Positions 1 to 56,909 of a stretch of 56,909 bases of DNA are shown one piece after another (within the stretch, counting starts at the first letter, position 1; each line of letters starts with the position of its first letter). The stretch is from Thermodesulfovibrionia bacterium. GTDB taxonomy: Bacteria > Nitrospirota > Thermodesulfovibrionia > UBA6902. Made by a program: the position numbers and the translations under genes. Under the pieces are notes generated by a model that was not told the origin of the DNA, ran no database searches, and saw only the letters and a program-made list of their open reading frames with translations. Where the stretch lies: NCBI GenBank assembly GCA_947259645.1, contig CAMYND010000026.1, positions 1-56,909 on the forward strand, read 5' to 3'.

Positions 1-82
1 TTGCACCTATTTATAAATGAAATGGATGAATATGAAAATCGTTTATTAACGTTTTAGTGTATTTTTTTAAGTCTAATAAGAC

Positions 83-997
83 CTAGATGTTAAAAAACAG
101 TTTGGTAGGTGAAAATAAAAAATCGAGAGAGTCCGTTAAACGAACTGCATGTGTGTCATTGTTGCGAATAGCTTCAATTATATTATCATGTTTATCACCA
201 TCAAAAGATGTAACCACCGTGCCGAGAATAATGTTAAAATGATCATCACTTGAACCTATTCTGGAAAGCCCTGTTTGAGTAGAGTAATCTTTCTGATAGC
301 CGTGACCTGCGCTCATGTCCTCTATTCCGTCAACAAGACCAACAAGGTGTTCTTTTACAAAAGCAGACGACATACCGAAAGGATAAGAACGTTTTATATC
401 AGGATGGGACACTATCGAGACAGCACCCATTTTTTTGATTAACCCTGCCGTCAATTCCACGGGCATAGAATCGTGATCGAACCTGGAAAAATAATGCTTT
501 ATATCTCTTAACCGATCAGGTCTATAATAATCTTCAGGAAACACAGCAATGAGATGTCCCTCTTTTGTGCTAATTTCAAAAGCAGGATAAACGGCCGGAG
601 GTTTCATCACTCCATGATTCCACCTTTTAAAAATATCCCGCTGTGCTGTGATTGAATCAAGGCAGCTCTGCAACTTGTACTTGCGGGGTGTGAGGTGTTC
701 CGTTATAACCATAAAATCAAGTCCAAGCGAAGCAGAGCGGAGCATAAGGTCCTTTACGGAATACGCCCCGTCGGAATAGCATGAATGGCAGTGAAGCTCT
801 CCAAGCTGCATATTCTGATTATCTTTCTTTATCTCAACTATTCTGTTTCGAATTTCGTCATCCAGATAATTTGTGGAGATTAGTTCAGCGAAAGGCTTTA
901 CCAACTTACTCTTTATCCCATTTGGCAAAATTAGTCCGCCACCCATTACTCCCAATGTACATCCTGTCAGTTTTTTTAAGAAAGATCGTCTATTCAT
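83..997 (-). CDS. TAT-exported PHP-domain metal-dependent phosphoesterase-like protein
   Basis: The 304-residue product begins with a twin-arginine signal (NRRSFLKK at residues 2-9) and a short hydrophobic stretch to about residue 25, so it is probably exported folded. A PHP-type metal-binding start follows at residues 67-78 (GELHCHSCYSDG, with His69 and His71), then ITEH at 98-101, which matches the second PHP motif. Further His/Asp ligands occur downstream (SHPDIKR, SSDDHFN near the C-terminus). PHP domains hydrolyse phosphoester bonds with two or three metals; the substrate cannot be told from sequence. It is a single gene, with no close partner on the same strand. Family confidence is good, function is open. 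Confidence 0.8.
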   Translation of the reverse strand: MNRRSFLKKLTGCTLGVMGGGLILPNGIKSKLVKPFAELISTNYLDDEIRNRIVEIKKDNQNMQLGELHCHSCYSDGAYSVKDLMLRSASLGLDFMVITEHLTPRKYKLQSCLDSITAQRDIFKRWNHGVMKPPAVYPAFEISTKEGHLIAVFPEDYYRPDRLRDIKHYFSRFDHDSMPVELTAGLIKKMGAVSIVSHPDIKRSYPFGMSSAFVKEHLVGLVDGIEDMSAGHGYQKDYSTQTGLSRIGSSDDHFNIILGTVVTSFDGDKHDNIIEAIRNNDTHAVRLTDSLDFLFSPTKLFFNI

Positions 998-1237
998 AAA
1001 GTGATTTTACAGGTAATATGGAGAATGCTGTTTGCAATGGTTATTATTATATCAATTAAGTAGGGCTAAACACAAAGATATCATTTATTTTTCAGTTAGT
1101 AATGTTGCATCAGAGGCAATATTTAAAATAGTTGATAACTGTAAATTATCTTGATATTTTACGTATTCCCTGAAATCTCGAGAGGGGATTAGAGAGAATA
1201 TTCAGGTTGAATGAAAGTCACTGAGTTTAGATAATTA

Positions 1238-1627
1238 TCAATGGAATCCCCGGTAATCAGGACTGAGAAATACAGACTGTTGAATTCGGTCAGGGATAGT
1301 ATTCGTTGTGGGTGAATTTAATGAAAATCCGAGGCATGCTACAAAATCAAGGTACTGTTTTGGCGGATCCAGCAATTCAACTCCCATACCGTAGTAAAAA
1401 CCGTGTTTATCTGCTACCCTGCTGATCTTCACGGGAATATCCAGTGACTCATTTGTGAGCATTAGTTGTACATTGAAGTTTGATTTATAAAAGTAGAGAC
1501 ATGTATCCAATTCAATATACATGCCATTTTCTGACAGGTTGGATATAATGCCGGTGTACATTGTGTCGTCGTAGAAAAATCTTACACGTAATTTCCCATA
1601 AATTCTTTTAGAAGCTCTCCTGTCCAT
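1238..1627 (-). CDS. PilZ-domain cyclic-di-GMP binding protein
   Basis: This 129-residue protein is a single PilZ domain. Both ligand motifs are present: RxxxR at residues 4-8 (RASKR) and NxSxxG further on (NLSENG). These arginines and the Asn/Ser pair bind cyclic-di-GMP in PilZ proteins, so binding competence is likely. No other domain is fused, so it should act as a small adaptor whose partner is unknown. The start is supported by a ggagg-type ribosome site just upstream (tggaggaacaATG on the minus strand). An inverted repeat lies about 30-60 bases further upstream. HD-GYP and GGDEF proteins elsewhere in the window could turn over the ligand. Confidence 0.85.
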   Translation of the reverse strand: MDRRASKRIYGKLRVRFFYDDTMYTGIISNLSENGMYIELDTCLYFYKSNFNVQLMLTNESLDIPVKISRVADKHGFYYGMGVELLDPPKQYLDFVACLGFSLNSPTTNTIPDRIQQSVFLSPDYRGFH

Positions 1628-1653
1628 TGTTCCTCCATATAAAAAAATAGTGC

Positions 1654-1685
1654 CAGGAGTTACTGATACGCATAATCAACTCCTG
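1654..1685. other. Inverted repeat upstream of the PilZ gene
   Basis: Arms CAGGAGTT (1654-1661) and AACTCCTG (1678-1685) are perfectly complementary around a 16-base centre that is itself partly palindromic. The element sits about 27 bases upstream of the PilZ start codon, where an operator or a 5' leader hairpin would act. No U-run follows, so it is not a terminator. The role is unknown. Confidence 0.4.
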
Positions 1686-2089
1686 AATATTTATAAAAAA
1701 ATGAGGCAGTATCCATTGCGTGCCAATTCCCTGGTAAGCAGGCACACTGCCCGTGTAACAATCAGTCTCGGTGGGATAATGAATAGCAACTAGAATGCCA
1801 ATAGAAAGAAGATTTAATAACTATTTGAAATCATATTGTTTTTGATAATGAGAGATTTATCAGCGCCTAATGCAAGTTGCTATACTGCATGCTTTTTCAT
1901 ACTTTTCTCATGGAAATGCTTCATATGCAGTGCAGATAGGGCCTTCATTCCGTAAAATCAAAATGTTAGCAGATTTTCAACTGTATGATTTTTCCACTCA
2001 ACGATACCCTGAATGCAGGACGTTTTGTTTCTGATTATCCGCGACAGGATCCACTACTGACTACAGCGGGATGATCAGAATATCTCAAA
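1686..2089. other. Intergenic stretch with no gene recognised
   Basis: The roughly 460-base gap between the PilZ gene and the lipoprotein gene contains many stops in all frames. I see no tRNA, no riboswitch core and no convincing small reading frame. Apart from the inverted repeat next to the PilZ gene, nothing stands out. Confidence 0.5.
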
Positions 2090-2749
2090 TCAGCGGAATT
2101 TAACCGTTAATTGGGGTGCTGTAACTGCTATGTTTGGCCTGTCTTCAATACCAATAAATCCGGCAGGTGCAGCGAAATCGATCAGCAACCGTACCTGAAA
2201 ATCGGGTAACCCGCGCTGCTGCGCTTCCCTCATAAGAGGGGTGACATCGATGACAACTAAATGCCCCTGGTCAGAGGCAAAGAAATCAAATAGTAGTGAT
2301 GCATCGGAGCCATCCGGAAATCGTAATGGCGAAGAGCTAAAATCCGCAGGAGACAAACCATTTACAGGAAAAGTGACAAGATCCAGCAACGTGGGAATCG
2401 TCCCGGCGAAGCTCACCTCATCCACGAAAATCTCTATGACCGCTGAAACGATCTTGGCATTTACCGGGACCACATCTTCGTTTGTTGATCCGTCAAGGGG
2501 AAAGTCCAGAAAAGCACGGAATTCCGGTAGCTGTATGTCATCCTCATCAATCCCAAAGAAAAGGGTATTCGGGCTGTTCGTGATGGCGTAGGTATTCAGG
2601 GCTGGGTCAAAGGCAATATCCCCATCAGCCGCCTGGTCGCTGAGAATCTGGGCGACAAAAATGTCCTGGGAGCTTACAGAACTCCCGCATCCCGCAAAAG
2701 AAAGCGCAAGGATCGCAGTAATTCCAAGGTAACATAGTCTTTTTTTCAT
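2090..2749 (-). CDS. Putative lipoprotein, unknown function
   Basis: The 219-residue product starts with a lipoprotein signal peptide: MKKR, a hydrophobic core, then the lipobox LSFAGC with the lipidated Cys at about residue 21. The mature part is acidic, mostly beta-like and rich in Asp/Pro, with no motif I recognise. It contains stretches such as ATNSPNTLFFG-like and PVNAKIVSAVIEIFVDEV, which could be part of a beta-sandwich carbohydrate-binding-like or DNRLRE-like fold, but this is a guess. A good ribosome site (gggaggagctt) precedes the ATG. It should be anchored in the cell envelope. It stands alone. Confidence 0.6.
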   Translation of the reverse strand: MKKRLCYLGITAILALSFAGCGSSVSSQDIFVAQILSDQAADGDIAFDPALNTYAITNSPNTLFFGIDEDDIQLPEFRAFLDFPLDGSTNEDVVPVNAKIVSAVIEIFVDEVSFAGTIPTLLDLVTFPVNGLSPADFSSSPLRFPDGSDASLLFDFFASDQGHLVVIDVTPLMREAQQRGLPDFQVRLLIDFAAPAGFIGIEDRPNIAVTAPQLTVKFR

Positions 2750-2880
2750 AAGCTCCTCCCTGTTTTTTTATTCATCTCATTTAAATTTCTGTCCTGCTTT
2801 GTGCTTCTTGTACAATCATAAACTCATACGAAACTCTCAATTGATTAAAATACAATTTTACTATCAAGAAAGAGCGTCTG

Positions 2881-3714
2881 TTATCCTTTTCCAGGCGATT
2901 TCAGCCGGTATGTGTATTCAGCCATAACCCATCCAAATTCACCATTTGGGAGTTCCACATATAACCATTCATTTGACCTGCCATGAATCTCCAGGATATA
3001 ACCACTATGGACCTGATAGATGAGCGGATAACTCATGTCCGGACCTGACCGGACGTTTAATATGGATGCCGTAACAGATACCTGACCGCTTACAACCGTA
3101 GCCGGCTGAACCAGAACAGGGACATTTTCCTCCACAATTACTTCAGCAGGGGGCTCAACAACGACATACCCGGAGGGCGCCCTCCGGTAAAAAGCACCGC
3201 CGTAGCTATAAAACCATGCGCCACTGACCCAAACTCTTCTGTAACCAACGGGGAGGCTGACCACGACAGAACCTAAGGGGGCCCTTACCACAATGAAACC
3301 GGATGGACCTGATGAGTAGAATATACCGCGATTATAATAGTATGGTTTTTTTCTGTGCCAGACCCGCGTGTATCCCCTGGGAAGCTTCCGAACAACATGC
3401 CCGTGACGGGTAACACGGGGAGACATGATGCGTCTTTTCTCTCTGTGACGGATGACACGATCAGTCTTGCCACCCCTTCTGCCCTGCTGTCTGTTGACGC
3501 GGGGAGAATTACCATCCCTTCTGCCCTGCTGTCTGCTGACACGGGGGGAATCACCACCTATTCTGCCCTGCTGTCTACTGACACGCGGAGAATCACCACC
3601 TCTTCTGTCTCTCTGGGCAAATGAATAATCTGCCACGAGAAGAAATGTCATTGCAAGCACACCGAGAAACGCAGGTATTAGTAAAAGACGCGGCCTGTTA
3701 ATCTGTATAGCCAT
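2881..3714 (-). CDS. Exported Arg-rich repeat protein with C-terminal SH3b domain (DUF6515-like)
   Basis: The 277-residue product has a signal peptide to about residue 34 (cleavage after YSFA). Next comes a strongly basic region of 14-residue repeats built on GGDSPRVSRQQGR (three clear copies plus degenerate ones). Two related Tyr/Pro-rich segments follow (LPRGYTRVW and LPVGYRRVW), as in DUF6515-type proteins. A bacterial SH3 domain occupies about residues 208-272 (NVRSGPDMSYPLIYQV ... FGWVMAEY). SH3b domains bind peptidoglycan or other envelope ligands, so an envelope structural role is likely. The protein-level repeat comes from a 42-base DNA tandem repeat. A ribosome site (aaaaggaggaaat) precedes the start. 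Confidence 0.65.
   Translation of the reverse strand: MAIQINRPRLLLIPAFLGVLAMTFLLVADYSFAQRDRRGGDSPRVSRQQGRIGGDSPRVSRQQGRRDGNSPRVNRQQGRRGGKTDRVIRHREKRRIMSPRVTRHGHVVRKLPRGYTRVWHRKKPYYYNRGIFYSSGPSGFIVVRAPLGSVVVSLPVGYRRVWVSGAWFYSYGGAFYRRAPSGYVVVEPPAEVIVEENVPVLVQPATVVSGQVSVTASILNVRSGPDMSYPLIYQVHSGYILEIHGRSNEWLYVELPNGEFGWVMAEYTYRLKSPGKG
3477..3604. repeat. 42-bp tandem repeat inside the SH3b protein gene
   Basis: The word ttctgccctgctgtct recurs at 3477, 3519 and 3561, exactly 42 bases apart, with a degenerate fourth unit from about 3603. The period is a multiple of three, so copy changes keep the frame and alter the length of the Arg-rich region of the protein. Confidence 0.85.
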
Positions 3715-3904
3715 TATATTTCCTCCTTTTAATAAAGTATATCACTATATAAAATGGCCTGATTAATATTAAATGAATAATTTTCAATTCCACTTTTTCA
3801 TTAAGTTAGCCTAAATATGTGATGAAAAGATGAAGATAAAGATATCAGAAAATACTTGCCGCAAAGGGGAGCTTTCCACCTGGAAGGCACTCCATGCATC
3901 GGAG

Positions 3905-4567
3905 TTAAGCAGGAATAATGCAATCCGGTGAGTTATGTGACGGTGAATTGACAAGAGTTGACACAGGAAGAAACTCCATTTTATCCGGAGCATAAGGTCT
4001 GAGTACAGATGTTAGCCTGTCCCTGTCCTTATTATCCCGGTCTAACCAGAGATCCTGATCATCCTTTGACAGTATGACCGGCATGCGGTTGTGGACTTTT
4101 TTCAGCAGGCTGTTGGCATCAGTTGTTACTATGGTGCATGTACTGAGTTGTTTTCCTTCCGGATCAGTCCAGACACTGAGAAGACCTGCAAATCCAAGGA
4201 TCTCCTTTGACTTCAGATGAATGAAGAAAGGGGTTTTCCCCTTTCCCTCTTTTTTCCATTCATAAAACCCGTTTGCAGGGATGAGAATCCGGCTTGAGAA
4301 AAAAGCGCGTTTAAAGCTGGGTTTTTCAGCCACGGTTTCAGCCCGTGCATTGATCATCTTCTGACCGATCTTCGGGTCTTTTGACCAGAAAGGGATAAAG
4401 CCCCATTTACAAAGCTCCAGGCGTTTTTTCCCGTCATTGATAACAACCGGTATGGTCTGACCGGGAGAAACATTGTAGTTTGGATTGAGGTCAAAGGATG
4501 GTTCATCAACGCTGAACTCATCAATGAGCTCACTTATAGGACTGTATCTTACAAAACGACCGCACAT
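3905..4567 (-). CDS. yedK: SRAP-family abasic-site processing protein (YedK/HMCES)
   Basis: This 220-residue protein starts MCGR, which after Met removal exposes the catalytic Cys2 that crosslinks to abasic sites in single-stranded DNA. The other family catalytic residues align: Asn73 (MINARAE), Glu103 (GFYEW) and His159 (HNRMP). Length matches E. coli YedK (about 222). Role by family: it forms a thiazolidine link to abasic sites and so shields them from strand breakage. It lies just downstream, on the same strand, of a 54-residue HicB-like gene and a DUF456 gene, with short gaps consistent with one transcript. Confidence 0.92.
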   Translation of the reverse strand: MCGRFVRYSPISELIDEFSVDEPSFDLNPNYNVSPGQTIPVVINDGKKRLELCKWGFIPFWSKDPKIGQKMINARAETVAEKPSFKRAFFSSRILIPANGFYEWKKEGKGKTPFFIHLKSKEILGFAGLLSVWTDPEGKQLSTCTIVTTDANSLLKKVHNRMPVILSKDDQDLWLDRDNKDRDRLTSVLRPYAPDKMEFLPVSTLVNSPSHNSPDCIIPA

Positions 4568-4602
4568 AAATCAGTTACTCTTGCAGTTAAGATGTTATAG
4601 AA

Positions 4603-4767
4603 TCATTTGTCTTTACACTCGCCGCAGGGGAAATACATCCGTACTGCTGCTATCATTTTATCCAGTGCTTCTTTCTGGGTTTTCCCTTTTGCGATAAAGC
4701 CCGGTAACTTATCATTGGTAACTATCCAGATGCCGCTTTCGTCCTGGGATATAGTGAATTCTTTCAT
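4603..4767 (-). CDS. Small HicB-like protein (54 residues)
   Basis: A short frame encodes a 54-residue protein beginning MKEFTISQDESGIWIV and ending YFPCGECKDK. The pattern (sheet, DESGIW, LPGF, then an amphipathic helix with EALDKM) resembles the partial RNase-H fold of HicB antitoxins and HicB-like proteins. A ribosome site (gaggtaggtatgtt) precedes the ATG. No HicA-type toxin is adjacent, so a toxin-antitoxin role is not supported. The C-terminal CGEC could bind a metal. It sits between the DUF456 and SRAP genes on the same strand. Confidence 0.6.
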   Translation of the reverse strand: MKEFTISQDESGIWIVTNDKLPGFIAKGKTQKEALDKMIAAVRMYFPCGECKDK

Positions 4768-4824
4768 AACATACCTACCTCGAATATTTGGTTTTCACAA
4801 GTATAGCAAATAGAGGTGATATCG

Positions 4825-5310
4825 TTAAAGCAGCGTGGTTATAAAATAGAATGCCATTGAGATGCATAAAATAAATTTGATTGATGCTCCGGCCAGGAAA
4901 CCAAGAAATGATCCTATTGCAGACTTGAATGCCTGTTTCGTTGTCTTGCCGCTTATCATCTCACCGGAAAATGCCCCTATCATGGGGCCGATAATGATCC
5001 CGATCGGAAAGAAGAATATCAGACCCAGAACCATTCCGGCAGTACTACCCCGAACACCGTATTTTGAACCTTCCAGTCTTTTTGTCCCGTAGATCGGTAT
5101 CAGATAGTCCAGAATTAATACGAGAATGGTCAAGAGAGCGTAGGTGACCAGAAATGTCGTTGAGAAGGGATTTTTTGAACTAAACTGCAGAAGGAGCAGG
5201 CCTCCATAGCTGAGAGGAGGCCCTGGAATGACAGGCAAGAGGCTTCCCACAACTCCGGCGACAATGAGTATGGCCCCAAATGATATAAGTGCGTAATCCA
5301 GGACGATCAT
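4825..5310 (-). CDS. DUF456 family membrane protein
   Basis: The 161-residue product is very hydrophobic with about four membrane segments and Gly/Pro-rich turns (GVVGSLLPVIPGPPLSYGG near the N-terminus, GMVLGLIFFFPIGIIIGPMIGAFSGE in the middle). These are the recurring features of DUF456 proteins, which have a glycine-zipper-like core and no established function. It starts seven bases from the divergent pseudouridine synthase frame, so the two genes share a promoter region. It probably leads the transcript that includes the HicB-like and SRAP genes. Confidence 0.8.
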   Translation of the reverse strand: MIVLDYALISFGAILIVAGVVGSLLPVIPGPPLSYGGLLLLQFSSKNPFSTTFLVTYALLTILVLILDYLIPIYGTKRLEGSKYGVRGSTAGMVLGLIFFFPIGIIIGPMIGAFSGEMISGKTTKQAFKSAIGSFLGFLAGASIKFILCISMAFYFITTLL

Positions 5311-5367
5311 CTCTTAGTGTACAATGGAATGAACGAATTGCCAAGATGGTGTACAATGGACACTCAT

Positions 5368-6078
5368 ATGTTTAGTCTTGTTAAAAAACATGATGATTTT
5401 CTCATCATAAATAAATTCGCGGGAGTCAGTTTCCATAAGCAGGAAAAGCAGCAGGGGCTGCCGGAAATTGTCCGCTCAGTACTGGGGATTAAAGAGCTGT
5501 TCACTGTTCATCGTCTTGATACAATGACATCAGGCCTGCTGCTTTTTGCCAGAAACCGGGGTGCGGCGAAAAAGTTCTCGTATTTATTCCGGAAAAGCAT
5601 GATCGAAAAATACTATCTGGCCATATCTGACCGGCGGCCAAAGAAAAAGCAGGGTCTTGTAACAGGGGACATGGTGAAAGCCCGGAGGGGAGGGTGGAAG
5701 CTTACCCGGACTGCGCAGAACCCTGCCATAACCCAGTTTATCAGCTACCCCCTTGGAGATGGCCTTCGTCTGTTTGTCCTGAAACCCCGCACCGGAAAGA
5801 CCCACCAGATACGCGTGGCACTAAAAAGTATCGGTGCTCCTGTTTTGGGAGACCCTCTTTATTATGGTAAGAGCAGCAGGAGCAGTGATATTGATCGCGG
5901 GTATCTTCATTCCTATGGGATGAGATTTACCCATCGGGGAGAGACGCATCAGGTTATCCTCAAGCCTGACACCGGGAAACTTTTCACTGACAGGGCTGTT
6001 GCAGCTCTTCTGAATAGATCTGAAAACCCGTGGGAATTAAATTGGCCTGTGATAAAAAATACAAAACTCCACATATAG
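5368..6078 (+). CDS. RluA-family RNA pseudouridine synthase
   Basis: From the preferred ATG the product is 236 residues. The catalytic motif HRLDTMTSGLLLFAR is present, with the nucleophilic Asp at about residue 51, followed by the C-terminal motif (KPRTGKTHQIRVALKSIGAPVLGDPLYYG). No S4 domain precedes it, which fits the short Rlu subgroup (TIGR01621-like) rather than RluC/RluD. The frame is open back to a GTG at 5317, with ATGs at 5329 and 5356. I chose 5368 because family members begin close to the FSLVKKHDDFLIINK segment; the site signal is weak for all. A 12-base word (gtgtacaatgga) occurs twice in this start region. It modifies uridine in an RNA that cannot be named from sequence. Confidence 0.82.
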   Translation: MFSLVKKHDDFLIINKFAGVSFHKQEKQQGLPEIVRSVLGIKELFTVHRLDTMTSGLLLFARNRGAAKKFSYLFRKSMIEKYYLAISDRRPKKKQGLVTGDMVKARRGGWKLTRTAQNPAITQFISYPLGDGLRLFVLKPRTGKTHQIRVALKSIGAPVLGDPLYYGKSSRSSDIDRGYLHSYGMRFTHRGETHQVILKPDTGKLFTDRAVAALLNRSENPWELNWPVIKNTKLHI

Positions 6079-6191
6079 TCATTTTTACCTTTCTGAACAT
6101 GTATTCTGCTGCTCTACTGTAAACATAGGTATGAAATTGTTAATATATAACCCTGTTACATTTAACCATAGTGAGGAGAACCCCGAACATT

Positions 6192-7226
6192 ATGAAAGAA
6201 CTTCATTTTACCCGGACCAACGGCGCTATTGATGAAACTATTGATGACTTAATCGAATCTGTTGGTGATGTCGGCCACCCGGAACTCGTACGCGAAATGA
6301 TCCTTGCCGCAATTAAAGCCGGCCAGGAAAAGAATAGCAAAGCCCATATGAAACTGATGAATACAACAATGAAGGAAATACGCTTTACCGGCAAGATGTT
6401 TGGGCCGTACAGTCATGTGCGCAAGGTAACGGTGTTTGGTTCGGCCAGAACCCGGCCTGATGAGCATATTTACAAACTGGCACAGGATTTTGGAAGGACT
6501 CTTGCTGATTCAGGCTATATGGTCATTACCGGCGGGGGCGGCGGTATCATGCAGGCGGCAAATGAAGGGGCAGGGTCTGAGGCTTCCTTTGGCGCGAATA
6601 TTCAGCTGCCCTTTGAGCAGAAACCTAATCCTGTTCTCATCGGGAACCCGAGGCTGATCACATACAAATACTTTTTTAACCGAAAGGTAGCATTTCTGAA
6701 AGAGACCGATGCCATCGCGCTCTTCCCCGGGGGCTTTGGAACTCTTGATGAAGCAATGGAGACACTCACACTCCTCCAGACCGGTAAGCAGACCCCGTTG
6801 CCTCTTGTTTTAATTGATGAACCGGGGGGAACATACTGGACACGCTGGTTCCGCTTCATGAGAGACGAACTGCTTTCAGAAAATTATATCAGCGAAGGTG
6901 ACTTCGAACTTTTCGAGAGAGTTGACTCGATTGATGCAGCTGTCAGCATAATCAGGAAATTCTACAGCTGCTACCATAGCATGAGATATGTGGGTAACAA
7001 ACTGGTAATACGTTTACTAACGGCAAAGGAGCCGTCAGCGCTTGAGATGCTTAATGATCAATTTTCCGATATCCTTGTTGATGGCGGTAAAATTTACATG
7101 GCCGAGGTCTTCTCTGAAGAAGATGATGAGCCGGAATTTAATCACCTGCCCAGGCTGGTTGTGGACTTCAATATGCTCGATTTCGGACGGCTGAAAACGC
7201 TTATTGAAGAGATCAACAAATCCTGA
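6192..7226 (+). CDS. LOG-family (TIGR00730-like) Rossmann nucleotide-binding protein, extended form
   Basis: The 344-residue protein carries the LOG/lysine-decarboxylase-like core: GSARTRPDE, TGGGGGIMQAANEGA (about 113-127) and PGGFGTLDE (179-187), the motif that binds nucleotide phosphate and holds catalytic Arg/Glu residues. LOG proteins and PpnN cleave nucleoside 5'-monophosphates to base and ribose 5-phosphate. This one is much longer than the ~190-residue LOG proteins, with an N-terminal helical part of about 75 residues and a C-terminal extension of about 100, closer in plan to PpnN. The GTG at 6171 is part of the ribosome site (gtgaggag), so the ATG at 6192 is preferred. Confidence 0.85.
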   Translation: MKELHFTRTNGAIDETIDDLIESVGDVGHPELVREMILAAIKAGQEKNSKAHMKLMNTTMKEIRFTGKMFGPYSHVRKVTVFGSARTRPDEHIYKLAQDFGRTLADSGYMVITGGGGGIMQAANEGAGSEASFGANIQLPFEQKPNPVLIGNPRLITYKYFFNRKVAFLKETDAIALFPGGFGTLDEAMETLTLLQTGKQTPLPLVLIDEPGGTYWTRWFRFMRDELLSENYISEGDFELFERVDSIDAAVSIIRKFYSCYHSMRYVGNKLVIRLLTAKEPSALEMLNDQFSDILVDGGKIYMAEVFSEEDDEPEFNHLPRLVVDFNMLDFGRLKTLIEEINKS

Positions 7227-7263
7227 AAATCATTTGAATTTTAGCAGGGTCAAACCAAGGGGA

Positions 7264-8763
7264 TCAGTCTCTGCCGTAGAGACGAGTAAGTTTTGCGAGC
7301 TTTTTCGCTAAGTCTGACGAGAGTTGATCCGGACTGACCCTCCACTCCCAGTTTCCTTCCGGTCCCGCAGGGAGGTTCATCCGGTCCTTCTCGTCAAGGC
7401 CGAGAATGTCCTGCATCATGATAACTGACATATTTGCCACAGACATCATGACAAGTCTTATGAGGTCCCAGTGAATAGTATTTTCATTGACTTCCCTGCC
7501 GATGTACCCGGATATCCTGTCTTTATCATCAGCAGATAATTCTTTTTTGAACCACCCCTTAATCGTGTTGTTGTCGTGTGTACCGGGATACGCAACACAG
7601 TTAGTCCTGTGGTTATGGGGTGCATATGGATTTTCAGGGAGGTCTTTACCAAAGGCAAAAAGAAGGACCTTCATTCCGGGAAAACCGAACTTTTCCATAA
7701 CTTCTCTCACATCAGGAGTTATGATGCCCAGATCTTCAGCAATGATCGAAATGTCAGGAAAGCGGCTCAGCACAGCGTTAAAGAAATCCTCTGCCGGCGC
7801 GTCAGTCCATTTTCCATTGATCGCGGTTTTTTCGCTGGAATGAACGCTCCAGTAGCCCACAAAACCCCTGAAGTGGTCGATTCTGAAGAGATGAAACAGC
7901 TTCAGGTTGTGCTCTATCCTCCTGAGCCACCATGAATAATCTTTTTCTTTAATAACATCCCAGTGATAAACAGGATGTCCCCAGAGTTGTCCTGTTGAAC
8001 TAAAATAATCAGGGGGGACACCAGCAACAAAAAGAGGTTTTTTCTTTTCATCCAGACTGAATATTTCAGGGTTTGCCCAGACATCGGCACTGTCATAATT
8101 CACATAAATCGGGATATCCCCGAAGATCTTTATATTCTTGCTGTCACAATAGTTCTTCAGCGAAAGCCACTGGCTGAAAAAAATGAATTGAAGAAATTTT
8201 TCTTTCAGGATAGTGTCGCTCAGAAGCCCGGAATACTCAACAAGGGCACCGTGCTTTCTGTCTCGCAATTCCGCAGGCCACTCGCCCCAGGAAAGGCCAT
8301 TGAGGTGATCTTTGAGAGACATAAAAAGACTGTAATCATCAAGCCACCCTGAATTCTCAGAGCAAAACTTCTGAAATTCATGATGGGTAGCTAATGATAC
8401 GCTGTTTTTTTCAAAGGCCAGGCTGAACAGGGTTTTTTTGAAAAGCATTACTTCAGAATACGCAACGTTACTGTCGGAAAAGTCCGGCAAATCCTTAATA
8501 TCCCCCTCAGAGAGATAGCCGTGTTTAACCATCTGGTCGGGACTTATCAGAAGGGGATTTCCGGCAAAAGCTGAGAAACTGCTGTATGGAGAGTTGCCAT
8601 ATTTCGAACAGGTGATATTAAGTGGGAGAATCTGCCAGTATTTCTGCCTGGATTCGGAAAGAAAGTCAGCGAAATTGTACGCACCAGTTCCCATGTCTCC
8701 AATGCCATAGGGAGAAGGCAGGGATGTTATATGGAGAAGTATGCCGCAGCCCCGCTCTTTCAC
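7264..8763 (-). CDS. malQ: 4-alpha-glucanotransferase (GH77 amylomaltase)
   Basis: The 499-residue protein is full length for bacterial MalQ. The catalytic residues are visible: nucleophile Asp296 in FRIDHFRGF, acid/base Glu343 in IIAEDLG and transition-state Asp397 in GTHDNNT; the N-terminal LPSPYGIGDMG is also typical. It transfers alpha-1,4-glucan segments between chains in the cytoplasm, recycling short maltodextrins. The start is GTG with an excellent ribosome site (aggagg, 7-base spacer). It follows the DUF3536 gene on the same strand after 106 bases and is probably co-transcribed with it, marking the edge of the glucan region. Confidence 0.96.
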   Translation of the reverse strand: MKERGCGILLHITSLPSPYGIGDMGTGAYNFADFLSESRQKYWQILPLNITCSKYGNSPYSSFSAFAGNPLLISPDQMVKHGYLSEGDIKDLPDFSDSNVAYSEVMLFKKTLFSLAFEKNSVSLATHHEFQKFCSENSGWLDDYSLFMSLKDHLNGLSWGEWPAELRDRKHGALVEYSGLLSDTILKEKFLQFIFFSQWLSLKNYCDSKNIKIFGDIPIYVNYDSADVWANPEIFSLDEKKKPLFVAGVPPDYFSSTGQLWGHPVYHWDVIKEKDYSWWLRRIEHNLKLFHLFRIDHFRGFVGYWSVHSSEKTAINGKWTDAPAEDFFNAVLSRFPDISIIAEDLGIITPDVREVMEKFGFPGMKVLLFAFGKDLPENPYAPHNHRTNCVAYPGTHDNNTIKGWFKKELSADDKDRISGYIGREVNENTIHWDLIRLVMMSVANMSVIMMQDILGLDEKDRMNLPAGPEGNWEWRVSPDQLSSDLAKKLAKLTRLYGRD

Positions 8764-8869
8764 CGATGCTCCTCCTGGTTTTTACTATGAATAGAACCTT
8801 CCCGACTGGTAAAGGCCGTGTTTGCTGAATTACACATGATTATTATTGAGTTGCTATCTTCTTTTTGGG

Positions 8870-11290
8870 TCAAATTTTTACGTTCAGCTGGAATCCAAGA
8901 GACCGGAATGCCTCTATCCAGAGCTTGGATGATGAATTTTCCTGTCCGCTACTATCTATCATTTTAGCGCCGTAATTGCGGTTTATGTGAAAATAGGTGT
9001 TCTGGGCGCCCCAGAGATTTAACGGCAGGTTCAGGGGATTCAGAACTTCCAGCGCATTGTCGATCGATTGTATGAGCTTTCTGTCCTGCGGGACAAGACT
9101 CAGAATTTCCATTGAAGCGTTGACCCAGGAGCTTACCTTGAATCCGGTGGTTGTCTTGTCTACATTTGTCTTCCATCTCTCCGCTTCATCGATTACCCGT
9201 TTTAATTTTTCTATATCCACACTTTCTTCCTCAAATATTTTTTTCAGCTCCGAGTTTATTACATATTCTGCTGCTGCGAGAAAAGGTCGGGGAAGTTTCT
9301 GCTGCAGGCTGTTGTAGAAATTCATTATCGTATAATTGTGATCATAAATCTGCCGGTACGATGCTTCAACACCTTCGTATGTGAGCTGCAATATCTGGTC
9401 AAGGACCTTTCTCTGTTCATCCTTGAAGAGATGGTCAAGAGAGTAGATTTTCCCTTCGAAGTGTTTATCCATGACCCTTATGACTTCAGGTACGTCTCCT
9501 TTTTCAAAGGCGCTGGTAATCTCTGTTTGCATGAGAATAAAATCAGAAACATCTCCTGCGTCGCGTATCCCGGCGTTGATATTCTGATCGCCAAGATGGA
9601 GGACAGCAAAGGTGATATATTTGTCGTCCCACGTGATTTCAGACTTTAAGCTGGCGCGTCCGGTTGCGAGAATTAATCTTCCTGCTTCGCTCCGTTCATA
9701 GACCTCACTCTTGGCTTTGAAGCAATAGAGCATTATCTCTTCAGGGTAATTTTCAAAAATTGACGATATGCTGTAGTGAGCTCCAACGCGATGCATGTCG
9801 GTTCTGGAAGGTTTTACAAATTTGTTATAGATTTCAGCACCGTTTTTATAAACATTGCTTGGTGCAGCTTCAAGGTGCCTGAGGTATTCATCCTCAAGGG
9901 ACAGTCCTGTCAGATCTTCCGTATATTGAATCGCCTTTGAGGCGTACTGCATTATTTGAATTGTTTCGATTCCGGAGATCTCATCAAAGAACCAGCCGCA
10001 GCTTGTATACATGAGCATTGCGTTTCGCTGTATTTCAAGGAGCTTCAGGACAGCCATCTTTTCTTCCGGCCCCAGATCTTTGACAGAATGCTTTTTCAAG
10101 AACTGCTCAACATTTTCCTGGCTCCTGTTGCCAATCAGGTCAATATAGCTGTCTCTTGCTTCCCATGGTTTTGCCAGGTATTTTGCAGCTTCCTCTGTGT
10201 AAATTTGGACGAGGTTGTCTCTGAGCCAGTCCATGGCTTTTCTCAGGTGTTTTCGCCATTCCTGGCTCCAGTTATAACGGGAACCGGTATGGCACCCGCA
10301 GTCATCACGCCATCTTTCCACACCATGGACACAGCTCCATGATGAATTTTCAAATATCTGAACAGCATGCGTCGGAGGATTAATTGAGAGATATTCGCTG
10401 TAGTTCGTCAGCTGTGCGTGATTGTTTGATTCTATATGATGGAGTGCATAAGATAGTGCCATATCTCCAAAGCGGTGATGATGGCCGTAAGTTTCACCGT
10501 CAGTCCCGATGTGAACGAGCTGGGGCCAGTTTCTCCGGTCGTTAAAGGCGGAAAGCAGTTTGTGGGCGAAATCTTCACCGTTTTTCAGAAGTGGTCCAAA
10601 GGATACCTCCTGTGAGATCGGCCCATCATAGAAAAAAAGGTTAATGCTTCTTCCCGAGGGCAGGAGGCAGAGGTAGGACCTCGTAGGATCGATTTTTTCC
10701 CCCCTCACGTCACGCCATTCACCGTCATCGCTGAGACTCCGAATCCTTTTGGCCTGTCTCGGAGAAAGCACAGTGAATGTAATTCCCAGACTGACAAGGA
10801 CCTCCAGTGTTTCCTCATCTACCGCGGTTTCCGGCAGCCACATCCCTTCGGGAGGCCTGCCGAACCTCTTTTCAAAATCAGACGCCCCCCATGTTATCTG
10901 GGTATACTTGTCTCTCCTGTTGGCAAGTGGCATTATCATATGGTTGTAGGCCTGCGCCATGGCTGATCCATGGCCTGAAAATTTTTTCATGCTCAACCTG
11001 TCAGCTTCAATTATTGCTTCATAGACCGCTGGTTGCCGCCGTTCAAGCCATGAGAGAAGAGTAGGGCCGAAATCAAAGCTGATATTCGAATAGATGTTTA
11101 CAATATCAATAATTTTCTTTTCATTGTTAAGGATTCGGGAGGCCGCGTTCGGGGCATAACATTCAGATGTTATCCGTTCGTTCCAGTCATGATAGGGGTA
11201 TGCGGAGTCCTGAACTTCAATCTCTTCAAGCCACGCGTTTTCCCTGGGCGGCTGATAAAAATGACCATGTATACATATGTATCGTTTCAT
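8870..11290 (-). CDS. GH57-family glycoside hydrolase with DUF3536 domain
   Basis: The 806-residue protein opens with the GH57 motif HGHFYQPPRENAWLE (residues 8-22). It also has GMWLPETAV (candidate nucleophile Glu154) and HIGTDGETYGHHHRFGD (about 260-276, with acidic and His residues of the fourth GH57 motif). The C-terminal half is the DUF3536 region. Proteins of this build are common beside bacterial glycogen genes, but their substrate is not settled; alpha-amylase or glucan-debranching-like activity on stored glucan is a reasonable inference. No signal peptide is seen, so it is cytoplasmic. It is divergent from the water dikinase gene across an 80-180 base promoter region and upstream of malQ. 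Confidence 0.88.
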   Translation of the reverse strand: MKRYICIHGHFYQPPRENAWLEEIEVQDSAYPYHDWNERITSECYAPNAASRILNNEKKIIDIVNIYSNISFDFGPTLLSWLERRQPAVYEAIIEADRLSMKKFSGHGSAMAQAYNHMIMPLANRRDKYTQITWGASDFEKRFGRPPEGMWLPETAVDEETLEVLVSLGITFTVLSPRQAKRIRSLSDDGEWRDVRGEKIDPTRSYLCLLPSGRSINLFFYDGPISQEVSFGPLLKNGEDFAHKLLSAFNDRRNWPQLVHIGTDGETYGHHHRFGDMALSYALHHIESNNHAQLTNYSEYLSINPPTHAVQIFENSSWSCVHGVERWRDDCGCHTGSRYNWSQEWRKHLRKAMDWLRDNLVQIYTEEAAKYLAKPWEARDSYIDLIGNRSQENVEQFLKKHSVKDLGPEEKMAVLKLLEIQRNAMLMYTSCGWFFDEISGIETIQIMQYASKAIQYTEDLTGLSLEDEYLRHLEAAPSNVYKNGAEIYNKFVKPSRTDMHRVGAHYSISSIFENYPEEIMLYCFKAKSEVYERSEAGRLILATGRASLKSEITWDDKYITFAVLHLGDQNINAGIRDAGDVSDFILMQTEITSAFEKGDVPEVIRVMDKHFEGKIYSLDHLFKDEQRKVLDQILQLTYEGVEASYRQIYDHNYTIMNFYNSLQQKLPRPFLAAAEYVINSELKKIFEEESVDIEKLKRVIDEAERWKTNVDKTTTGFKVSSWVNASMEILSLVPQDRKLIQSIDNALEVLNPLNLPLNLWGAQNTYFHINRNYGAKMIDSSGQENSSSKLWIEAFRSLGFQLNVKI

Positions 11291-11469
11291 GCTAAATTCC
11301 CTCTATTACTCACAAATATCGTATTGTCCTTATGTCGGGACCATACCCTGAATTATCATCTTTGACTCGATAAATGTCAATTATCTGTCTGCTTACGGAC
11401 AGTGCCCGATTCAGAGGGAGAATGTGTGCTGCTGTTTACTCCCCCGGGACAAATGAGTATATTATCAAT

Positions 11470-14400
11470 ATGACTGAAGAAATCATATTGAAAGACAGCT
11501 CAAAACTTATGGTAGAGAAAAGAGAGTTGTCCGGTAATGTGGAAGTGTTGCTGTATATGAAGGAAGGCCATAATTGCAAATTGCACTGGGGGCTGAGCAG
11601 AGAACGTGACTCAGAATGGGCCATCCCGCCGGAACCGGCATGGCCTGCGGGAAGCAGGTTAGTTGACCGTGGAGCGGTCCAGACCCCTTTTATAGCGGAC
11701 AACCATGCATACAAAGTTATCGTTGCTCTCGATGGGACCATGAACTATTCAGCTCTTGTTTTTGCCATTTACTATCCGGATACCGGAGCGTGGGACAACA
11801 ATCAGGGCAAAAATTACCGCGTAGCCTTGCCGGTTACAAAAAAAGGACCTTCCCTTGATTCAGTTCTTGAAGAAGAATCCAGAAATGGAGATCTGAAGTT
11901 CAAGGAGATATTCTCTCTTGGCAAAGAAGGTTCGCTTGCAGCTATCGTTAAGAAGGGGGGCACCTGCTACGAGGTTTTGCTGATTTCTGACCTCCTGTCA
12001 CCCATGATACTTCACTGGGGATTTGCAGTAGAGTCGCGTTATGAATGGACACTGCCTCCTCGTTCTGTTCTGCCTGAGGGTTCTGTCCAGTATGACAATA
12101 AAGCTGTCCAGTCTCCTTTTCAGCTTGAGAGCGGAATGAGCAGAATGTCTCTTAAATTCTACGAAGAGGATGCGCCTCTGGGGATACCTTTTGTGATAAA
12201 ACTCAAGCACAGTGACCAGTGGATAAACAACGGCAAACGCGATTTTTTTGTCCCCCTGACCGTTAAGGAAGAGGAAGGCGATACTGGATTGCACCAGATT
12301 GCAGGGGAAATCATTCATAGTGAAACAGGGGACCATTCCTGGACTCTGATGCACAGGTTTAATCTTTGCCATGATCTGTTAGACAGCGTTCGGAATAATG
12401 AGGAAGGCCTTGCAATTCTCTATGTCTGGATGCGCTATTCAGCGATCAGACAGCTTGACTGGCAGCGCCGCTACAACACACAACCGCGAGAATTAAGCCA
12501 TGCCCAGGACCGACTGACGCTGCAGATTGCTGATGTCTATATTCATGAAAAGCAATCAAGAGAAGTATTGAGATTAATTATCTCCACCCTTGGCAGGGGT
12601 GGTGATGGACAGCGGGTGCGTGATGAAATACTGCAGATCATGCACCGGCACCATATCAAGGAAGTAGCCGGGCATTTTATGGAAGAGTGGCACCAGAAGC
12701 TCCACAACAATACGACTCCGGATGACGTTGTAATCTGTGAAGCATATCTGGAGTTTCTCAAAAGCGATGGAGATCTGGACCGCTACTATAAAACGCTTGG
12801 GAAGGGTGGTATTTCCAGGAAGCGGATGGAGAGTTATGACAGACCCATCACGACTCCCCCGGACTTCATTCCCGGCCTCAAAAAGCCGTTGCTGCATGAT
12901 TTTGAAAACTATCTTACGCTCCTCAAATCTGTTCATTCTGGTACAGATCTTCAGAGTGCAATGAACGGTGCAGGGTACCTGATGAGCGGAGAGTTGGGCG
13001 AACTACTCTCAGCAGTGTGGCGCCACAGGTTCAGCGGAGAAGAAAAAGCCGCAGAGGTTGTCCGGAAAATCATCCGTGCCCGTTTGATCCTGAATGATCG
13101 TCTTGACATTGAGAGCGATTTAGAAAGGACCAGGGACATGTTATTTCTTGATTTGGCTCTGGAGGATTTCAATCGCATAGTCATAGAGAGAAGCGTTCAC
13201 ACTGGAATGAATGGTGACGCCCTGGTTGAATTAACTGGAATGGTTATGGAGAACATGGCATTAACCTGGAACAACGATGAGCTGTCGGAGTGCATCCGGG
13301 AGTGGAATAATCTTCTTGAGATGGAGCGATTCTCTGTGGACTGGAGCCTGCACGCAAAGGCGGTTCTTGAGAGAATCAGCAGGGTTACCGGGTATTTTGT
13401 TGATCGCTGCCATGGGCTGTTTCAGTCAAAAGCAGGGTACCTGGGCAGGGCCTTTAAAGCTGACGCCTGGACGATTTCAGTGTTTACGGAGGAAGTGGTA
13501 CGCAGTATGCCGGTTTTTGTCCTCTCCCTGCTCATTCGCCATCTTGACCCGCTCCTGCGCTCTAAGGCAGACCTTGGTGACTGGCAGGTAATAAGCACCG
13601 GAACGACTGGAGGCTGGGTTGAGATCGTGGACTCTCTGGCATCTGTTCAGGGCAGTAGTTTTGAACGACCAGTGATAATTGTTGCTGACAAAGTAATGGG
13701 AGACGAGGAACCGCCTGAAGGGGCGGTGGCTATCATAACCGCTGATACTGTTGATCTTGTGTCACACATATCTGTACGTGCAAGAAATGCTCATCTGCTG
13801 TTTGCTTCATGTTATAGTGACGCGAGCTTCGACAGCCTTAAATCTCTCAGAGGCCGCAGGATTCACCTTGATGTGTCTGTTTCCGGTGACGTGGTATTTA
13901 GCGAGACTTCGGATATGACTGATAAATCACAGGAGGTTGAAAAGTTTGAGTATGAAATAAAAGAGATCCCTGAATGCGCAGCCTATGCACTTTCTTCTGC
14001 GGAGTTCAGTGATGGTCTGGTTGGAGGGAAGTCCCTCAATCTGAGAAAACTTGAAAACAGTCTGCCCGACTGGATCCATCTGCCTGTGTCAGTTGCTTTG
14101 CCTTTCGGGACCTTTGAAAAAGTACTGAATTTAGATATAAACAAAGAGATTAATAATAGATACCATGCTCTTCTCCGCAGGGTTGACAGGCGGGTACAGG
14201 GTACGCTCAATGATGTGCGCGGTATAATCCGTGATCTTCATTCTCCTGAGGAACTGGAGTCAGAACTGAATTCAATTATGAATGACTCCGGACTTGAACC
14301 GCAGGGCCCCTGGGACAACACATGGACATGTATCAAACGTGTCTGGGCATCAAAGTGGAATGAGCGGGCATACTTTAGCCGCAGTGCCCGTGGAATCAGA

Positions 14401-14931
14401 CACGAGGATATATTCATGGCTGTGCTCATTCAGCAGGTCATTGATGCTGAATACGCCTTTGTGATTCATACGGTAAACCCGTCCTCAGGGAACCGGGGAG
14501 AGCTCTACGCTGAAGTTGTTCCCGGTCTTGGTGAAACACTTGTAGGCAATTATCCCGGCAGGGCGCTGAGTTTTATTTCTGATAAGAAAAATCCTGAACC
14601 GCAGATATCGTCTTATCCGAGCAAGAGTACGGGGCTTTATGGCGGAGGGATGATCTACCGCTCTGATTCCAATGGGGAGGACCTGTTGGGTTATGCAGGT
14701 GCAGGCCTCTATGACAGTGTTATGCTTGAACCGCCTCGGGAAGTGCTTCTGAGTTATATCCAGGACCCCCTTACCCGGGATGAAAAGTTTAAAAAAGAGT
14801 TTCTGACCGCGATCACGAAAATAGGGACGATTGTTGAGGAACAGGTCGGTTTGCCCCAGGACATTGAAGGCGTATATTCTAATGGCAGATACTTTATCGT
14901 TCAGACCCGTCCCCAGGTGGGACTGAAGTGA
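11470..14931 (+). CDS. Plant-type alpha-glucan water dikinase with two N-terminal CBM45-like modules
   Basis: The ~1153-residue enzyme matches plant GWD along its length. Two starch-binding CBM45-like modules are at the N-terminus (KLHWGLS...EWAIPP...AVQTPF and LHWGFAV...EWTLPP...AVQSPF). EEWHQKLHNNTTPDD lies near residue 404. The phosphohistidine segment SHISVRARN contains His766 (numbered from this ATG). The ATP-grasp part has KWNERAYFSR, VIHTVNPSSG, GLGETLVGNYPGRA and RSDSNGEDLLGYAGAGLYDS. GWD moves the ATP beta-phosphate to glucosyl units of alpha-glucan, releasing AMP and phosphate. The frame is open to 11374; the ATG at 11470 begins near the first conserved segment, but the ribosome site is weak, so the start is uncertain. 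It is not PPDK/PpsA because of SVRARN and the CBM45 modules. Confidence 0.93.
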   Translation: MTEEIILKDSSKLMVEKRELSGNVEVLLYMKEGHNCKLHWGLSRERDSEWAIPPEPAWPAGSRLVDRGAVQTPFIADNHAYKVIVALDGTMNYSALVFAIYYPDTGAWDNNQGKNYRVALPVTKKGPSLDSVLEEESRNGDLKFKEIFSLGKEGSLAAIVKKGGTCYEVLLISDLLSPMILHWGFAVESRYEWTLPPRSVLPEGSVQYDNKAVQSPFQLESGMSRMSLKFYEEDAPLGIPFVIKLKHSDQWINNGKRDFFVPLTVKEEEGDTGLHQIAGEIIHSETGDHSWTLMHRFNLCHDLLDSVRNNEEGLAILYVWMRYSAIRQLDWQRRYNTQPRELSHAQDRLTLQIADVYIHEKQSREVLRLIISTLGRGGDGQRVRDEILQIMHRHHIKEVAGHFMEEWHQKLHNNTTPDDVVICEAYLEFLKSDGDLDRYYKTLGKGGISRKRMESYDRPITTPPDFIPGLKKPLLHDFENYLTLLKSVHSGTDLQSAMNGAGYLMSGELGELLSAVWRHRFSGEEKAAEVVRKIIRARLILNDRLDIESDLERTRDMLFLDLALEDFNRIVIERSVHTGMNGDALVELTGMVMENMALTWNNDELSECIREWNNLLEMERFSVDWSLHAKAVLERISRVTGYFVDRCHGLFQSKAGYLGRAFKADAWTISVFTEEVVRSMPVFVLSLLIRHLDPLLRSKADLGDWQVISTGTTGGWVEIVDSLASVQGSSFERPVIIVADKVMGDEEPPEGAVAIITADTVDLVSHISVRARNAHLLFASCYSDASFDSLKSLRGRRIHLDVSVSGDVVFSETSDMTDKSQEVEKFEYEIKEIPECAAYALSSAEFSDGLVGGKSLNLRKLENSLPDWIHLPVSVALPFGTFEKVLNLDINKEINNRYHALLRRVDRRVQGTLNDVRGIIRDLHSPEELESELNSIMNDSGLEPQGPWDNTWTCIKRVWASKWNERAYFSRSARGIRHEDIFMAVLIQQVIDAEYAFVIHTVNPSSGNRGELYAEVVPGLGETLVGNYPGRALSFISDKKNPEPQISSYPSKSTGLYGGGMIYRSDSNGEDLLGYAGAGLYDSVMLEPPREVLLSYIQDPLTRDEKFKKEFLTAITKIGTIVEEQVGLPQDIEGVYSNGRYFIVQTRPQVGLK

Positions 14932-15734
14932 ATAAAATACGGGTAGGCAACCAGACCGCTTATTCCGCTGAAACACCCCTGCTGCCTTTTGAATACGCTG
15001 TATCACACGGATTCGATGCATTTGAATGGTTTCCGGACAAGGATGAATCCGGTGGAGGGTGGGATGAAGAAGATATTGACGGGGATACACGGTCTTATAT
15101 AAAGCGTTCAGCAATCGAGCATGATATAACTCTCTCTGTTCATGGGTCTCTCCATGATACGTTTCCCTTAGATGAAGCCCGTGCAGCCCTGTTCCGGAAC
15201 GTTGAGTTTGCTCAGGATATCGGCGCGATCCTGCTGAATATCCACCTTCCCGCTGATCAGGAAGCAGAGAGTTTTATCAGGGCAATGGAACCTGTGATCA
15301 AAGAAACTGACAAATCGGGCATCCGGCTTGCGATAGAAAACACCCCCCTTACAGGTCCCGGTGACTTTAATCTGTTTTTCACTCTTTTGAAGAGTCAGGA
15401 TCACCTTCCGGTTTCACATATAGGGATGTGCCTTGATCTTGGACATGCAAACCTCCATCAGTCAACACAGAACAATTACCTGCAGTTTATCGACCTAATT
15501 GGAATTCATGTGCCGATAATTCATATGCACCTCCACGAAAACTATGGAGACAGCGACAGCCACCTTACATTATTTACCGGGCCTGCTTCAGCGAATGATT
15601 CTGCGATTCATGCTGTTTTTCAGCGGTTGAAAAAGAGGGGGTACTCCGGTTCTGTAATACTTGAGCAGTGGCCTGATCCTCCGCGCATGCTTGATGAAGC
15701 CCGCAACAGACTTCTGCGAATTATTAATGGGTAA
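14928..15734 (+). CDS. TIM-barrel sugar phosphate isomerase/epimerase-like protein, coupled to the water dikinase
   Basis: The 268-residue protein is an AP-endonuclease-2/xylose-isomerase-like TIM barrel. Candidate metal ligands appear in order: NIHLPA, AIENTP (Glu), GMCLDLGHANLH (Asp/His), HMHLHENYGDSDSHL (His) and VILEQWPDP (Glu). It starts with GTG and overlaps the dikinase stop by four bases (GTGA), which implies translational coupling and a shared process. Families of this fold isomerise or epimerise sugars or cleave DNA abasic sites; the substrate here is unknown. Because the dikinase makes phosphoglucan, an activity on a phosphorylated sugar is an attractive inference but not shown. 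Confidence 0.8.
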   Translation: MNKIRVGNQTAYSAETPLLPFEYAVSHGFDAFEWFPDKDESGGGWDEEDIDGDTRSYIKRSAIEHDITLSVHGSLHDTFPLDEARAALFRNVEFAQDIGAILLNIHLPADQEAESFIRAMEPVIKETDKSGIRLAIENTPLTGPGDFNLFFTLLKSQDHLPVSHIGMCLDLGHANLHQSTQNNYLQFIDLIGIHVPIIHMHLHENYGDSDSHLTLFTGPASANDSAIHAVFQRLKKRGYSGSVILEQWPDPPRMLDEARNRLLRIING

Positions 15735-15769
15735 TTGAAAATCAGAGAATTTGGACCGGCAACTTATTA

Positions 15770-16432
15770 CTATAAATGAACCGGGGTCTTTGCTGCTTCA
15801 ACATTGCTGTAGTGTCCGTTGCAGGGAGATGTTACAATCATTCGATATTCGCCCTTGAACCATTCTTTTTTTATCAGCCGGTCTTCAGAAATCGAGAGGT
15901 TTTTCTCATTGAGCAGGGAAAAGAAATCTTCTTCATAGGTAACCTTCCCGAAATCTATGGTTGTGACATACTTCAGTTTGGGCTTTATAAATTCCATTAC
16001 CCGGGACCGCTCCTTGAACATCGTCTGGAAAAATACAATTTCACCCTCGGGTTTGAGGCAGTCCTTTATACGTTCAAGGACCAGTTTCTGGTCATTGAAT
16101 AACATAAAGCTCATGCTGAAAAGAACAAAATCAAAATAGTTGTTTTGAGGGGGTACGTATTCTTCTACTGATTTGTGATAAATTTCAAGGTGGTCCTCAA
16201 GGTGATACATTTTGATGAGGCGGTCACAATGATTCATGTAGCTTTTGTTTACATCAATTCCGGTCAGCTTTAAGTTTTTTGCCTTAATCAACTGATGGTA
16301 TTTATTCAGCATTGCCCCGTTTCCAATGCCCACGTCCAGGATTTTTGAATGCTCCGGAAAATAATTCAGGCAATTTTCATAGCAGTGCTCAGTAACATTT
16401 ATGATGATCAATTTGTACAGCTGGTTCTTCAT
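15770..16432 (-). CDS. Class I SAM-dependent methyltransferase
   Basis: From the preferred ATG the protein has 220 residues (the frame opens 14 codons earlier, at 16474). SAM-binding motif I is clear (ILDVGIGNGAMLNKYH), followed by an acidic residue ending strand two (LTGIDVN) and motif IV-like FDFVLFSMSFMLF. The start at 16432 has a plausible ribosome site (caggtatagat) and begins at MKNQLYKLI, close to the fold. The substrate cannot be told from sequence. It converges with the TIM-barrel gene with a 35-base gap and has lower GC content than neighbouring glucan genes, so it may be a later insertion into the region. Confidence 0.8.
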   Translation of the reverse strand: MKNQLYKLIIINVTEHCYENCLNYFPEHSKILDVGIGNGAMLNKYHQLIKAKNLKLTGIDVNKSYMNHCDRLIKMYHLEDHLEIYHKSVEEYVPPQNNYFDFVLFSMSFMLFNDQKLVLERIKDCLKPEGEIVFFQTMFKERSRVMEFIKPKLKYVTTIDFGKVTYEEDFFSLLNEKNLSISEDRLIKKEWFKGEYRMIVTSPCNGHYSNVEAAKTPVHL

Positions 16433-16547
16433 ATCTATACCTGAAATAAAATTAAAAGGCTTAGTTATTAGCAACGATTTCGTTTTCGTTACTATTTATT
16501 ACCAGATGGAATCAAATAATGCAAGTTGTGGGAAAAAAAAGATGATT

Positions 16548-17798
16548 TTACAGATATGTTTCAACCCGTATGTTCCATTTTTTCGGGGATTCGCAGGATT
16601 CAACGGTATTTTCTTCGACTGAGAGGATGTCTTTGGGCATGATATATTTTTCCCTGGCCGCGTCATAGATGACGCGAACAACGGGATTTAATATCCTTTC
16701 GCCATCATTCTGGACAACAACAGCAAGCAGTCCGTTCTTCAGGCGAACCAGTGTGCCTACGGGATATATGCCCACACAGCGGATGAATTTCTGGACAAGG
16801 TCACTGTTAAAGTGGAATTTGCTCCATTCAAAAATATTTTTTAGCACTTCCGATGGTTGACACCTGTCCCGGTAACACCTGTCTGAAGTCATGGCATCAT
16901 ATACATCCACGATTGCCGCAATCTGTCCATGGAGCGATAATTCATCCCCTTTCAATCCCAGAGGATATCCTGAGCCATCCAGCCGTTCATGGTGCTGAGA
17001 AATAAATGACAGGGACGTTGGTGGCAGGTCCGTACTCCGCGACAGAATGAGATTTCCAATTTCAACATGCTTTTTCATTATTTCATATTCGGACTCAGTA
17101 AGGTTTCCTTTTTTGTTGAGAATCTGTGCCGGTATTTTCATTTTTCCCACATCATGGAGCATCGCTGCTATACCGATATCTTTTAAGGATTGCGATTTCA
17201 GACCGATATATTTACCAAAAGTAAGGGCAAGCACCGAGACCCCTACAGAGTGAAGGTAGGTGTATTCATCTGCATTTCTGATCCTTGTCAGGTTTATCAG
17301 GGCGTCCTCGTTGCGATAAATGGAATCAATCATATTATCGATGACAGGATCTATCAGCTCAGGCTTTACCTTGTTGCCGTAACGCGCCTCCTGCATAAGG
17401 TGTTGAATTGTCCGCTTTGCCTCCTTCTGAATTTTGCTCGCTCTGATAAGCTCTTCTCCAATCGGGACTTCACTGACAGTCTCCTTCTTTTTTATGACTA
17501 TGTTCTCTATATCCGATTCTGAAATACTGTTTTTCGACTCTTGAGCTTTGACAGAGCTCTCGATTTCTGATCTGGTTTCCTGTTCAGCCTCTTCTTTTGT
17601 CTGCGCACCGGCAGCGTCAAGACCCCGTTCCGAATCGATATAGACTTCATGGATGCCGTAGGCGAGTATTTTTTCTATGGTTTTTCTGTTTTTAACCTTT
17701 AGGCTGTTTTTAAGAAATGGGTGGCCCATCCAGTCGCAGTTAAAGCGTTCAATGTACATTCCGGGCTTCAGTTGTTTTGCATCTATTTTCTTAATCAC
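16548..17798 (-). CDS. HD-GYP cyclic-di-GMP phosphodiesterase with N-terminal DUF3391-like domain
   Basis: The 416-residue protein begins with a DUF3391-like domain (residues 1-60, LKPGMYIERFNCDWMGHPFL), followed by a charged, Glu/Lys-rich linker to about 110. The HD-GYP domain follows, with HSVGVS, HDVGKMKIP (HD at 215-216), HVEIG, HHERLDGSGYP (269-279) and DVYDAMTSDR. All metal ligands and the GYP signature are intact, so hydrolysis of cyclic-di-GMP is likely. There is no receiver or membrane domain; the signal it senses is unknown. It lies between glucan genes on the minus strand, with about 190 bases to the upstream branching enzyme. Confidence 0.93.
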   Translation of the reverse strand: MIKKIDAKQLKPGMYIERFNCDWMGHPFLKNSLKVKNRKTIEKILAYGIHEVYIDSERGLDAAGAQTKEEAEQETRSEIESSVKAQESKNSISESDIENIVIKKKETVSEVPIGEELIRASKIQKEAKRTIQHLMQEARYGNKVKPELIDPVIDNMIDSIYRNEDALINLTRIRNADEYTYLHSVGVSVLALTFGKYIGLKSQSLKDIGIAAMLHDVGKMKIPAQILNKKGNLTESEYEIMKKHVEIGNLILSRSTDLPPTSLSFISQHHERLDGSGYPLGLKGDELSLHGQIAAIVDVYDAMTSDRCYRDRCQPSEVLKNIFEWSKFHFNSDLVQKFIRCVGIYPVGTLVRLKNGLLAVVVQNDGERILNPVVRVIYDAAREKYIMPKDILSVEENTVESCESPKKWNIRVETYL

Positions 17799-17990
17799 GC
17801 ATCATTCCTGTTTGACAAGAGAGTCTCTTTTGTTATCGGCATCCGCGGGTATTTACTTAAGGTCAAGGTTGTTGAAAATAAAGTGTAAATAGCATATATT
17901 CCGCATGAAATAATCCTGAGACTGAAGGAATGTAACAGAAGCGGCGGACTGCCTGGTGCTGAGAAAAAAGCTGCTCAGCCCGTTGTTCTG

Positions 17991-19586
17991 TTATTTAGCA
18001 GACACACAAAATGTTCTGTAATCAATTTCAGGAAAGATGTTGTCCATGGACTCAAGGGCAATGAGGTATTTTTCGGGTATGGATTTCCCTTCGATCCGAC
18101 CTGCAAGGAAATGAAACCTCGCAATGTGGTCTTTTGCGCGGCGTCGGGCATATTCTTCGGAAGTGCCGTTATGAATAATAAATGGCCAGTCAGAGCTCTG
18201 TGCAAGAAGTAATTCACGCATGCACTGGTTGAGAGCCCTTTTTGTCAGCGCAGGGACACGTGCTTTATTGTAGAGGGCGGTGAGTTTTTCCATGCGGTAG
18301 CCGCATTCAGAGAGGTTGTGAAAGATCCAGTCAGTCTTTTCATTCATCCATGTCTGGAAGTATCCTTTATGCCCCCATGTGGAGGCAGCAGGGTAGCCGG
18401 TCTGATGGACTGGATGGCGGGTAAGGTATTCAGCCGGTGTAGTCAGCTCGAGCGTGTCCTGATCAAATGCGGATTTCCGGATCACTAAGTCAAGCCAGAG
18501 AGGGCCTTCAAACCACCAGTGGCCAAAAAGCTCCGCATCAAAGGGCGCTACCACTATGGGCGCTGTTTCCATAATTGATGAAAGGTGATCGATATGGGCG
18601 CACCGGTTGTTTAAAAAATCACCTGCATGAGCTGCTGCCTTTTCCCGGGCCTGTTCTGGCAGATAGGGCTCTTTGTCTGAAACAGGACCGGTTATTCTGT
18701 AGTACTTCATTCCCGTGTCCACACGTATATCTCCTGCAATGTATGGGTGGATGTAGTCAATGTCAAGGTCATAACCTATGTCCCGGTAAAACTCCCGGTA
18801 ATCCGGATCACCGGGATATCCTTCCTGTGCTGACCAGACCTGCTTTGTGCTGTTCCTGTCTCTGCCAAAGGCGGCAACTCCGGAGGGCGTGTACAGAGGC
18901 GCATGTACTCCGTAAAAGGGTGTTGTATCAGCATGCTCCAGACCATGAGACTCGAGGAGAAAATACTGTATCCCCTCTTTTGCGAGAAATTTGTCCAGCC
19001 CCGGGTAATAGGCGCATTCCGGAAGCCACATGCCACGAGGACGGAATCCGAGGACGCTTTCAAAATAATTGAGTCCTGTCACTATCTGGGATGAAACTGA
19101 CTGCTCATGCTGTGACAGGAGGGGAAGTATCGCATGTGTAGCGCTCGTGGTAATCAGCTCAACACTGCCGCTTTTATGAAGCTGTTTGAATGCTGTTATA
19201 ATCTTCCCTTTATAGAGCGTGCTGAACATCTCCTGAGCCTCCAGAAACAGCTGGCGATACATCAGTGCGAGGTTGTGATAGTGTGGGCTCTGGCTGTTGC
19301 GCTTTATCTCTTTCTCGCTTAATTCGATCATATTCTTCAGGTGATTTCTGTACCGTTTCCGGAGCAGAGGGTCTTCCATCATAGCGATCAGTGTCGGAGA
19401 GAGGGAGATCGTCAGCTTGAACGGGACCTGTTCATCGATCAGGCGGTTTAAGCACTTAATAATCGGGATGTAGGTTTCGGTCATTGCCTCAAAGAACCAG
19501 CGCTCCTCAAGAAATGAATCATACTCAGGGTGATGCACATAGGGAAGGTGGGCATGGAGTATAAATGAGAGGTACCCTTTAGGCAT
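17991..19586 (-). CDS. GH57 1,4-alpha-glucan branching enzyme (DUF1957 type), copy 1
   Basis: The 531-residue protein shows the GH57 branching-enzyme motifs: HAHLPYVHHPE (11-21), ATHAILPLL (149-157), GMWLPECAY with nucleophile Glu190, and APFDAELFGHWWFEG with acid/base Asp350. Length matches Thermus/Thermococcus GH57 branching enzymes without their C-terminal extension. It would cut an alpha-1,4 chain and reattach it as an alpha-1,6 branch in the cytoplasm. Its start overlaps the stop of the upstream DUF4912-glycosyltransferase gene by eight bases, so the two are translated together. A second copy at 25179 shares the layout residue by residue. Confidence 0.92.
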   Translation of the reverse strand: MPKGYLSFILHAHLPYVHHPEYDSFLEERWFFEAMTETYIPIIKCLNRLIDEQVPFKLTISLSPTLIAMMEDPLLRKRYRNHLKNMIELSEKEIKRNSQSPHYHNLALMYRQLFLEAQEMFSTLYKGKIITAFKQLHKSGSVELITTSATHAILPLLSQHEQSVSSQIVTGLNYFESVLGFRPRGMWLPECAYYPGLDKFLAKEGIQYFLLESHGLEHADTTPFYGVHAPLYTPSGVAAFGRDRNSTKQVWSAQEGYPGDPDYREFYRDIGYDLDIDYIHPYIAGDIRVDTGMKYYRITGPVSDKEPYLPEQAREKAAAHAGDFLNNRCAHIDHLSSIMETAPIVVAPFDAELFGHWWFEGPLWLDLVIRKSAFDQDTLELTTPAEYLTRHPVHQTGYPAASTWGHKGYFQTWMNEKTDWIFHNLSECGYRMEKLTALYNKARVPALTKRALNQCMRELLLAQSSDWPFIIHNGTSEEYARRRAKDHIARFHFLAGRIEGKSIPEKYLIALESMDNIFPEIDYRTFCVSAK

Positions 19587-21279
19587 TGGTCAGCCCCTTT
19601 AAAATCATTTCATAATACATGAACTGCCTCGCGGCAATCGTCTCATATGAGAGAAATTTGCCGATATTTTTCTGAGCTTCCCTTCTCAGCATGTTTTCTC
19701 CGAGAGGGTTTGCAAGCAGTTCCTGTATGCCCCATACAATAGAGCCGGGATTGTCAAAGGTAATCAGGCCGTTTTCTCCGTGCGTCACACACTGGATGCC
19801 GGATTGCTGCGTGATCAGCACCGGTTTGCCCTGTGAAATAGCCAGGCGGGCCAGCCCTTCATCCTGCAGTGTGCGGGCAGGTATGACCACAAAATCCGAG
19901 TCCATGAGCAATGACTGAAAGCTTTCTCTCTTCAGGTCTCCAGGGAACCGACACTTCTCTCCAATGCCCATGTGCCATACCCGGGATTCCAGTTCTTCCT
20001 GCAGCGGTCCGGTCCCTGCAAACACAAAGTGGGCGTTACTGTGATTTCGGCAGACAGCCGGCAGGGCATCAACCATAATATCGGCCCCGGCAGCATGAGA
20101 TATTTCGCCCGCGAAAAGTACGATAGCCGCGTTCTGGTCCAGGCCAAGCCAGTGCCTCACATCTATGGAATCGGATTGCTCCCCGGAGGGCATATCGCCA
20201 AAGACATGGGGAATAATTACAACATTTTCCGGACGGGCTTTGTACTGTTTGAGAACATCCAGCCTCGTTGACTCCCGTGGTACGATAACAAGTGAAGCAC
20301 TATCAACGGCTTTGTGCTCAATGGAAGATATTTGAGATGATGTTCTGTCTGAGGCGTCTCCTCCCGAGCGCTCATGTTCAGTTGAATACAGGGAGAGAAC
20401 AAGAGGAACATTCAGCTTTTCAGAAGCGGTAATTCCGACCTTTGACGAGTACCAGTCATGGCAGTGGATGATATGAAATGGCTTTTTCTTATGGGCTGCA
20501 CTTACCCTCCTGTATAATGTCTGGGTAGCAGCATTTACTTTTTGAATCAGTGATTTTGCGGTCAGGGCAGCCACATTCTGGGGCTGCGTTGAAAAAAAAC
20601 GGCTTTCTCCCCCCAGTATCTCAAAGGTGTCGGATATTGTTGCAATAACGGATTTTAATTGGCTTTGCAAAAGTTCGTCCCAGGTGATATTAAGAAATAC
20701 ATTGGCTACGGAAAGGGGTTCTGCCCGTTCTGTTTCAGCACGGATGGTGTTCATTTGTTCAAAGACGGGCGCGGCAAAGATGTTGCTGACTGTAAAGGTC
20801 CTGTTAATTGATCCGCCTGCGAAGAGACCAGAAACCTCAAAATTGCCGGATGGTTTATCCCGGCCCATGAAGAGTGTTCCTGAGCGCGCCAGACTATGGA
20901 ACGATCCATCACCGGTAAGAAGGCCTGTTTCCGCGAGATAGTTTCTTGATGAACCCTCAACAGTGAAATAATGACTGCCGGCATGTTCTTTTATATTAAT
21001 ATCAAAAAAAGAATGGGCATTGTATCCGTCAAAGAGGATATCGGTTACATCATAAACCCTCACAATGAGAGAGGGGAAACCTGATTTCTTAGCAAGGCGT
21101 CTGCTCATCAAATCGATAGACTTTGGTTGAATGTGCCAGTATACATGGCCTCTTCGGGGATTAATCATAAAGAGCTCTATATGATCAATCTCTGGAGTGC
21201 TGGCAGGGCTCTGGCTGACTTCCCATGCTACGTCCCTGAGTTGTTTCTGTGAAAGCTTCCTTATTTTAGCTGGCGGCAC
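19579..21279 (-). CDS. DUF4912 domain fused to a GT4-like glycosyltransferase
   Basis: The 566-residue protein has an N-terminal DUF4912 region (about 1-170: IDHIELFMINPRRGHVYWHI, FFDINIKEHAGSHYFTVEG) followed by a GT-B glycosyltransferase. The latter has HIIHCHDWYSSKVG in the donor/acceptor cleft and a C-terminal nucleotide-sugar half (VVIPHVFGDM, ILFAGEISHAAGADIMVDALP, DSDFVVIPARTLQDEGLARLAISQGKPVL), where the EX7E-type segment has QDEGLARLAIS. The HCHDW motif recalls glycogen-synthase-like enzymes. It probably extends or starts glucan chains. It is translationally coupled to the GH57 branching enzyme, and DUF4912 may be a glucan-binding module, an inference supported by a second DUF4912 gene beside the other branching enzyme. 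Confidence 0.82.
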   Translation of the reverse strand: MPPAKIRKLSQKQLRDVAWEVSQSPASTPEIDHIELFMINPRRGHVYWHIQPKSIDLMSRRLAKKSGFPSLIVRVYDVTDILFDGYNAHSFFDINIKEHAGSHYFTVEGSSRNYLAETGLLTGDGSFHSLARSGTLFMGRDKPSGNFEVSGLFAGGSINRTFTVSNIFAAPVFEQMNTIRAETERAEPLSVANVFLNITWDELLQSQLKSVIATISDTFEILGGESRFFSTQPQNVAALTAKSLIQKVNAATQTLYRRVSAAHKKKPFHIIHCHDWYSSKVGITASEKLNVPLVLSLYSTEHERSGGDASDRTSSQISSIEHKAVDSASLVIVPRESTRLDVLKQYKARPENVVIIPHVFGDMPSGEQSDSIDVRHWLGLDQNAAIVLFAGEISHAAGADIMVDALPAVCRNHSNAHFVFAGTGPLQEELESRVWHMGIGEKCRFPGDLKRESFQSLLMDSDFVVIPARTLQDEGLARLAISQGKPVLITQQSGIQCVTHGENGLITFDNPGSIVWGIQELLANPLGENMLRREAQKNIGKFLSYETIAARQFMYYEMILKGLTNA

Positions 21280-21564
21280 TGATCACCTCAATGAAGCGTT
21301 AATGGCGTAATCTTCCAGACTGCAGGTGGAAGTTGAATGAATTTTATATCACATCTTAATGGGATTGCAATAGATCTCTCTTTGTCGTAACTTCAGAAAT
21401 TATCAGGCAACGCGTTCAGAAAGCATACGATCCAGTTATGGCACTGCCTGAAAAGTTGCAACTGCTCCGGTAGAATGATATCCTTGTTTTACTGTATCTC
21501 TCGATATGGTAACGCCCGGGTGTATCATGACCGGCAGATAACAGAAACTCTATGGAGAAATAAA

Positions 21565-22866
21565 ATGGCAGATAATAAAATGATCATATACAACCTGTTC
21601 CCCCTGCTTGCCGGAAAATTCAGTGACTGGGAACCTCACCTTGTCAGGGCTTCGGACCTGGGCTTTAACTGGATATTTGTAAACCCTGTTCAGTCCCCTG
21701 GGTTTTCAGGCAGCCTCTATTCAGTTAAGGATTATTTCAGTTTCAACCCTCTCCTTATCGACGGCAACAGTAGTCAGACTCCGAAGGAGCAGCTACAGAA
21801 AACGATCAAAAAGGCAGAAGAACGTGGCCTCAGGGTGATGGTGGACCTTGTGATTAACCACTGCGCAGTGGATTCAGATATTATTAAGGATCATCCTGCA
21901 TGGTTTCAGTGGAAAAAACCCGGAAAGATATCCCATCCCTTTGCGATGGAAAACGGGAAAAAAATCGTCTGGGGCGACCTTGCCAAGTATGACCACAGGA
22001 ACAAGAAAGACGGGGAGGGGCTGTATCAGTTTTTTTTCTCCATTGTGGAATTTCTCATTGAGGTCGGTTTCAAGGGGTTTCGGTGTGATGCTGCTTACCA
22101 GGTTCCGCGAACCCTGTGGAAGCGGCTCATCAAAGAGACGAAGGACAAATATCCGGGAATAGTCTTTTTTGCGGAGACCCTTGGCTGTACTCCTGATGAA
22201 ACGAGAAAAACTGCGGATGCGGGGTTTGATTACATATTCAACAGCTCGAAGTGGTGGGACCTGAACAGCCCCTGGCTGATCGAACAGTATAACCTTACGA
22301 GGGAAACAGCTCCCTCCGTCAGCTTTCCTGAAAGTCATGACACGGACAGGCTTTGCGCGGAACTTGACGGGAATATCAACGGTATGAAGCAGCGGTATCT
22401 TTTCGCATCGCTTTTTTCAGCAGGGGTAATGATGCCTGTTGGTTTTGAATTTGGTTTCAGGAAAAAACTTCATGTTGTCAAGACCACTCCGGAAGACTGG
22501 GAAAATACACAAACAGATATATCAGAATTTATAAGGAACGTGAACAGGATAAAGGAAACGTATACTGTCTTTCAGGAGGAAGCTCCTACAGAAATACTGA
22601 ACTCGGGCAACGCTGAAGTTCTGGTGATGTGGAAGGCCTCCATATCCACTGCTGATGAGGCGCTGCTTATCCTTAATAAAGACATTAACCATAATCAGGT
22701 TTTTCAGACAAAGAGCCTCGGTGACTTCATGCAGGCAACGTCGCCCTGCAGTGATGTGTCCCCTGAGTTCCGCCTTGACTACCTTCCGGAGCCGTTTACC
22801 TATGAACTCCGTCCGGGACAGGGTATCGTTCTTATTGCATCAAGGGATCTGCCTGCAGAGGACTGA
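21565..22866 (+). CDS. GH13 alpha-amylase-family enzyme
   Basis: The preferred 433-residue product starts at the ATG preceded by tggagaaataaa. The four GH13 regions are present: DLVINHCAVDSD, GFRCDAAYQVP (nucleophile Asp), FFAETLG (acid/base Glu) and FPESHDTDRL (transition-state Asp). It is shorter than maltogenic or GlgE-type enzymes and has no visible starch-binding or N-terminal beta-sandwich domain. Hydrolysis or transfer on short alpha-glucans is likely; the exact specificity cannot be read. No signal peptide, so it is cytoplasmic. The frame is open upstream to 21475, but that part has no family-like sequence. It converges with glgA. Confidence 0.85.
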   Translation: MADNKMIIYNLFPLLAGKFSDWEPHLVRASDLGFNWIFVNPVQSPGFSGSLYSVKDYFSFNPLLIDGNSSQTPKEQLQKTIKKAEERGLRVMVDLVINHCAVDSDIIKDHPAWFQWKKPGKISHPFAMENGKKIVWGDLAKYDHRNKKDGEGLYQFFFSIVEFLIEVGFKGFRCDAAYQVPRTLWKRLIKETKDKYPGIVFFAETLGCTPDETRKTADAGFDYIFNSSKWWDLNSPWLIEQYNLTRETAPSVSFPESHDTDRLCAELDGNINGMKQRYLFASLFSAGVMMPVGFEFGFRKKLHVVKTTPEDWENTQTDISEFIRNVNRIKETYTVFQEEAPTEILNSGNAEVLVMWKASISTADEALLILNKDINHNQVFQTKSLGDFMQATSPCSDVSPEFRLDYLPEPFTYELRPGQGIVLIASRDLPAED

Positions 22867-22881
22867 AGTGATATTTAACTC

Positions 22882-22918
22882 GCTGTTGACGGTGAGATCA
22901 TGAGGATTGGACAACAGC
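22882..22918. terminator. Possible hairpin between convergent GH13 and glgA genes
   Basis: Arms GCTGTTG (22882-22888) and CAACAGC (22912-22918) pair across a 23-base loop in the 75-base convergent gap. No clear U-run follows on either strand, so terminator function is weakly supported. Confidence 0.22.
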
Positions 22919-22941
22919 TGCCAGAACAGGAAAGAGGCGCA

Positions 22942-24414
22942 TTACTTCTCCCGAATATAGTTATAAACATTCAGGTAGTGCTCTCCCGGGTGGTTCCAGG
23001 AGTAATCAGCTTTCATGCCATTTATCATCAGTTCTCTGAAATACTGGGGATAGGAGTACCATTTGCCAATTGCCCGGGATAATGCTGATTCAAGTCCTTC
23101 ATAGTTGTAGGTCTGGAATACATATCCGTTGCGTTCACTAAAGGGTTTATAGGCATGGTCTGCATCAAAAACTGTGTCTGCCAGTCCTCCTGTTTCCCTT
23201 ACTATAGGGACAGTTCCATATTTCATGGCGATAAGCTGGGTCAGCCCGCATGGCTCAAAGAGGCTGGGCATCACTATCATGTCCGAGCCGGCATAAATGA
23301 GATGGGCCAGTTCCTCGCTGAACCCCATCTCAAGATGACAGTCAGGGTTATTGTTCAGGAAACCCTTCAGGTGTATAAAGTGGTTGCTGATCTCACGGTC
23401 AGGGCTGGAACCGAGAAGCACAAACTGACATCCATGTTCCAGCGAATAGAAAAGGGCATGCCTGATGAGCTCAACTCCTTTCTGGCTGTCCAGTCTTCCG
23501 ATGTAGGCAACAATCGGTTTGTAATCGTTCTTGAGCAAAAACCGGTGTCGCATAACTTCCTTGTTGCCGAATTTGAGATCAATATTATTAACTCCATAGT
23601 TATAGGGGATATGTATGTCTGTCTCCGGATTCCAGATTTCATAATCTACCCCGTTCAGGATGCCTCCGATCTTGTTGCCATGTACATAAAGGGTATGACC
23701 AAGTCCTGCGTTGTGAGATGAATGTTTTATCTCATCTGCATACCGGGGAGACACGGTTGTTACAAAATTGGAATAGACAATACCCCCTTTCATCATATTA
23801 ATGGCAAAGGGATTGAAATTGTCCTGAAGCCGTTCAGGGTGGATAAAATGATCAGCACGGTATAACTCTGTTTCACGGAGAATGAACTCTCCGGCCACTC
23901 CCTGGTGTTTAAGGTTATGAAGGGTGTAGCAGACACGGGGGTGTGTCAAGCCGGCTTGCTGGTAGATTTCATAGAGCATGACAGGAACAAGGCCGGTCTG
24001 CCAGTCATGACAATGAATAACGTCAGGATTCTTTCCGGACTGATACAGAAACTCGAGGGCCGCTCTGGAGAAAAAGGCAAATCGCTCCGCATCATCGTCG
24101 CACCCGTAATAGGTTCCTCGATTGAAGAAATTTTTTTCAAATTGAGCGTCTATGAAAAAGCATTTGCGGCCATGGACAAACCCGAAAAATACAGAGCAGT
24201 GGACGCGGCGGTTATAGTAGGGCACCCACAGGTTATCGTATACCTGCTCAAGCCCGTAAATGTGATCATAGCGCATGCAGTCATACTTGGGCAGTATTAT
24301 TTCTACATCATTGCCCCGTATTTCCATCTCTCGGCTGAGCCCGAATACAACATCTGCCAGGCCTCCGACTTTCGCAACAGGGGCACATTCTGACGCTATC
24401 ATGGTTATATACAT
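22942..24414 (-). CDS. glgA: Glycogen/starch synthase GlgA (GT5), resembling plant starch synthase III/IV
   Basis: The 490-residue enzyme has the ADP-glucose-binding KVGGLAD at 15-21, IIHCHDW-type motif DVIHCHDW (131-138), GGILNGVDYEIWNP and the C-terminal EPCGLTQLIAMKYGTVPIVRETGGLAD with the catalytic Glu. VEIILPKYDCM (37-47) and GCDDDAERFAFFSRAALEFL (104-123) are closer to plant SSIII/SSIV than to classical bacterial GlgA. It extends alpha-1,4-glucan from ADP-glucose in the cytoplasm. No glgC is in the window to supply ADP-glucose. It is transcribed alone, divergent from the lone DUF4912 gene and convergent with the GH13 gene. Confidence 0.95.
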   Translation of the reverse strand: MYITMIASECAPVAKVGGLADVVFGLSREMEIRGNDVEIILPKYDCMRYDHIYGLEQVYDNLWVPYYNRRVHCSVFFGFVHGRKCFFIDAQFEKNFFNRGTYYGCDDDAERFAFFSRAALEFLYQSGKNPDVIHCHDWQTGLVPVMLYEIYQQAGLTHPRVCYTLHNLKHQGVAGEFILRETELYRADHFIHPERLQDNFNPFAINMMKGGIVYSNFVTTVSPRYADEIKHSSHNAGLGHTLYVHGNKIGGILNGVDYEIWNPETDIHIPYNYGVNNIDLKFGNKEVMRHRFLLKNDYKPIVAYIGRLDSQKGVELIRHALFYSLEHGCQFVLLGSSPDREISNHFIHLKGFLNNNPDCHLEMGFSEELAHLIYAGSDMIVMPSLFEPCGLTQLIAMKYGTVPIVRETGGLADTVFDADHAYKPFSERNGYVFQTYNYEGLESALSRAIGKWYSYPQYFRELMINGMKADYSWNHPGEHYLNVYNYIREK

Positions 24415-24667
24415 GTTCTGAACTTTCTCTAATTAATATATCAGGTTAACACCAATAATCCAGTATGGATTATTATAAGGCTTTAGTGATAAAATTTTAT
24501 GTTAAAATTATAGCATAGGACCAAATAAGGAAAAGCACGGTAAATATCATGGTGAAGTAAAGACTAACAAACCTCTGAAGAGAAAAAAACATGTCCAGTC
24601 TGCGGAAGGCCCACAGCATGTTCCTGAGCAGACGGCCTCTGGATATAATATAAATACCATTGTAATA

Positions 24668-25123
24668 ATGCCGGTTAACAGCGATACCAGTTTTGTTTAC
24701 TGGGAGGTGACTGACAGGTTGCTGAGGGGAAATATAAGAAAACTGAAATCCGGCTCAGTTCAGTTAATGATCAAAGTTTTTGGCGAAGACGCCAATCAGG
24801 AGATCTGTTCCTTTGAGACAAAAGACAAAATTGGAAAGAGCTACATCAGCTACAAACCTCCTTTGATACCGCTTATTGCAGAGATCGGTATATCAAACGG
24901 CAAGGGATTTGTCGGGCTGTTAAAGTCAAAGTCTGCTTACTCTCCATCTCCAGTAAAAGGTTCCCGGGAGAGGAAAGCGGAAGTCTGGATGACATCTACA
25001 GCAGAAGGCCGGGAAATGTTCTCCATACCGTTCAATGAACGATATATGTCAGGCGCCGAAATAATGGAATATTACAGACGGATAAAAATATCCCATGCCG
25101 CGTCTCTGTTCAGTAGAACATGA
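24668..25123 (+). CDS. Stand-alone DUF4912 protein; 5' end probably longer or frame-shifted
   Basis: The ATG at 24668 gives 151 residues, starting MPVNSDTSFVYWEVTD, a DUF4912 first strand (compare YWHI in the fused copy). The frame stays open upstream to a TAA at 24503 and reads as a plausible Lys/Gln-rich linker running into YNINTIVIMPVNSD, which looks like the missing first strand. That upstream part has no in-frame ATG/GTG/TTG; the nearest ATG (24549), preceded by an aagga-type site, is one base out of frame. A one-base loss near 24552 or a non-standard start may therefore be present. The gene is followed 55 bases later by the second branching enzyme. Confidence 0.65.
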   Translation: MPVNSDTSFVYWEVTDRLLRGNIRKLKSGSVQLMIKVFGEDANQEICSFETKDKIGKSYISYKPPLIPLIAEIGISNGKGFVGLLKSKSAYSPSPVKGSRERKAEVWMTSTAEGREMFSIPFNERYMSGAEIMEYYRRIKISHAASLFSRT

Positions 25124-25178
25124 CCAACTGTTCTCAGAATCCTGGCTTTCTCATGAATAACAGGGTTTCCCCGGGAAC

Positions 25179-26765
25179 ATGATACGAGGATACTGGCTGC
25201 CTGTACTTCATTCTCACCTGCCCTTTGTGAAACATCCGGAACATGAATATTTTCTTGAAGAACACTGGCTCTTTGAAGCTATTACGGAGTCATATATCCC
25301 TCTGCTGATCAATATGAAACAGTTGGTTGAGGAAGAAATCGAGTTCAGGCTGACCCTGTCTCTCGCTCCACCGCTCATGGAGATGCTCTCCGACAAACAA
25401 CTCATGGAGAAGTATGAAATTTACCTCTACAGCCGTATTCAACTGGCTGAACTGGAATCAGAGAGACTGAAAAAAGACACTGATTTCCTTCCCCTTGCCC
25501 TCTTTTATAAAGAAAGGCTGAATCAGATTAAATCCTTTTTCACGGGAGTTCTGAATTCCGATATATTGCAGGGCTACCGGCATTTCAGGGACCTTGGAAA
25601 GCTTGAGGTCATCACTTCCTGCGCCACGCATGGATTTCTTCCGCTGCTCAAAGTCAACCAAAAAGCTGTTGAGGCCCAGGTTTCTCTGGCAGTAGATTCC
25701 TTTATTGGATATTTCGGCGGGCCGCCAGAGGGAATGTGGCTTCCTGAATGCGCTTACTATGAAGGGCTTGACAGAATCCTGAACATGTATGGAATCAGAT
25801 ATTTCTTTCTCGATTCAGAGGGCCTGATGTCCGGAGATCCTGTTCCGAGGTATTCTGTATATGCGCCTGTTTATACCGCGGCGGGAGTGGCAGCCTTCGG
25901 CAGGGACCCGCTGTCTTCCAAACAGGTATGGAGCACCCATGACGGGTACCCCGGTGACTACCAATACAGGGATTTTTATCGCGACGCAGGATATGATCTT
26001 GATTTTGATTATATAAAACCCTTTATCAGTCCTGATGGAACGAGGGTCTTTACGGGTATCAAGTATTACAGAATAACAGGCAGGTCTGATGCAAAAGAGC
26101 CCTATAATCTGCAGGATGCTGCTGACAAGGTGATTGAGCACGCAGTACACTTTCATGATGAACGGGTTGCGCAGATCAAAACAGTTGCCCCGATGATTGA
26201 CCGCCAGCCCGTTGTGGTGTCACCCTATGATGCTGAGCTCTTTGGACATTGGTGGTTTGAAGGCCCTGACTTCCTGTACAGGGTTTTTCGGGAAATCCAT
26301 GAAAAAAAGGAGATCAGATCTATTACGCCTTCAGAGTATTTGAAGCTGTACCCTGAAAACCAGGTGATAGCACCCAGTCCTTCGTCATGGGGATACAGGG
26401 GGTATTATGATGTCTGGCTCAATGAGGATAATGACTGGATATACAGACACCTCCATTACATGGCTGACAGGCTTGAGGAATTGGCCAGCGCCTCGGTGCA
26501 GGAGACTGATACATTGAAAATAAGGCTCTTAAACCAGATGACGCGGGAACTCCTTCTTGCGCAGAGCAGTGACTGGGCCTTTCTGATGTCGACAAACACT
26601 GCCAGAGAGTATTCATCAGCAAGGACGAAAGAGCATATCAAGAACTTTAACCGCCTTGTGGAGTGGTTCTCATCCGGAAATATTGATGTTTCAGAGTTGG
26701 AATGGATGGAGCGTAAACACTCTATTTTCGCGTTTCTGGATTTCCGTGTCTTTGCGGACAGATAG
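25179..26765 (+). CDS. GH57 1,4-alpha-glucan branching enzyme (DUF1957 type), copy 2
   Basis: The 528-residue protein parallels the copy at 17991-19586: HSHLPFVKHPE (11-21), ATHGFLPLL, GMWLPECAY with nucleophile Glu190, and SPYDAELFGHWWFEG with acid/base Asp351. Both share the conserved block GVAAFGRD...SSKQVWS. Branching of alpha-glucan is the expected reaction. It follows the lone DUF4912 gene after 55 bases, just as copy 1 follows a DUF4912-glycosyltransferase, so the pair DUF4912 plus GH57 occurs twice. A strong stem-loop ends the transcript. The copies are clearly diverged, so this is an old duplication rather than a recent one. Confidence 0.92.
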   Translation: MIRGYWLPVLHSHLPFVKHPEHEYFLEEHWLFEAITESYIPLLINMKQLVEEEIEFRLTLSLAPPLMEMLSDKQLMEKYEIYLYSRIQLAELESERLKKDTDFLPLALFYKERLNQIKSFFTGVLNSDILQGYRHFRDLGKLEVITSCATHGFLPLLKVNQKAVEAQVSLAVDSFIGYFGGPPEGMWLPECAYYEGLDRILNMYGIRYFFLDSEGLMSGDPVPRYSVYAPVYTAAGVAAFGRDPLSSKQVWSTHDGYPGDYQYRDFYRDAGYDLDFDYIKPFISPDGTRVFTGIKYYRITGRSDAKEPYNLQDAADKVIEHAVHFHDERVAQIKTVAPMIDRQPVVVSPYDAELFGHWWFEGPDFLYRVFREIHEKKEIRSITPSEYLKLYPENQVIAPSPSSWGYRGYYDVWLNEDNDWIYRHLHYMADRLEELASASVQETDTLKIRLLNQMTRELLLAQSSDWAFLMSTNTAREYSSARTKEHIKNFNRLVEWFSSGNIDVSELEWMERKHSIFAFLDFRVFADR

Positions 26766-26771
26766 TTTTTT

Positions 26772-26853
26772 GTAGGGGCGTCCCGGTGGGACGCCCTTTT
26801 CAATCGCATCTTATTGCAATATTATGAGGGCGAGGCAGCGCCTCGCCCCTACG
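26772..26853. repeat. Composite inverted-repeat element with two hairpins
   Basis: The outer arms GTAGGGGCG (26772-26780) and CGCCCCTAC (26845-26853) are complementary. Inside are two perfect 9-base-pair hairpins: 26776-26796 and 26828-26848 (GGGCGAGGC/GCCTCGCCC with a 3-base loop). The GC-rich hairpins are separated by AT-rich DNA. This is the form of a mobile, REP-like intergenic repeat. The remaining ~215 bases before the next gene hold no gene I can support, only a short direct repeat aaaattaaagat (about 26937 and 26974). Confidence 0.7.
26776..26800 (+). terminator. Rho-independent terminator-like hairpin after branching enzyme copy 2
   Basis: GGGCGTCCC (26776-26784) pairs perfectly with GGGACGCCC (26788-26796) around a three-base loop, followed by TTTT. 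It lies 10 bases after the stop codon. It is also part of a larger inverted repeat ending at 26853. Confidence 0.7.
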
Positions 26854-27070
26854 TGAATTATTTCTTTGCACTGGATTTCCACTGCTGCTTCCACAATTAC
26901 ATATAAAATTACTGTCGGAGAAATCATAACATCATAAAATTAAAGATATTTACGGGATTTGCCAGTTGCCTGAAAATTAAAGATTTCCTCTGGGAAAGCC
27001 GAATTATGTAGTAATGAATGGAGACTTTGGCAGTAATTTAACCAGGGTGAGATATTCATAAACGGAATAG

Positions 27071-28585
27071 ATGACTGAAATGACGACGCTCAGCACTTTA
27101 CTTCAGGATGTAACGAAACTTCCTTCCCTTCCCTCAGTCGCGATGCGGATTGTAGAAGAAGTAAAGAAGGACAAGTCATCTATCGGTGATCTTGTTGATA
27201 TAATGTCTGTTGACCCGGCCCTTACAACAAAAATATTGCGTGTAGCAAACTCATCCTTTTATGCTCCGCCCTATAAAGTTGATTCAGTTGAAAAGGCGGT
27301 GAACATCATCGGTCTGGAAGCGCTCAAGAACATAGCCCTTTCTTTTGTGATCGTTGAAGGGCTGAAGAGAAAATCTATTGATGAGTTTAATCATGAGCTG
27401 TTCTGGAAACGCTCCATTACCGCGGCGGTGAGCGCTGAGATGATTTCTTCACAGCTCAGGTCAACCGGGGGCGACGCTTTTGTAACACCGTTACTTATGG
27501 ACATTGGTGTGTATGTGATGTACCTGAGCCGCCCTGATGATTATCTGAAAGTACTGGACAGAAAGAAGGTGTCGGAAATGACAACGGATGAGGCTGAAAG
27601 AGAGGTCTTCGGCTTTGATCATATGGAAGCGGGCAGTGAGGTTTTGAAATATTGGGGTATTCCTGAAGAAATTTATATGCCCATCGCATACCACCACAAA
27701 GTTGATGACTGCCCCTCTGAATACCTCGAGATGGCAGATGTTCTGATGCTTGCTGACCTGACTTCATCCATATATCACGGAAATAAAAGCGCGAAAAAAT
27801 TTGGGGTACTTGGGGGTATTCTGAAGGATAAAATGGGCATCTCTGATGTTGAGGTAGACGAATTTACTGATTCTGTTGCTGGAAAAACAGTTGAAATTCT
27901 GACTACTTTTGAAATAGACCCGGGTGATATGAAGCCTTATTCACAAATACTCGGTGAGGCTAATGAAGAACTTGGAAAACTGAACCTGTCCTATGAACAG
28001 CTTATCATGGAACTCAAGCAGGCCCGGGACATGGCAGAGAAGAGGGCGATAGAGGCGCTGGAGGCAAAAAATAAACTCAAAGAACTCGTTGTTAAGGACG
28101 GCCTGACCAACCTGTACAATCACCGGCACTTTCAGGATTTCCTTGACAGGGAGCTGGCGAGGGTTGAACGGTACTCCCATGTTCTGTCGCTGATAATGAT
28201 TGATATTGATTTTTTTAAGCTCATAAACGATACCTACGGACACCCTCAGGGGGATAAAGTACTTTGTGCCATAGCGAATTTACTTGAGCAGTCTGTGCGG
28301 AAACCTGACATAGTGGCACGGTATGGTGGAGAAGAGTTCGTTGTTGTCCTGCCGGAAACAGATATCAAGGGCGCAGTTTGCCTCTCTGACAGGCTGAGGA
28401 AGAAAGTAGAGGCCCATGAGTTCAAACTTGGAAATGATATCGTCACGGTTACTATCAGTCTCGGGGTAACGACCTATGACTCAGGCAGAGGGATCAAGAG
28501 CAAGGCTGAAGTTATAGAAGCTGCGGACAAGGCTCTTTATAATTCCAAGCAGACAGGCAGGAACAAACTCAGCATTATCTCCTAG
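27071..28585 (+). CDS. HDOD-GGDEF protein (diguanylate cyclase)
   Basis: The 504-residue protein has an N-terminal HDOD domain (about 10-210: LPSLPSVAMRIVEEVKKD, DPALTTKILRVANSSFY) and a helical linker with heptad character (about 295-340, LIMELKQARDMAEKRAIEALEAKNKLKEL split over two helices). A GGDEF domain follows (DGLTNLYNHRHFQDFL, then YGGEEF). GGEEF is an active-site variant. RKPD lies five residues before it, the usual inhibitory-site RxxD spacing. It should make cyclic-di-GMP and be subject to product inhibition, with HDOD as the sensing or partner-binding part. It is a single gene with its own upstream region. Confidence 0.92.
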   Translation: MTEMTTLSTLLQDVTKLPSLPSVAMRIVEEVKKDKSSIGDLVDIMSVDPALTTKILRVANSSFYAPPYKVDSVEKAVNIIGLEALKNIALSFVIVEGLKRKSIDEFNHELFWKRSITAAVSAEMISSQLRSTGGDAFVTPLLMDIGVYVMYLSRPDDYLKVLDRKKVSEMTTDEAEREVFGFDHMEAGSEVLKYWGIPEEIYMPIAYHHKVDDCPSEYLEMADVLMLADLTSSIYHGNKSAKKFGVLGGILKDKMGISDVEVDEFTDSVAGKTVEILTTFEIDPGDMKPYSQILGEANEELGKLNLSYEQLIMELKQARDMAEKRAIEALEAKNKLKELVVKDGLTNLYNHRHFQDFLDRELARVERYSHVLSLIMIDIDFFKLINDTYGHPQGDKVLCAIANLLEQSVRKPDIVARYGGEEFVVVLPETDIKGAVCLSDRLRKKVEAHEFKLGNDIVTVTISLGVTTYDSGRGIKSKAEVIEAADKALYNSKQTGRNKLSIIS

Positions 28586-28758
28586 GGCTCTTCATCGTGA
28601 AAATGCAGAGCGTGCACGACACTCAGGCATTGATTCCAGTTACAATTGTAGTGCCCAGTCTCAGATTAACAAACCTTTCTTTCTAACCGGCTAAAGTTGT
28701 AAAATGGGTAAATTTTTAGTTTTGACGGGGAACTTTTTCCGTTTCTTGAGGAGGAACA

Positions 28759-30213
28759 GTGGAGCTGTATCATCTCAGCATAGAAGAGGCACGCCGGGTT
28801 CTGGACAATGGTGAGCTCAGTCCTGTAGAACTTGCGAATTCACTGCTTGATCGAATCGGAGCTCTGGACGATGAAATCTGTTCATATATCACCGTTACGA
28901 AAGAGAAGGCCCTGGAACAGGCACGGGATGCAGAGAAAGCATTAAAAGAGGGCGTCAGGCATCCGCTCCTTGGTATTCCCCTCGCGATAAAAGATAATAT
29001 CTGTACAAAAGACATCAGGACAACCTGTTCATCATTGATACTTGAGAATTTCGTCCCTCCCTACGACAGCACAGCAGCAAAGAAACTGGGTGAGCAGGGG
29101 TATGTTCTTACGGGAAAGACAAACCTTGATGAGTTTGCAATGGGCTCGTCTACTGAAAACGCCGCCTTTGGACGGACTAAAAATCCCTGGGACAAAGCGA
29201 GAGTCCCCGGGGGGTCCAGCGGAGGTTCCGCCGCTGCCGTGGCTTCATCTCAATGTTTAGCAGCCCTGGGGTCTGATACAGGTGGTTCAATCAGGCAGCC
29301 GGCTGCTTTTTGTGGTGTAGTTGGCTTGAAGCCGACCTACGGCCGGGTATCCCGGTATGGACTTGTCGCGTTCGCGTCATCGCTGGACCAGATCGGACCG
29401 ATTACAAGGAGTGTCAGGGATTCTGCAATTGTCATGAACGCCATATCAGGCAATGACAGAAATGACTCAACGTCAGCTGAGGTGGACGTGCCGGATTTCA
29501 GTTCCGCTCTCGGTCATGATATCAAGGGCATGAAATTTGGTATTCCCCGCGAGTATTTCAGGGAAGGACTGGACCGGGGAGTAGAGGATGCTGTGGCCGC
29601 GGCGATTAAACAACTTGAATCGCTGGGTGCGCATCCTGTTGAAATATCCCTTCCCCACACAGAATATGCTGTTGCCGCCTATTATATCCTTGCAACATCT
29701 GAAGCGTCTTCTAACCTTGCGCGTTATGATGGTGTGAAATATGGTCTGCGGGTAGACGGTGAGGACCTGAGCGAGATGTACCGGAAAACAAGAGAGTCGG
29801 GATTTGGCGCTGAAGTAAAACGGAGAATAATCCTCGGGACCTATGCCCTGTCCTCAGGCTACTATGACGCATATTACAAAAAAGCACAGCAGGTGAGGAC
29901 GCTGGTGGTTCAGGATTTCAACAAGGCCTTTGAGGATGTTGATCTGATTGTGACGCCTACGACTCCTGCTCCGGCGTTTAAGGCCGGGGATAAAACCGAT
30001 GATCCGCTCCAGATGTACCTGACCGATATATTCACCATATCATTAAATCTTGCTGGCGTCCCGGGTATATCCATACCCTGCGGTTTCACATCGCAGGACC
30101 TGCCTGTTGGACTGCAGATAATCGGAAAGCATTTTGATGAGGCAACGGTTTTAAAAGCCGCCTATGCCTATGAGCAGGCAACAGAGTGGCACAAGAGAAA
30201 ACCGGAGATATAA
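28759..30213 (+). CDS. gatA: Aspartyl/glutamyl-tRNA amidotransferase subunit A
   Basis: The 484-residue protein is a full-length amidase-signature enzyme. Visible are the catalytic Lys in [11 protein letters not shown], the Ser-rich stretch [13 protein letters not shown] and the Ser nucleophile region [15 protein letters not shown]. It provides ammonia for converting misacylated Glu-tRNAGln (and possibly Asp-tRNAAsn) to the amide form in the GatCAB complex. It starts with GTG behind a strong gaggaggaaca site. gatB follows after 91 bases. No gatC is present between them or upstream in the window. Confidence 0.97.
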
Positions 30214-30221
30214 AATGTCCA

Positions 30222-30290
30222 ATCCGCTGTTTTGAGATTTGGACTTTGATATTCAATTTGCATTTGAGCTTTGACATTTGTCATTTTTTC
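30222..30290. repeat. T-rich quasi-repeat between gatA and gatB
   Basis: The short spacer consists of recurring TTTGA-like words (ttgagatttggactttgatattcaatttgcatttg and onward). It has no coding potential and resembles simple degenerate intergenic repeats. It keeps gatA and gatB 91 bases apart without an obvious promoter or terminator. Confidence 0.35.
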
Positions 30291-30304
30291 AAAAGGAGCT
30301 ATTG

Positions 30305-31732
30305 ATGCAGTACGAAGCGGTAATAGGTCTTGAGATACATGCGCAGCTGTTGACTGAGACAAAAATATTTTGCGGCTGTTCAACTACCTTTGGGGCAGAG
30401 CCAAATACCCACTCCTGTCCTGTATGCATCGGAATGCCCGGGGTCTTGCCTGTTATGAACAGAAAGGCTGTAGAGTATGTTGTCAGGACAGGTCTTGCCA
30501 CAAACTGTACGATATCAGCCTACAGTAGGTTTGCCAGGAAAAACTATTTTTACCCTGACCTGCCCAAGGGATATCAGATCAGTCAATATGAGCTTCCCCT
30601 GTGTGAACAGGGGTTTGTTGTGATAACGGTTGAAGGGGTTCGCAAGAAAATCGGACTTACCAGAATTCATCTTGAGGAGGACGCCGGCAAGAATATCCAT
30701 GACGGTGCGGTGTCAGAAAGCCTCATTGATCTGAACAGGGCTGGTGTTCCCCTGATGGAGATTGTGAGTGAGCCTGATCTTCGCTCGCCGCAAGAGGCGG
30801 TGGCCTTTGTGAGAAAACTGAGGACAATTGTCAGGTATATAGAAGTGTGTGACGGAAACATGGAGCAGGGCTCTCTCCGGTGTGACGCGAATATCTCTAT
30901 ACGGAGGCCGGGGGAAAAAGAATTGGGCACAAAAACCGAAATAAAGAATATGAACTCATTCCGATTTATAGAGAAGGCCCTTGAGTATGAGATTAAACGC
31001 CAGACAAAGGTCCTTGGAGAGGGAGGAAGGATTGTGCAGGAGACGCGGCTCTGGGATTCTGCAAGAGGGGTTACAGAATCAATGCGTTCGAAGGAAGAGG
31101 CCCATGATTACAGATATTTCCCTGATCCTGATCTGATGCCGATCGAGTTTGAAAAATCCTGGGTTGATGATATCAGGAAGAATATTGATGAACTGCCAGA
31201 CGCGAGACAGGAGCGGTTTATAACACAATACAAGCTGCCTGAGCAGGATGCTGTTTTTCTTATAGCAGAAAAGGCTGTTGCAGAGTGGCTTGAGCAGGCA
31301 GTAAGTCTTGGCGGTGATCCAAAAACTGTGAGCAACTGGGTTCAGGGTGAGCTGACAAGGCTCCTCAATGAAGAAAATCTGTCTGTTGAACAGTGCCTGG
31401 TGAAGCCGAAGCATTTGGTGGAGATGCTTGAGCTTATAGACAAGGGTACCATCAGCGGTAAAATTGCCAAGACTGTTTTTGAAGAAATGTTCAGGACCGG
31501 AGGGGAACCCCGGGCGATAGTAGAAGATAAAGGTCTTGTACAGATGAGCGATGAAAAAGGAATTGAAACTATCGTTGATGATGTACTGAACAGAAACGCT
31601 GATGCGGTTGAACGATATAAATCGGGTGAGGCCAAGCTGGTAAGTTTCTTTGTCGGCCAGGTAATGAAAGAAACCAGAGGCAAGGCCAATCCAAAGATTG
31701 TAAATGAACTGTTTAGAAAAAAACTGAACTGA
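30305..31732 (+). CDS. gatB: Aspartyl/glutamyl-tRNA amidotransferase subunit B
   Basis: From the ATG at 30305 (site aaaaggagctattg) the protein has 475 residues, the usual length. It opens YEAVIGLEIHAQL, then shows the Cys-rich cluster CGCSTTFG...NTHSCPVCIGMPGVLP that binds zinc, and LPKGYQISQYELPL. The kinase-like core and C-terminal GatB/YqeY domain (about residues 325-475) complete it. It binds tRNA and activates the carboxylate in GatCAB. It is in an operon with gatA; the TTG at 30278 used by the longest frame lies before the ribosome site and is not preferred. Confidence 0.97.
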   Translation: MQYEAVIGLEIHAQLLTETKIFCGCSTTFGAEPNTHSCPVCIGMPGVLPVMNRKAVEYVVRTGLATNCTISAYSRFARKNYFYPDLPKGYQISQYELPLCEQGFVVITVEGVRKKIGLTRIHLEEDAGKNIHDGAVSESLIDLNRAGVPLMEIVSEPDLRSPQEAVAFVRKLRTIVRYIEVCDGNMEQGSLRCDANISIRRPGEKELGTKTEIKNMNSFRFIEKALEYEIKRQTKVLGEGGRIVQETRLWDSARGVTESMRSKEEAHDYRYFPDPDLMPIEFEKSWVDDIRKNIDELPDARQERFITQYKLPEQDAVFLIAEKAVAEWLEQAVSLGGDPKTVSNWVQGELTRLLNEENLSVEQCLVKPKHLVEMLELIDKGTISGKIAKTVFEEMFRTGGEPRAIVEDKGLVQMSDEKGIETIVDDVLNRNADAVERYKSGEAKLVSFFVGQVMKETRGKANPKIVNELFRKKLN

Positions 31733-31800
31733 TTGTATAAAGACAGAGGCGAAGTTACTGAAATGGCCTGAATAATATTAATCAGAAGTCATAATAAAAC

Positions 31801-31842
31801 AGTTTGTGCCTCTGTGTCTTTGCCGCTTCGTTGCTCTGGTAT
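31801..31842. repeat. Half copy of the CT-rich intergenic repeat before the sigma-54 regulator
   Basis: The stretch aacagtttgtgcctctgtgtctttgccg and following bases resembles one arm of the inverted repeat found at 33229-33335 just after the same gene. It ends four bases or so before the regulator start codon, so it forms the 5' leader and leaves no strong ribosome site. Confidence 0.4.
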
Positions 31843-31847
31843 GTAAA

Positions 31848-33215
31848 ATGGAAAAACTTTTGGTCGTGGAAGATAAAGAGTCAATGGCGCAGATGCTGAA
31901 AGAGACTCTTGAGCTTCAAGGCTATGAGGTCATTATAGCTTCTGACGGTGCAGAAGGAATTAAGAGAGTCAGAGACAGCAGGGTGGATGCTGTCATCACT
32001 GACCTCAGACTCCCCAAAAAAAACGGACTTGATGTTCTGAAGGCCTCGAAAGCTGAAAATCCCCTGACCCCCGTAATTGTTATGACAGCCTATGGATCTG
32101 TTGACACAGCTGTTAAGGCCATGAAGATGGGGGCCTATGACTTTGTTACCAAACCACTGGACACTGATTACCTGCTCTTACTCATTGAGCGATCACTGAC
32201 GAATCACCGGCTGGTAAAGGAAAATATGCTTCTCAGGGATGAACAGTCCCAGCGGTCCGGATCTCATCCCATCGTCGGGAACTGTCCTGAAATGCTCAAG
32301 CTCGCCCAGGATATAAAGAAAGTTGCTTCTGCAAAAACCACCGTACTCCTCCTCGGTGAATCAGGCACCGGAAAAGAACTCTTTGCGCGGGCCGTTCATG
32401 AGCTGAGCCCGCGAAAGGAACTTCCCTTTGTTCCGATAAACTGCGCGGCAATCCCGGGAGAGCTTCTGGAATCAGAGCTTTTTGGATATGAAAAAGGTGC
32501 CTTTACCGGTGCGGCAGATCGTAAATTGGGGAAGCTTGAGCTTGGTGATGATGGCACGGTATTTCTGGACGAAATCGGAGAACTGGACAAATCCCTGCAA
32601 TCAAAAATGCTGCGGGTGCTCCAGGAGGGTGAGATTGACAGGGTAGGAGGCACAAGGCCTGTGAAGGTAAACATCAGGATTGTTGCCGCGAGCAACAGAG
32701 ACCTGGAGTCAGCAGTGTCTGAACATCTATTCAGAGAAGACCTTTTTTACCGGCTCAGTGTCTTCCCGCTGACGGTTCCTCCCTTGCGGAACAGAAAAGA
32801 TGATATACCTGCACTGGTAGAGCATTTTGTATCTAAGTTCAGTTCTGAAATGAACATTTCAGGGAAACATGTCACCGATGACGCAATGGTTGTGCTGAAG
32901 AATTATTCCTGGAAGGGCAATGTCAGAGAGCTGGAAAACGTTATAGAACGGGCCCTGATCCTTTGTGACGGTGACAGGATAGAGAGAAAACATTTTAACC
33001 TTGCGCCTTCTGACCCGGAAGAAAGCCTGCGGGGCATTGCATCAGAGGGTACCCTTGAAGAGGTCGCAAAAGCAGCTCTCAGGATTGCAGAATCCAGAAG
33101 GATAATCAAGGCACTCGATGAAACTAACTGGAACAGGACAAAAGCAGCTGAGATACTGAAAGTAAGTTATAAGACTCTGCTTACCAAGATTAAGGATTAT
33201 GGGTTAGACAATTAA
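31848..33215 (+). CDS. Sigma-54-dependent response regulator (NtrC family)
   Basis: The 455-residue protein has a receiver domain (phosphoacceptor Asp52 in VITDLRLPKKNG, Thr80 and Lys102 conserved), an AAA+ domain with Walker A GESGTGKE (170-177), the sigma-54 contact GAFTGA (217-222) and Walker B-like VFLDEIGEL. A Fis-type helix-turn-helix closes it (NWNRTKAAEILKVSYKTLLTKIKDYG). It should activate sigma-54 promoters when phosphorylated. No histidine kinase lies next to it, so its partner is elsewhere. The ATG at 31848 matches the family start; the frame opens 14 codons earlier inside repeat-like DNA. Confidence 0.94.
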   Translation: MEKLLVVEDKESMAQMLKETLELQGYEVIIASDGAEGIKRVRDSRVDAVITDLRLPKKNGLDVLKASKAENPLTPVIVMTAYGSVDTAVKAMKMGAYDFVTKPLDTDYLLLLIERSLTNHRLVKENMLLRDEQSQRSGSHPIVGNCPEMLKLAQDIKKVASAKTTVLLLGESGTGKELFARAVHELSPRKELPFVPINCAAIPGELLESELFGYEKGAFTGAADRKLGKLELGDDGTVFLDEIGELDKSLQSKMLRVLQEGEIDRVGGTRPVKVNIRIVAASNRDLESAVSEHLFREDLFYRLSVFPLTVPPLRNRKDDIPALVEHFVSKFSSEMNISGKHVTDDAMVVLKNYSWKGNVRELENVIERALILCDGDRIERKHFNLAPSDPEESLRGIASEGTLEEVAKAALRIAESRRIIKALDETNWNRTKAAEILKVSYKTLLTKIKDYGLDN

Positions 33216-33228
33216 GCTCCATTTTTTC

Positions 33229-33335
33229 TAACACAGAGACACAGAGACACGGAGAAATAAATAAAGTGAGCAACCAATAAACAAGTGATTTTTTGAAATG
33301 TTTTATTTCTCTGCGTCTCTCTGGCTCTGTGGTTA
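33229..33335. repeat. Imperfect inverted repeat of the acacagagacacagag type
   Basis: The left arm (33229-33261, taacacagagacacagagac onward) pairs imperfectly with the right arm (33302-33335, ending ggctctgtggtta) over about 33 bases around a 40-base centre. It fills most of the 150-base gap between the regulator and the EamA gene. It is non-coding and typical of dispersed intergenic repeat elements. It could also act as a transcription barrier. Confidence 0.65.
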
Positions 33336-33367
33336 ATGAATAGTTCATTTCGGACACATGAATTAAT

Positions 33368-34231
33368 ATGTGGATTATCTATTCCCTCTTGACAGCGTTT
33401 TTCCTGGCTACCAGTGATGCCCTGACCAAAAGAGCCCTCAGTTCTCGGAATGTATATTTTGTTGCCTGGGCACGACTGGTTTTTGCACTTCCTCTTCTCA
33501 TTCTTTTATTACTTTTTATTGATATTCCGTCTCTGGACAGAACCTTCTGGATTGCTGTTGTCTGCGCGCTCCCTTTGGAAATAGCAGCAATGATTTTATA
33601 TACGAAGGCCCTGAAGGTTTCACCATTAAGTGTAACAGTGCCTTTCCTTGCACTGACGCCCCTCTTTCTGATTCTGATGTCGAATATTATCCTGGGTGAA
33701 AAAGTTTCCCTTAACGGAGCTATAGGCATTATCCTGATGGCGTCAGGCGGATACACCTTGAATATTCATGCGGCTAAAAAGGACATCGCAGGTCCGATAA
33801 AGGCTGTTTTCAGGGAGAAAGGCTCATTGATGATGATCGCTGTTGCCTTTATTTACAGCATTACATCGTCATTGGGTAAGATGGCAATTGAACACTCATC
33901 GCCGATTTTTTTCGGCAGTTTTTACTTTATCATCATGGCGGTTGTGTTCACTCCGATTGCGCTCAGGAAAAACAATGGCAGCATTTCCATGACGAAAAAA
34001 GATGTTGCTCCTCTGGCTGCCACCGGATTTACCTATTCCCTGATGATTGTGTTTCACATGCTGGCATTGAGTCTCACCCAGGTTGCCTATATGATTTCTG
34101 TTAAGAGAACCAGCCTTCTCTTTAGCCTGCTCTATGGTTATTTCCTGTTCAAAGAGGGGAAAATTACAGAAAAGGCTGTTGGGAGCGCAATTATGCTTGC
34201 CGGATTTGTTTTGATTGTTTTGACAAGGTGA
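33368..34231 (+). CDS. EamA/DMT-family membrane transporter
   Basis: The 287-residue protein has about ten hydrophobic segments arranged as two EamA repeats of five. Each repeat shows the typical ending (repeat 1: GEKVSLNGAIGIILMASGGYTLN; repeat 2: FKEGKITEKAVGSAIMLAGFVLIVL). Such drug/metabolite transporters export or import small metabolites; no substrate can be assigned. It stands alone between a repeat element and the ftsH leader. Confidence 0.88.
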   Translation: MWIIYSLLTAFFLATSDALTKRALSSRNVYFVAWARLVFALPLLILLLLFIDIPSLDRTFWIAVVCALPLEIAAMILYTKALKVSPLSVTVPFLALTPLFLILMSNIILGEKVSLNGAIGIILMASGGYTLNIHAAKKDIAGPIKAVFREKGSLMMIAVAFIYSITSSLGKMAIEHSSPIFFGSFYFIIMAVVFTPIALRKNNGSISMTKKDVAPLAATGFTYSLMIVFHMLALSLTQVAYMISVKRTSLLFSLLYGYFLFKEGKITEKAVGSAIMLAGFVLIVLTR

Positions 34232-34392
34232 TCGCCTGTAATATGATTTTCCTTTGCTTTATAATAGAGTGCTTGATAAAGGCGCATGAAGTGGGATATT
34301 CTTTTTCTGTCAGCCTTGATACAGGATCAGATGATAATGCTTACAGGCTTGGACGGTGGATTTGAAATTATTAGAAAAGATCGGTAATATTT

Positions 34393-34412
34393 AACCGTTG
34401 ACATAACCGTTG
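34393..34412. promoter_or_regulatory. Direct repeat AACCGTTG in the ftsH upstream region
   Basis: AACCGTTG occurs at 34393-34400 and 34405-34412, a 12-base period, about 60 bases upstream of ftsH. A TTGACA (34398-34403) overlaps it, but the best -10-like TACAAT is 21 bases away, too far for a normal sigma-70 promoter. The repeat could be a regulator site. Confidence 0.25.
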
Positions 34413-34471
34413 CGGAAGTGGCAATACAATAGTAAATATGTTACCCTTAGGGGTACAGGAGGATTGTTTAT

Positions 34472-36313
34472 TTGTATAAAAGTATAGCTATTTGGGTTTT
34501 GTTTGGCTTGATGATGATTCTTGTTTTTAATCTTCTTGACAGCTCCAAACCCCCCGCAGAGATGATATTTTCGGACTTTATGCTGAAACTTCAGCAGAAT
34601 GAAGTGGTAGAAGTGGTCATAAAGCAGCCGGAGAATATGATAACGGGAACGCTGAAAAGCGGTGAAAAATTTAACAGTTACTCCCCTGACTACCCTGAAC
34701 TCGTCAAGGAATTGAGAGATAAGGGGATCAGGATTTCAGCCCAGCCTGACCATACTCCCTGGTATATGAGTGTTCTCTTTAATTTCGGACCGATTGTTCT
34801 ACTGGTCCTGTTATGGGTATTTTTTATGCGTCAGATGCAGACCGGCGGCAACAAGGCTCTGTCATTCGGAAGGAGCAGGGCAAAACTGGTATCAGAAAAG
34901 GGCGTAAAGATAACCTTTACCGATGTTGCCGGAATTGAAGAAGCCAAGGAGGAAGTTCAGGAGGTAATTGAATTTCTGAAGGATCCGCAGAAGTTTCAGA
35001 AACTGGGCGGTAAAATCCCGAAAGGGGTATTGCTTGTCGGACCTCCCGGGTCGGGGAAGACATTGCTGGCAAAAGCAATTGCCGGTGAAGCGGGTGTGCC
35101 CTTCTTTTCAATCAGCGGATCAGACTTTGTTGAAATGTTTGTCGGTGTTGGTGCATCAAGGGTAAGGGACCTTTTTGAGCAGGCAAAAAAGAGTTCACCC
35201 TGCATCATATTTATAGATGAAATTGACGCTGTTGGCCGCCACAGGGGCGCCGGGCTTGGAGGAGGTCATGATGAGCGTGAACAGACACTGAATCAGCTCC
35301 TTGTAGAACTGGATGGTTTTGCCGTTAACGAGGGAATAATCGTTCTTGCGGCTACAAACAGGCCTGATGTACTTGATCCTGCCCTCTTGAGGCCGGGAAG
35401 GTTTGACAGACAGGTAATTGTTCCCCACCCTGATGTGAAGGGCAGACTTGAAATATTAAAGGTTCATTCGAAGAACATTCCTCTTGATGACAATGTCAAT
35501 ATGGAGGTTCTCGCACGAGGGACGCCCGGTTTTTCAGGAGCTGACCTTGCGAACCTAACTAATGAAGCAGCATTGCTCGCCGCACGGCAGTCCAAGTCAA
35601 AAGTTGAGATGATAGACTTCGAGACAGCTAAAGATAAGGTCATGATGGGGAAAGAGAGAAAGAGCATGATCATATCGGACGAGGAAAAGAAAAACACTGC
35701 CTATCACGAAGCAGGCCATACACTTGTGGCGAAACTGACTCCGGGTGCAGACCCTCTTCACAAGGTAAGCATCATCCCGAGAGGAATGGCGCTGGGTATT
35801 ACTCAGCAGCTTCCGCTGGATGACAGGTATACATACTCAAAGCAGAATATATTGGACAAACTCGCTGTGCTCATGGGGGGAAGGGCGGCAGAGGAAATTG
35901 CCCTGGGTCACATGACAACAGGTGCTGGAAATGATATAGAGAGGGCCACGGACCTGGCGAGAAAGATGGTCTGTGAATGGGGTATGAGCGACAAGCTGGG
36001 CCCCCTCACATTTGGCAAGAAAGAAGAACAGATATTTCTCGGAAAAGAATTGTCAAAACATAAAGATTATTCAGAGAAAACAGCTGAAGAAATTGATGAA
36101 GAAGTTAAGTCAATCGTTTCAGATCAGTATGAGTATTCAAAGAATATTCTTCTTGAAAACAGAGAAATCCTCGAGAGACTTGCACTCGCACTCCTTGACA
36201 GAGAAACACTTGACAGCCCTGAAATAGATGCAATTGTGAAGGGCAAAAATGGCGGTTCTCCTGAACCGGAAGCCAAGGACAGTGTCAGCCCGGCGCCTGA
36301 GTCAACGGCCTGA
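34472..36313 (+). CDS. ftsH: ATP-dependent zinc metalloprotease FtsH
   Basis: The 613-residue protein has two membrane segments (4-22 and about 103-120) flanking a small periplasmic part. An AAA+ domain follows, with Walker A GPPGSGKT (190-197), Walker [12 protein letters not shown] and the second-region arginines ([21 protein letters not shown]). The peptidase domain has HEAGH (412-416) and a downstream Asp ligand. It degrades membrane and regulatory proteins as a hexamer at the inner membrane. It starts with TTG behind a strong aggagg site. It precedes folP by 157 bases, as in many bacteria. Confidence 0.98.
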
Positions 36314-36470
36314 TATCACCCTCGTCCCTGATTATGCACACCTTTTTTTGAAGCTGCAACCTGACTATTCCTGAACACCCCTCTGCATTTGATATGTTTG
36401 CAATCAGAACTTTATTGTTGTAATTTAATACCGATGATGCGGGACTAAAGAGTAACGTATTGGAGTAATA

Positions 36471-37307
36471 ATGAAACGTATTTGGAATAACTTCTTTTTT
36501 GACTTCTCAGCACGGACATATATCATGGGTATATTAAATATTACCCCTGACTCATTTTCAGATGGAGGCCTTTACCTTGACCAGGAACATGCTGTCAAGC
36601 AGGCCGTGAGAATGTTGAAAGACGGCGCGGACATTATTGACATAGGCGGGGAATCCACGAGGCCCGGTGCGAAGCGGATTTCTGCAAGGGAAGAAATTAA
36701 GCGCGTTGTGCCTGTCATAAAGGCGGTTTCAGGAAAAGTGAATGTCCCGATATCCATTGACACCTACAAGGCCTCTGTTGCTGAGGCAGCCCTTAAAGCC
36801 GGGGCTTCCATAATAAATGACATCAGCGGTCTGAGGTTTGATTCAGACATGGCGAATGTTGCCGCACAACATAAGGTGCCGGTAATTATCATGCATATAC
36901 AGGGTACGCCCGGCAATATGCAGAAAAATCCGTCATACCGCGCCCTCATTCCTGAGATTACTGATTACTTTCATCAGGGGATCGCGATAGCCCGGAAAGC
37001 CGGGATCCCGGATGATATGATAATTCTGGATCCCGGCATAGGCTTTGGAAAAACAGTGGAACACAATCTTGAGATACTGAAATGCCTTGGCGACTTTTCA
37101 GGCTTTGAAAAACCGTTGCTGCTGGGGCACTCCCGCAAATCATTTATCGGCAAAATTCTTGATGATCTGCCTGTTTCCGAGCGGCTTGAGGGGACATCTG
37201 CGGCCGCAGCCATCGGAATCATGAATGGAGCAGATATCATAAGGGTTCACGACGTGAAAGAAATGGTAAGAGTGGCTGCGATTGCTGACAGGATAAAGAG
37301 AAGCTGA
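36471..37307 (+). CDS. folP: Dihydropteroate synthase
   Basis: The 278-residue TIM barrel has the pterin-site motif MGILNITPDSFSDGG, GADIIDIGGESTRPGA, IINDISGLRFD, DPGIGFGKTVEHN and GHSRKSFIG, all in family order. It condenses p-aminobenzoate with hydroxymethyl-dihydropterin diphosphate to dihydropteroate in folate synthesis. The ATG has a good site (ttggagtaata). It follows ftsH on the same strand and converges with rnr across a 28-base gap. Confidence 0.97.
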   Translation: MKRIWNNFFFDFSARTYIMGILNITPDSFSDGGLYLDQEHAVKQAVRMLKDGADIIDIGGESTRPGAKRISAREEIKRVVPVIKAVSGKVNVPISIDTYKASVAEAALKAGASIINDISGLRFDSDMANVAAQHKVPVIIMHIQGTPGNMQKNPSYRALIPEITDYFHQGIAIARKAGIPDDMIILDPGIGFGKTVEHNLEILKCLGDFSGFEKPLLLGHSRKSFIGKILDDLPVSERLEGTSAAAAIGIMNGADIIRVHDVKEMVRVAAIADRIKRS

Positions 37308-37335
37308 TAGTTATTGATAAACTCTCTGTGGTTTT

Positions 37336-39435
37336 TTATGCCAGTCCCAGCATGACATCTCGTTCTTCTATGTCTATTTTCTCAATTCGTACCAGCAGCG
37401 TCTGCCCAACAGTAAAGACCTTTTTTCTCCGCCTGCCGACAAGGCGATAATTCTTTTCATCAAACCTGTAGTAATCATCAGCGAGAGACGAGAGATGAAG
37501 AAAGCCTTCAACAAAAAAGTCCTTTAATTGAATCTTCAGGCCGTGGGAGTTCATATTTGTGATTATTCCCGGATAGTCATTCCCGACTTTGTCTTTCATA
37601 AACCACACTTTCATGGCACTGATAATCTCTCTTTCCGCTTCTTCGGCTCTGCGTTCAGTAGTTGAGGAGCTCACGGCAATTTCAGGCAGCACCTTTTCCA
37701 GATATGTTAATGTTTTCTGCGGGAGAGTTTTTTTGCCCAAAGAATCCTTGAGAATCCTGTGTACAACGAGATCAGGATATCGTCTGATCGGAGAGGTAAA
37801 GTGAGAATAGCATGTCGATGCAAGGCCAAAATGACCAATATTTTCAGTTGAGTACTTCGCCTGTTTCAGAGCGCGCAGGAGCATTTTGGTCAGAAGAAAC
37901 CCTTCCTGAGCCCCTTTTATCTGCTCGAGTATTGAATGAAAGGTAGCGGTCCCGGCTTTCTTTATTTTCAGTCCGAAGGCGGTAAAAATCGGTCTTAGTT
38001 CATCCAGTTTCGCACTGTCAGGCTTATCATGAATCCGGTAAAGCGATGGGACGCCAAGCTTTTCGAGATGAGATCCTACCGCTTCATTTGTAATGATCAT
38101 GAAATCTTCAATTATCATGTGGGCCAGATTTCTTTCCGATTTTATGATCGCTTCAGGATTCCCCTGGATATCAAGAAGTATTTCCGGTTCAGGCAGATCA
38201 AAATCAAGACTTCCCCGGCTGACCCGCTGATTTCGCAATAAACCAAACAGTTCCTCCATCTGCTCAAAAGAGGAAAGCAGGTAGTCGTATCTGGTCCTCT
38301 CCTCACTGTCCTTGTCCACAAGGATCTTCTTTACAGAGGTATAGGTCATCCGTTCATTGCTGTGGATGAGGCTTGGGTAAAATGATTTATTCAGGAGTAA
38401 GCCTTTTGTATCAAAATGCATTTCAACGGTGAAAGTCGGTCTGTCTTTTTTGGGCACAAGGCTGCACAGGTTGTTAGAAAGCTTCTCAGGCAGCATCGGT
38501 ATCACACTGCCCGGAAAGTATACACTCGTGCCCCTTCGCCGTGCCTCAAGATCAAGGGCTGAATCCCAGGCAACGTAGTGACTGACATCGGCAATGTGTA
38601 CATAGAGCACGTAGCCTTCATTTGTCCTGGAGATCGAGATCGCGTCATCAAAGTCTTTGGCGGTTTCACCGTCAATCGTCACTGTTAACAGATCACGGCA
38701 GTCAACTCTCTTCTGTAACCGGCTTATCTCTGTAAGCGATCTGGCTTCAGCTTGCACAACTGGAGGAAAGCGTCTGGGCAGGGAATACTCTTCTATAATA
38801 AAATCGATCTCGTGGGTCGGTTCTGTCAGCTCAGGAAGAACTTTAAGGACTTTCCCTTCAGGTGGTTTCGCCCCTTCCGGATATGATGTTATTTCAACCG
38901 TTACGGTATCCCCTTTTTGGGCCGGACCTATATTGGCATTGCTTATCATGATGTAGAACGGTATTTTTTTGTTTTTCGGTTTTACGTAATAGATTTGCTT
39001 GTCCTGAAGCAGTACCCCGATCAGCTTTTTCTGGCCCCGCTGCAGAATCTTTATTATGCTTCCTTCCATTTTTACAGGGCTTTCAACTCGGGCTACGACT
39101 CTGTCCCCCGACATAGCTCCCATAGTTTTTCTTGGTGGTATAAAGAGATCACGCTCCCCTCGACTTTCAGCAAGAACAAATCCGAACCCATTTCTGTGAG
39201 CATCAAACTCTCCTGTAAAAAGATTCATTTCCCCTGGAACACCGTAATGACCTTTTTTTGTTTTATATAATTCACCCTCCCGGATCAGGAGGCGCAGAAT
39301 TCGCTTGAGTGTACGCAGATCCTTTTTCCGCAAATTAAGTGAATCAGCAATTTCCGGGAAACTGACAGGCCGTGCTGACTTCTTTTTTAAATATGAGAGA
39401 ACGGATTCGCTCAGCTTGAGATCTTTCGGAATCAT
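37336..39435 (-). CDS. rnr: Ribonuclease R
   Basis: The 699-residue protein has an N-terminal winged-helix part (1-65), cold-shock domains with GFGFVLAESRGERDLFIPP (about 78-96), the RNB catalytic domain with the acidic cluster GETAKDFDDAISI, and a C-terminal S1 domain (VGNDYPGIITNMNSHGLKIQL). Length matches RNase R rather than RNase II. It degrades structured RNA 3' to 5'. The extended -10-like element just upstream leaves almost no leader. The C-terminal Lys-rich tail seen in some RNase R proteins is absent. Confidence 0.96.
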   Translation of the reverse strand: MIPKDLKLSESVLSYLKKKSARPVSFPEIADSLNLRKKDLRTLKRILRLLIREGELYKTKKGHYGVPGEMNLFTGEFDAHRNGFGFVLAESRGERDLFIPPRKTMGAMSGDRVVARVESPVKMEGSIIKILQRGQKKLIGVLLQDKQIYYVKPKNKKIPFYIMISNANIGPAQKGDTVTVEITSYPEGAKPPEGKVLKVLPELTEPTHEIDFIIEEYSLPRRFPPVVQAEARSLTEISRLQKRVDCRDLLTVTIDGETAKDFDDAISISRTNEGYVLYVHIADVSHYVAWDSALDLEARRRGTSVYFPGSVIPMLPEKLSNNLCSLVPKKDRPTFTVEMHFDTKGLLLNKSFYPSLIHSNERMTYTSVKKILVDKDSEERTRYDYLLSSFEQMEELFGLLRNQRVSRGSLDFDLPEPEILLDIQGNPEAIIKSERNLAHMIIEDFMIITNEAVGSHLEKLGVPSLYRIHDKPDSAKLDELRPIFTAFGLKIKKAGTATFHSILEQIKGAQEGFLLTKMLLRALKQAKYSTENIGHFGLASTCYSHFTSPIRRYPDLVVHRILKDSLGKKTLPQKTLTYLEKVLPEIAVSSSTTERRAEEAEREIISAMKVWFMKDKVGNDYPGIITNMNSHGLKIQLKDFFVEGFLHLSSLADDYYRFDEKNYRLVGRRRKKVFTVGQTLLVRIEKIDIEERDVMLGLA

Positions 39436-39442
39436 ACATGCA

Positions 39443-39450
39443 ATTATAGC
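39443..39450 (-). promoter_or_regulatory. Extended -10 promoter element of rnr
   Basis: On the minus strand TGCTATAAT matches the extended -10 (TGnTATAAT). It ends seven bases before the rnr ATG, so transcription would begin at or next to the start codon. No good -35 is seen 17 bases upstream, as is common for extended -10 promoters. Confidence 0.45.
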
Positions 39451-39607
39451 ATCTTCTCTTCGTATGTGGTAGGGCTTTGGAGCTGAATATCAATCAGAAA
39501 GCAGAACAGTGCCTGAGAGATTGCAATCAGCATCAAAGGTGATTATAATAATCAATATCAATCTGCATTAAAATTGTAATATACAGACAGGTTAATCATA
39601 CTATTCT

Positions 39608-40543
39608 ATGCATACGCAAACGTTGACGAAATGGCAGCATAATCATGACTTTGCCTTTATTCATGAAAAAGGTGAAAAACGGACAAAGCAGGTACTAACC
39701 CTTACAGTCCTTACCATGATTGTAGAAATAGTTGCCGGTACCGCGTTTGGATCAATGGCCCTCCTGGCAGACGGCTGGCACATGGGAACACATTCAGCGG
39801 CTTTTGCCATAACGATTTTTGCCTATCAATATTCCCGGCGTCATGCCGGGAGCCGGGAATTTACCTTTGGAACGGGCAAAGTGAGTGTTTTAGGCGGGTT
39901 CTCAAGTGCGGTTGCACTGGCTATCGTGGCCGTTATTATGGGTTTTGAGTCAGTACAACGAATTTTTGAACCCCATGAGATACGATTTAATCAAGCCATA
40001 GCTGTAGCTTTCTTAGGCCTCTCGGTCAATATTATATCCGCCTTTTTGCTCTATGGTAATCATAGCCATGACCATGGTCACGATCACGAGCATCATCATG
40101 ACCACAACCTGAGGGGCGCATATCTTCATGTTATTGCAGATGCCATGACATCAGTTCTTGCTATTGTTGCCTTGTTTTTCGGTAAATATTTTGGATGGAA
40201 CTGGCTTGACCCGGTGATGGGGATAGTTGGAGCTCTTGTCATAACCCACTGGTCATATGGTCTGCTCGTTGAGACCAGCGCGATCCTTCTGGATAAAAAC
40301 ATAAGCAGCACGATTATAGGGGAGATTCAGGAGCGGATTGAGAGCAGCGCGGACAACAGGATATCAGATATCCATGTATGGAAAGTCGGGCCCAATGACT
40401 ATGCCGCTATAGTATCACTGGTAACTCATTACCCTGAAAACCCTGAACAGTATAAAAAGCTGCTCCAGGACTTTTCTGAACTCAGTCATATTACTATAGA
40501 AGTCAATGAATGCAAAGAAGACCCCTGCATTGATCTGAAGTAA
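39608..40543 (+). CDS. dmeF: Cation diffusion facilitator, DmeF-like (Co/Ni efflux)
   Basis: The 311-residue protein has six predicted membrane segments with the CDF metal motif LLADGWHMGTHSAA. A His-rich loop (HDHGHDHEHHHDH) lies between segments four and five, and the second metal motif HVIADAMTSV follows. The N-terminus (HNHDFAFIHEKGEKRTKQV) and GSMALLADGWHMGTH agree with the DmeF subgroup, which exports Co(II) and Ni(II). The C-terminal cytoplasmic domain is present (ISDIHVWKVGPNDYAAIVSL). It is convergent with the cobA-hemD gene, which may be chance. Metal specificity is inferred. Confidence 0.88.
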   Translation: MHTQTLTKWQHNHDFAFIHEKGEKRTKQVLTLTVLTMIVEIVAGTAFGSMALLADGWHMGTHSAAFAITIFAYQYSRRHAGSREFTFGTGKVSVLGGFSSAVALAIVAVIMGFESVQRIFEPHEIRFNQAIAVAFLGLSVNIISAFLLYGNHSHDHGHDHEHHHDHNLRGAYLHVIADAMTSVLAIVALFFGKYFGWNWLDPVMGIVGALVITHWSYGLLVETSAILLDKNISSTIIGEIQERIESSADNRISDIHVWKVGPNDYAAIVSLVTHYPENPEQYKKLLQDFSELSHITIEVNECKEDPCIDLK

Positions 40544-40583
40544 AGGGAAGCCAGATGATTGTTTTGATTTGGGAGTCTGAAGG

Positions 40584-42125
40584 TTATGATCTGTTCTCTC
40601 TTGTTTTGTTGTGAAAGCCCCAGTTTTTTATTTCCTCTACCATATCGTCTACAGTAGCTCTCCCGGGCATAATACTGACGGTAAGTCCGGCATTTTCTAT
40701 CGCCTGAGCCGTAACAGGGCCGATAGCCGCGATCGTTACATCCTTTAAAAGATCAAGGGAATCATCGCCCATTATATCAATAAAATTATTAAAGGTTGAG
40801 GCGCTTGTGAAGGTGGCTATGGAAATTTTACCGGCTTTGAGAAAACGCTTCATCCTCTTGCCGTGTACTTCCGGTTTTACTGTTTTGTAAGCAGTAAAAA
40901 CATCTATTTCTCCACCCAGTTTCCTGATCTTTTCCGGAAATGTTTCCCGGGCAATTTCCGCTCTGGGAAGGAGAATTTTCATTCCCTGCAAATCCGGTTT
41001 ATCCCTTCCGACAGTGAATGCTTCGATCAATCCTTCCGCGTTGAACTGCTGAGGAACGAGATCCACATTGATGCCGTAAGCACTTATTATTTTAGCTGTT
41101 TTTGAACCTACAGCGCAGATCTTGACTCCCTTGAGGTCTCTGATGTCCCTGTCTCTTTCCCTCAGCCTCCGGAAGAAAAACTTCACCCCATTCACGCTGG
41201 TAAAGATCAGCCAGTTATAGGTATCTATTTTATCGATGGCAGCGTCGAGTTCTGACCAGTCATCAGGCGGGACTATCTGAATGGTATGAAATTCAACGAT
41301 TTCCGCGCCCAGTTCTTCCAGCAGTTCAAAACCTGAAGAGTGTTCTCTGGTCACGAGAACTCTGTGACCGAAGAGGGGCTTATGTTCTATCCATTTCAGT
41401 TTTTCTCTCAGCTTGACGACATCCCCTACAATCATCACTGCCGGAGGTTTGATTTCATTCTCTTTTACCAGGTCAGTAATGGTTGTTAAATTCCCGACAA
41501 GAGTGGTCTGGTCCGCTCTTGTGCCCCAGCGGACGACCGCTACAGGAGTATCTGCTTTCCTCCCGTTTTCAGTCAGCTTTTTGCATACCTGTTCTATGTT
41601 TTTTACGGTCATCAGGAATACAATTGTTCCAACCCCGGTTGCAAGTCTGGCCCAGTCAATGGAGCTTTCTTTTTTGGTTACATCTTCATAGCCCGGAACC
41701 ACAGCAAATGACGAAGAGTAGGCCCTGTGTGTAAGGGGTATGCCGGCATATGCCGCGGCCGCGACTGAAGAACTGATCCCCGGGATGACTTCAAATTCAA
41801 TGCCTTCATCGACCAGCACTTCCGCTTCTTCGCCGCCTCTGCCGAACACAAAGGGATCTCCCCCCTTCAGACGGCAGATGATCTTCCCTTCTTTTGCCTT
41901 TTCAACAAGGGTCTGGTTTATTCTGTCCTGTGTCATGTCGTGCTGTCCGCCCCGTTTGCCGGCATATATGAATTCTGCATCATGACTGATGTAATTCAGG
42001 ACCTGCGCGTTCAAATGGAAATCATAGACAACGACGTCAGCCCTTTGAAGACACTTCAATCCCTTAACCGTGAGGAGCCCCACATCGCCCGGACCTGCAC
42101 CTACAATGTAAACTTTTCCGTTCAT
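40584..42125 (-). CDS. cobA-hemD: Fused uroporphyrinogen-III C-methyltransferase / uroporphyrinogen-III synthase
   Basis: The 513-residue protein joins CobA/SUMT (1-245: GAGPGDVGLLTVKGL, RLKGGDPFVFGRGGEEA) to HemD (about 250-505: LFGHRVLVTRE, DWLIFTS-like YNWLIFTSVNGVKFF, FTSASTFNNF). HemD closes the linear tetrapyrrole to uroporphyrinogen III and SUMT methylates it to precorrin-2, for siroheme, cobalamin or heme d1. Such fusions are known in several phyla. The gene follows the HU/IHF gene on the same strand after 236 bases; no other tetrapyrrole gene is in the window. Confidence 0.96.
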   Translation of the reverse strand: MNGKVYIVGAGPGDVGLLTVKGLKCLQRADVVVYDFHLNAQVLNYISHDAEFIYAGKRGGQHDMTQDRINQTLVEKAKEGKIICRLKGGDPFVFGRGGEEAEVLVDEGIEFEVIPGISSSVAAAAYAGIPLTHRAYSSSFAVVPGYEDVTKKESSIDWARLATGVGTIVFLMTVKNIEQVCKKLTENGRKADTPVAVVRWGTRADQTTLVGNLTTITDLVKENEIKPPAVMIVGDVVKLREKLKWIEHKPLFGHRVLVTREHSSGFELLEELGAEIVEFHTIQIVPPDDWSELDAAIDKIDTYNWLIFTSVNGVKFFFRRLRERDRDIRDLKGVKICAVGSKTAKIISAYGINVDLVPQQFNAEGLIEAFTVGRDKPDLQGMKILLPRAEIARETFPEKIRKLGGEIDVFTAYKTVKPEVHGKRMKRFLKAGKISIATFTSASTFNNFIDIMGDDSLDLLKDVTIAAIGPVTAQAIENAGLTVSIMPGRATVDDMVEEIKNWGFHNKTRENRS

Positions 42126-42182
42126 TTTTCTCGTTGATCAGGATTTAAATTTATATGCTGATTGCTGACTATATTTAAGATG

Positions 42183-42232
42183 ATCAAGGCATTACGTTCG
42201 TGCCCGGACTGGAGCTGTGCTCTTGCCTTGAT
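42183..42232. other. Hairpin between the HU/IHF and cobA-hemD genes
   Basis: ATCAAGGC (42183-42190) pairs with GCCTTGAT (42225-42232) around a 34-base loop in the 236-base gap. No U-run follows. It could be a 5' leader structure of cobA-hemD or a processing site. No cobalamin-riboswitch core is seen. Confidence 0.3.
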
Positions 42233-42361
42233 GCCTGAACATTAATGCTGGATATGCCCTGACTGGTGAGGACGGGAGGGAGTAACACAACAGCATGTAT
42301 AGCCTCACCGTTGTTTCAGATAGCTGAATACTTAATACTGATGATACACAAGCAGGAAATC

Positions 42362-42646
42362 TCAGAAGTCCCTGTTCACCATCTCCCGCAGTTCTTTACC
42401 GACTTTGAAATAGGGTACTTTTTTGGGAGGAACATCTACCGCGTCTCCGGTTTTTGGATTTCTCGCTTTCCTGGCATTTCTGCTGCGCAGTTTGAAATTC
42501 CCAAACCCTCTGATCTCAACTTTTCCTCCCTTTGCAAGGGCTTCCTTTATGCTGTCAAATAAGGTTTCCACGACAACTTCAGTTTGCTTTTTTGAGAGAC
42601 CTTCAACTTTTTCTGCTATCTTTTCAATGAGCACAGACTTTGTCAT
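42362..42646 (-). CDS. HU/IHF-family DNA-binding protein
   Basis: The 94-residue protein is a complete DNABII protein: N-terminal helices (TKSVLIEKIAEKVEGLSKKQ), GFGNFKLRSRNARKARNPKTG forming the DNA-binding arm, and a C-terminal helix. GGKVEIRGFGNF and RNARKARNPKTG resemble IHF-beta as much as HU, so I do not assign a subunit name. It bends DNA and organises the chromosome. It has a strong ribosome site (aaaggaggagattt). As the last gene of the sppA-rpsA-ispH series it matches the E. coli rpsA-ihfB neighbourhood. Confidence 0.95.
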   Translation of the reverse strand: MTKSVLIEKIAEKVEGLSKKQTEVVVETLFDSIKEALAKGGKVEIRGFGNFKLRSRNARKARNPKTGDAVDVPPKKVPYFKVGKELREMVNRDF

Positions 42647-42691
42647 AAATCTCCTCCTTTAGAGTAGTTATATCAATAATTAAAACATATT

Positions 42692-43540
42692 TTATAAGGT
42701 GAATAAATACTTTAACTGTATTCCCGAAAAAGCATTGCTTATCAGTTTTTCAGGAAAATTCCCCCTGATATAGTCAAGGATCCCAAATTTTTCTTTTTTC
42801 GATACTACATGGGGCTCACCCTTAATTCCTGCTAACTCCGCTGCTAACATTATAGCATCCTGGAGGTTTCCCAGCTGGTCCACAAGCCCGATTTCCTTTG
42901 CCATCCTGCCTGTGAAAACCCGGCCATCGGCAATCTTTTTTAACTCTTCAAACTCTATCCCGCGGGCATTGGAAACGGCCGTGATAAACTGCTCATGGAC
43001 ATCATCCAGTACAACCTGAAGGATCTTTCTGTTTTCCGGTGTTATCGATTTATACATGGAAGCGAGGTCTTTATGCTTTCCGCTCTTTATGACTACCGCC
43101 TTCACCCCGATTTTGTCCATGAGTCCTTCAATGTTCGGTATTTCCATTATAACACCGATTGAACCGGTCAGGGTGCCGGGATTTGCCACGATCCTGTTTG
43201 CCGGAGCAGCAATGTAATATCCACCGGATGCAGCAACCGAGCCCATTGAAGCAATGACCTTCTTTGTCTCCCTGATTTTTATGATCTCATCATATATTTC
43301 CTGGGAGGGGGCCACGGCGCCGCCAGGGCTGTCTACTCTCAGGACAATTGCCTTGACAGAACTGTCCTTTGCGTATCCTTTTAACTCATCAATGGTATCA
43401 GTCGAATCGAGAATTATTCCCGCGACGCGCACGAGTGCAATTTTCTCACCCAGGGGAACCTTATTTGAGAATGTCACTACAAAGCTGAGGAGCAGGATGA
43501 CCGCGAACACAATCCCAAAGAAAATCAGTACCTTTTTCAC
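42692..43540 (-). CDS. sppA: Signal peptide peptidase SppA, short form
   Basis: The 282-residue protein has one N-terminal membrane segment (5-25) and a single S49 domain. It shows VDSPGGAVAPSQEIYDEI, the Ser nucleophile in GSVAASGGYYIAAPA, GTLTGSIGVIMEIPN and the catalytic Lys in IKSGKHKDLAS. It is the short, single-domain form (36K type) rather than the 67K E. coli form. It cleaves leftover signal peptides in the membrane. The start is GTG. It lies between rpsA and the HU/IHF gene on the same strand. Confidence 0.95.
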   Translation of the reverse strand: MKKVLIFFGIVFAVILLLSFVVTFSNKVPLGEKIALVRVAGIILDSTDTIDELKGYAKDSSVKAIVLRVDSPGGAVAPSQEIYDEIIKIRETKKVIASMGSVAASGGYYIAAPANRIVANPGTLTGSIGVIMEIPNIEGLMDKIGVKAVVIKSGKHKDLASMYKSITPENRKILQVVLDDVHEQFITAVSNARGIEFEELKKIADGRVFTGRMAKEIGLVDQLGNLQDAIMLAAELAGIKGEPHVVSKKEKFGILDYIRGNFPEKLISNAFSGIQLKYLFTL

Positions 43541-43601
43541 GTTAGCAACTCACTGTAATCGTTTTTTTAATGTCATGGATCACTGTTAAAGAAGAACCTG
43601 A

Positions 43602-45173
43602 TCAGCCTATCATGGTTCTCAGGCTGAGATCAATTTTCCTCTCCTCAGGATTAACATTAATGATTCTGGCGGTCATATCATCACCGACTTTAAAAAGCTC
43701 GTCAAGTTTTTCATCAGGCTTTTTTTCAATCTCGGAGATATGCAGCAGCCCTTCGACTCCATTTTCAAGTTCAACAAACAGTCCAAAATCAGCTATGCTT
43801 ATAATCTTTCCTTCCACTGTGTCACCCAGGCTGTATTTGCCCGGGATCTCATCGATCCAGGGATCAGGGGTCAGGTCTTTCAGCCCTACTGAAATTCTTT
43901 CCTTTTCAGGCTCGATGTTTAAAACCACAACTTCAATTTCCTGGCCTTTCTTGAGAATATCAGAAGGGTGGCGTACACGCTTTACCCACGATATGTCAGA
44001 AATGTGAAGCAGGGCATCAACTCCCTCATCAAGGCTTACAAAGGCCCCGAAATCAGCAAAACTTTTCACGATGCCTGAAATCCTCTGGCCCACGGTATAT
44101 TTATCTTTTATGGTTTCCCAGGGATTTGGTTTTAGCTGTTTTATGCTTAAGGATATTTTTTTGTCGTCCTTGCTCAGCTTTAAAATCGCAGCTTCTACCC
44201 TGTCCCCGATGGAGAAATACTTGGATGGCTTTATGGACTTTTCTACCCAGTCTATTTCAGTGACATGAATAAGCCCTTCCACGCCTTCTTCCAGTTCTAT
44301 AAATAATCCATAGTCAGTGGTATTTATTACCTTGCCCTCGACCTTTTTGCCCAGGGGATATTTTTCCTCAACAGTTGTCCATGGATCTGGCTTTTTCTGT
44401 TTATACCCAAGGGTGACCTTTTGTGTTTCCGAGTTGTAGGTCAAAACAATGACTTCCACTTTATCACCGATACTGAATAACTCTCCTGGATGACTGATTC
44501 TTCCCCACGACATGTCTGATATATGGAGTAAACCGTCGATCCCGCCGAGATCTATGAATACTCCATAGTCGGTCAGGTTCTTGACCACACCTTCCAGAAT
44601 CGCGCCTTCATTCAGGCCGAGCAATGTCTTTTCCCTGAGTTTGCCGCGCTCCTCTTCCAGAAGAACCCTTCGTGAGACAATAACGTTGGACCCTTTGTGC
44701 GTGAGGTTCAGTATTCTGAAGGTATAGGTCTGTCCAATCAGGCTGTCAGTATTTTTCGGGGCTTTCAGGTCTATCTGTGAACCAGGTAAAAATGCATTGA
44801 TGCCGCCAATGTTGACGGTCATTCCGCCTTTAACTTTTCCTGTGATTTTTCCGTCAACGGACTGGCTCTTGTTAAAAAACTCTTCTATCATGTCCCAGGT
44901 CTTAACCCCTTCGGCTTTCTGACGGGAGAGTTTTACAAAGCCATTTGCATCACTAAGCCGTTCAACAAAAACTTCAATTTCATCTCCAGGGCTGACTTGT
45001 TCATCTTCTACAAGTTCGCCTATCGGAATAAATCCTTCACTTTTGGAGCCAACATCAACGATGACACCATCCTTGTTCACGAGCATAACTGTGCCCTTGG
45101 TGATTTGGCCGGCTTTCAATCCCTTGAAAGAATCGGCATAAAATTTGTCCAGATCATTCATTTGTAATTCCAT
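43602..45173 (-). CDS. rpsA: Ribosomal protein S1
   Basis: The 523-residue protein contains six S1 domains: GQITKGTVMLVNKDGVIVDV, VDGKITGKVKGGMTVNI, EGVVKNLTDYGVFIDL, EGKVINTTDYGLFIEL, SGIVKSFADFGAFVSL and EGKIISIADFGLFVEL. Domains 1 and 2 are the divergent ribosome-binding pair, and 3 to 6 bind mRNA. It is slightly shorter than E. coli S1 (557). It sits immediately downstream of ispH (14 bases), with aggaggt 16 bases before the first ATG. The ATG four codons later (MNDLDKFYADSF) is another possible start. Confidence 0.96.
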   Translation of the reverse strand: MELQMNDLDKFYADSFKGLKAGQITKGTVMLVNKDGVIVDVGSKSEGFIPIGELVEDEQVSPGDEIEVFVERLSDANGFVKLSRQKAEGVKTWDMIEEFFNKSQSVDGKITGKVKGGMTVNIGGINAFLPGSQIDLKAPKNTDSLIGQTYTFRILNLTHKGSNVIVSRRVLLEEERGKLREKTLLGLNEGAILEGVVKNLTDYGVFIDLGGIDGLLHISDMSWGRISHPGELFSIGDKVEVIVLTYNSETQKVTLGYKQKKPDPWTTVEEKYPLGKKVEGKVINTTDYGLFIELEEGVEGLIHVTEIDWVEKSIKPSKYFSIGDRVEAAILKLSKDDKKISLSIKQLKPNPWETIKDKYTVGQRISGIVKSFADFGAFVSLDEGVDALLHISDISWVKRVRHPSDILKKGQEIEVVVLNIEPEKERISVGLKDLTPDPWIDEIPGKYSLGDTVEGKIISIADFGLFVELENGVEGLLHISEIEKKPDEKLDELFKVGDDMTARIINVNPEERKIDLSLRTMIG

Positions 45174-45187
45174 AATTATTTATTATA

Positions 45188-46027
45188 TTACCTCCTACTA
45201 GAAATTTCCCTTATTTTCTTTACGACTTCATCTATTAACCACTGAGGCGTAGACGCGCCTCCTGTTATTCCTATTTTCTCTACCCCCTCAAACCAGTTAT
45301 TTTTAATGTCGCCTGATGTTTCAATGTGATATACTTTAGCACAATGGGCCTCTGACAGTTTTGCCAGCTGATTTGTATTGGCACTGTTTTTACCCCCTAC
45401 TATTATGATCAAGTCTACATTCCGCGCAAGGTCTTCTGTTTCTGTCACCCTCTGTGAAGTAGAATCACAAATCGTATTATAAATCTTGACTTCCCTCGCA
45501 GCACTTATTACCTCAGCCACTACGCGTTTGAAAGTCTCAACTGACTGCGTTGTCTGAACAATTATTCCCACCTTCTTCTGCAAGGAAGGAAGATGTTCCG
45601 CGCTGTCAGTTACGACAACATCATCTCCGGCAAAACCGATCAACCCCTGTACCTCCGGATGGTTGCGGTCTCCAATGATAACAATCTGATACCCTTCATC
45701 CCGCAAACGCTCTGTGAAGTTCTGTGCTTTTTTTACAAAAGGACAGGTTGCATCGATAACATTATACCCCATTTTGCCCGTTTCTACATAGACTTCCGGT
45801 GATACGCCATGAGTTCTTATAATAATGGTATTAATGTCCGGTTGGGATAGGTTGTCTACCGTGTTTATCCCTTCGCCCTTGAGTTTGTCAACAACCTGGG
45901 GGTTGTGAATGAGCGGGCCATAGGTATATACACCTTTATTTCCCTCTTTTGCCAGGTTAAAGGTAATGTCAATGGCCCTCTTTACCCCGAAACAGAACCC
46001 GGCCATTTTAGCTACTGTTATCTCCAT
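45188..46027 (-). CDS. ispH: 4-hydroxy-3-methylbut-2-enyl diphosphate reductase
   Basis: From the preferred ATG the protein has 279 residues and starts MEITVAKMAGFCFGVKRAID, the usual IspH start. The three iron-sulfur Cys are in GFCFGVKRA, DATCPFVKKA and ICDSTSQRV. THGVSPE, NHPEVQG, TTQSVE and SANTNQLA give the substrate-site residues. It carries out the last step of the MEP isoprenoid pathway. The frame extends upstream to 46144, but that part overlaps plsC. The chosen start overlaps the plsC stop by 20 bases, implying coupling. rpsA follows, an arrangement also known as fused in some Firmicutes. Confidence 0.96.
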   Translation of the reverse strand: MEITVAKMAGFCFGVKRAIDITFNLAKEGNKGVYTYGPLIHNPQVVDKLKGEGINTVDNLSQPDINTIIIRTHGVSPEVYVETGKMGYNVIDATCPFVKKAQNFTERLRDEGYQIVIIGDRNHPEVQGLIGFAGDDVVVTDSAEHLPSLQKKVGIIVQTTQSVETFKRVVAEVISAAREVKIYNTICDSTSQRVTETEDLARNVDLIIIVGGKNSANTNQLAKLSEAHCAKVYHIETSGDIKNNWFEGVEKIGITGGASTPQWLIDEVVKKIREISSRR

Positions 46028-46682
46028 AGTCTTCCTGCAATTTCCGTATAGCGTCCATGATCCGGCCGCCAATGTCGTCCTGTGAGACATTTTTCTCTTT
46101 GTCTTTCCTTTCTCTAGTAAGAGTATAATATATTGGCTTGTCAAATACTACCGTGATTTTTGCTCTTTTTATCCATCTGGCATCCACCGGAAGCGCCTTG
46201 TCACTCCCCTTAATAAGAGTGGGTACGATTGCTGCCTTGCTCAGACCTGCTATCATTCCTATACCCCGTTTGGCCTCCATGAGTTCCCCTGAGTCGCTTC
46301 TTTTGCCTTCAGGGAACATAATCAGTAACTCATTTTTCTTAAGACGTCTGATCGCTTCCTTTATTGTTGAGGGGCGCGGCCTCTCCCTGTCAACGGGGAA
46401 CGCAGCCCTGCTAATCATCCATTTAAGCACAGGAATTTCAAAGAGACCTTTTCGCGCCATGAAGGTTCCGTTTTTGGGAAGGACAGCTCCAATGATAGGA
46501 GGGTCAAGATAGCTGATATGATTGGGAGCAATAATGACCCCCGCTTCATCAGGAATGTTTTCTCTCCCGATGACTTCCAGACCCCCGTTCAGGCGGAAGA
46601 TAATGCGTATGGTCAGGGCAACGAGCTTGTAAAGCGTTATGTATATGAAATCTATCATTATTAAATTAATACTTAATAACAA
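46008..46682 (-). CDS. plsC: 1-acyl-sn-glycerol-3-phosphate acyltransferase
   Basis: The protein of up to 224 residues has the acyltransferase motif NHISYLD (H-x4-D), GTFMARKGLFEIPVL, VDRERPRP and FPEGKRSDSGELMEAKRG, then VPTLIKGS. It adds the second acyl chain in phosphatidic acid synthesis at the inner membrane. A hydrophobic N-terminal segment is present. The longest frame begins at a TTG (46682); the ATG at 46658 (MIDFIYITLYKL) is a good alternative with no strong ribosome site for either. It lies between cmk and ispH, overlapping ispH. Confidence 0.94.
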   Translation of the reverse strand: MLLSINLIMIDFIYITLYKLVALTIRIIFRLNGGLEVIGRENIPDEAGVIIAPNHISYLDPPIIGAVLPKNGTFMARKGLFEIPVLKWMISRAAFPVDRERPRPSTIKEAIRRLKKNELLIMFPEGKRSDSGELMEAKRGIGMIAGLSKAAIVPTLIKGSDKALPVDARWIKRAKITVVFDKPIYYTLTRERKDKEKNVSQDDIGGRIMDAIRKLQEDYGDNSS

Positions 46683-46708
46683 GTAATTACATTATTTTAA
46701 ATGTCAAA

Positions 46709-47353
46709 TTACTTTAAGTTATTTATGATTGCGTTTACCACTTCTTCCCTTGTCATCTCAGTCGAATCAATATAGGTCATGTCATCAGTTCTCACAAGTG
46801 GAGAGGTTTCCCGCGTAGAATCCCTTCTGTCTCTTTTTTTTATATCGTCAATAGTATTGTCTATTGTTAACCCGGGGTCATTGAGCTTTAACTCTTCGTA
46901 TCTCCTTCGGGCCCTTTCCTCTACGCTGGCATCGAGATAGAACTTGTTTTCGGTTTCGGGTATGATGGCAGTTCCAGCATCTCGCCCTTCAATGACTACC
47001 TTTCCCCTGAGGCAAATTTCACGCTGCAATGAAAAGAGACCGGCCCTTACAGCCGGTCTGGATGAAACCTGTGAGCTCAGTTCCCCGATCTCAGCGGTTC
47101 TAATAGAAGACGAAATATCAATGCCGTCCGCGAATATTTTTTCTCCATTAAATTCCAGGCGAATGTTCTCAGTTATCTTCTTCAGGGCTTCGTCATTGTC
47201 ACTGCTTATTCCCAGTTTCCGGGCTTTCCATGCAACGGCCCTGTACAGGGCCCCTGTGTCAAGGTAGGAGTACCCCAGCTTTTTCGCTACCATTTTTGAT
47301 ATCGTTCCTTTACCAGAGCCCGATGGGCCGTCAATTGTAATTACGTTTTTCAT
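46709..47353 (-). CDS. cmk: Cytidylate kinase
   Basis: The 214-residue protein has the P-loop GPSGSGKGT at residues 8-16, YLDTGALYRAVA, VVIEGRDAGTAIIPE and the lid region RARRRYEELK, RDRRDSTRETSPL. Length matches short CMP kinases. It phosphorylates CMP and dCMP. It lies between aroA and plsC, a neighbour set (aroA-cmk-ispH/rpsA) conserved in many bacteria, in which cmk and rpsA commonly share a transcript. Confidence 0.97.
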   Translation of the reverse strand: MKNVITIDGPSGSGKGTISKMVAKKLGYSYLDTGALYRAVAWKARKLGISSDNDEALKKITENIRLEFNGEKIFADGIDISSSIRTAEIGELSSQVSSRPAVRAGLFSLQREICLRGKVVIEGRDAGTAIIPETENKFYLDASVEERARRRYEELKLNDPGLTIDNTIDDIKKRDRRDSTRETSPLVRTDDMTYIDSTEMTREEVVNAIINNLK

Positions 47354-47441
47354 TCTCTGTTGTCTCTTTCTTTGAAATCTTCATACTGAAACCGGCTCAT
47401 GAATCTATCATGCTGTAAAAAGGCCGTATTGCTATACGCCC

Positions 47442-48755
47442 CTACATACTGCTGACGCTTTTCAACATTTCCATGAAGCCCGGGAAGGACGTATTCACGC
47501 AATCCGTATCAGACACGACAGTTTCCTCTTTTTCCGTGAGCCCGGCAATTATCATGGACATTGCGATCCTGTGGTCTCCGTAGCTCATGAGACGCGCAGG
47601 CTTCAATGTCTCCCTTCCCTCGATAATAAGCCCGTCCTCCAGTTCCTCAACAGCAACATCCATTTTACTCAGTTCAGAGGCCATGGAAGCTATCCTGTCT
47701 GATTCTTTAACGCGTAATTCCTGCGCACCGGTGATGCGGGTCGTCCCTTCTGCTTTCGCCGCAGCAATGCAGAGGGCGGGAAATTCGTCAATTGCCTTTA
47801 AGACCTGCTCTCCATGAACAGGTATCCCTTTTAAAGGGGAATGTTTGACAATGATGTCTGCAACGGGTTCTCCTGAAACCTCTCGTTGATTCTCAAGCTG
47901 TATTTGGCCGCCCATCAATGTAAGAATTTCAATTAATCCGGTCCGGGTAGGATTTATCCCCACATTTTTCAGGACCAGTTCAGAGTCCGGCACAATCAGT
48001 CCCGCGACCATGAAGAAAGCAGCTGATGAAAGGTCTCCCGGAACAGTTATGTCCAGGGGGTTGAGTGCCTTTGATCCATTAATGCTTACTTCCATCCCCT
48101 CTATATTAATTGCAGCGCCGCATGACTCAAGCATCCGTTCCGTGTGATCACGTGATTTGCCCGGTTCAATGACCGTTGTTGTCCCATCACAATAGAGTCC
48201 GGCAAGAAGAACTGCTGATTTAACCTGGGCACTGGCAACAGGTGAGTCATATCGTATTGGCTTGAGCTTGCTCCCCTTGATAATGAGAGGCGGATAACCT
48301 TCTTCACGTGACTCAATCAGAGCCCCCATTAATGAAAGAGGGGTAATTATCCTCTTCATCGGTCTTTGCGTCAGAGAGGCGTCGCCTGTAAGGGTTGTAG
48401 AAAATTCCTGTCCTGCAAGAACCCCGCTGATCAGCCTCATCGTTGTCCCGGAGTTGCCGCAGAATATTTTATCCCCGGGACCCCTGAATCCATCTAATCC
48501 TTTCCCGTTTATTATGAGATCAGTGTCCTGAGAGCTGAGCTCTGACTGCTGAGAGCTTTCTTTCATCTCAACACCCAATTGACGGAAAGCTTCCAGAGTC
48601 CTGAGGGGATCTTCTGCCCGGAGAAAATTTCTGACTCTGCTTTCTCCTTGAGCAAGAGAAGCGAGCATAATAGCCCGGTGGGATATGGATTTGTCCGGCG
48701 GTATCACGATCTCACCGCGGAGTGGGCCTCTGTAGTGTGCTCTAATTTGACTCAA
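47442..48755 (-). CDS. aroA: 3-phosphoshikimate 1-carboxyvinyltransferase (EPSP synthase)
   Basis: The 437-residue enzyme has PDKSISHRAIMLASLAQGES near the N-terminus, GNSGTTMRL, RPMKRI, SAQVKSAVLLAGL, KESDRIA and GDHRIAMS, all family hallmarks. It joins PEP to shikimate 3-phosphate. It starts with TTG inside the end of tyrA (14-base overlap). An unusual low-complexity insert (SSQQSEL SSQDTDL, a 7-residue repeat from 21-base DNA repeats) lies just before LIINGKGLDGF, where homologues have a short acidic turn. The insert is in frame and near the surface of a loop, so function is probably kept. Confidence 0.96.
   Translation of the reverse strand: MSQIRAHYRGPLRGEIVIPPDKSISHRAIMLASLAQGESRVRNFLRAEDPLRTLEAFRQLGVEMKESSQQSELSSQDTDLIINGKGLDGFRGPGDKIFCGNSGTTMRLISGVLAGQEFSTTLTGDASLTQRPMKRIITPLSLMGALIESREEGYPPLIIKGSKLKPIRYDSPVASAQVKSAVLLAGLYCDGTTTVIEPGKSRDHTERMLESCGAAINIEGMEVSINGSKALNPLDITVPGDLSSAAFFMVAGLIVPDSELVLKNVGINPTRTGLIEILTLMGGQIQLENQREVSGEPVADIIVKHSPLKGIPVHGEQVLKAIDEFPALCIAAAKAEGTTRITGAQELRVKESDRIASMASELSKMDVAVEELEDGLIIEGRETLKPARLMSYGDHRIAMSMIIAGLTEKEETVVSDTDCVNTSFPGFMEMLKSVSSM
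48528..48569. repeat. 21-bp tandem repeat within aroA
   Basis: CTGAGAGCT occurs at 48528-48536 and 48549-48557, exactly 21 bases apart, with CTGAGCTCT between. The unit encodes SSQxxxL heptads in aroA. The words resemble ctgagagctgag-type intergenic repeats. Confidence 0.6.
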
Positions 48756-49599
48756 TGAACTGTCGTGCCTTATTGGCCCTTATGAATTCTTTTTCAAGAC
48801 CATCCCAGTCTGACCCTTCAATGAGCGCAATCATTTTTGAAATGGACGATGAGAAATTTCTTAGAGTTGTTAGCATCTCTTCTCTGTTGCAGGAACAGAT
48901 GTCGCGCCACAATTCAGTAGGGCTTAATGCGATTCTGGTCATATCTTTCAGTCCCTTGCCGCCATACTGAAGTATATCGTCTTTTGTGTCAAGGACAGCG
49001 TTCACCAGGGCATATGCAGCAACGTGAGGCATATGACTTACAGCCGCGAAAACAAGATCATGTTCCTGCGGAGTCATCTCTACAGTGTCTGTTCCGATTG
49101 TGTTCCAGAGATCCTTGACCCTGCTCAGTGCCTGAGAATCTGTCTTTGCAGTCGGAGTGAGTATGCATTTGGCATTGTTAAAAAGCTCTGCCGTGGCAGC
49201 TTCAATACCGGGACACTCTTTTCCGGCGATAGGGTGAGCGCCGACAAAGCTGACGCCTTCAGGCATTAATGGATCAAGTTTATCCGTTACCTCTGCTTTC
49301 ACACTGCCGACATCAGTGATGATCGCCCCTTTCTGAACGTCATTGCTGATAGCGGTTACAATCTGTTCGAACTGCCCTGCAGGGGTTGCCAGCAGAATGA
49401 GATCAGCATTGCGCACTGCCTCCGTGTGGGATGTGGAGTAGCTGTCTATTATGCCCAGTTCTTTTGCCTTTATAAGGTTTATTTCGTTTCTGCCGACCCC
49501 TGTAATGGTCCCTTTAAACCCCTGCTTCTTCATTGCGAGGGCAAAGGAGCTGCCGATGAGGCCGATACCGATAATTGTAATCTTCTTAAAATCAAACAT
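48742..49599 (-). CDS. tyrA: Prephenate dehydrogenase
   Basis: The 285-residue protein has an N-terminal Rossmann domain (IIGIGLIGSSFALAMKKQG) with ATPAGQFEQIV and ITDVGSVKAEV. The helical dehydrogenase domain follows with GAHPIAGKE and AAVSHMPHVAAYAL. There is no ACT or chorismate mutase domain, so it is the monofunctional short form. It oxidatively decarboxylates prephenate (or arogenate) on the way to tyrosine. aroA begins inside its last codons. The 104-base gap to aroF holds an inverted repeat but no gene. Confidence 0.95.
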   Translation of the reverse strand: MFDFKKITIIGIGLIGSSFALAMKKQGFKGTITGVGRNEINLIKAKELGIIDSYSTSHTEAVRNADLILLATPAGQFEQIVTAISNDVQKGAIITDVGSVKAEVTDKLDPLMPEGVSFVGAHPIAGKECPGIEAATAELFNNAKCILTPTAKTDSQALSRVKDLWNTIGTDTVEMTPQEHDLVFAAVSHMPHVAAYALVNAVLDTKDDILQYGGKGLKDMTRIALSPTELWRDICSCNREEMLTTLRNFSSSISKMIALIEGSDWDGLEKEFIRANKARQFIESN

Positions 49600-49612
49600 A
49601 GTTAATGATGTA

Positions 49613-49688
49613 GTTAGTAGCTGGTAGCCGGTGGTTGTGATGAGAAATTAGAGGTTTGTAATCTTTTCCATGACTCCCATCTACTAAC
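49613..49688. repeat. Intergenic inverted repeat between tyrA and aroF
   Basis: GTTAGTAG (49613-49620) and CTACTAAC (49681-49688) are complementary, with ctggtagccggtggt-type sequence inside. The pattern (gtagttagtagctggtagcc) looks like a dispersed repeat. No clear terminator or promoter accompanies it. Confidence 0.4.
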
Positions 49689-49703
49689 TCCTGACTTCTT
49701 TTA

Positions 49704-50729
49704 TTAAATGGTTCTTCCTACAGCTCTTGCAACAGCCTTCAGTTCTTTCATGAGAGCCTTGAACTTTTCCGGCTTGAGGGACTGCTCTCCGTCTGAGAGG
49801 GCCTCTGCCGGTTTAGTATGCACTTCAATCATTAATCCGTCAGCGCCTGCTGCCACTGCAGCTTTTGACATGGGTGAAACAAGGCCCCAGGTGCCTGCCC
49901 CGTGGCTCGGGTCAACAATAACGGGGAGATGAGAAAGCTTTTTTAATACCGGGATTGCATTGAGATCAAGGGTGTTTCTTGTTGCTGTTTCAAAGGTCCT
50001 GATGCCTCGCTCACAGAGTATCACCTTTTGATTTCCCTGCGCCATTATATATTCAGCGGCCATCAGAAGTTCCTTTATCGTAGCAGACAGTCCTCTTTTG
50101 AGCAGGATCGGTTTGTCATACAATCCGACTTCCCGAAGAAGCCTGAAATTCTGCATGTTCCGTGCACCGATCTGAATAATGTCAGCATACTTCAGAATTA
50201 CGTCTATGTCTCTGGGGTCCATGATCTCAGTGACTACGGGCAGACCTGTTTTCTCTCTCGTCTCAGCCAGGATCTTCAGGCCTTCTTCACCAAGGCCCTG
50301 AAAGGAGTAGGGCGATGTTCTCGGCTTAAAAGCGCCACCCCGGATAAAGGTTGCACCGGCTTTTTTCACTTCCCGGGCAATATTCAAGAGAACCGGACCG
50401 CTTTCAACTGCGCAGGGGCCTGCCATGACTTGGATCTTTTTTCCGCCGATTGTCTGTTTGCCTACCCTGAATGTGGTATTGCTGGATTTAAAGTTCCTGC
50501 TGGCCATTTTATAGGGCTGGGTTATTCTGTGGACTGTCTCTACCCCGGCCAGAGAGGCGAAGGCATTGCTTTCATCCTCTGTAATAATCGATGTATCACC
50601 CAGTACGCCGATAACGGTTCTTTCAGTACCCTTTGAGATATTTACTTTAAAACCCTTCTTATCAAGCTTTTTGACGATGTGACGGATTTCTTTTGCTGTG
50701 GCTGCTGGTTTTAATACTATAATGTCCAT
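49704..50729 (-). CDS. aroF: 3-deoxy-7-phosphoheptulonate synthase (DAHP synthase, type I-beta with regulatory N-domain)
   Basis: The preferred 341-residue protein starts [19 protein letters not shown] behind a strong ggaggtcccct site; the longer frame to 50780 is unlikely. Residues 1-70 form a ferredoxin-like (ACT-like) domain with [15 protein letters not shown], matching Thermotoga maritima DAHP synthase, where it gives feedback control by Tyr/Phe. The barrel shows [26 protein letters not shown] and [10 protein letters not shown]. It condenses PEP and erythrose 4-phosphate, the first step of the shikimate pathway. It lies between hisC and tyrA. Confidence 0.96.
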
Positions 50730-50832
50730 AGGGGACCTCCATGCTGATAATTGACTGAAGCACTCTGCAACAAAAGGCAAACATTAATTATATAGAATCG
50801 GGTAAGAAAATTCCTTTCCCCTGCTCCGCTCT

Positions 50833-51906
50833 TTATCTGACCGACCTCAAAGCTGCAATGAACTGTTTATTTTCAGAAGGCAGTCCGATCGTGACCCTGA
50901 AAGCTGAAGGTCCCATCGGTCTTATAATTACCCCCTTTTTCAAAAGGGAATTATATAATTGTGGGGCCGTATCCTTTTCCAGATGAATAAAAATGAAATT
51001 TGCCTCTGTCGGTATGTAGCGCATGTTTAATATATCCAGTTCCCGGTACAGGTACTTTTTACCGCTTTCGTTCACCTTTCTTGCTTTAGCAAGGTGCTTC
51101 TCATCGCCAAGTGCTGAATGTGCCGCTATTTGCGAAAGCGAGTTTACATTAAAGGGCTGACGCACCTTATTCATCTCTTCGTTAATGCCGGCCTTTGAAA
51201 TACCGTAGCCAATTCTCAATCCGGCAAGTCCGTAGATCTTTGAAAATGTCCTCAATATCAGCAGAGTTGCCCCCTTTTTCAGGTGGCTTAAACTATTGGG
51301 GTATTTTTTCGAATGAACATACTCGTAGTAGGCCTCATCTACGACAACAAGAACATTTTTCGGGACTTTATTCAGGAAGGAGTTAAATTCTTGTGCAGTG
51401 TTGATCGTGCCCGTGGGGTTATTGGGATTGGCTATGAAGATAATCTTAGTTCTCTTTGTTATCTTTGATGCCATGGTTTCCAGATCATGGCGCAGGTCTT
51501 TTAATGGGACAACTATGTTCTTTCCGTCTGCAGCCTGAACAATCATGGAATAAACAACAAATGAGGGGTGCGCCATAATTGCTTCATCACCCGGACTGAT
51601 AAATGTCCGAACCGCAAGCTCGATGATCTCATTGGAACCATTTCCAAATATGAGCTGGTCAGATTTTATTCTTAATTTCTTTGACAGCGCGTTGCGAAGA
51701 TAAAAACAGCTTCCGTCAGGATATCTGTTGAGATCAGTGAGCCCTTTCCGGAGGGCCCTGACAGCGAGAGGAGAGGGGCCGACAGGGCTTTCATTGGACG
51801 CAAGTTTAACGGAATCCTCTATACCCAGTTCCCGCTCCAGCTCTTCGATCGGTTTTCCCGGCAGATATGGCTGTATGCTGCTGATATGTTTTGGCGCTTT
51901 AAGCAT
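50833..51906 (-). CDS. hisC: Histidinol-phosphate aminotransferase-type enzyme
   Basis: The 357-residue PLP enzyme has SNESPVGPSP, FGNGSNEIIEL, ANPNNPTGT, VVDEAYYEYV and the PLP-Lys site RTFSKIYGLAGLRIGYG. By family it converts imidazole acetol phosphate to histidinol phosphate. Inside an aromatic operon, between pheA and aroF, it is likely also or mainly an aromatic (phenylpyruvate/4-hydroxyphenylpyruvate) aminotransferase, as shown for some HisC proteins. The ATG has a gaggtaatgag site. No other his gene is in the window. Confidence 0.93.
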   Translation of the reverse strand: MLKAPKHISSIQPYLPGKPIEELERELGIEDSVKLASNESPVGPSPLAVRALRKGLTDLNRYPDGSCFYLRNALSKKLRIKSDQLIFGNGSNEIIELAVRTFISPGDEAIMAHPSFVVYSMIVQAADGKNIVVPLKDLRHDLETMASKITKRTKIIFIANPNNPTGTINTAQEFNSFLNKVPKNVLVVVDEAYYEYVHSKKYPNSLSHLKKGATLLILRTFSKIYGLAGLRIGYGISKAGINEEMNKVRQPFNVNSLSQIAAHSALGDEKHLAKARKVNESGKKYLYRELDILNMRYIPTEANFIFIHLEKDTAPQLYNSLLKKGVIIRPMGPSAFRVTIGLPSENKQFIAALRSVR

Positions 51907-51978
51907 CTCATTACCTCGTGATTATGCCGTCAGGCAGATTGGTCTGCGATAGTACAGATGTAACTTAGCTTGATTCTC

Positions 51979-53046
51979 TTAATCAGCGGAAGGATATGAG
52001 CCCAGCACTTTAAAGAAAAGGCACTCCTTTTGAACGTCTTTGATCGCCTTCATCACGTTTGTCTGTTCAATGTGTCCTTCCATGTCAACAAAGAAAATAT
52101 ATTCCCAGGCCTTCCTTTTGGATGGCCTTGACTCTATTTTAGTCAAATTTATCTTATGCTTTGCAAAGGGGCGCAAGATCAAGAACAGTGCTCCCGGCTT
52201 GTCTTTTATCGAGAACATTATTGAGGTTTTGTCCTTGCCTGTTTTGCCGGGCGACTCCTTTGCTATTATCAGGAAACGGGTAACATTTCTCCTGTTGTCT
52301 TCAATACCCTTTTCAATGAATTTCAGTTTATAGACCGTGGCAGCCAGTTCACTCGCTACTGCTGCCGCAGAGGGATTCTTTGTTACCCGTTTAGCAGCCG
52401 CAGCAGTGCTCAGTTCGTTAATTATCGGAATGCCCGGGAAATTTCTTTCCAGCCAGGACCTGCACTGCGCCTTGGCCTGCGGGTGAGAATATATCTTCTT
52501 CACATCAGCCATCCTGCCTGACTTTGAGAGCAGGTTCTGGGAAATTTCAAGCATGATCTCTGAAGCGATCATTAAATCAGAGTCCATAAACATGTCAAAG
52601 GTGTAATTGACAATACCCTCTGTAGAGTTTTCAACAGGAACGACACCGTAGTTTACCTTTCCCCTGAATACCGCTTCGAATACATCCTTAATTGTACTTT
52701 CCGGAAGGTACTCTGACGATGAACCGAATTTTCTCCGCGATGCAAGGTGTGTAAATGTGGCGATGGGGCCCAGATAGGCTACTTTCAAAGGCTGCTGCAG
52801 GGCCACTGAAGCTGAGATGATTTCCTCATAAATAAGCTTCAGGGTTTCACTCGGAAATGGGCCGGGATTACTTTCCTTTAATTTCCGGAGGATCGCACGC
52901 TCCCGCTCCGGAGAGTGCACTTTGATCTGTTTGTTCTGCTTTGCTTTTCCAACCTGAAGCACTACCTCGGCGCGTTTATTCAGAAGATCTACAATTTTGA
53001 CATCGAGGTCATCTATTTTTTCACGCAGGTTTTTTAGATCAGGCAT
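51979..53046 (-). CDS. pheA: Bifunctional chorismate mutase / prephenate dehydratase
   Basis: The 355-residue protein has an AroQ chorismate mutase domain (1-85: LREKIDDLDVKIVDLLNKRAEV, HSPERERAIL). A prephenate dehydratase domain follows (about 92-270: YLGPIATFTHLAS, VPVENSTEGIVNYT, and the catalytic NVTRFLII). A C-terminal ACT domain (about 278-355: KDKPGALFLILRPF, NLTKIESRP) should bind Phe. It makes phenylpyruvate from chorismate. It is the first gene of the long minus-strand operon and has a sigma-70-like promoter just upstream. Confidence 0.97.
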   Translation of the reverse strand: MPDLKNLREKIDDLDVKIVDLLNKRAEVVLQVGKAKQNKQIKVHSPERERAILRKLKESNPGPFPSETLKLIYEEIISASVALQQPLKVAYLGPIATFTHLASRRKFGSSSEYLPESTIKDVFEAVFRGKVNYGVVPVENSTEGIVNYTFDMFMDSDLMIASEIMLEISQNLLSKSGRMADVKKIYSHPQAKAQCRSWLERNFPGIPIINELSTAAAAKRVTKNPSAAAVASELAATVYKLKFIEKGIEDNRRNVTRFLIIAKESPGKTGKDKTSIMFSIKDKPGALFLILRPFAKHKINLTKIESRPSKRKAWEYIFFVDMEGHIEQTNVMKAIKDVQKECLFFKVLGSYPSAD

Positions 53047-53078
53047 AATGTGCTCTTTTGAATTAGTTTATGACGGTT

Positions 53079-53107
53079 AATTTAGCAGTAAAGTGCAGTT
53101 TTTTCAA
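53079..53107 (-). promoter_or_regulatory. Sigma-70-like promoter of the pheA operon
   Basis: On the minus strand TTGAAA (53107-53102) and TAAATT (53084-53079) are separated by exactly 17 bases, matching -35 at 5/6 and -10 at 4/6 positions. The -10 lies about 33 bases before the pheA ATG, leaving a short leader. No attenuator or T-box is seen in it. Confidence 0.5.
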
Positions 53108-53223
53108 GGGTTCGGAAGCGGAAAAGGTGTGCTGTCGTTACTCGGTAAAGTGAGGGATATGAACTGCAGGTGCCTATGACCGCCATATTACGGATCCTGA
53201 ACGCACCTATCAAGGTGACCGCT

Positions 53224-55812
53224 TTACTTTATTATTCGCACCATGATGTCCCCAAATCCGGGCATGCCGGTAAATGGAGATAAATTATCAGGATCATGAA
53301 GCTCATTAATATTAGGTGTATAATCAGCAGTTTTATTGGTTAATCCTAAGCCGGATGCCTTTTGCCCTCCGGGGCCGAAAGCCGTTTTAATGACACCGGG
53401 CATCACCTCTTCAGTTAAAAAGACTCTTCCCCTGATTTGCTTCTTCAATGGGTTTTCAAGAGTTATCAGGTCCCCGGTTTTAATGCCGATTCGCTCTCCG
53501 TCACCCTGGTATACAGCAAATACCGGGATCGAAACAGTATCTGCCTTGAAGGAGAACTCTTTCTCATTACAGGTACTGCTTAAACCGGGATGATCGTTTT
53601 CCTCTGGCCTTGAATAATGGAATTCATGGTTTGAACGTTTCATGCACTCTGTTTCAGTTTCTGTCAGCCCCGGGCAGACAGCGGTCATTGTCATAGCATG
53701 GTGGGCTCTTCCTGAAATGAGTTGAAAAGGATACTGACTGGCAGTGCTTTTGCAGAGATGGTTCTTTGGGTTCCATTTACACTCTGACCAGTAAAAGGTA
53801 GAAGGAAAATCTGTTCCGAGCTTGTTATTTATATTCTGTAAATAACTAAAATGAAATTCAAACTTTTTTGAACTGGTTTTCGGGTATAATCCGGACGGTG
53901 ATCCATCAGGGTTCTTATACCTGTAATAGCTTGCAGGCCAAACTGCAACTCCATTATTTTGTCTTAACCACTCAACCGTAAGGCTGGTTCCTTTTTTGAT
54001 GACTGTATTTCCCCAGAGAGCTGTCGGGTTGTCGGGCGTGCCCAGAATCAGAGAACCACTGGGAAGGTCTGGATAGGGAAGGGGAGTTCCGATATTGTGA
54101 AACCCCGGTGCCTCGCTCAGGATCTCATTTATAAAATCTTCCTCTTTATTATAGATGCTGAAATCTTCAGCTTTGATATCAGGGTCATTCCTGTTTTGGA
54201 GGGCCTGAGCCAGCGTTATCATGATTTCATAGGGGGTTTTTGACTCATAAAGCGGTTTTATTACCTTATCTCTGATCGATATTTCAGGGCTCATGGTATA
54301 GACGTCGCTGACGCCCATTCTCTCGAGAAAACCCGCTTCCGGGAGAATGATATCAGCATATTTTCCGGTAACTGTGACATGGGTGTCTATAAAGACCATA
54401 AGGTCAAGGGTATAATCTCCCGCCTTATTTTTTTCTGTAATCGCATCTATCCAGTCAGGGGTGCTCCCGGCAGTTACTACAGGATTTCCCGCGCGTGTGA
54501 CAAAGGCTTTAACAGGATAGGAATGATCTTTGAAAGGCCCATGCTTCAGTGTTATTCCGCTTCTGATTTTCTCGGGAAGGTCTGTGAGAACGCCTTTCCA
54601 TGCTGCAGGGAAATCGCCAAAAAGATCTTTATTTAACTCAGACAGCATGCCTGACTTTCTCTGTCCGTTCACCTGTCTCACAGCAACCTTTTTTAAAAAA
54701 TCCTTGCCAGAGGTTTTTTCCCCTTTTTGGGCTTTTTGAGAGTCTATAAAAACCAGGCCTCCCGGTATATCCATATTCCCGGTAATGAGGCACAGTGCAG
54801 CCATGAGAATTGAAGTGACATCACCGTTTGTATGATGCGCTGTCCCGTGCATGCCTATTTCAATGGCTGCAGGTTTGGTGATTCCAAAAAGGTGGGATAT
54901 GTTCTTAATATCTGAAGCGGTCATCCCTGTCTTTTCTTCTGCCCATTCAAGGGTGAAATAATGCATATTGTTATGGGGATCGAGTTTCCTGGAATATGAG
55001 AGAAATGAATCTTTGAACTCCTGCCAGCCTATTGTGTATCGTTTAATGAAATTGTGGTCCATGTAGTTTTTTTCGGGATCGTACAGAGAGTCGTTTTTCA
55101 CTATGTAATAAAGCATTGCCGCGAGAAGGGCAGAGTCTGAACCGGGAATAATGGGCAGCCAGAGGTCAGCATGTGCCGCAGAATTTGTATGTGAAGGGTC
55201 AACGACGATGTACATGCACCTGTTTTCTTTTTTTGCAGCCGGGATGCCTTTGGACATGTAGTTAAAGCGGGTGGCAGTAAGAGGATTTGCACCGATATTT
55301 AGCAGGAGTTTGATATCATGACTCTCTTTGAGGTGCAGATCTCCGTCATCATTTCTGATCAGAAACGGCCGTTGAACATCCGGCAAAGGTCGTTCATCTC
55401 CCAGCAATATGCGCTGACCCCATTTACGGTTCGGATCACAGATGCTCCCATGGTTATACGTGTTTGGTGTACCGAAGGCATGAAATAACCGGTAATATGC
55501 TTCTCTGTCAGTAACGTCCCCGCAATCCATGAATACGGATTCCGCGCCATATTCTTGCTTGATGGCAACAAGTTTTTCTGCTATATAATCAGCTGCTTCT
55601 TCCCATGTAATTTCTTTCCATGTATCTTCTCCCCGATCGCCTGTTCTCATTAAAGGGGTTTTTATTCGATGGGGGGAATAGGTAAGCTCAAGGCCTGAAG
55701 CGCCCTTCGCGCAGAATTTGCCGTTGTTAACAAGAGAATGGGGATTGCCGTAGATCTTTTTGGCAATGCCATTTTCAACAAGTACTGATATGCCGCACTC
55801 GGAGGGGCACAT
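53224..55812 (-). CDS. Molybdopterin oxidoreductase catalytic subunit (DMSO reductase family)
   Basis: From the first in-frame ATG (55812) the protein has 862 residues. The N-terminal iron-sulfur segment is CPSECGIS...GKFCAKG, then the bis-MGD domains (TWEEAADYIAEKL, HGSICDPNRKWG with a candidate Mo-ligand Cys, GMHGTAHHTNGD, LILPEAGFLERMGVSD), and a C-terminal dinucleotide-binding domain (RAHHAMTMTAVCPG). It resembles DmsA/PsrA-type reductases; the substrate is unknown. There is no TAT signal. The frame continues upstream, through a Lys-rich linker, to NPSVYYVLDKN, which looks like the C-terminus of the partner Fe-S subunit, so the true start or a fusion is unsettled. The first Fe-S ligand position, upstream of this ATG, is Asp, not Cys. 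Confidence 0.85.
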   Translation of the reverse strand: MCPSECGISVLVENGIAKKIYGNPHSLVNNGKFCAKGASGLELTYSPHRIKTPLMRTGDRGEDTWKEITWEEAADYIAEKLVAIKQEYGAESVFMDCGDVTDREAYYRLFHAFGTPNTYNHGSICDPNRKWGQRILLGDERPLPDVQRPFLIRNDDGDLHLKESHDIKLLLNIGANPLTATRFNYMSKGIPAAKKENRCMYIVVDPSHTNSAAHADLWLPIIPGSDSALLAAMLYYIVKNDSLYDPEKNYMDHNFIKRYTIGWQEFKDSFLSYSRKLDPHNNMHYFTLEWAEEKTGMTASDIKNISHLFGITKPAAIEIGMHGTAHHTNGDVTSILMAALCLITGNMDIPGGLVFIDSQKAQKGEKTSGKDFLKKVAVRQVNGQRKSGMLSELNKDLFGDFPAAWKGVLTDLPEKIRSGITLKHGPFKDHSYPVKAFVTRAGNPVVTAGSTPDWIDAITEKNKAGDYTLDLMVFIDTHVTVTGKYADIILPEAGFLERMGVSDVYTMSPEISIRDKVIKPLYESKTPYEIMITLAQALQNRNDPDIKAEDFSIYNKEEDFINEILSEAPGFHNIGTPLPYPDLPSGSLILGTPDNPTALWGNTVIKKGTSLTVEWLRQNNGVAVWPASYYRYKNPDGSPSGLYPKTSSKKFEFHFSYLQNINNKLGTDFPSTFYWSECKWNPKNHLCKSTASQYPFQLISGRAHHAMTMTAVCPGLTETETECMKRSNHEFHYSRPEENDHPGLSSTCNEKEFSFKADTVSIPVFAVYQGDGERIGIKTGDLITLENPLKKQIRGRVFLTEEVMPGVIKTAFGPGGQKASGLGLTNKTADYTPNINELHDPDNLSPFTGMPGFGDIMVRIIK

Positions 55813-55826
55813 GGCGTCCGATGTGT

Positions 55827-56474
55827 TTACCAGATTTGCGGGGTTTTGAGAGTTTTCGGACGGCAATTTAACCTGAACACGTTTGGTTGGTCGGCCTTTT
55901 GTTTTTTTATAATTCTGTATCGGTAGATCTTTAATATTTTTATCAAGAACATAATATACTGATGGATTTGTTGCCCACTGCCAGGGTCGTTTACATCTCC
56001 AAAGAGCATGGCATTTCCCATACAGCTCTGGACACATACCGGAGTGAGCCCATTCACCACTCGATGAGAATAGCACAGGTCGCATTTTTCAGCCTGGCCG
56101 GTAACAGGATTCGTGTCAATCGCATCGTAGGGGCATTTGTCCCGGCACATATGACAGCCAACACAGTTACTATTATTAACAATTACAACGCCATCCTGAT
56201 TCTTATAGAGAGCATTTTCATTACAGGCATCTATGCAGGGAGCATTGCTGCAGTGGTTGCATAAACGGGGCACAAACACCTTGTCAATGTTTGGGTACTT
56301 GCCTGATGTATATGACTCAAGACGGCAGCGGAAAACGCGCAGCGGCAGATTATATTCAGCTTTGCATGTTGCCTGGCAGGCGTAACAGCCGACACACTTG
56401 TGGAGATCGATAAGTATGCCGTACTGTTTCCGGGAATTTGCCATCTCCTTAATGTAACTGAATATTTCCGGCAA
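55827..56474 (-). CDS. Four-cluster ferredoxin subunit of the molybdopterin oxidoreductase (DmsB/PsrB type); C-terminus out of frame
   Basis: The 215-residue frame has four Cys groups: CVGCYACQATC, CNHCSNAPCIDAC, CVGCHMCRDKC and CDLCYSHR...PVCVQSC, so it should carry four [4Fe-4S] clusters and pass electrons to the catalytic subunit. After FGDVNDPGS the sequence stops looking like the family and ends in a Lys/Ile-rich tail. The expected family ending (NPSVYYVLDKN) is found in the next frame, which runs on into the catalytic gene. A frameshift near 55970-55980 is therefore likely. The start may be TTG at 56474 or ATG at 56441. No membrane anchor subunit (NrfD/PsrC) is within the window. Confidence 0.85.
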   Translation of the reverse strand: MPEIFSYIKEMANSRKQYGILIDLHKCVGCYACQATCKAEYNLPLRVFRCRLESYTSGKYPNIDKVFVPRLCNHCSNAPCIDACNENALYKNQDGVVIVNNSNCVGCHMCRDKCPYDAIDTNPVTGQAEKCDLCYSHRVVNGLTPVCVQSCMGNAMLFGDVNDPGSGQQIHQYIMFLIKILKIYRYRIIKKQKADQPNVFRLNCRPKTLKTPQIW

Positions 56475-56587
56475 AATAAACAGTGGATTTACGCCATGCT
56501 TACCTGAATTCAGTTAATACATGGCTTGGCAGGCGGCGTTCAATCGGTGTAACAGCCTTTATTATATAAATAATCTCTTTATTGTAA

Positions 56588-56909
56588 TGTAACACCAAAA
56601 TGATAATGTCCTATTTAGCCAGAATAGAAATGTCCGGTTAAAAGAATGCTACACTGCCCTCATTTATAAGGAGGGCAGATTGGCAAGAAAGGACATTATC
56701 ATGTTGAGTCAGGATGAGCTAAGACGGCTGCATGTGCTAGCAAAGGTACTTGAAAAGAAGCTGAAGCAAAGAGAAGCGGCAGGGATTTTAGGGATAAGCA
56801 CACGTCAAGTCAGGAGACTGCTAAAGCGGATAAAGAGAGAAGGAGACGCCGGGGTAGTACATCAGTCCAGAGGGAAAGCATCGAACAGGAAAATACCTGA
56901 AGAGACGAA
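56588..56909 (+). mobile_element. Left end of an ISNCY-like insertion sequence (cut by window edge)
   Basis: The transposase start and about 90 bases of preceding DNA lie at the window end. This upstream part contains two copies of aatgtcc (56605-56611 and 56629-56635), 24 bases apart, as expected of transposase-binding or terminal repeats. The exact left boundary and any target duplication cannot be fixed without the other end. It starts roughly 110 bases upstream of the ferredoxin subunit gene, so it may have separated that gene from its promoter or from upstream operon members. Confidence 0.6.
56680..56909 (+). CDS. Transposase, ISNCY-like family, N-terminal fragment (runs off the window)
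   Basis: The frame begins with TTG behind a strong ataaggagggcaga site and reads ARKDIIMLSQDELRRLHV, then EKKLKQREAAGILGISTRQV, a helix-turn-helix, then RRLLKRIKREGDAGVVH and SRGKASNRKIPEET. This opening is characteristic of ISNCY-type transposases (Arg-Lys-Asp-Ile start, REAA..L.IS.RQ.RR..KR). The catalytic DDE domain is beyond the window edge, so completeness cannot be judged. Confidence 0.88.
   Translation, partial: MARKDIIMLSQDELRRLHVLAKVLEKKLKQREAAGILGISTRQVRRLLKRIKREGDAGVVHQSRGKASNRKIPEET

Follow-up and report, generated by a model that had tools for sequence, protein, structure and literature searches.

A GWD-type alpha-glucan, water dikinase in a Thermodesulfovibrionia bacterium and the conserved TIM-barrel gene directly downstream of it

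The closest described relative of the gene reported here is plant GWD1 (EC 2.7.9.4; R1 of potato), in which two CBM45 modules, a central domain, a phosphohistidine domain and an ATP-grasp domain follow one another. Glucan phosphate is removed by enzymes of the SEX4/laforin type, a reaction that is important in plants and in Lafora disease. GWD has been viewed as having arisen with the plastid, and the study that reports this view also drew bacterial and cyanobacterial GWDs in its tree (PMC6260743, 2018, Fig. 9), so bacterial GWD as such is not new. The phosphorylation of bacterial glycogen has been described as an open question (PMC13011383). We analyzed a GWD gene in a window of 56,909 nucleotides (the whole stretch of DNA that was examined) from the draft genome of a Thermodesulfovibrionia bacterium (3.41 Mb in 131 contigs, 99.6% complete). 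The gene belongs to a known enzyme family of which bacterial members had already been glimpsed, but in the open-access papers that we searched we did not find any description of the cassette that it forms with the gene downstream. A "GWD" match in PMC5812927 was rejected, since it is the name of a genome bin.

Judged by its sequence, the gene encodes an intact GWD-type alpha-glucan, water dikinase. The reading frame runs for 1,185 codons without a stop (11374 to 14931, plus strand), and the ATG at 11470, which agrees with the starts of the relatives and is the probable start, gives a protein of 1,153 amino acids. The preliminary description had claimed a full-length GWD with tandem CBM45-like modules, an intact SHISVRARN phosphohistidine segment and an intact ATP-grasp half, and all of this was borne out: the frame is open, the domains lie in the expected order (Table 1), and every Pfam domain scores above its curated cutoff (27 bits for PF23166). 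PF23166 and PF22973 had no matches across 14 control genomes. The central part aligns with the domain structure solved for "alpha-glucan water dikinase, chloroplastic" (9ha9 and 9qvi), and the histidine of the SHISVRARN segment, residue 766 of 1,153, is invariant in all 81 aligned GWDs.

Table 1. Features of the GWD gene and of the genes around it (positions in the window)
Feature	Position	Strand	Evidence
4-Alpha-glucanotransferase (GH77)	7264..8763	-	PF02446, 588 bits
GH57 + DUF3536 protein, divergent neighbor of GWD	8870..11290	-	Pfam domains
GWD-type alpha-glucan, water dikinase	11470..14931	+	PF23166 twice, PF22973, PF01326, 9ha9 at E=2e-89; start from relatives; longest ORF from 11374
CBM45-type module 1 (Ig_N_CWD1)	11482..11829	+	PF23166, 70.7 bits; W40 W50 F98 W108 Y116
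CBM45-type module 2 (Ig_N_CWD1)	11905..12258	+	PF23166, 84.2 bits; W183 W193 F241 W251 F259
GWD central domain	12337..13569	+	Alignment to PDB 9ha9/9qvi, E=2e-89
GWD phosphohistidine domain	13582..13917	+	PF22973, 114 bits; SHISVRARN His codon 13765-13767
ATP-grasp (PPDK_N-like) half with RSDSNGEDL	14314..14916	+	PF01326, 95 bits
Stand-alone AP_endonuc_2 TIM barrel, 268 aa	14928..15734	+	PF01261, 99.9 bits; AlphaFold2 pLDDT 90
GH57 branching enzyme	17991..19586	-	PF03065 and PF09210
DUF4912-glycosyltransferase fusion	19579..21279	-	Pfam domains
GH13-like alpha-glucan enzyme	21475..22866	+	PF14701, PF00128
Glycogen/starch synthase (GT5)	22942..24414	-	PF08323, 222.6 bits
Second GH57 branching enzyme	25179..26765	+	Profile search

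The bacterial protein resembles plant GWD1 in its domain order, its catalytic histidine and its CBM45 aromatics, and the central domain of potato GWD1 shares up to about 43% identity with the bacterial ones. We label both N-terminal modules CBM45-type because of their match to the Pfam model Ig_N_CWD1 and because of five aromatic residues, although Pfam itself names PF23166 "Ig-like N-terminal domain of GWD1" and not CBM45. The aromatics are W, W, F, W and F in plants (PMC7569903). The set is complete in module 2, while module 1 has a Tyr in place of the last Phe; at the equivalent place of module 2, a Tyr is also found in some plants and algae (PMC7569903). Both modules were modeled as beta-strand domains with a mean pLDDT of 90, and all matches from a fold search with the model were of a generic immunoglobulin-like kind (Z of 6.4 or less), which is uninformative for a starch-binding fold. 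There are clear differences from the plant enzyme as well. Many bacterial GWDs have a single module (36 of 81, against 41 with two, by a coverage rule under which some one-module sequences may have been cut short), and the protein described here leaves no space for a long transit peptide. The disulfide motif CFATC of plant-type redox regulation reads LFASC in our protein, with Leu in place of the first Cys, and that Cys is absent from all 81 bacterial GWDs. It is also missing from monocots and from many green algae (PMC7569903).

The GWD gene lies in a cluster of alpha-glucan genes, parts of which recur elsewhere. The GH57-DUF3536 gene is found upstream of GWD in at least six relatives (L022, L023, L027, L028, L041 and L087), and homologues of the GH13-like enzyme are close to GWD in many loci. 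The glycosyltransferase part that is fused to DUF4912 within the cluster is of the GT4 type. A short phosphorylase homologue is encoded elsewhere in the genome, outside the cluster. A search of the whole genome for PWD returned the GWD itself as the sole match, and a DSPc (SEX4/laforin-type) phosphatase domain was not detected in the genome.

The most interesting part of the locus, which the preliminary description did not include, is the conserved TIM-barrel gene directly downstream, whose start overlaps the GWD stop by four bases (GTGA). A methyltransferase-like ORF on the opposite strand (15770-16474) comes immediately after it. Among the 71 loci that could be examined, i.e., those with more than 900 bases beyond GWD, the barrel is directly 3' of GWD on the same strand in 49, across phyla, and in 25 of these 49 it is fused N-terminally to a PWD-like second dikinase; the barrel of our locus is homologous to the N-terminal part of these TIM-PWD fusions. 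In three loci (L056, L086 and L100), the barrel and the second dikinase are encoded by two ORFs that adjoin each other. The barrel, either by itself 3' of GWD or joined to a PWD-like dikinase, was seen at 14928-15734 here, at 13600-17208 in L027, in L045, L046, L059 and L068, and in others. The second dikinase is likened to plant PWD/GWD3 by its domains (GWD1_pHisD and PPDK_N) and its motif (HLSHLGVRARQ); unlike the plant enzyme, it has an N-terminal TIM barrel, and CBM20 was not found in it. One PWD-like dikinase of 905 amino acids (L012, 3569-6283, genome G013) is without the TIM barrel and is encoded some 2 Mb away from that genome's GWD.

The association between barrel and GWD is also seen at the level of whole genomes. 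Among 295 Nitrospirota genomes, the barrel is present in 21, all of which have GWD, while GWD is found in only 2 of the 274 genomes without the barrel (Fisher's exact P of 3.6e-30, kinship being ignored). In 10 of the 21 carriers, the two genes are unlinked, being on different contigs or, in the single-contig genome G135, 654 kb apart, so joint transfer as an operon would not by itself account for their co-occurrence. GWD and barrel disagree in three genomes of a smaller set of relatives (G012, G016 and G028), each time at a contig end. In Planctomycetota, the barrel is present in all five genomes with GWD, but three of the eight genomes with a barrel homologue gave no GWD match. These orphans are L121 (8578-9429, G500), on a contig of 4.8 Mb; L122 (208-1101, G384), about 270 bases from the start of its contig; and L123 (4566-5630, G456), a distant homologue; no glucan genes were found among the scanned neighbors of the first two. 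Because of these orphans we reject the idea that the barrel depends strictly on GWD, and the view of the barrel as an unrelated neighbor is ruled out by the fusion, by its position in several phyla and by the co-occurrence of the two genes when unlinked. The link is strong but not absolute, and the barrel is likely a new partner in glucan phosphate metabolism.

GWD is not rare in bacteria. The phosphohistidine domain was found in 11 of 61 related genomes and, above the cutoff, in 23 of the 295 Nitrospirota genomes, and a scan with one genome per species gave at least 120 GWD loci, of which 80 from about ten phyla were kept. The records are named as Nitrospirota, Nitrospinota, Acidobacteria, Planctomycetota (including the anammox bacteria Scalindua and Anammoxibacter), Desulfobacterales and other Deltaproteobacteria, Verrucomicrobia, Gammaproteobacteria and Fibrobacteria. 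Most of the carriers are metagenome bins, and a given assignment could be in error, but no individual one is needed for the breadth of the distribution. Two scans of viral contigs found no GWD relatives. In two loci, GWD is split across two overlapping frames (L015, 4139-5752 and 5748-7562; L087, 9036-11624 and 11563-12486), which may reflect assembly error, frameshift or decay.

With the reaction taken from the family, we consider it highly probable that the gene encodes an active dikinase. The C-terminal ATP-grasp half would bind ATP and park its beta-phosphate on His766, from where the phosphate would go to a glucosyl unit of the glucan that the cell itself stores, held by the N-terminal CBM45-type modules. 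The neighboring glycogen synthase, branching, GH57, GH77 and GH13 enzymes would make and remodel this glucan, and the TIM barrel, probably cotranslated with GWD, would act on the same phosphorylated glucan. That the substrate is the cell's own glucan and not imported starch is inferred with less assurance than the dikinase reaction itself. By their record titles, several of the carriers are sediment and soil bacteria, as might suit an enzyme acting on external plant or algal starch, but the gene adjoins biosynthetic genes, namely those for glycogen synthase and branching enzymes, and the need for ATP means that the enzyme is expected inside the cell, so that we regard action on imported or external starch as quite improbable. 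As for the barrel, which we would place on the cell's own glucan together with GWD, it is most likely a metal-dependent phosphoesterase that removes phosphate or processes phospho-oligosaccharides in place of SEX4/laforin, an assignment that we make tentatively and at somewhat less than an even chance. It is the simplest proposal because the partner is a glucan kinase and no SEX4-type enzyme was detected in the genome; genomes in which no DSPc domain is detected could use a different phosphatase. The proposed role would be the same as that of SEX4/laforin, while the folds are unrelated, the barrel belonging to PF01261 and not to DSPc. Eleven residues are invariant in all 50 barrels (H72, H106, E137, D170, H173, H199, H201, H203, D210, H212 and E246), and nine of them (H72, H106, E137, D170, H173, H199, D210, H212 and E246) are candidate ligands that would fit the nine-ligand pattern of endonuclease IV; part of these were aligned to endonuclease IV, and the remainder were assigned by motif. 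The barrel profile reaches endonuclease IV with E values of 7e-6 to 0.008, and the nearest NCBIfam model is that of the phosphodiesterase CbiR (1.5e-10, under the cutoff of the model). The GWD-associated barrel has the fold of the endonuclease IV/CbiR/AP_endonuc_2 barrels and a candidate set of ligands that would fit endonuclease IV, but it is a family apart, marked by invariant motifs of its own (around IRIGNQT, FEWFPDK, HENYGD.D.HL and EQWP) and by its tie to GWD. The fold does not favor a phosphatase, since the closest matches of the barrel model are MJ1311 (Z of 24) and sugar epimerases (Z of 21 to 22), above endonuclease IV (Z of 20). Since these top matches (Z of 21 to 24) are D-tagatose 3-epimerase-like proteins and UlaE, and since ligands of the epimerase type (E137, D170, a His near position 199 and E246) are all present, the barrel could instead be a sugar or sugar-phosphate isomerase or epimerase, with glucose phosphates or phospho-maltodextrins set free from the glucan as its substrates. 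The equivalents of H72, H106, D210 and H212 are unnecessary for a one-metal epimerase reaction, however, and these four residues, which fit the further ligands of endonuclease IV, are likewise invariant; we find this function rather unlikely. The rest of the probability, beside these two, goes to some other activity.

The preliminary description had also seen the gene as bearing on where plant GWD came from, and it does bear on that question, without settling it. A phylogeny with other GWDs places the gene firmly among those of Nitrospirota, where it is grouped with two sequences at a support of 100/99, but the deep split was not polarized: the tree contained one eukaryotic sequence, the potato central domain on a long branch, with a PWD-like outgroup, and with this single domain an AU test did not reject bacterial monophyly (p-AU of 0.70). 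A rooted tree thus did not serve to show the direction, bacterial monophyly being neither shown nor rejected. In the central domain, our protein shares 67% identity with one of the two Nitrospirota GWDs, while the bacterial GWD closest to potato reaches about 42 to 43% and none goes above about 43%. Because of the Nitrospirota grouping and this difference in identity, recent transfer of the gene from a plant or alga into the Thermodesulfovibrionia genome appears very unlikely. The wider explanation, that the bacterial GWDs derive from algal or plant gene transfer, draws on the plants and algae being home to the best-known members and on the lateral transfer into some bacteria suggested in PMC6260743. 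We nevertheless judge it improbable, given the loci in about ten phyla, the higher identity within Nitrospirota than to potato and the bacterial gene set that GWD forms with the barrel and the PWD-like dikinase. A more far-reaching proposal would be that many bacteria have a full glucan phosphorylation cycle in which GWD is often joined by a PWD-like dikinase, that the barrel is a new class of three-metal glucan phosphatase unrelated to SEX4/laforin and that the cassette may have been the source of GWD and PWD for plants; taken as a whole, we think this unlikely, though deserving of mention.

In conclusion, it is the cassette and not the CBM45 modules that makes this locus of interest, and our findings suggest phosphorylation by bacteria of the glucan that they themselves store, involving a partner enzyme that is not known from plants. 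With a widespread bacterial GWD and a partner gene at hand, the questions of glycogen phosphorylation and of an origin with the plastid become testable, and the bacterial GWDs are enzymes on offer for work on starch phosphate. Should the barrel prove to be a phosphatase, it would represent a new route of glucan phosphate removal.
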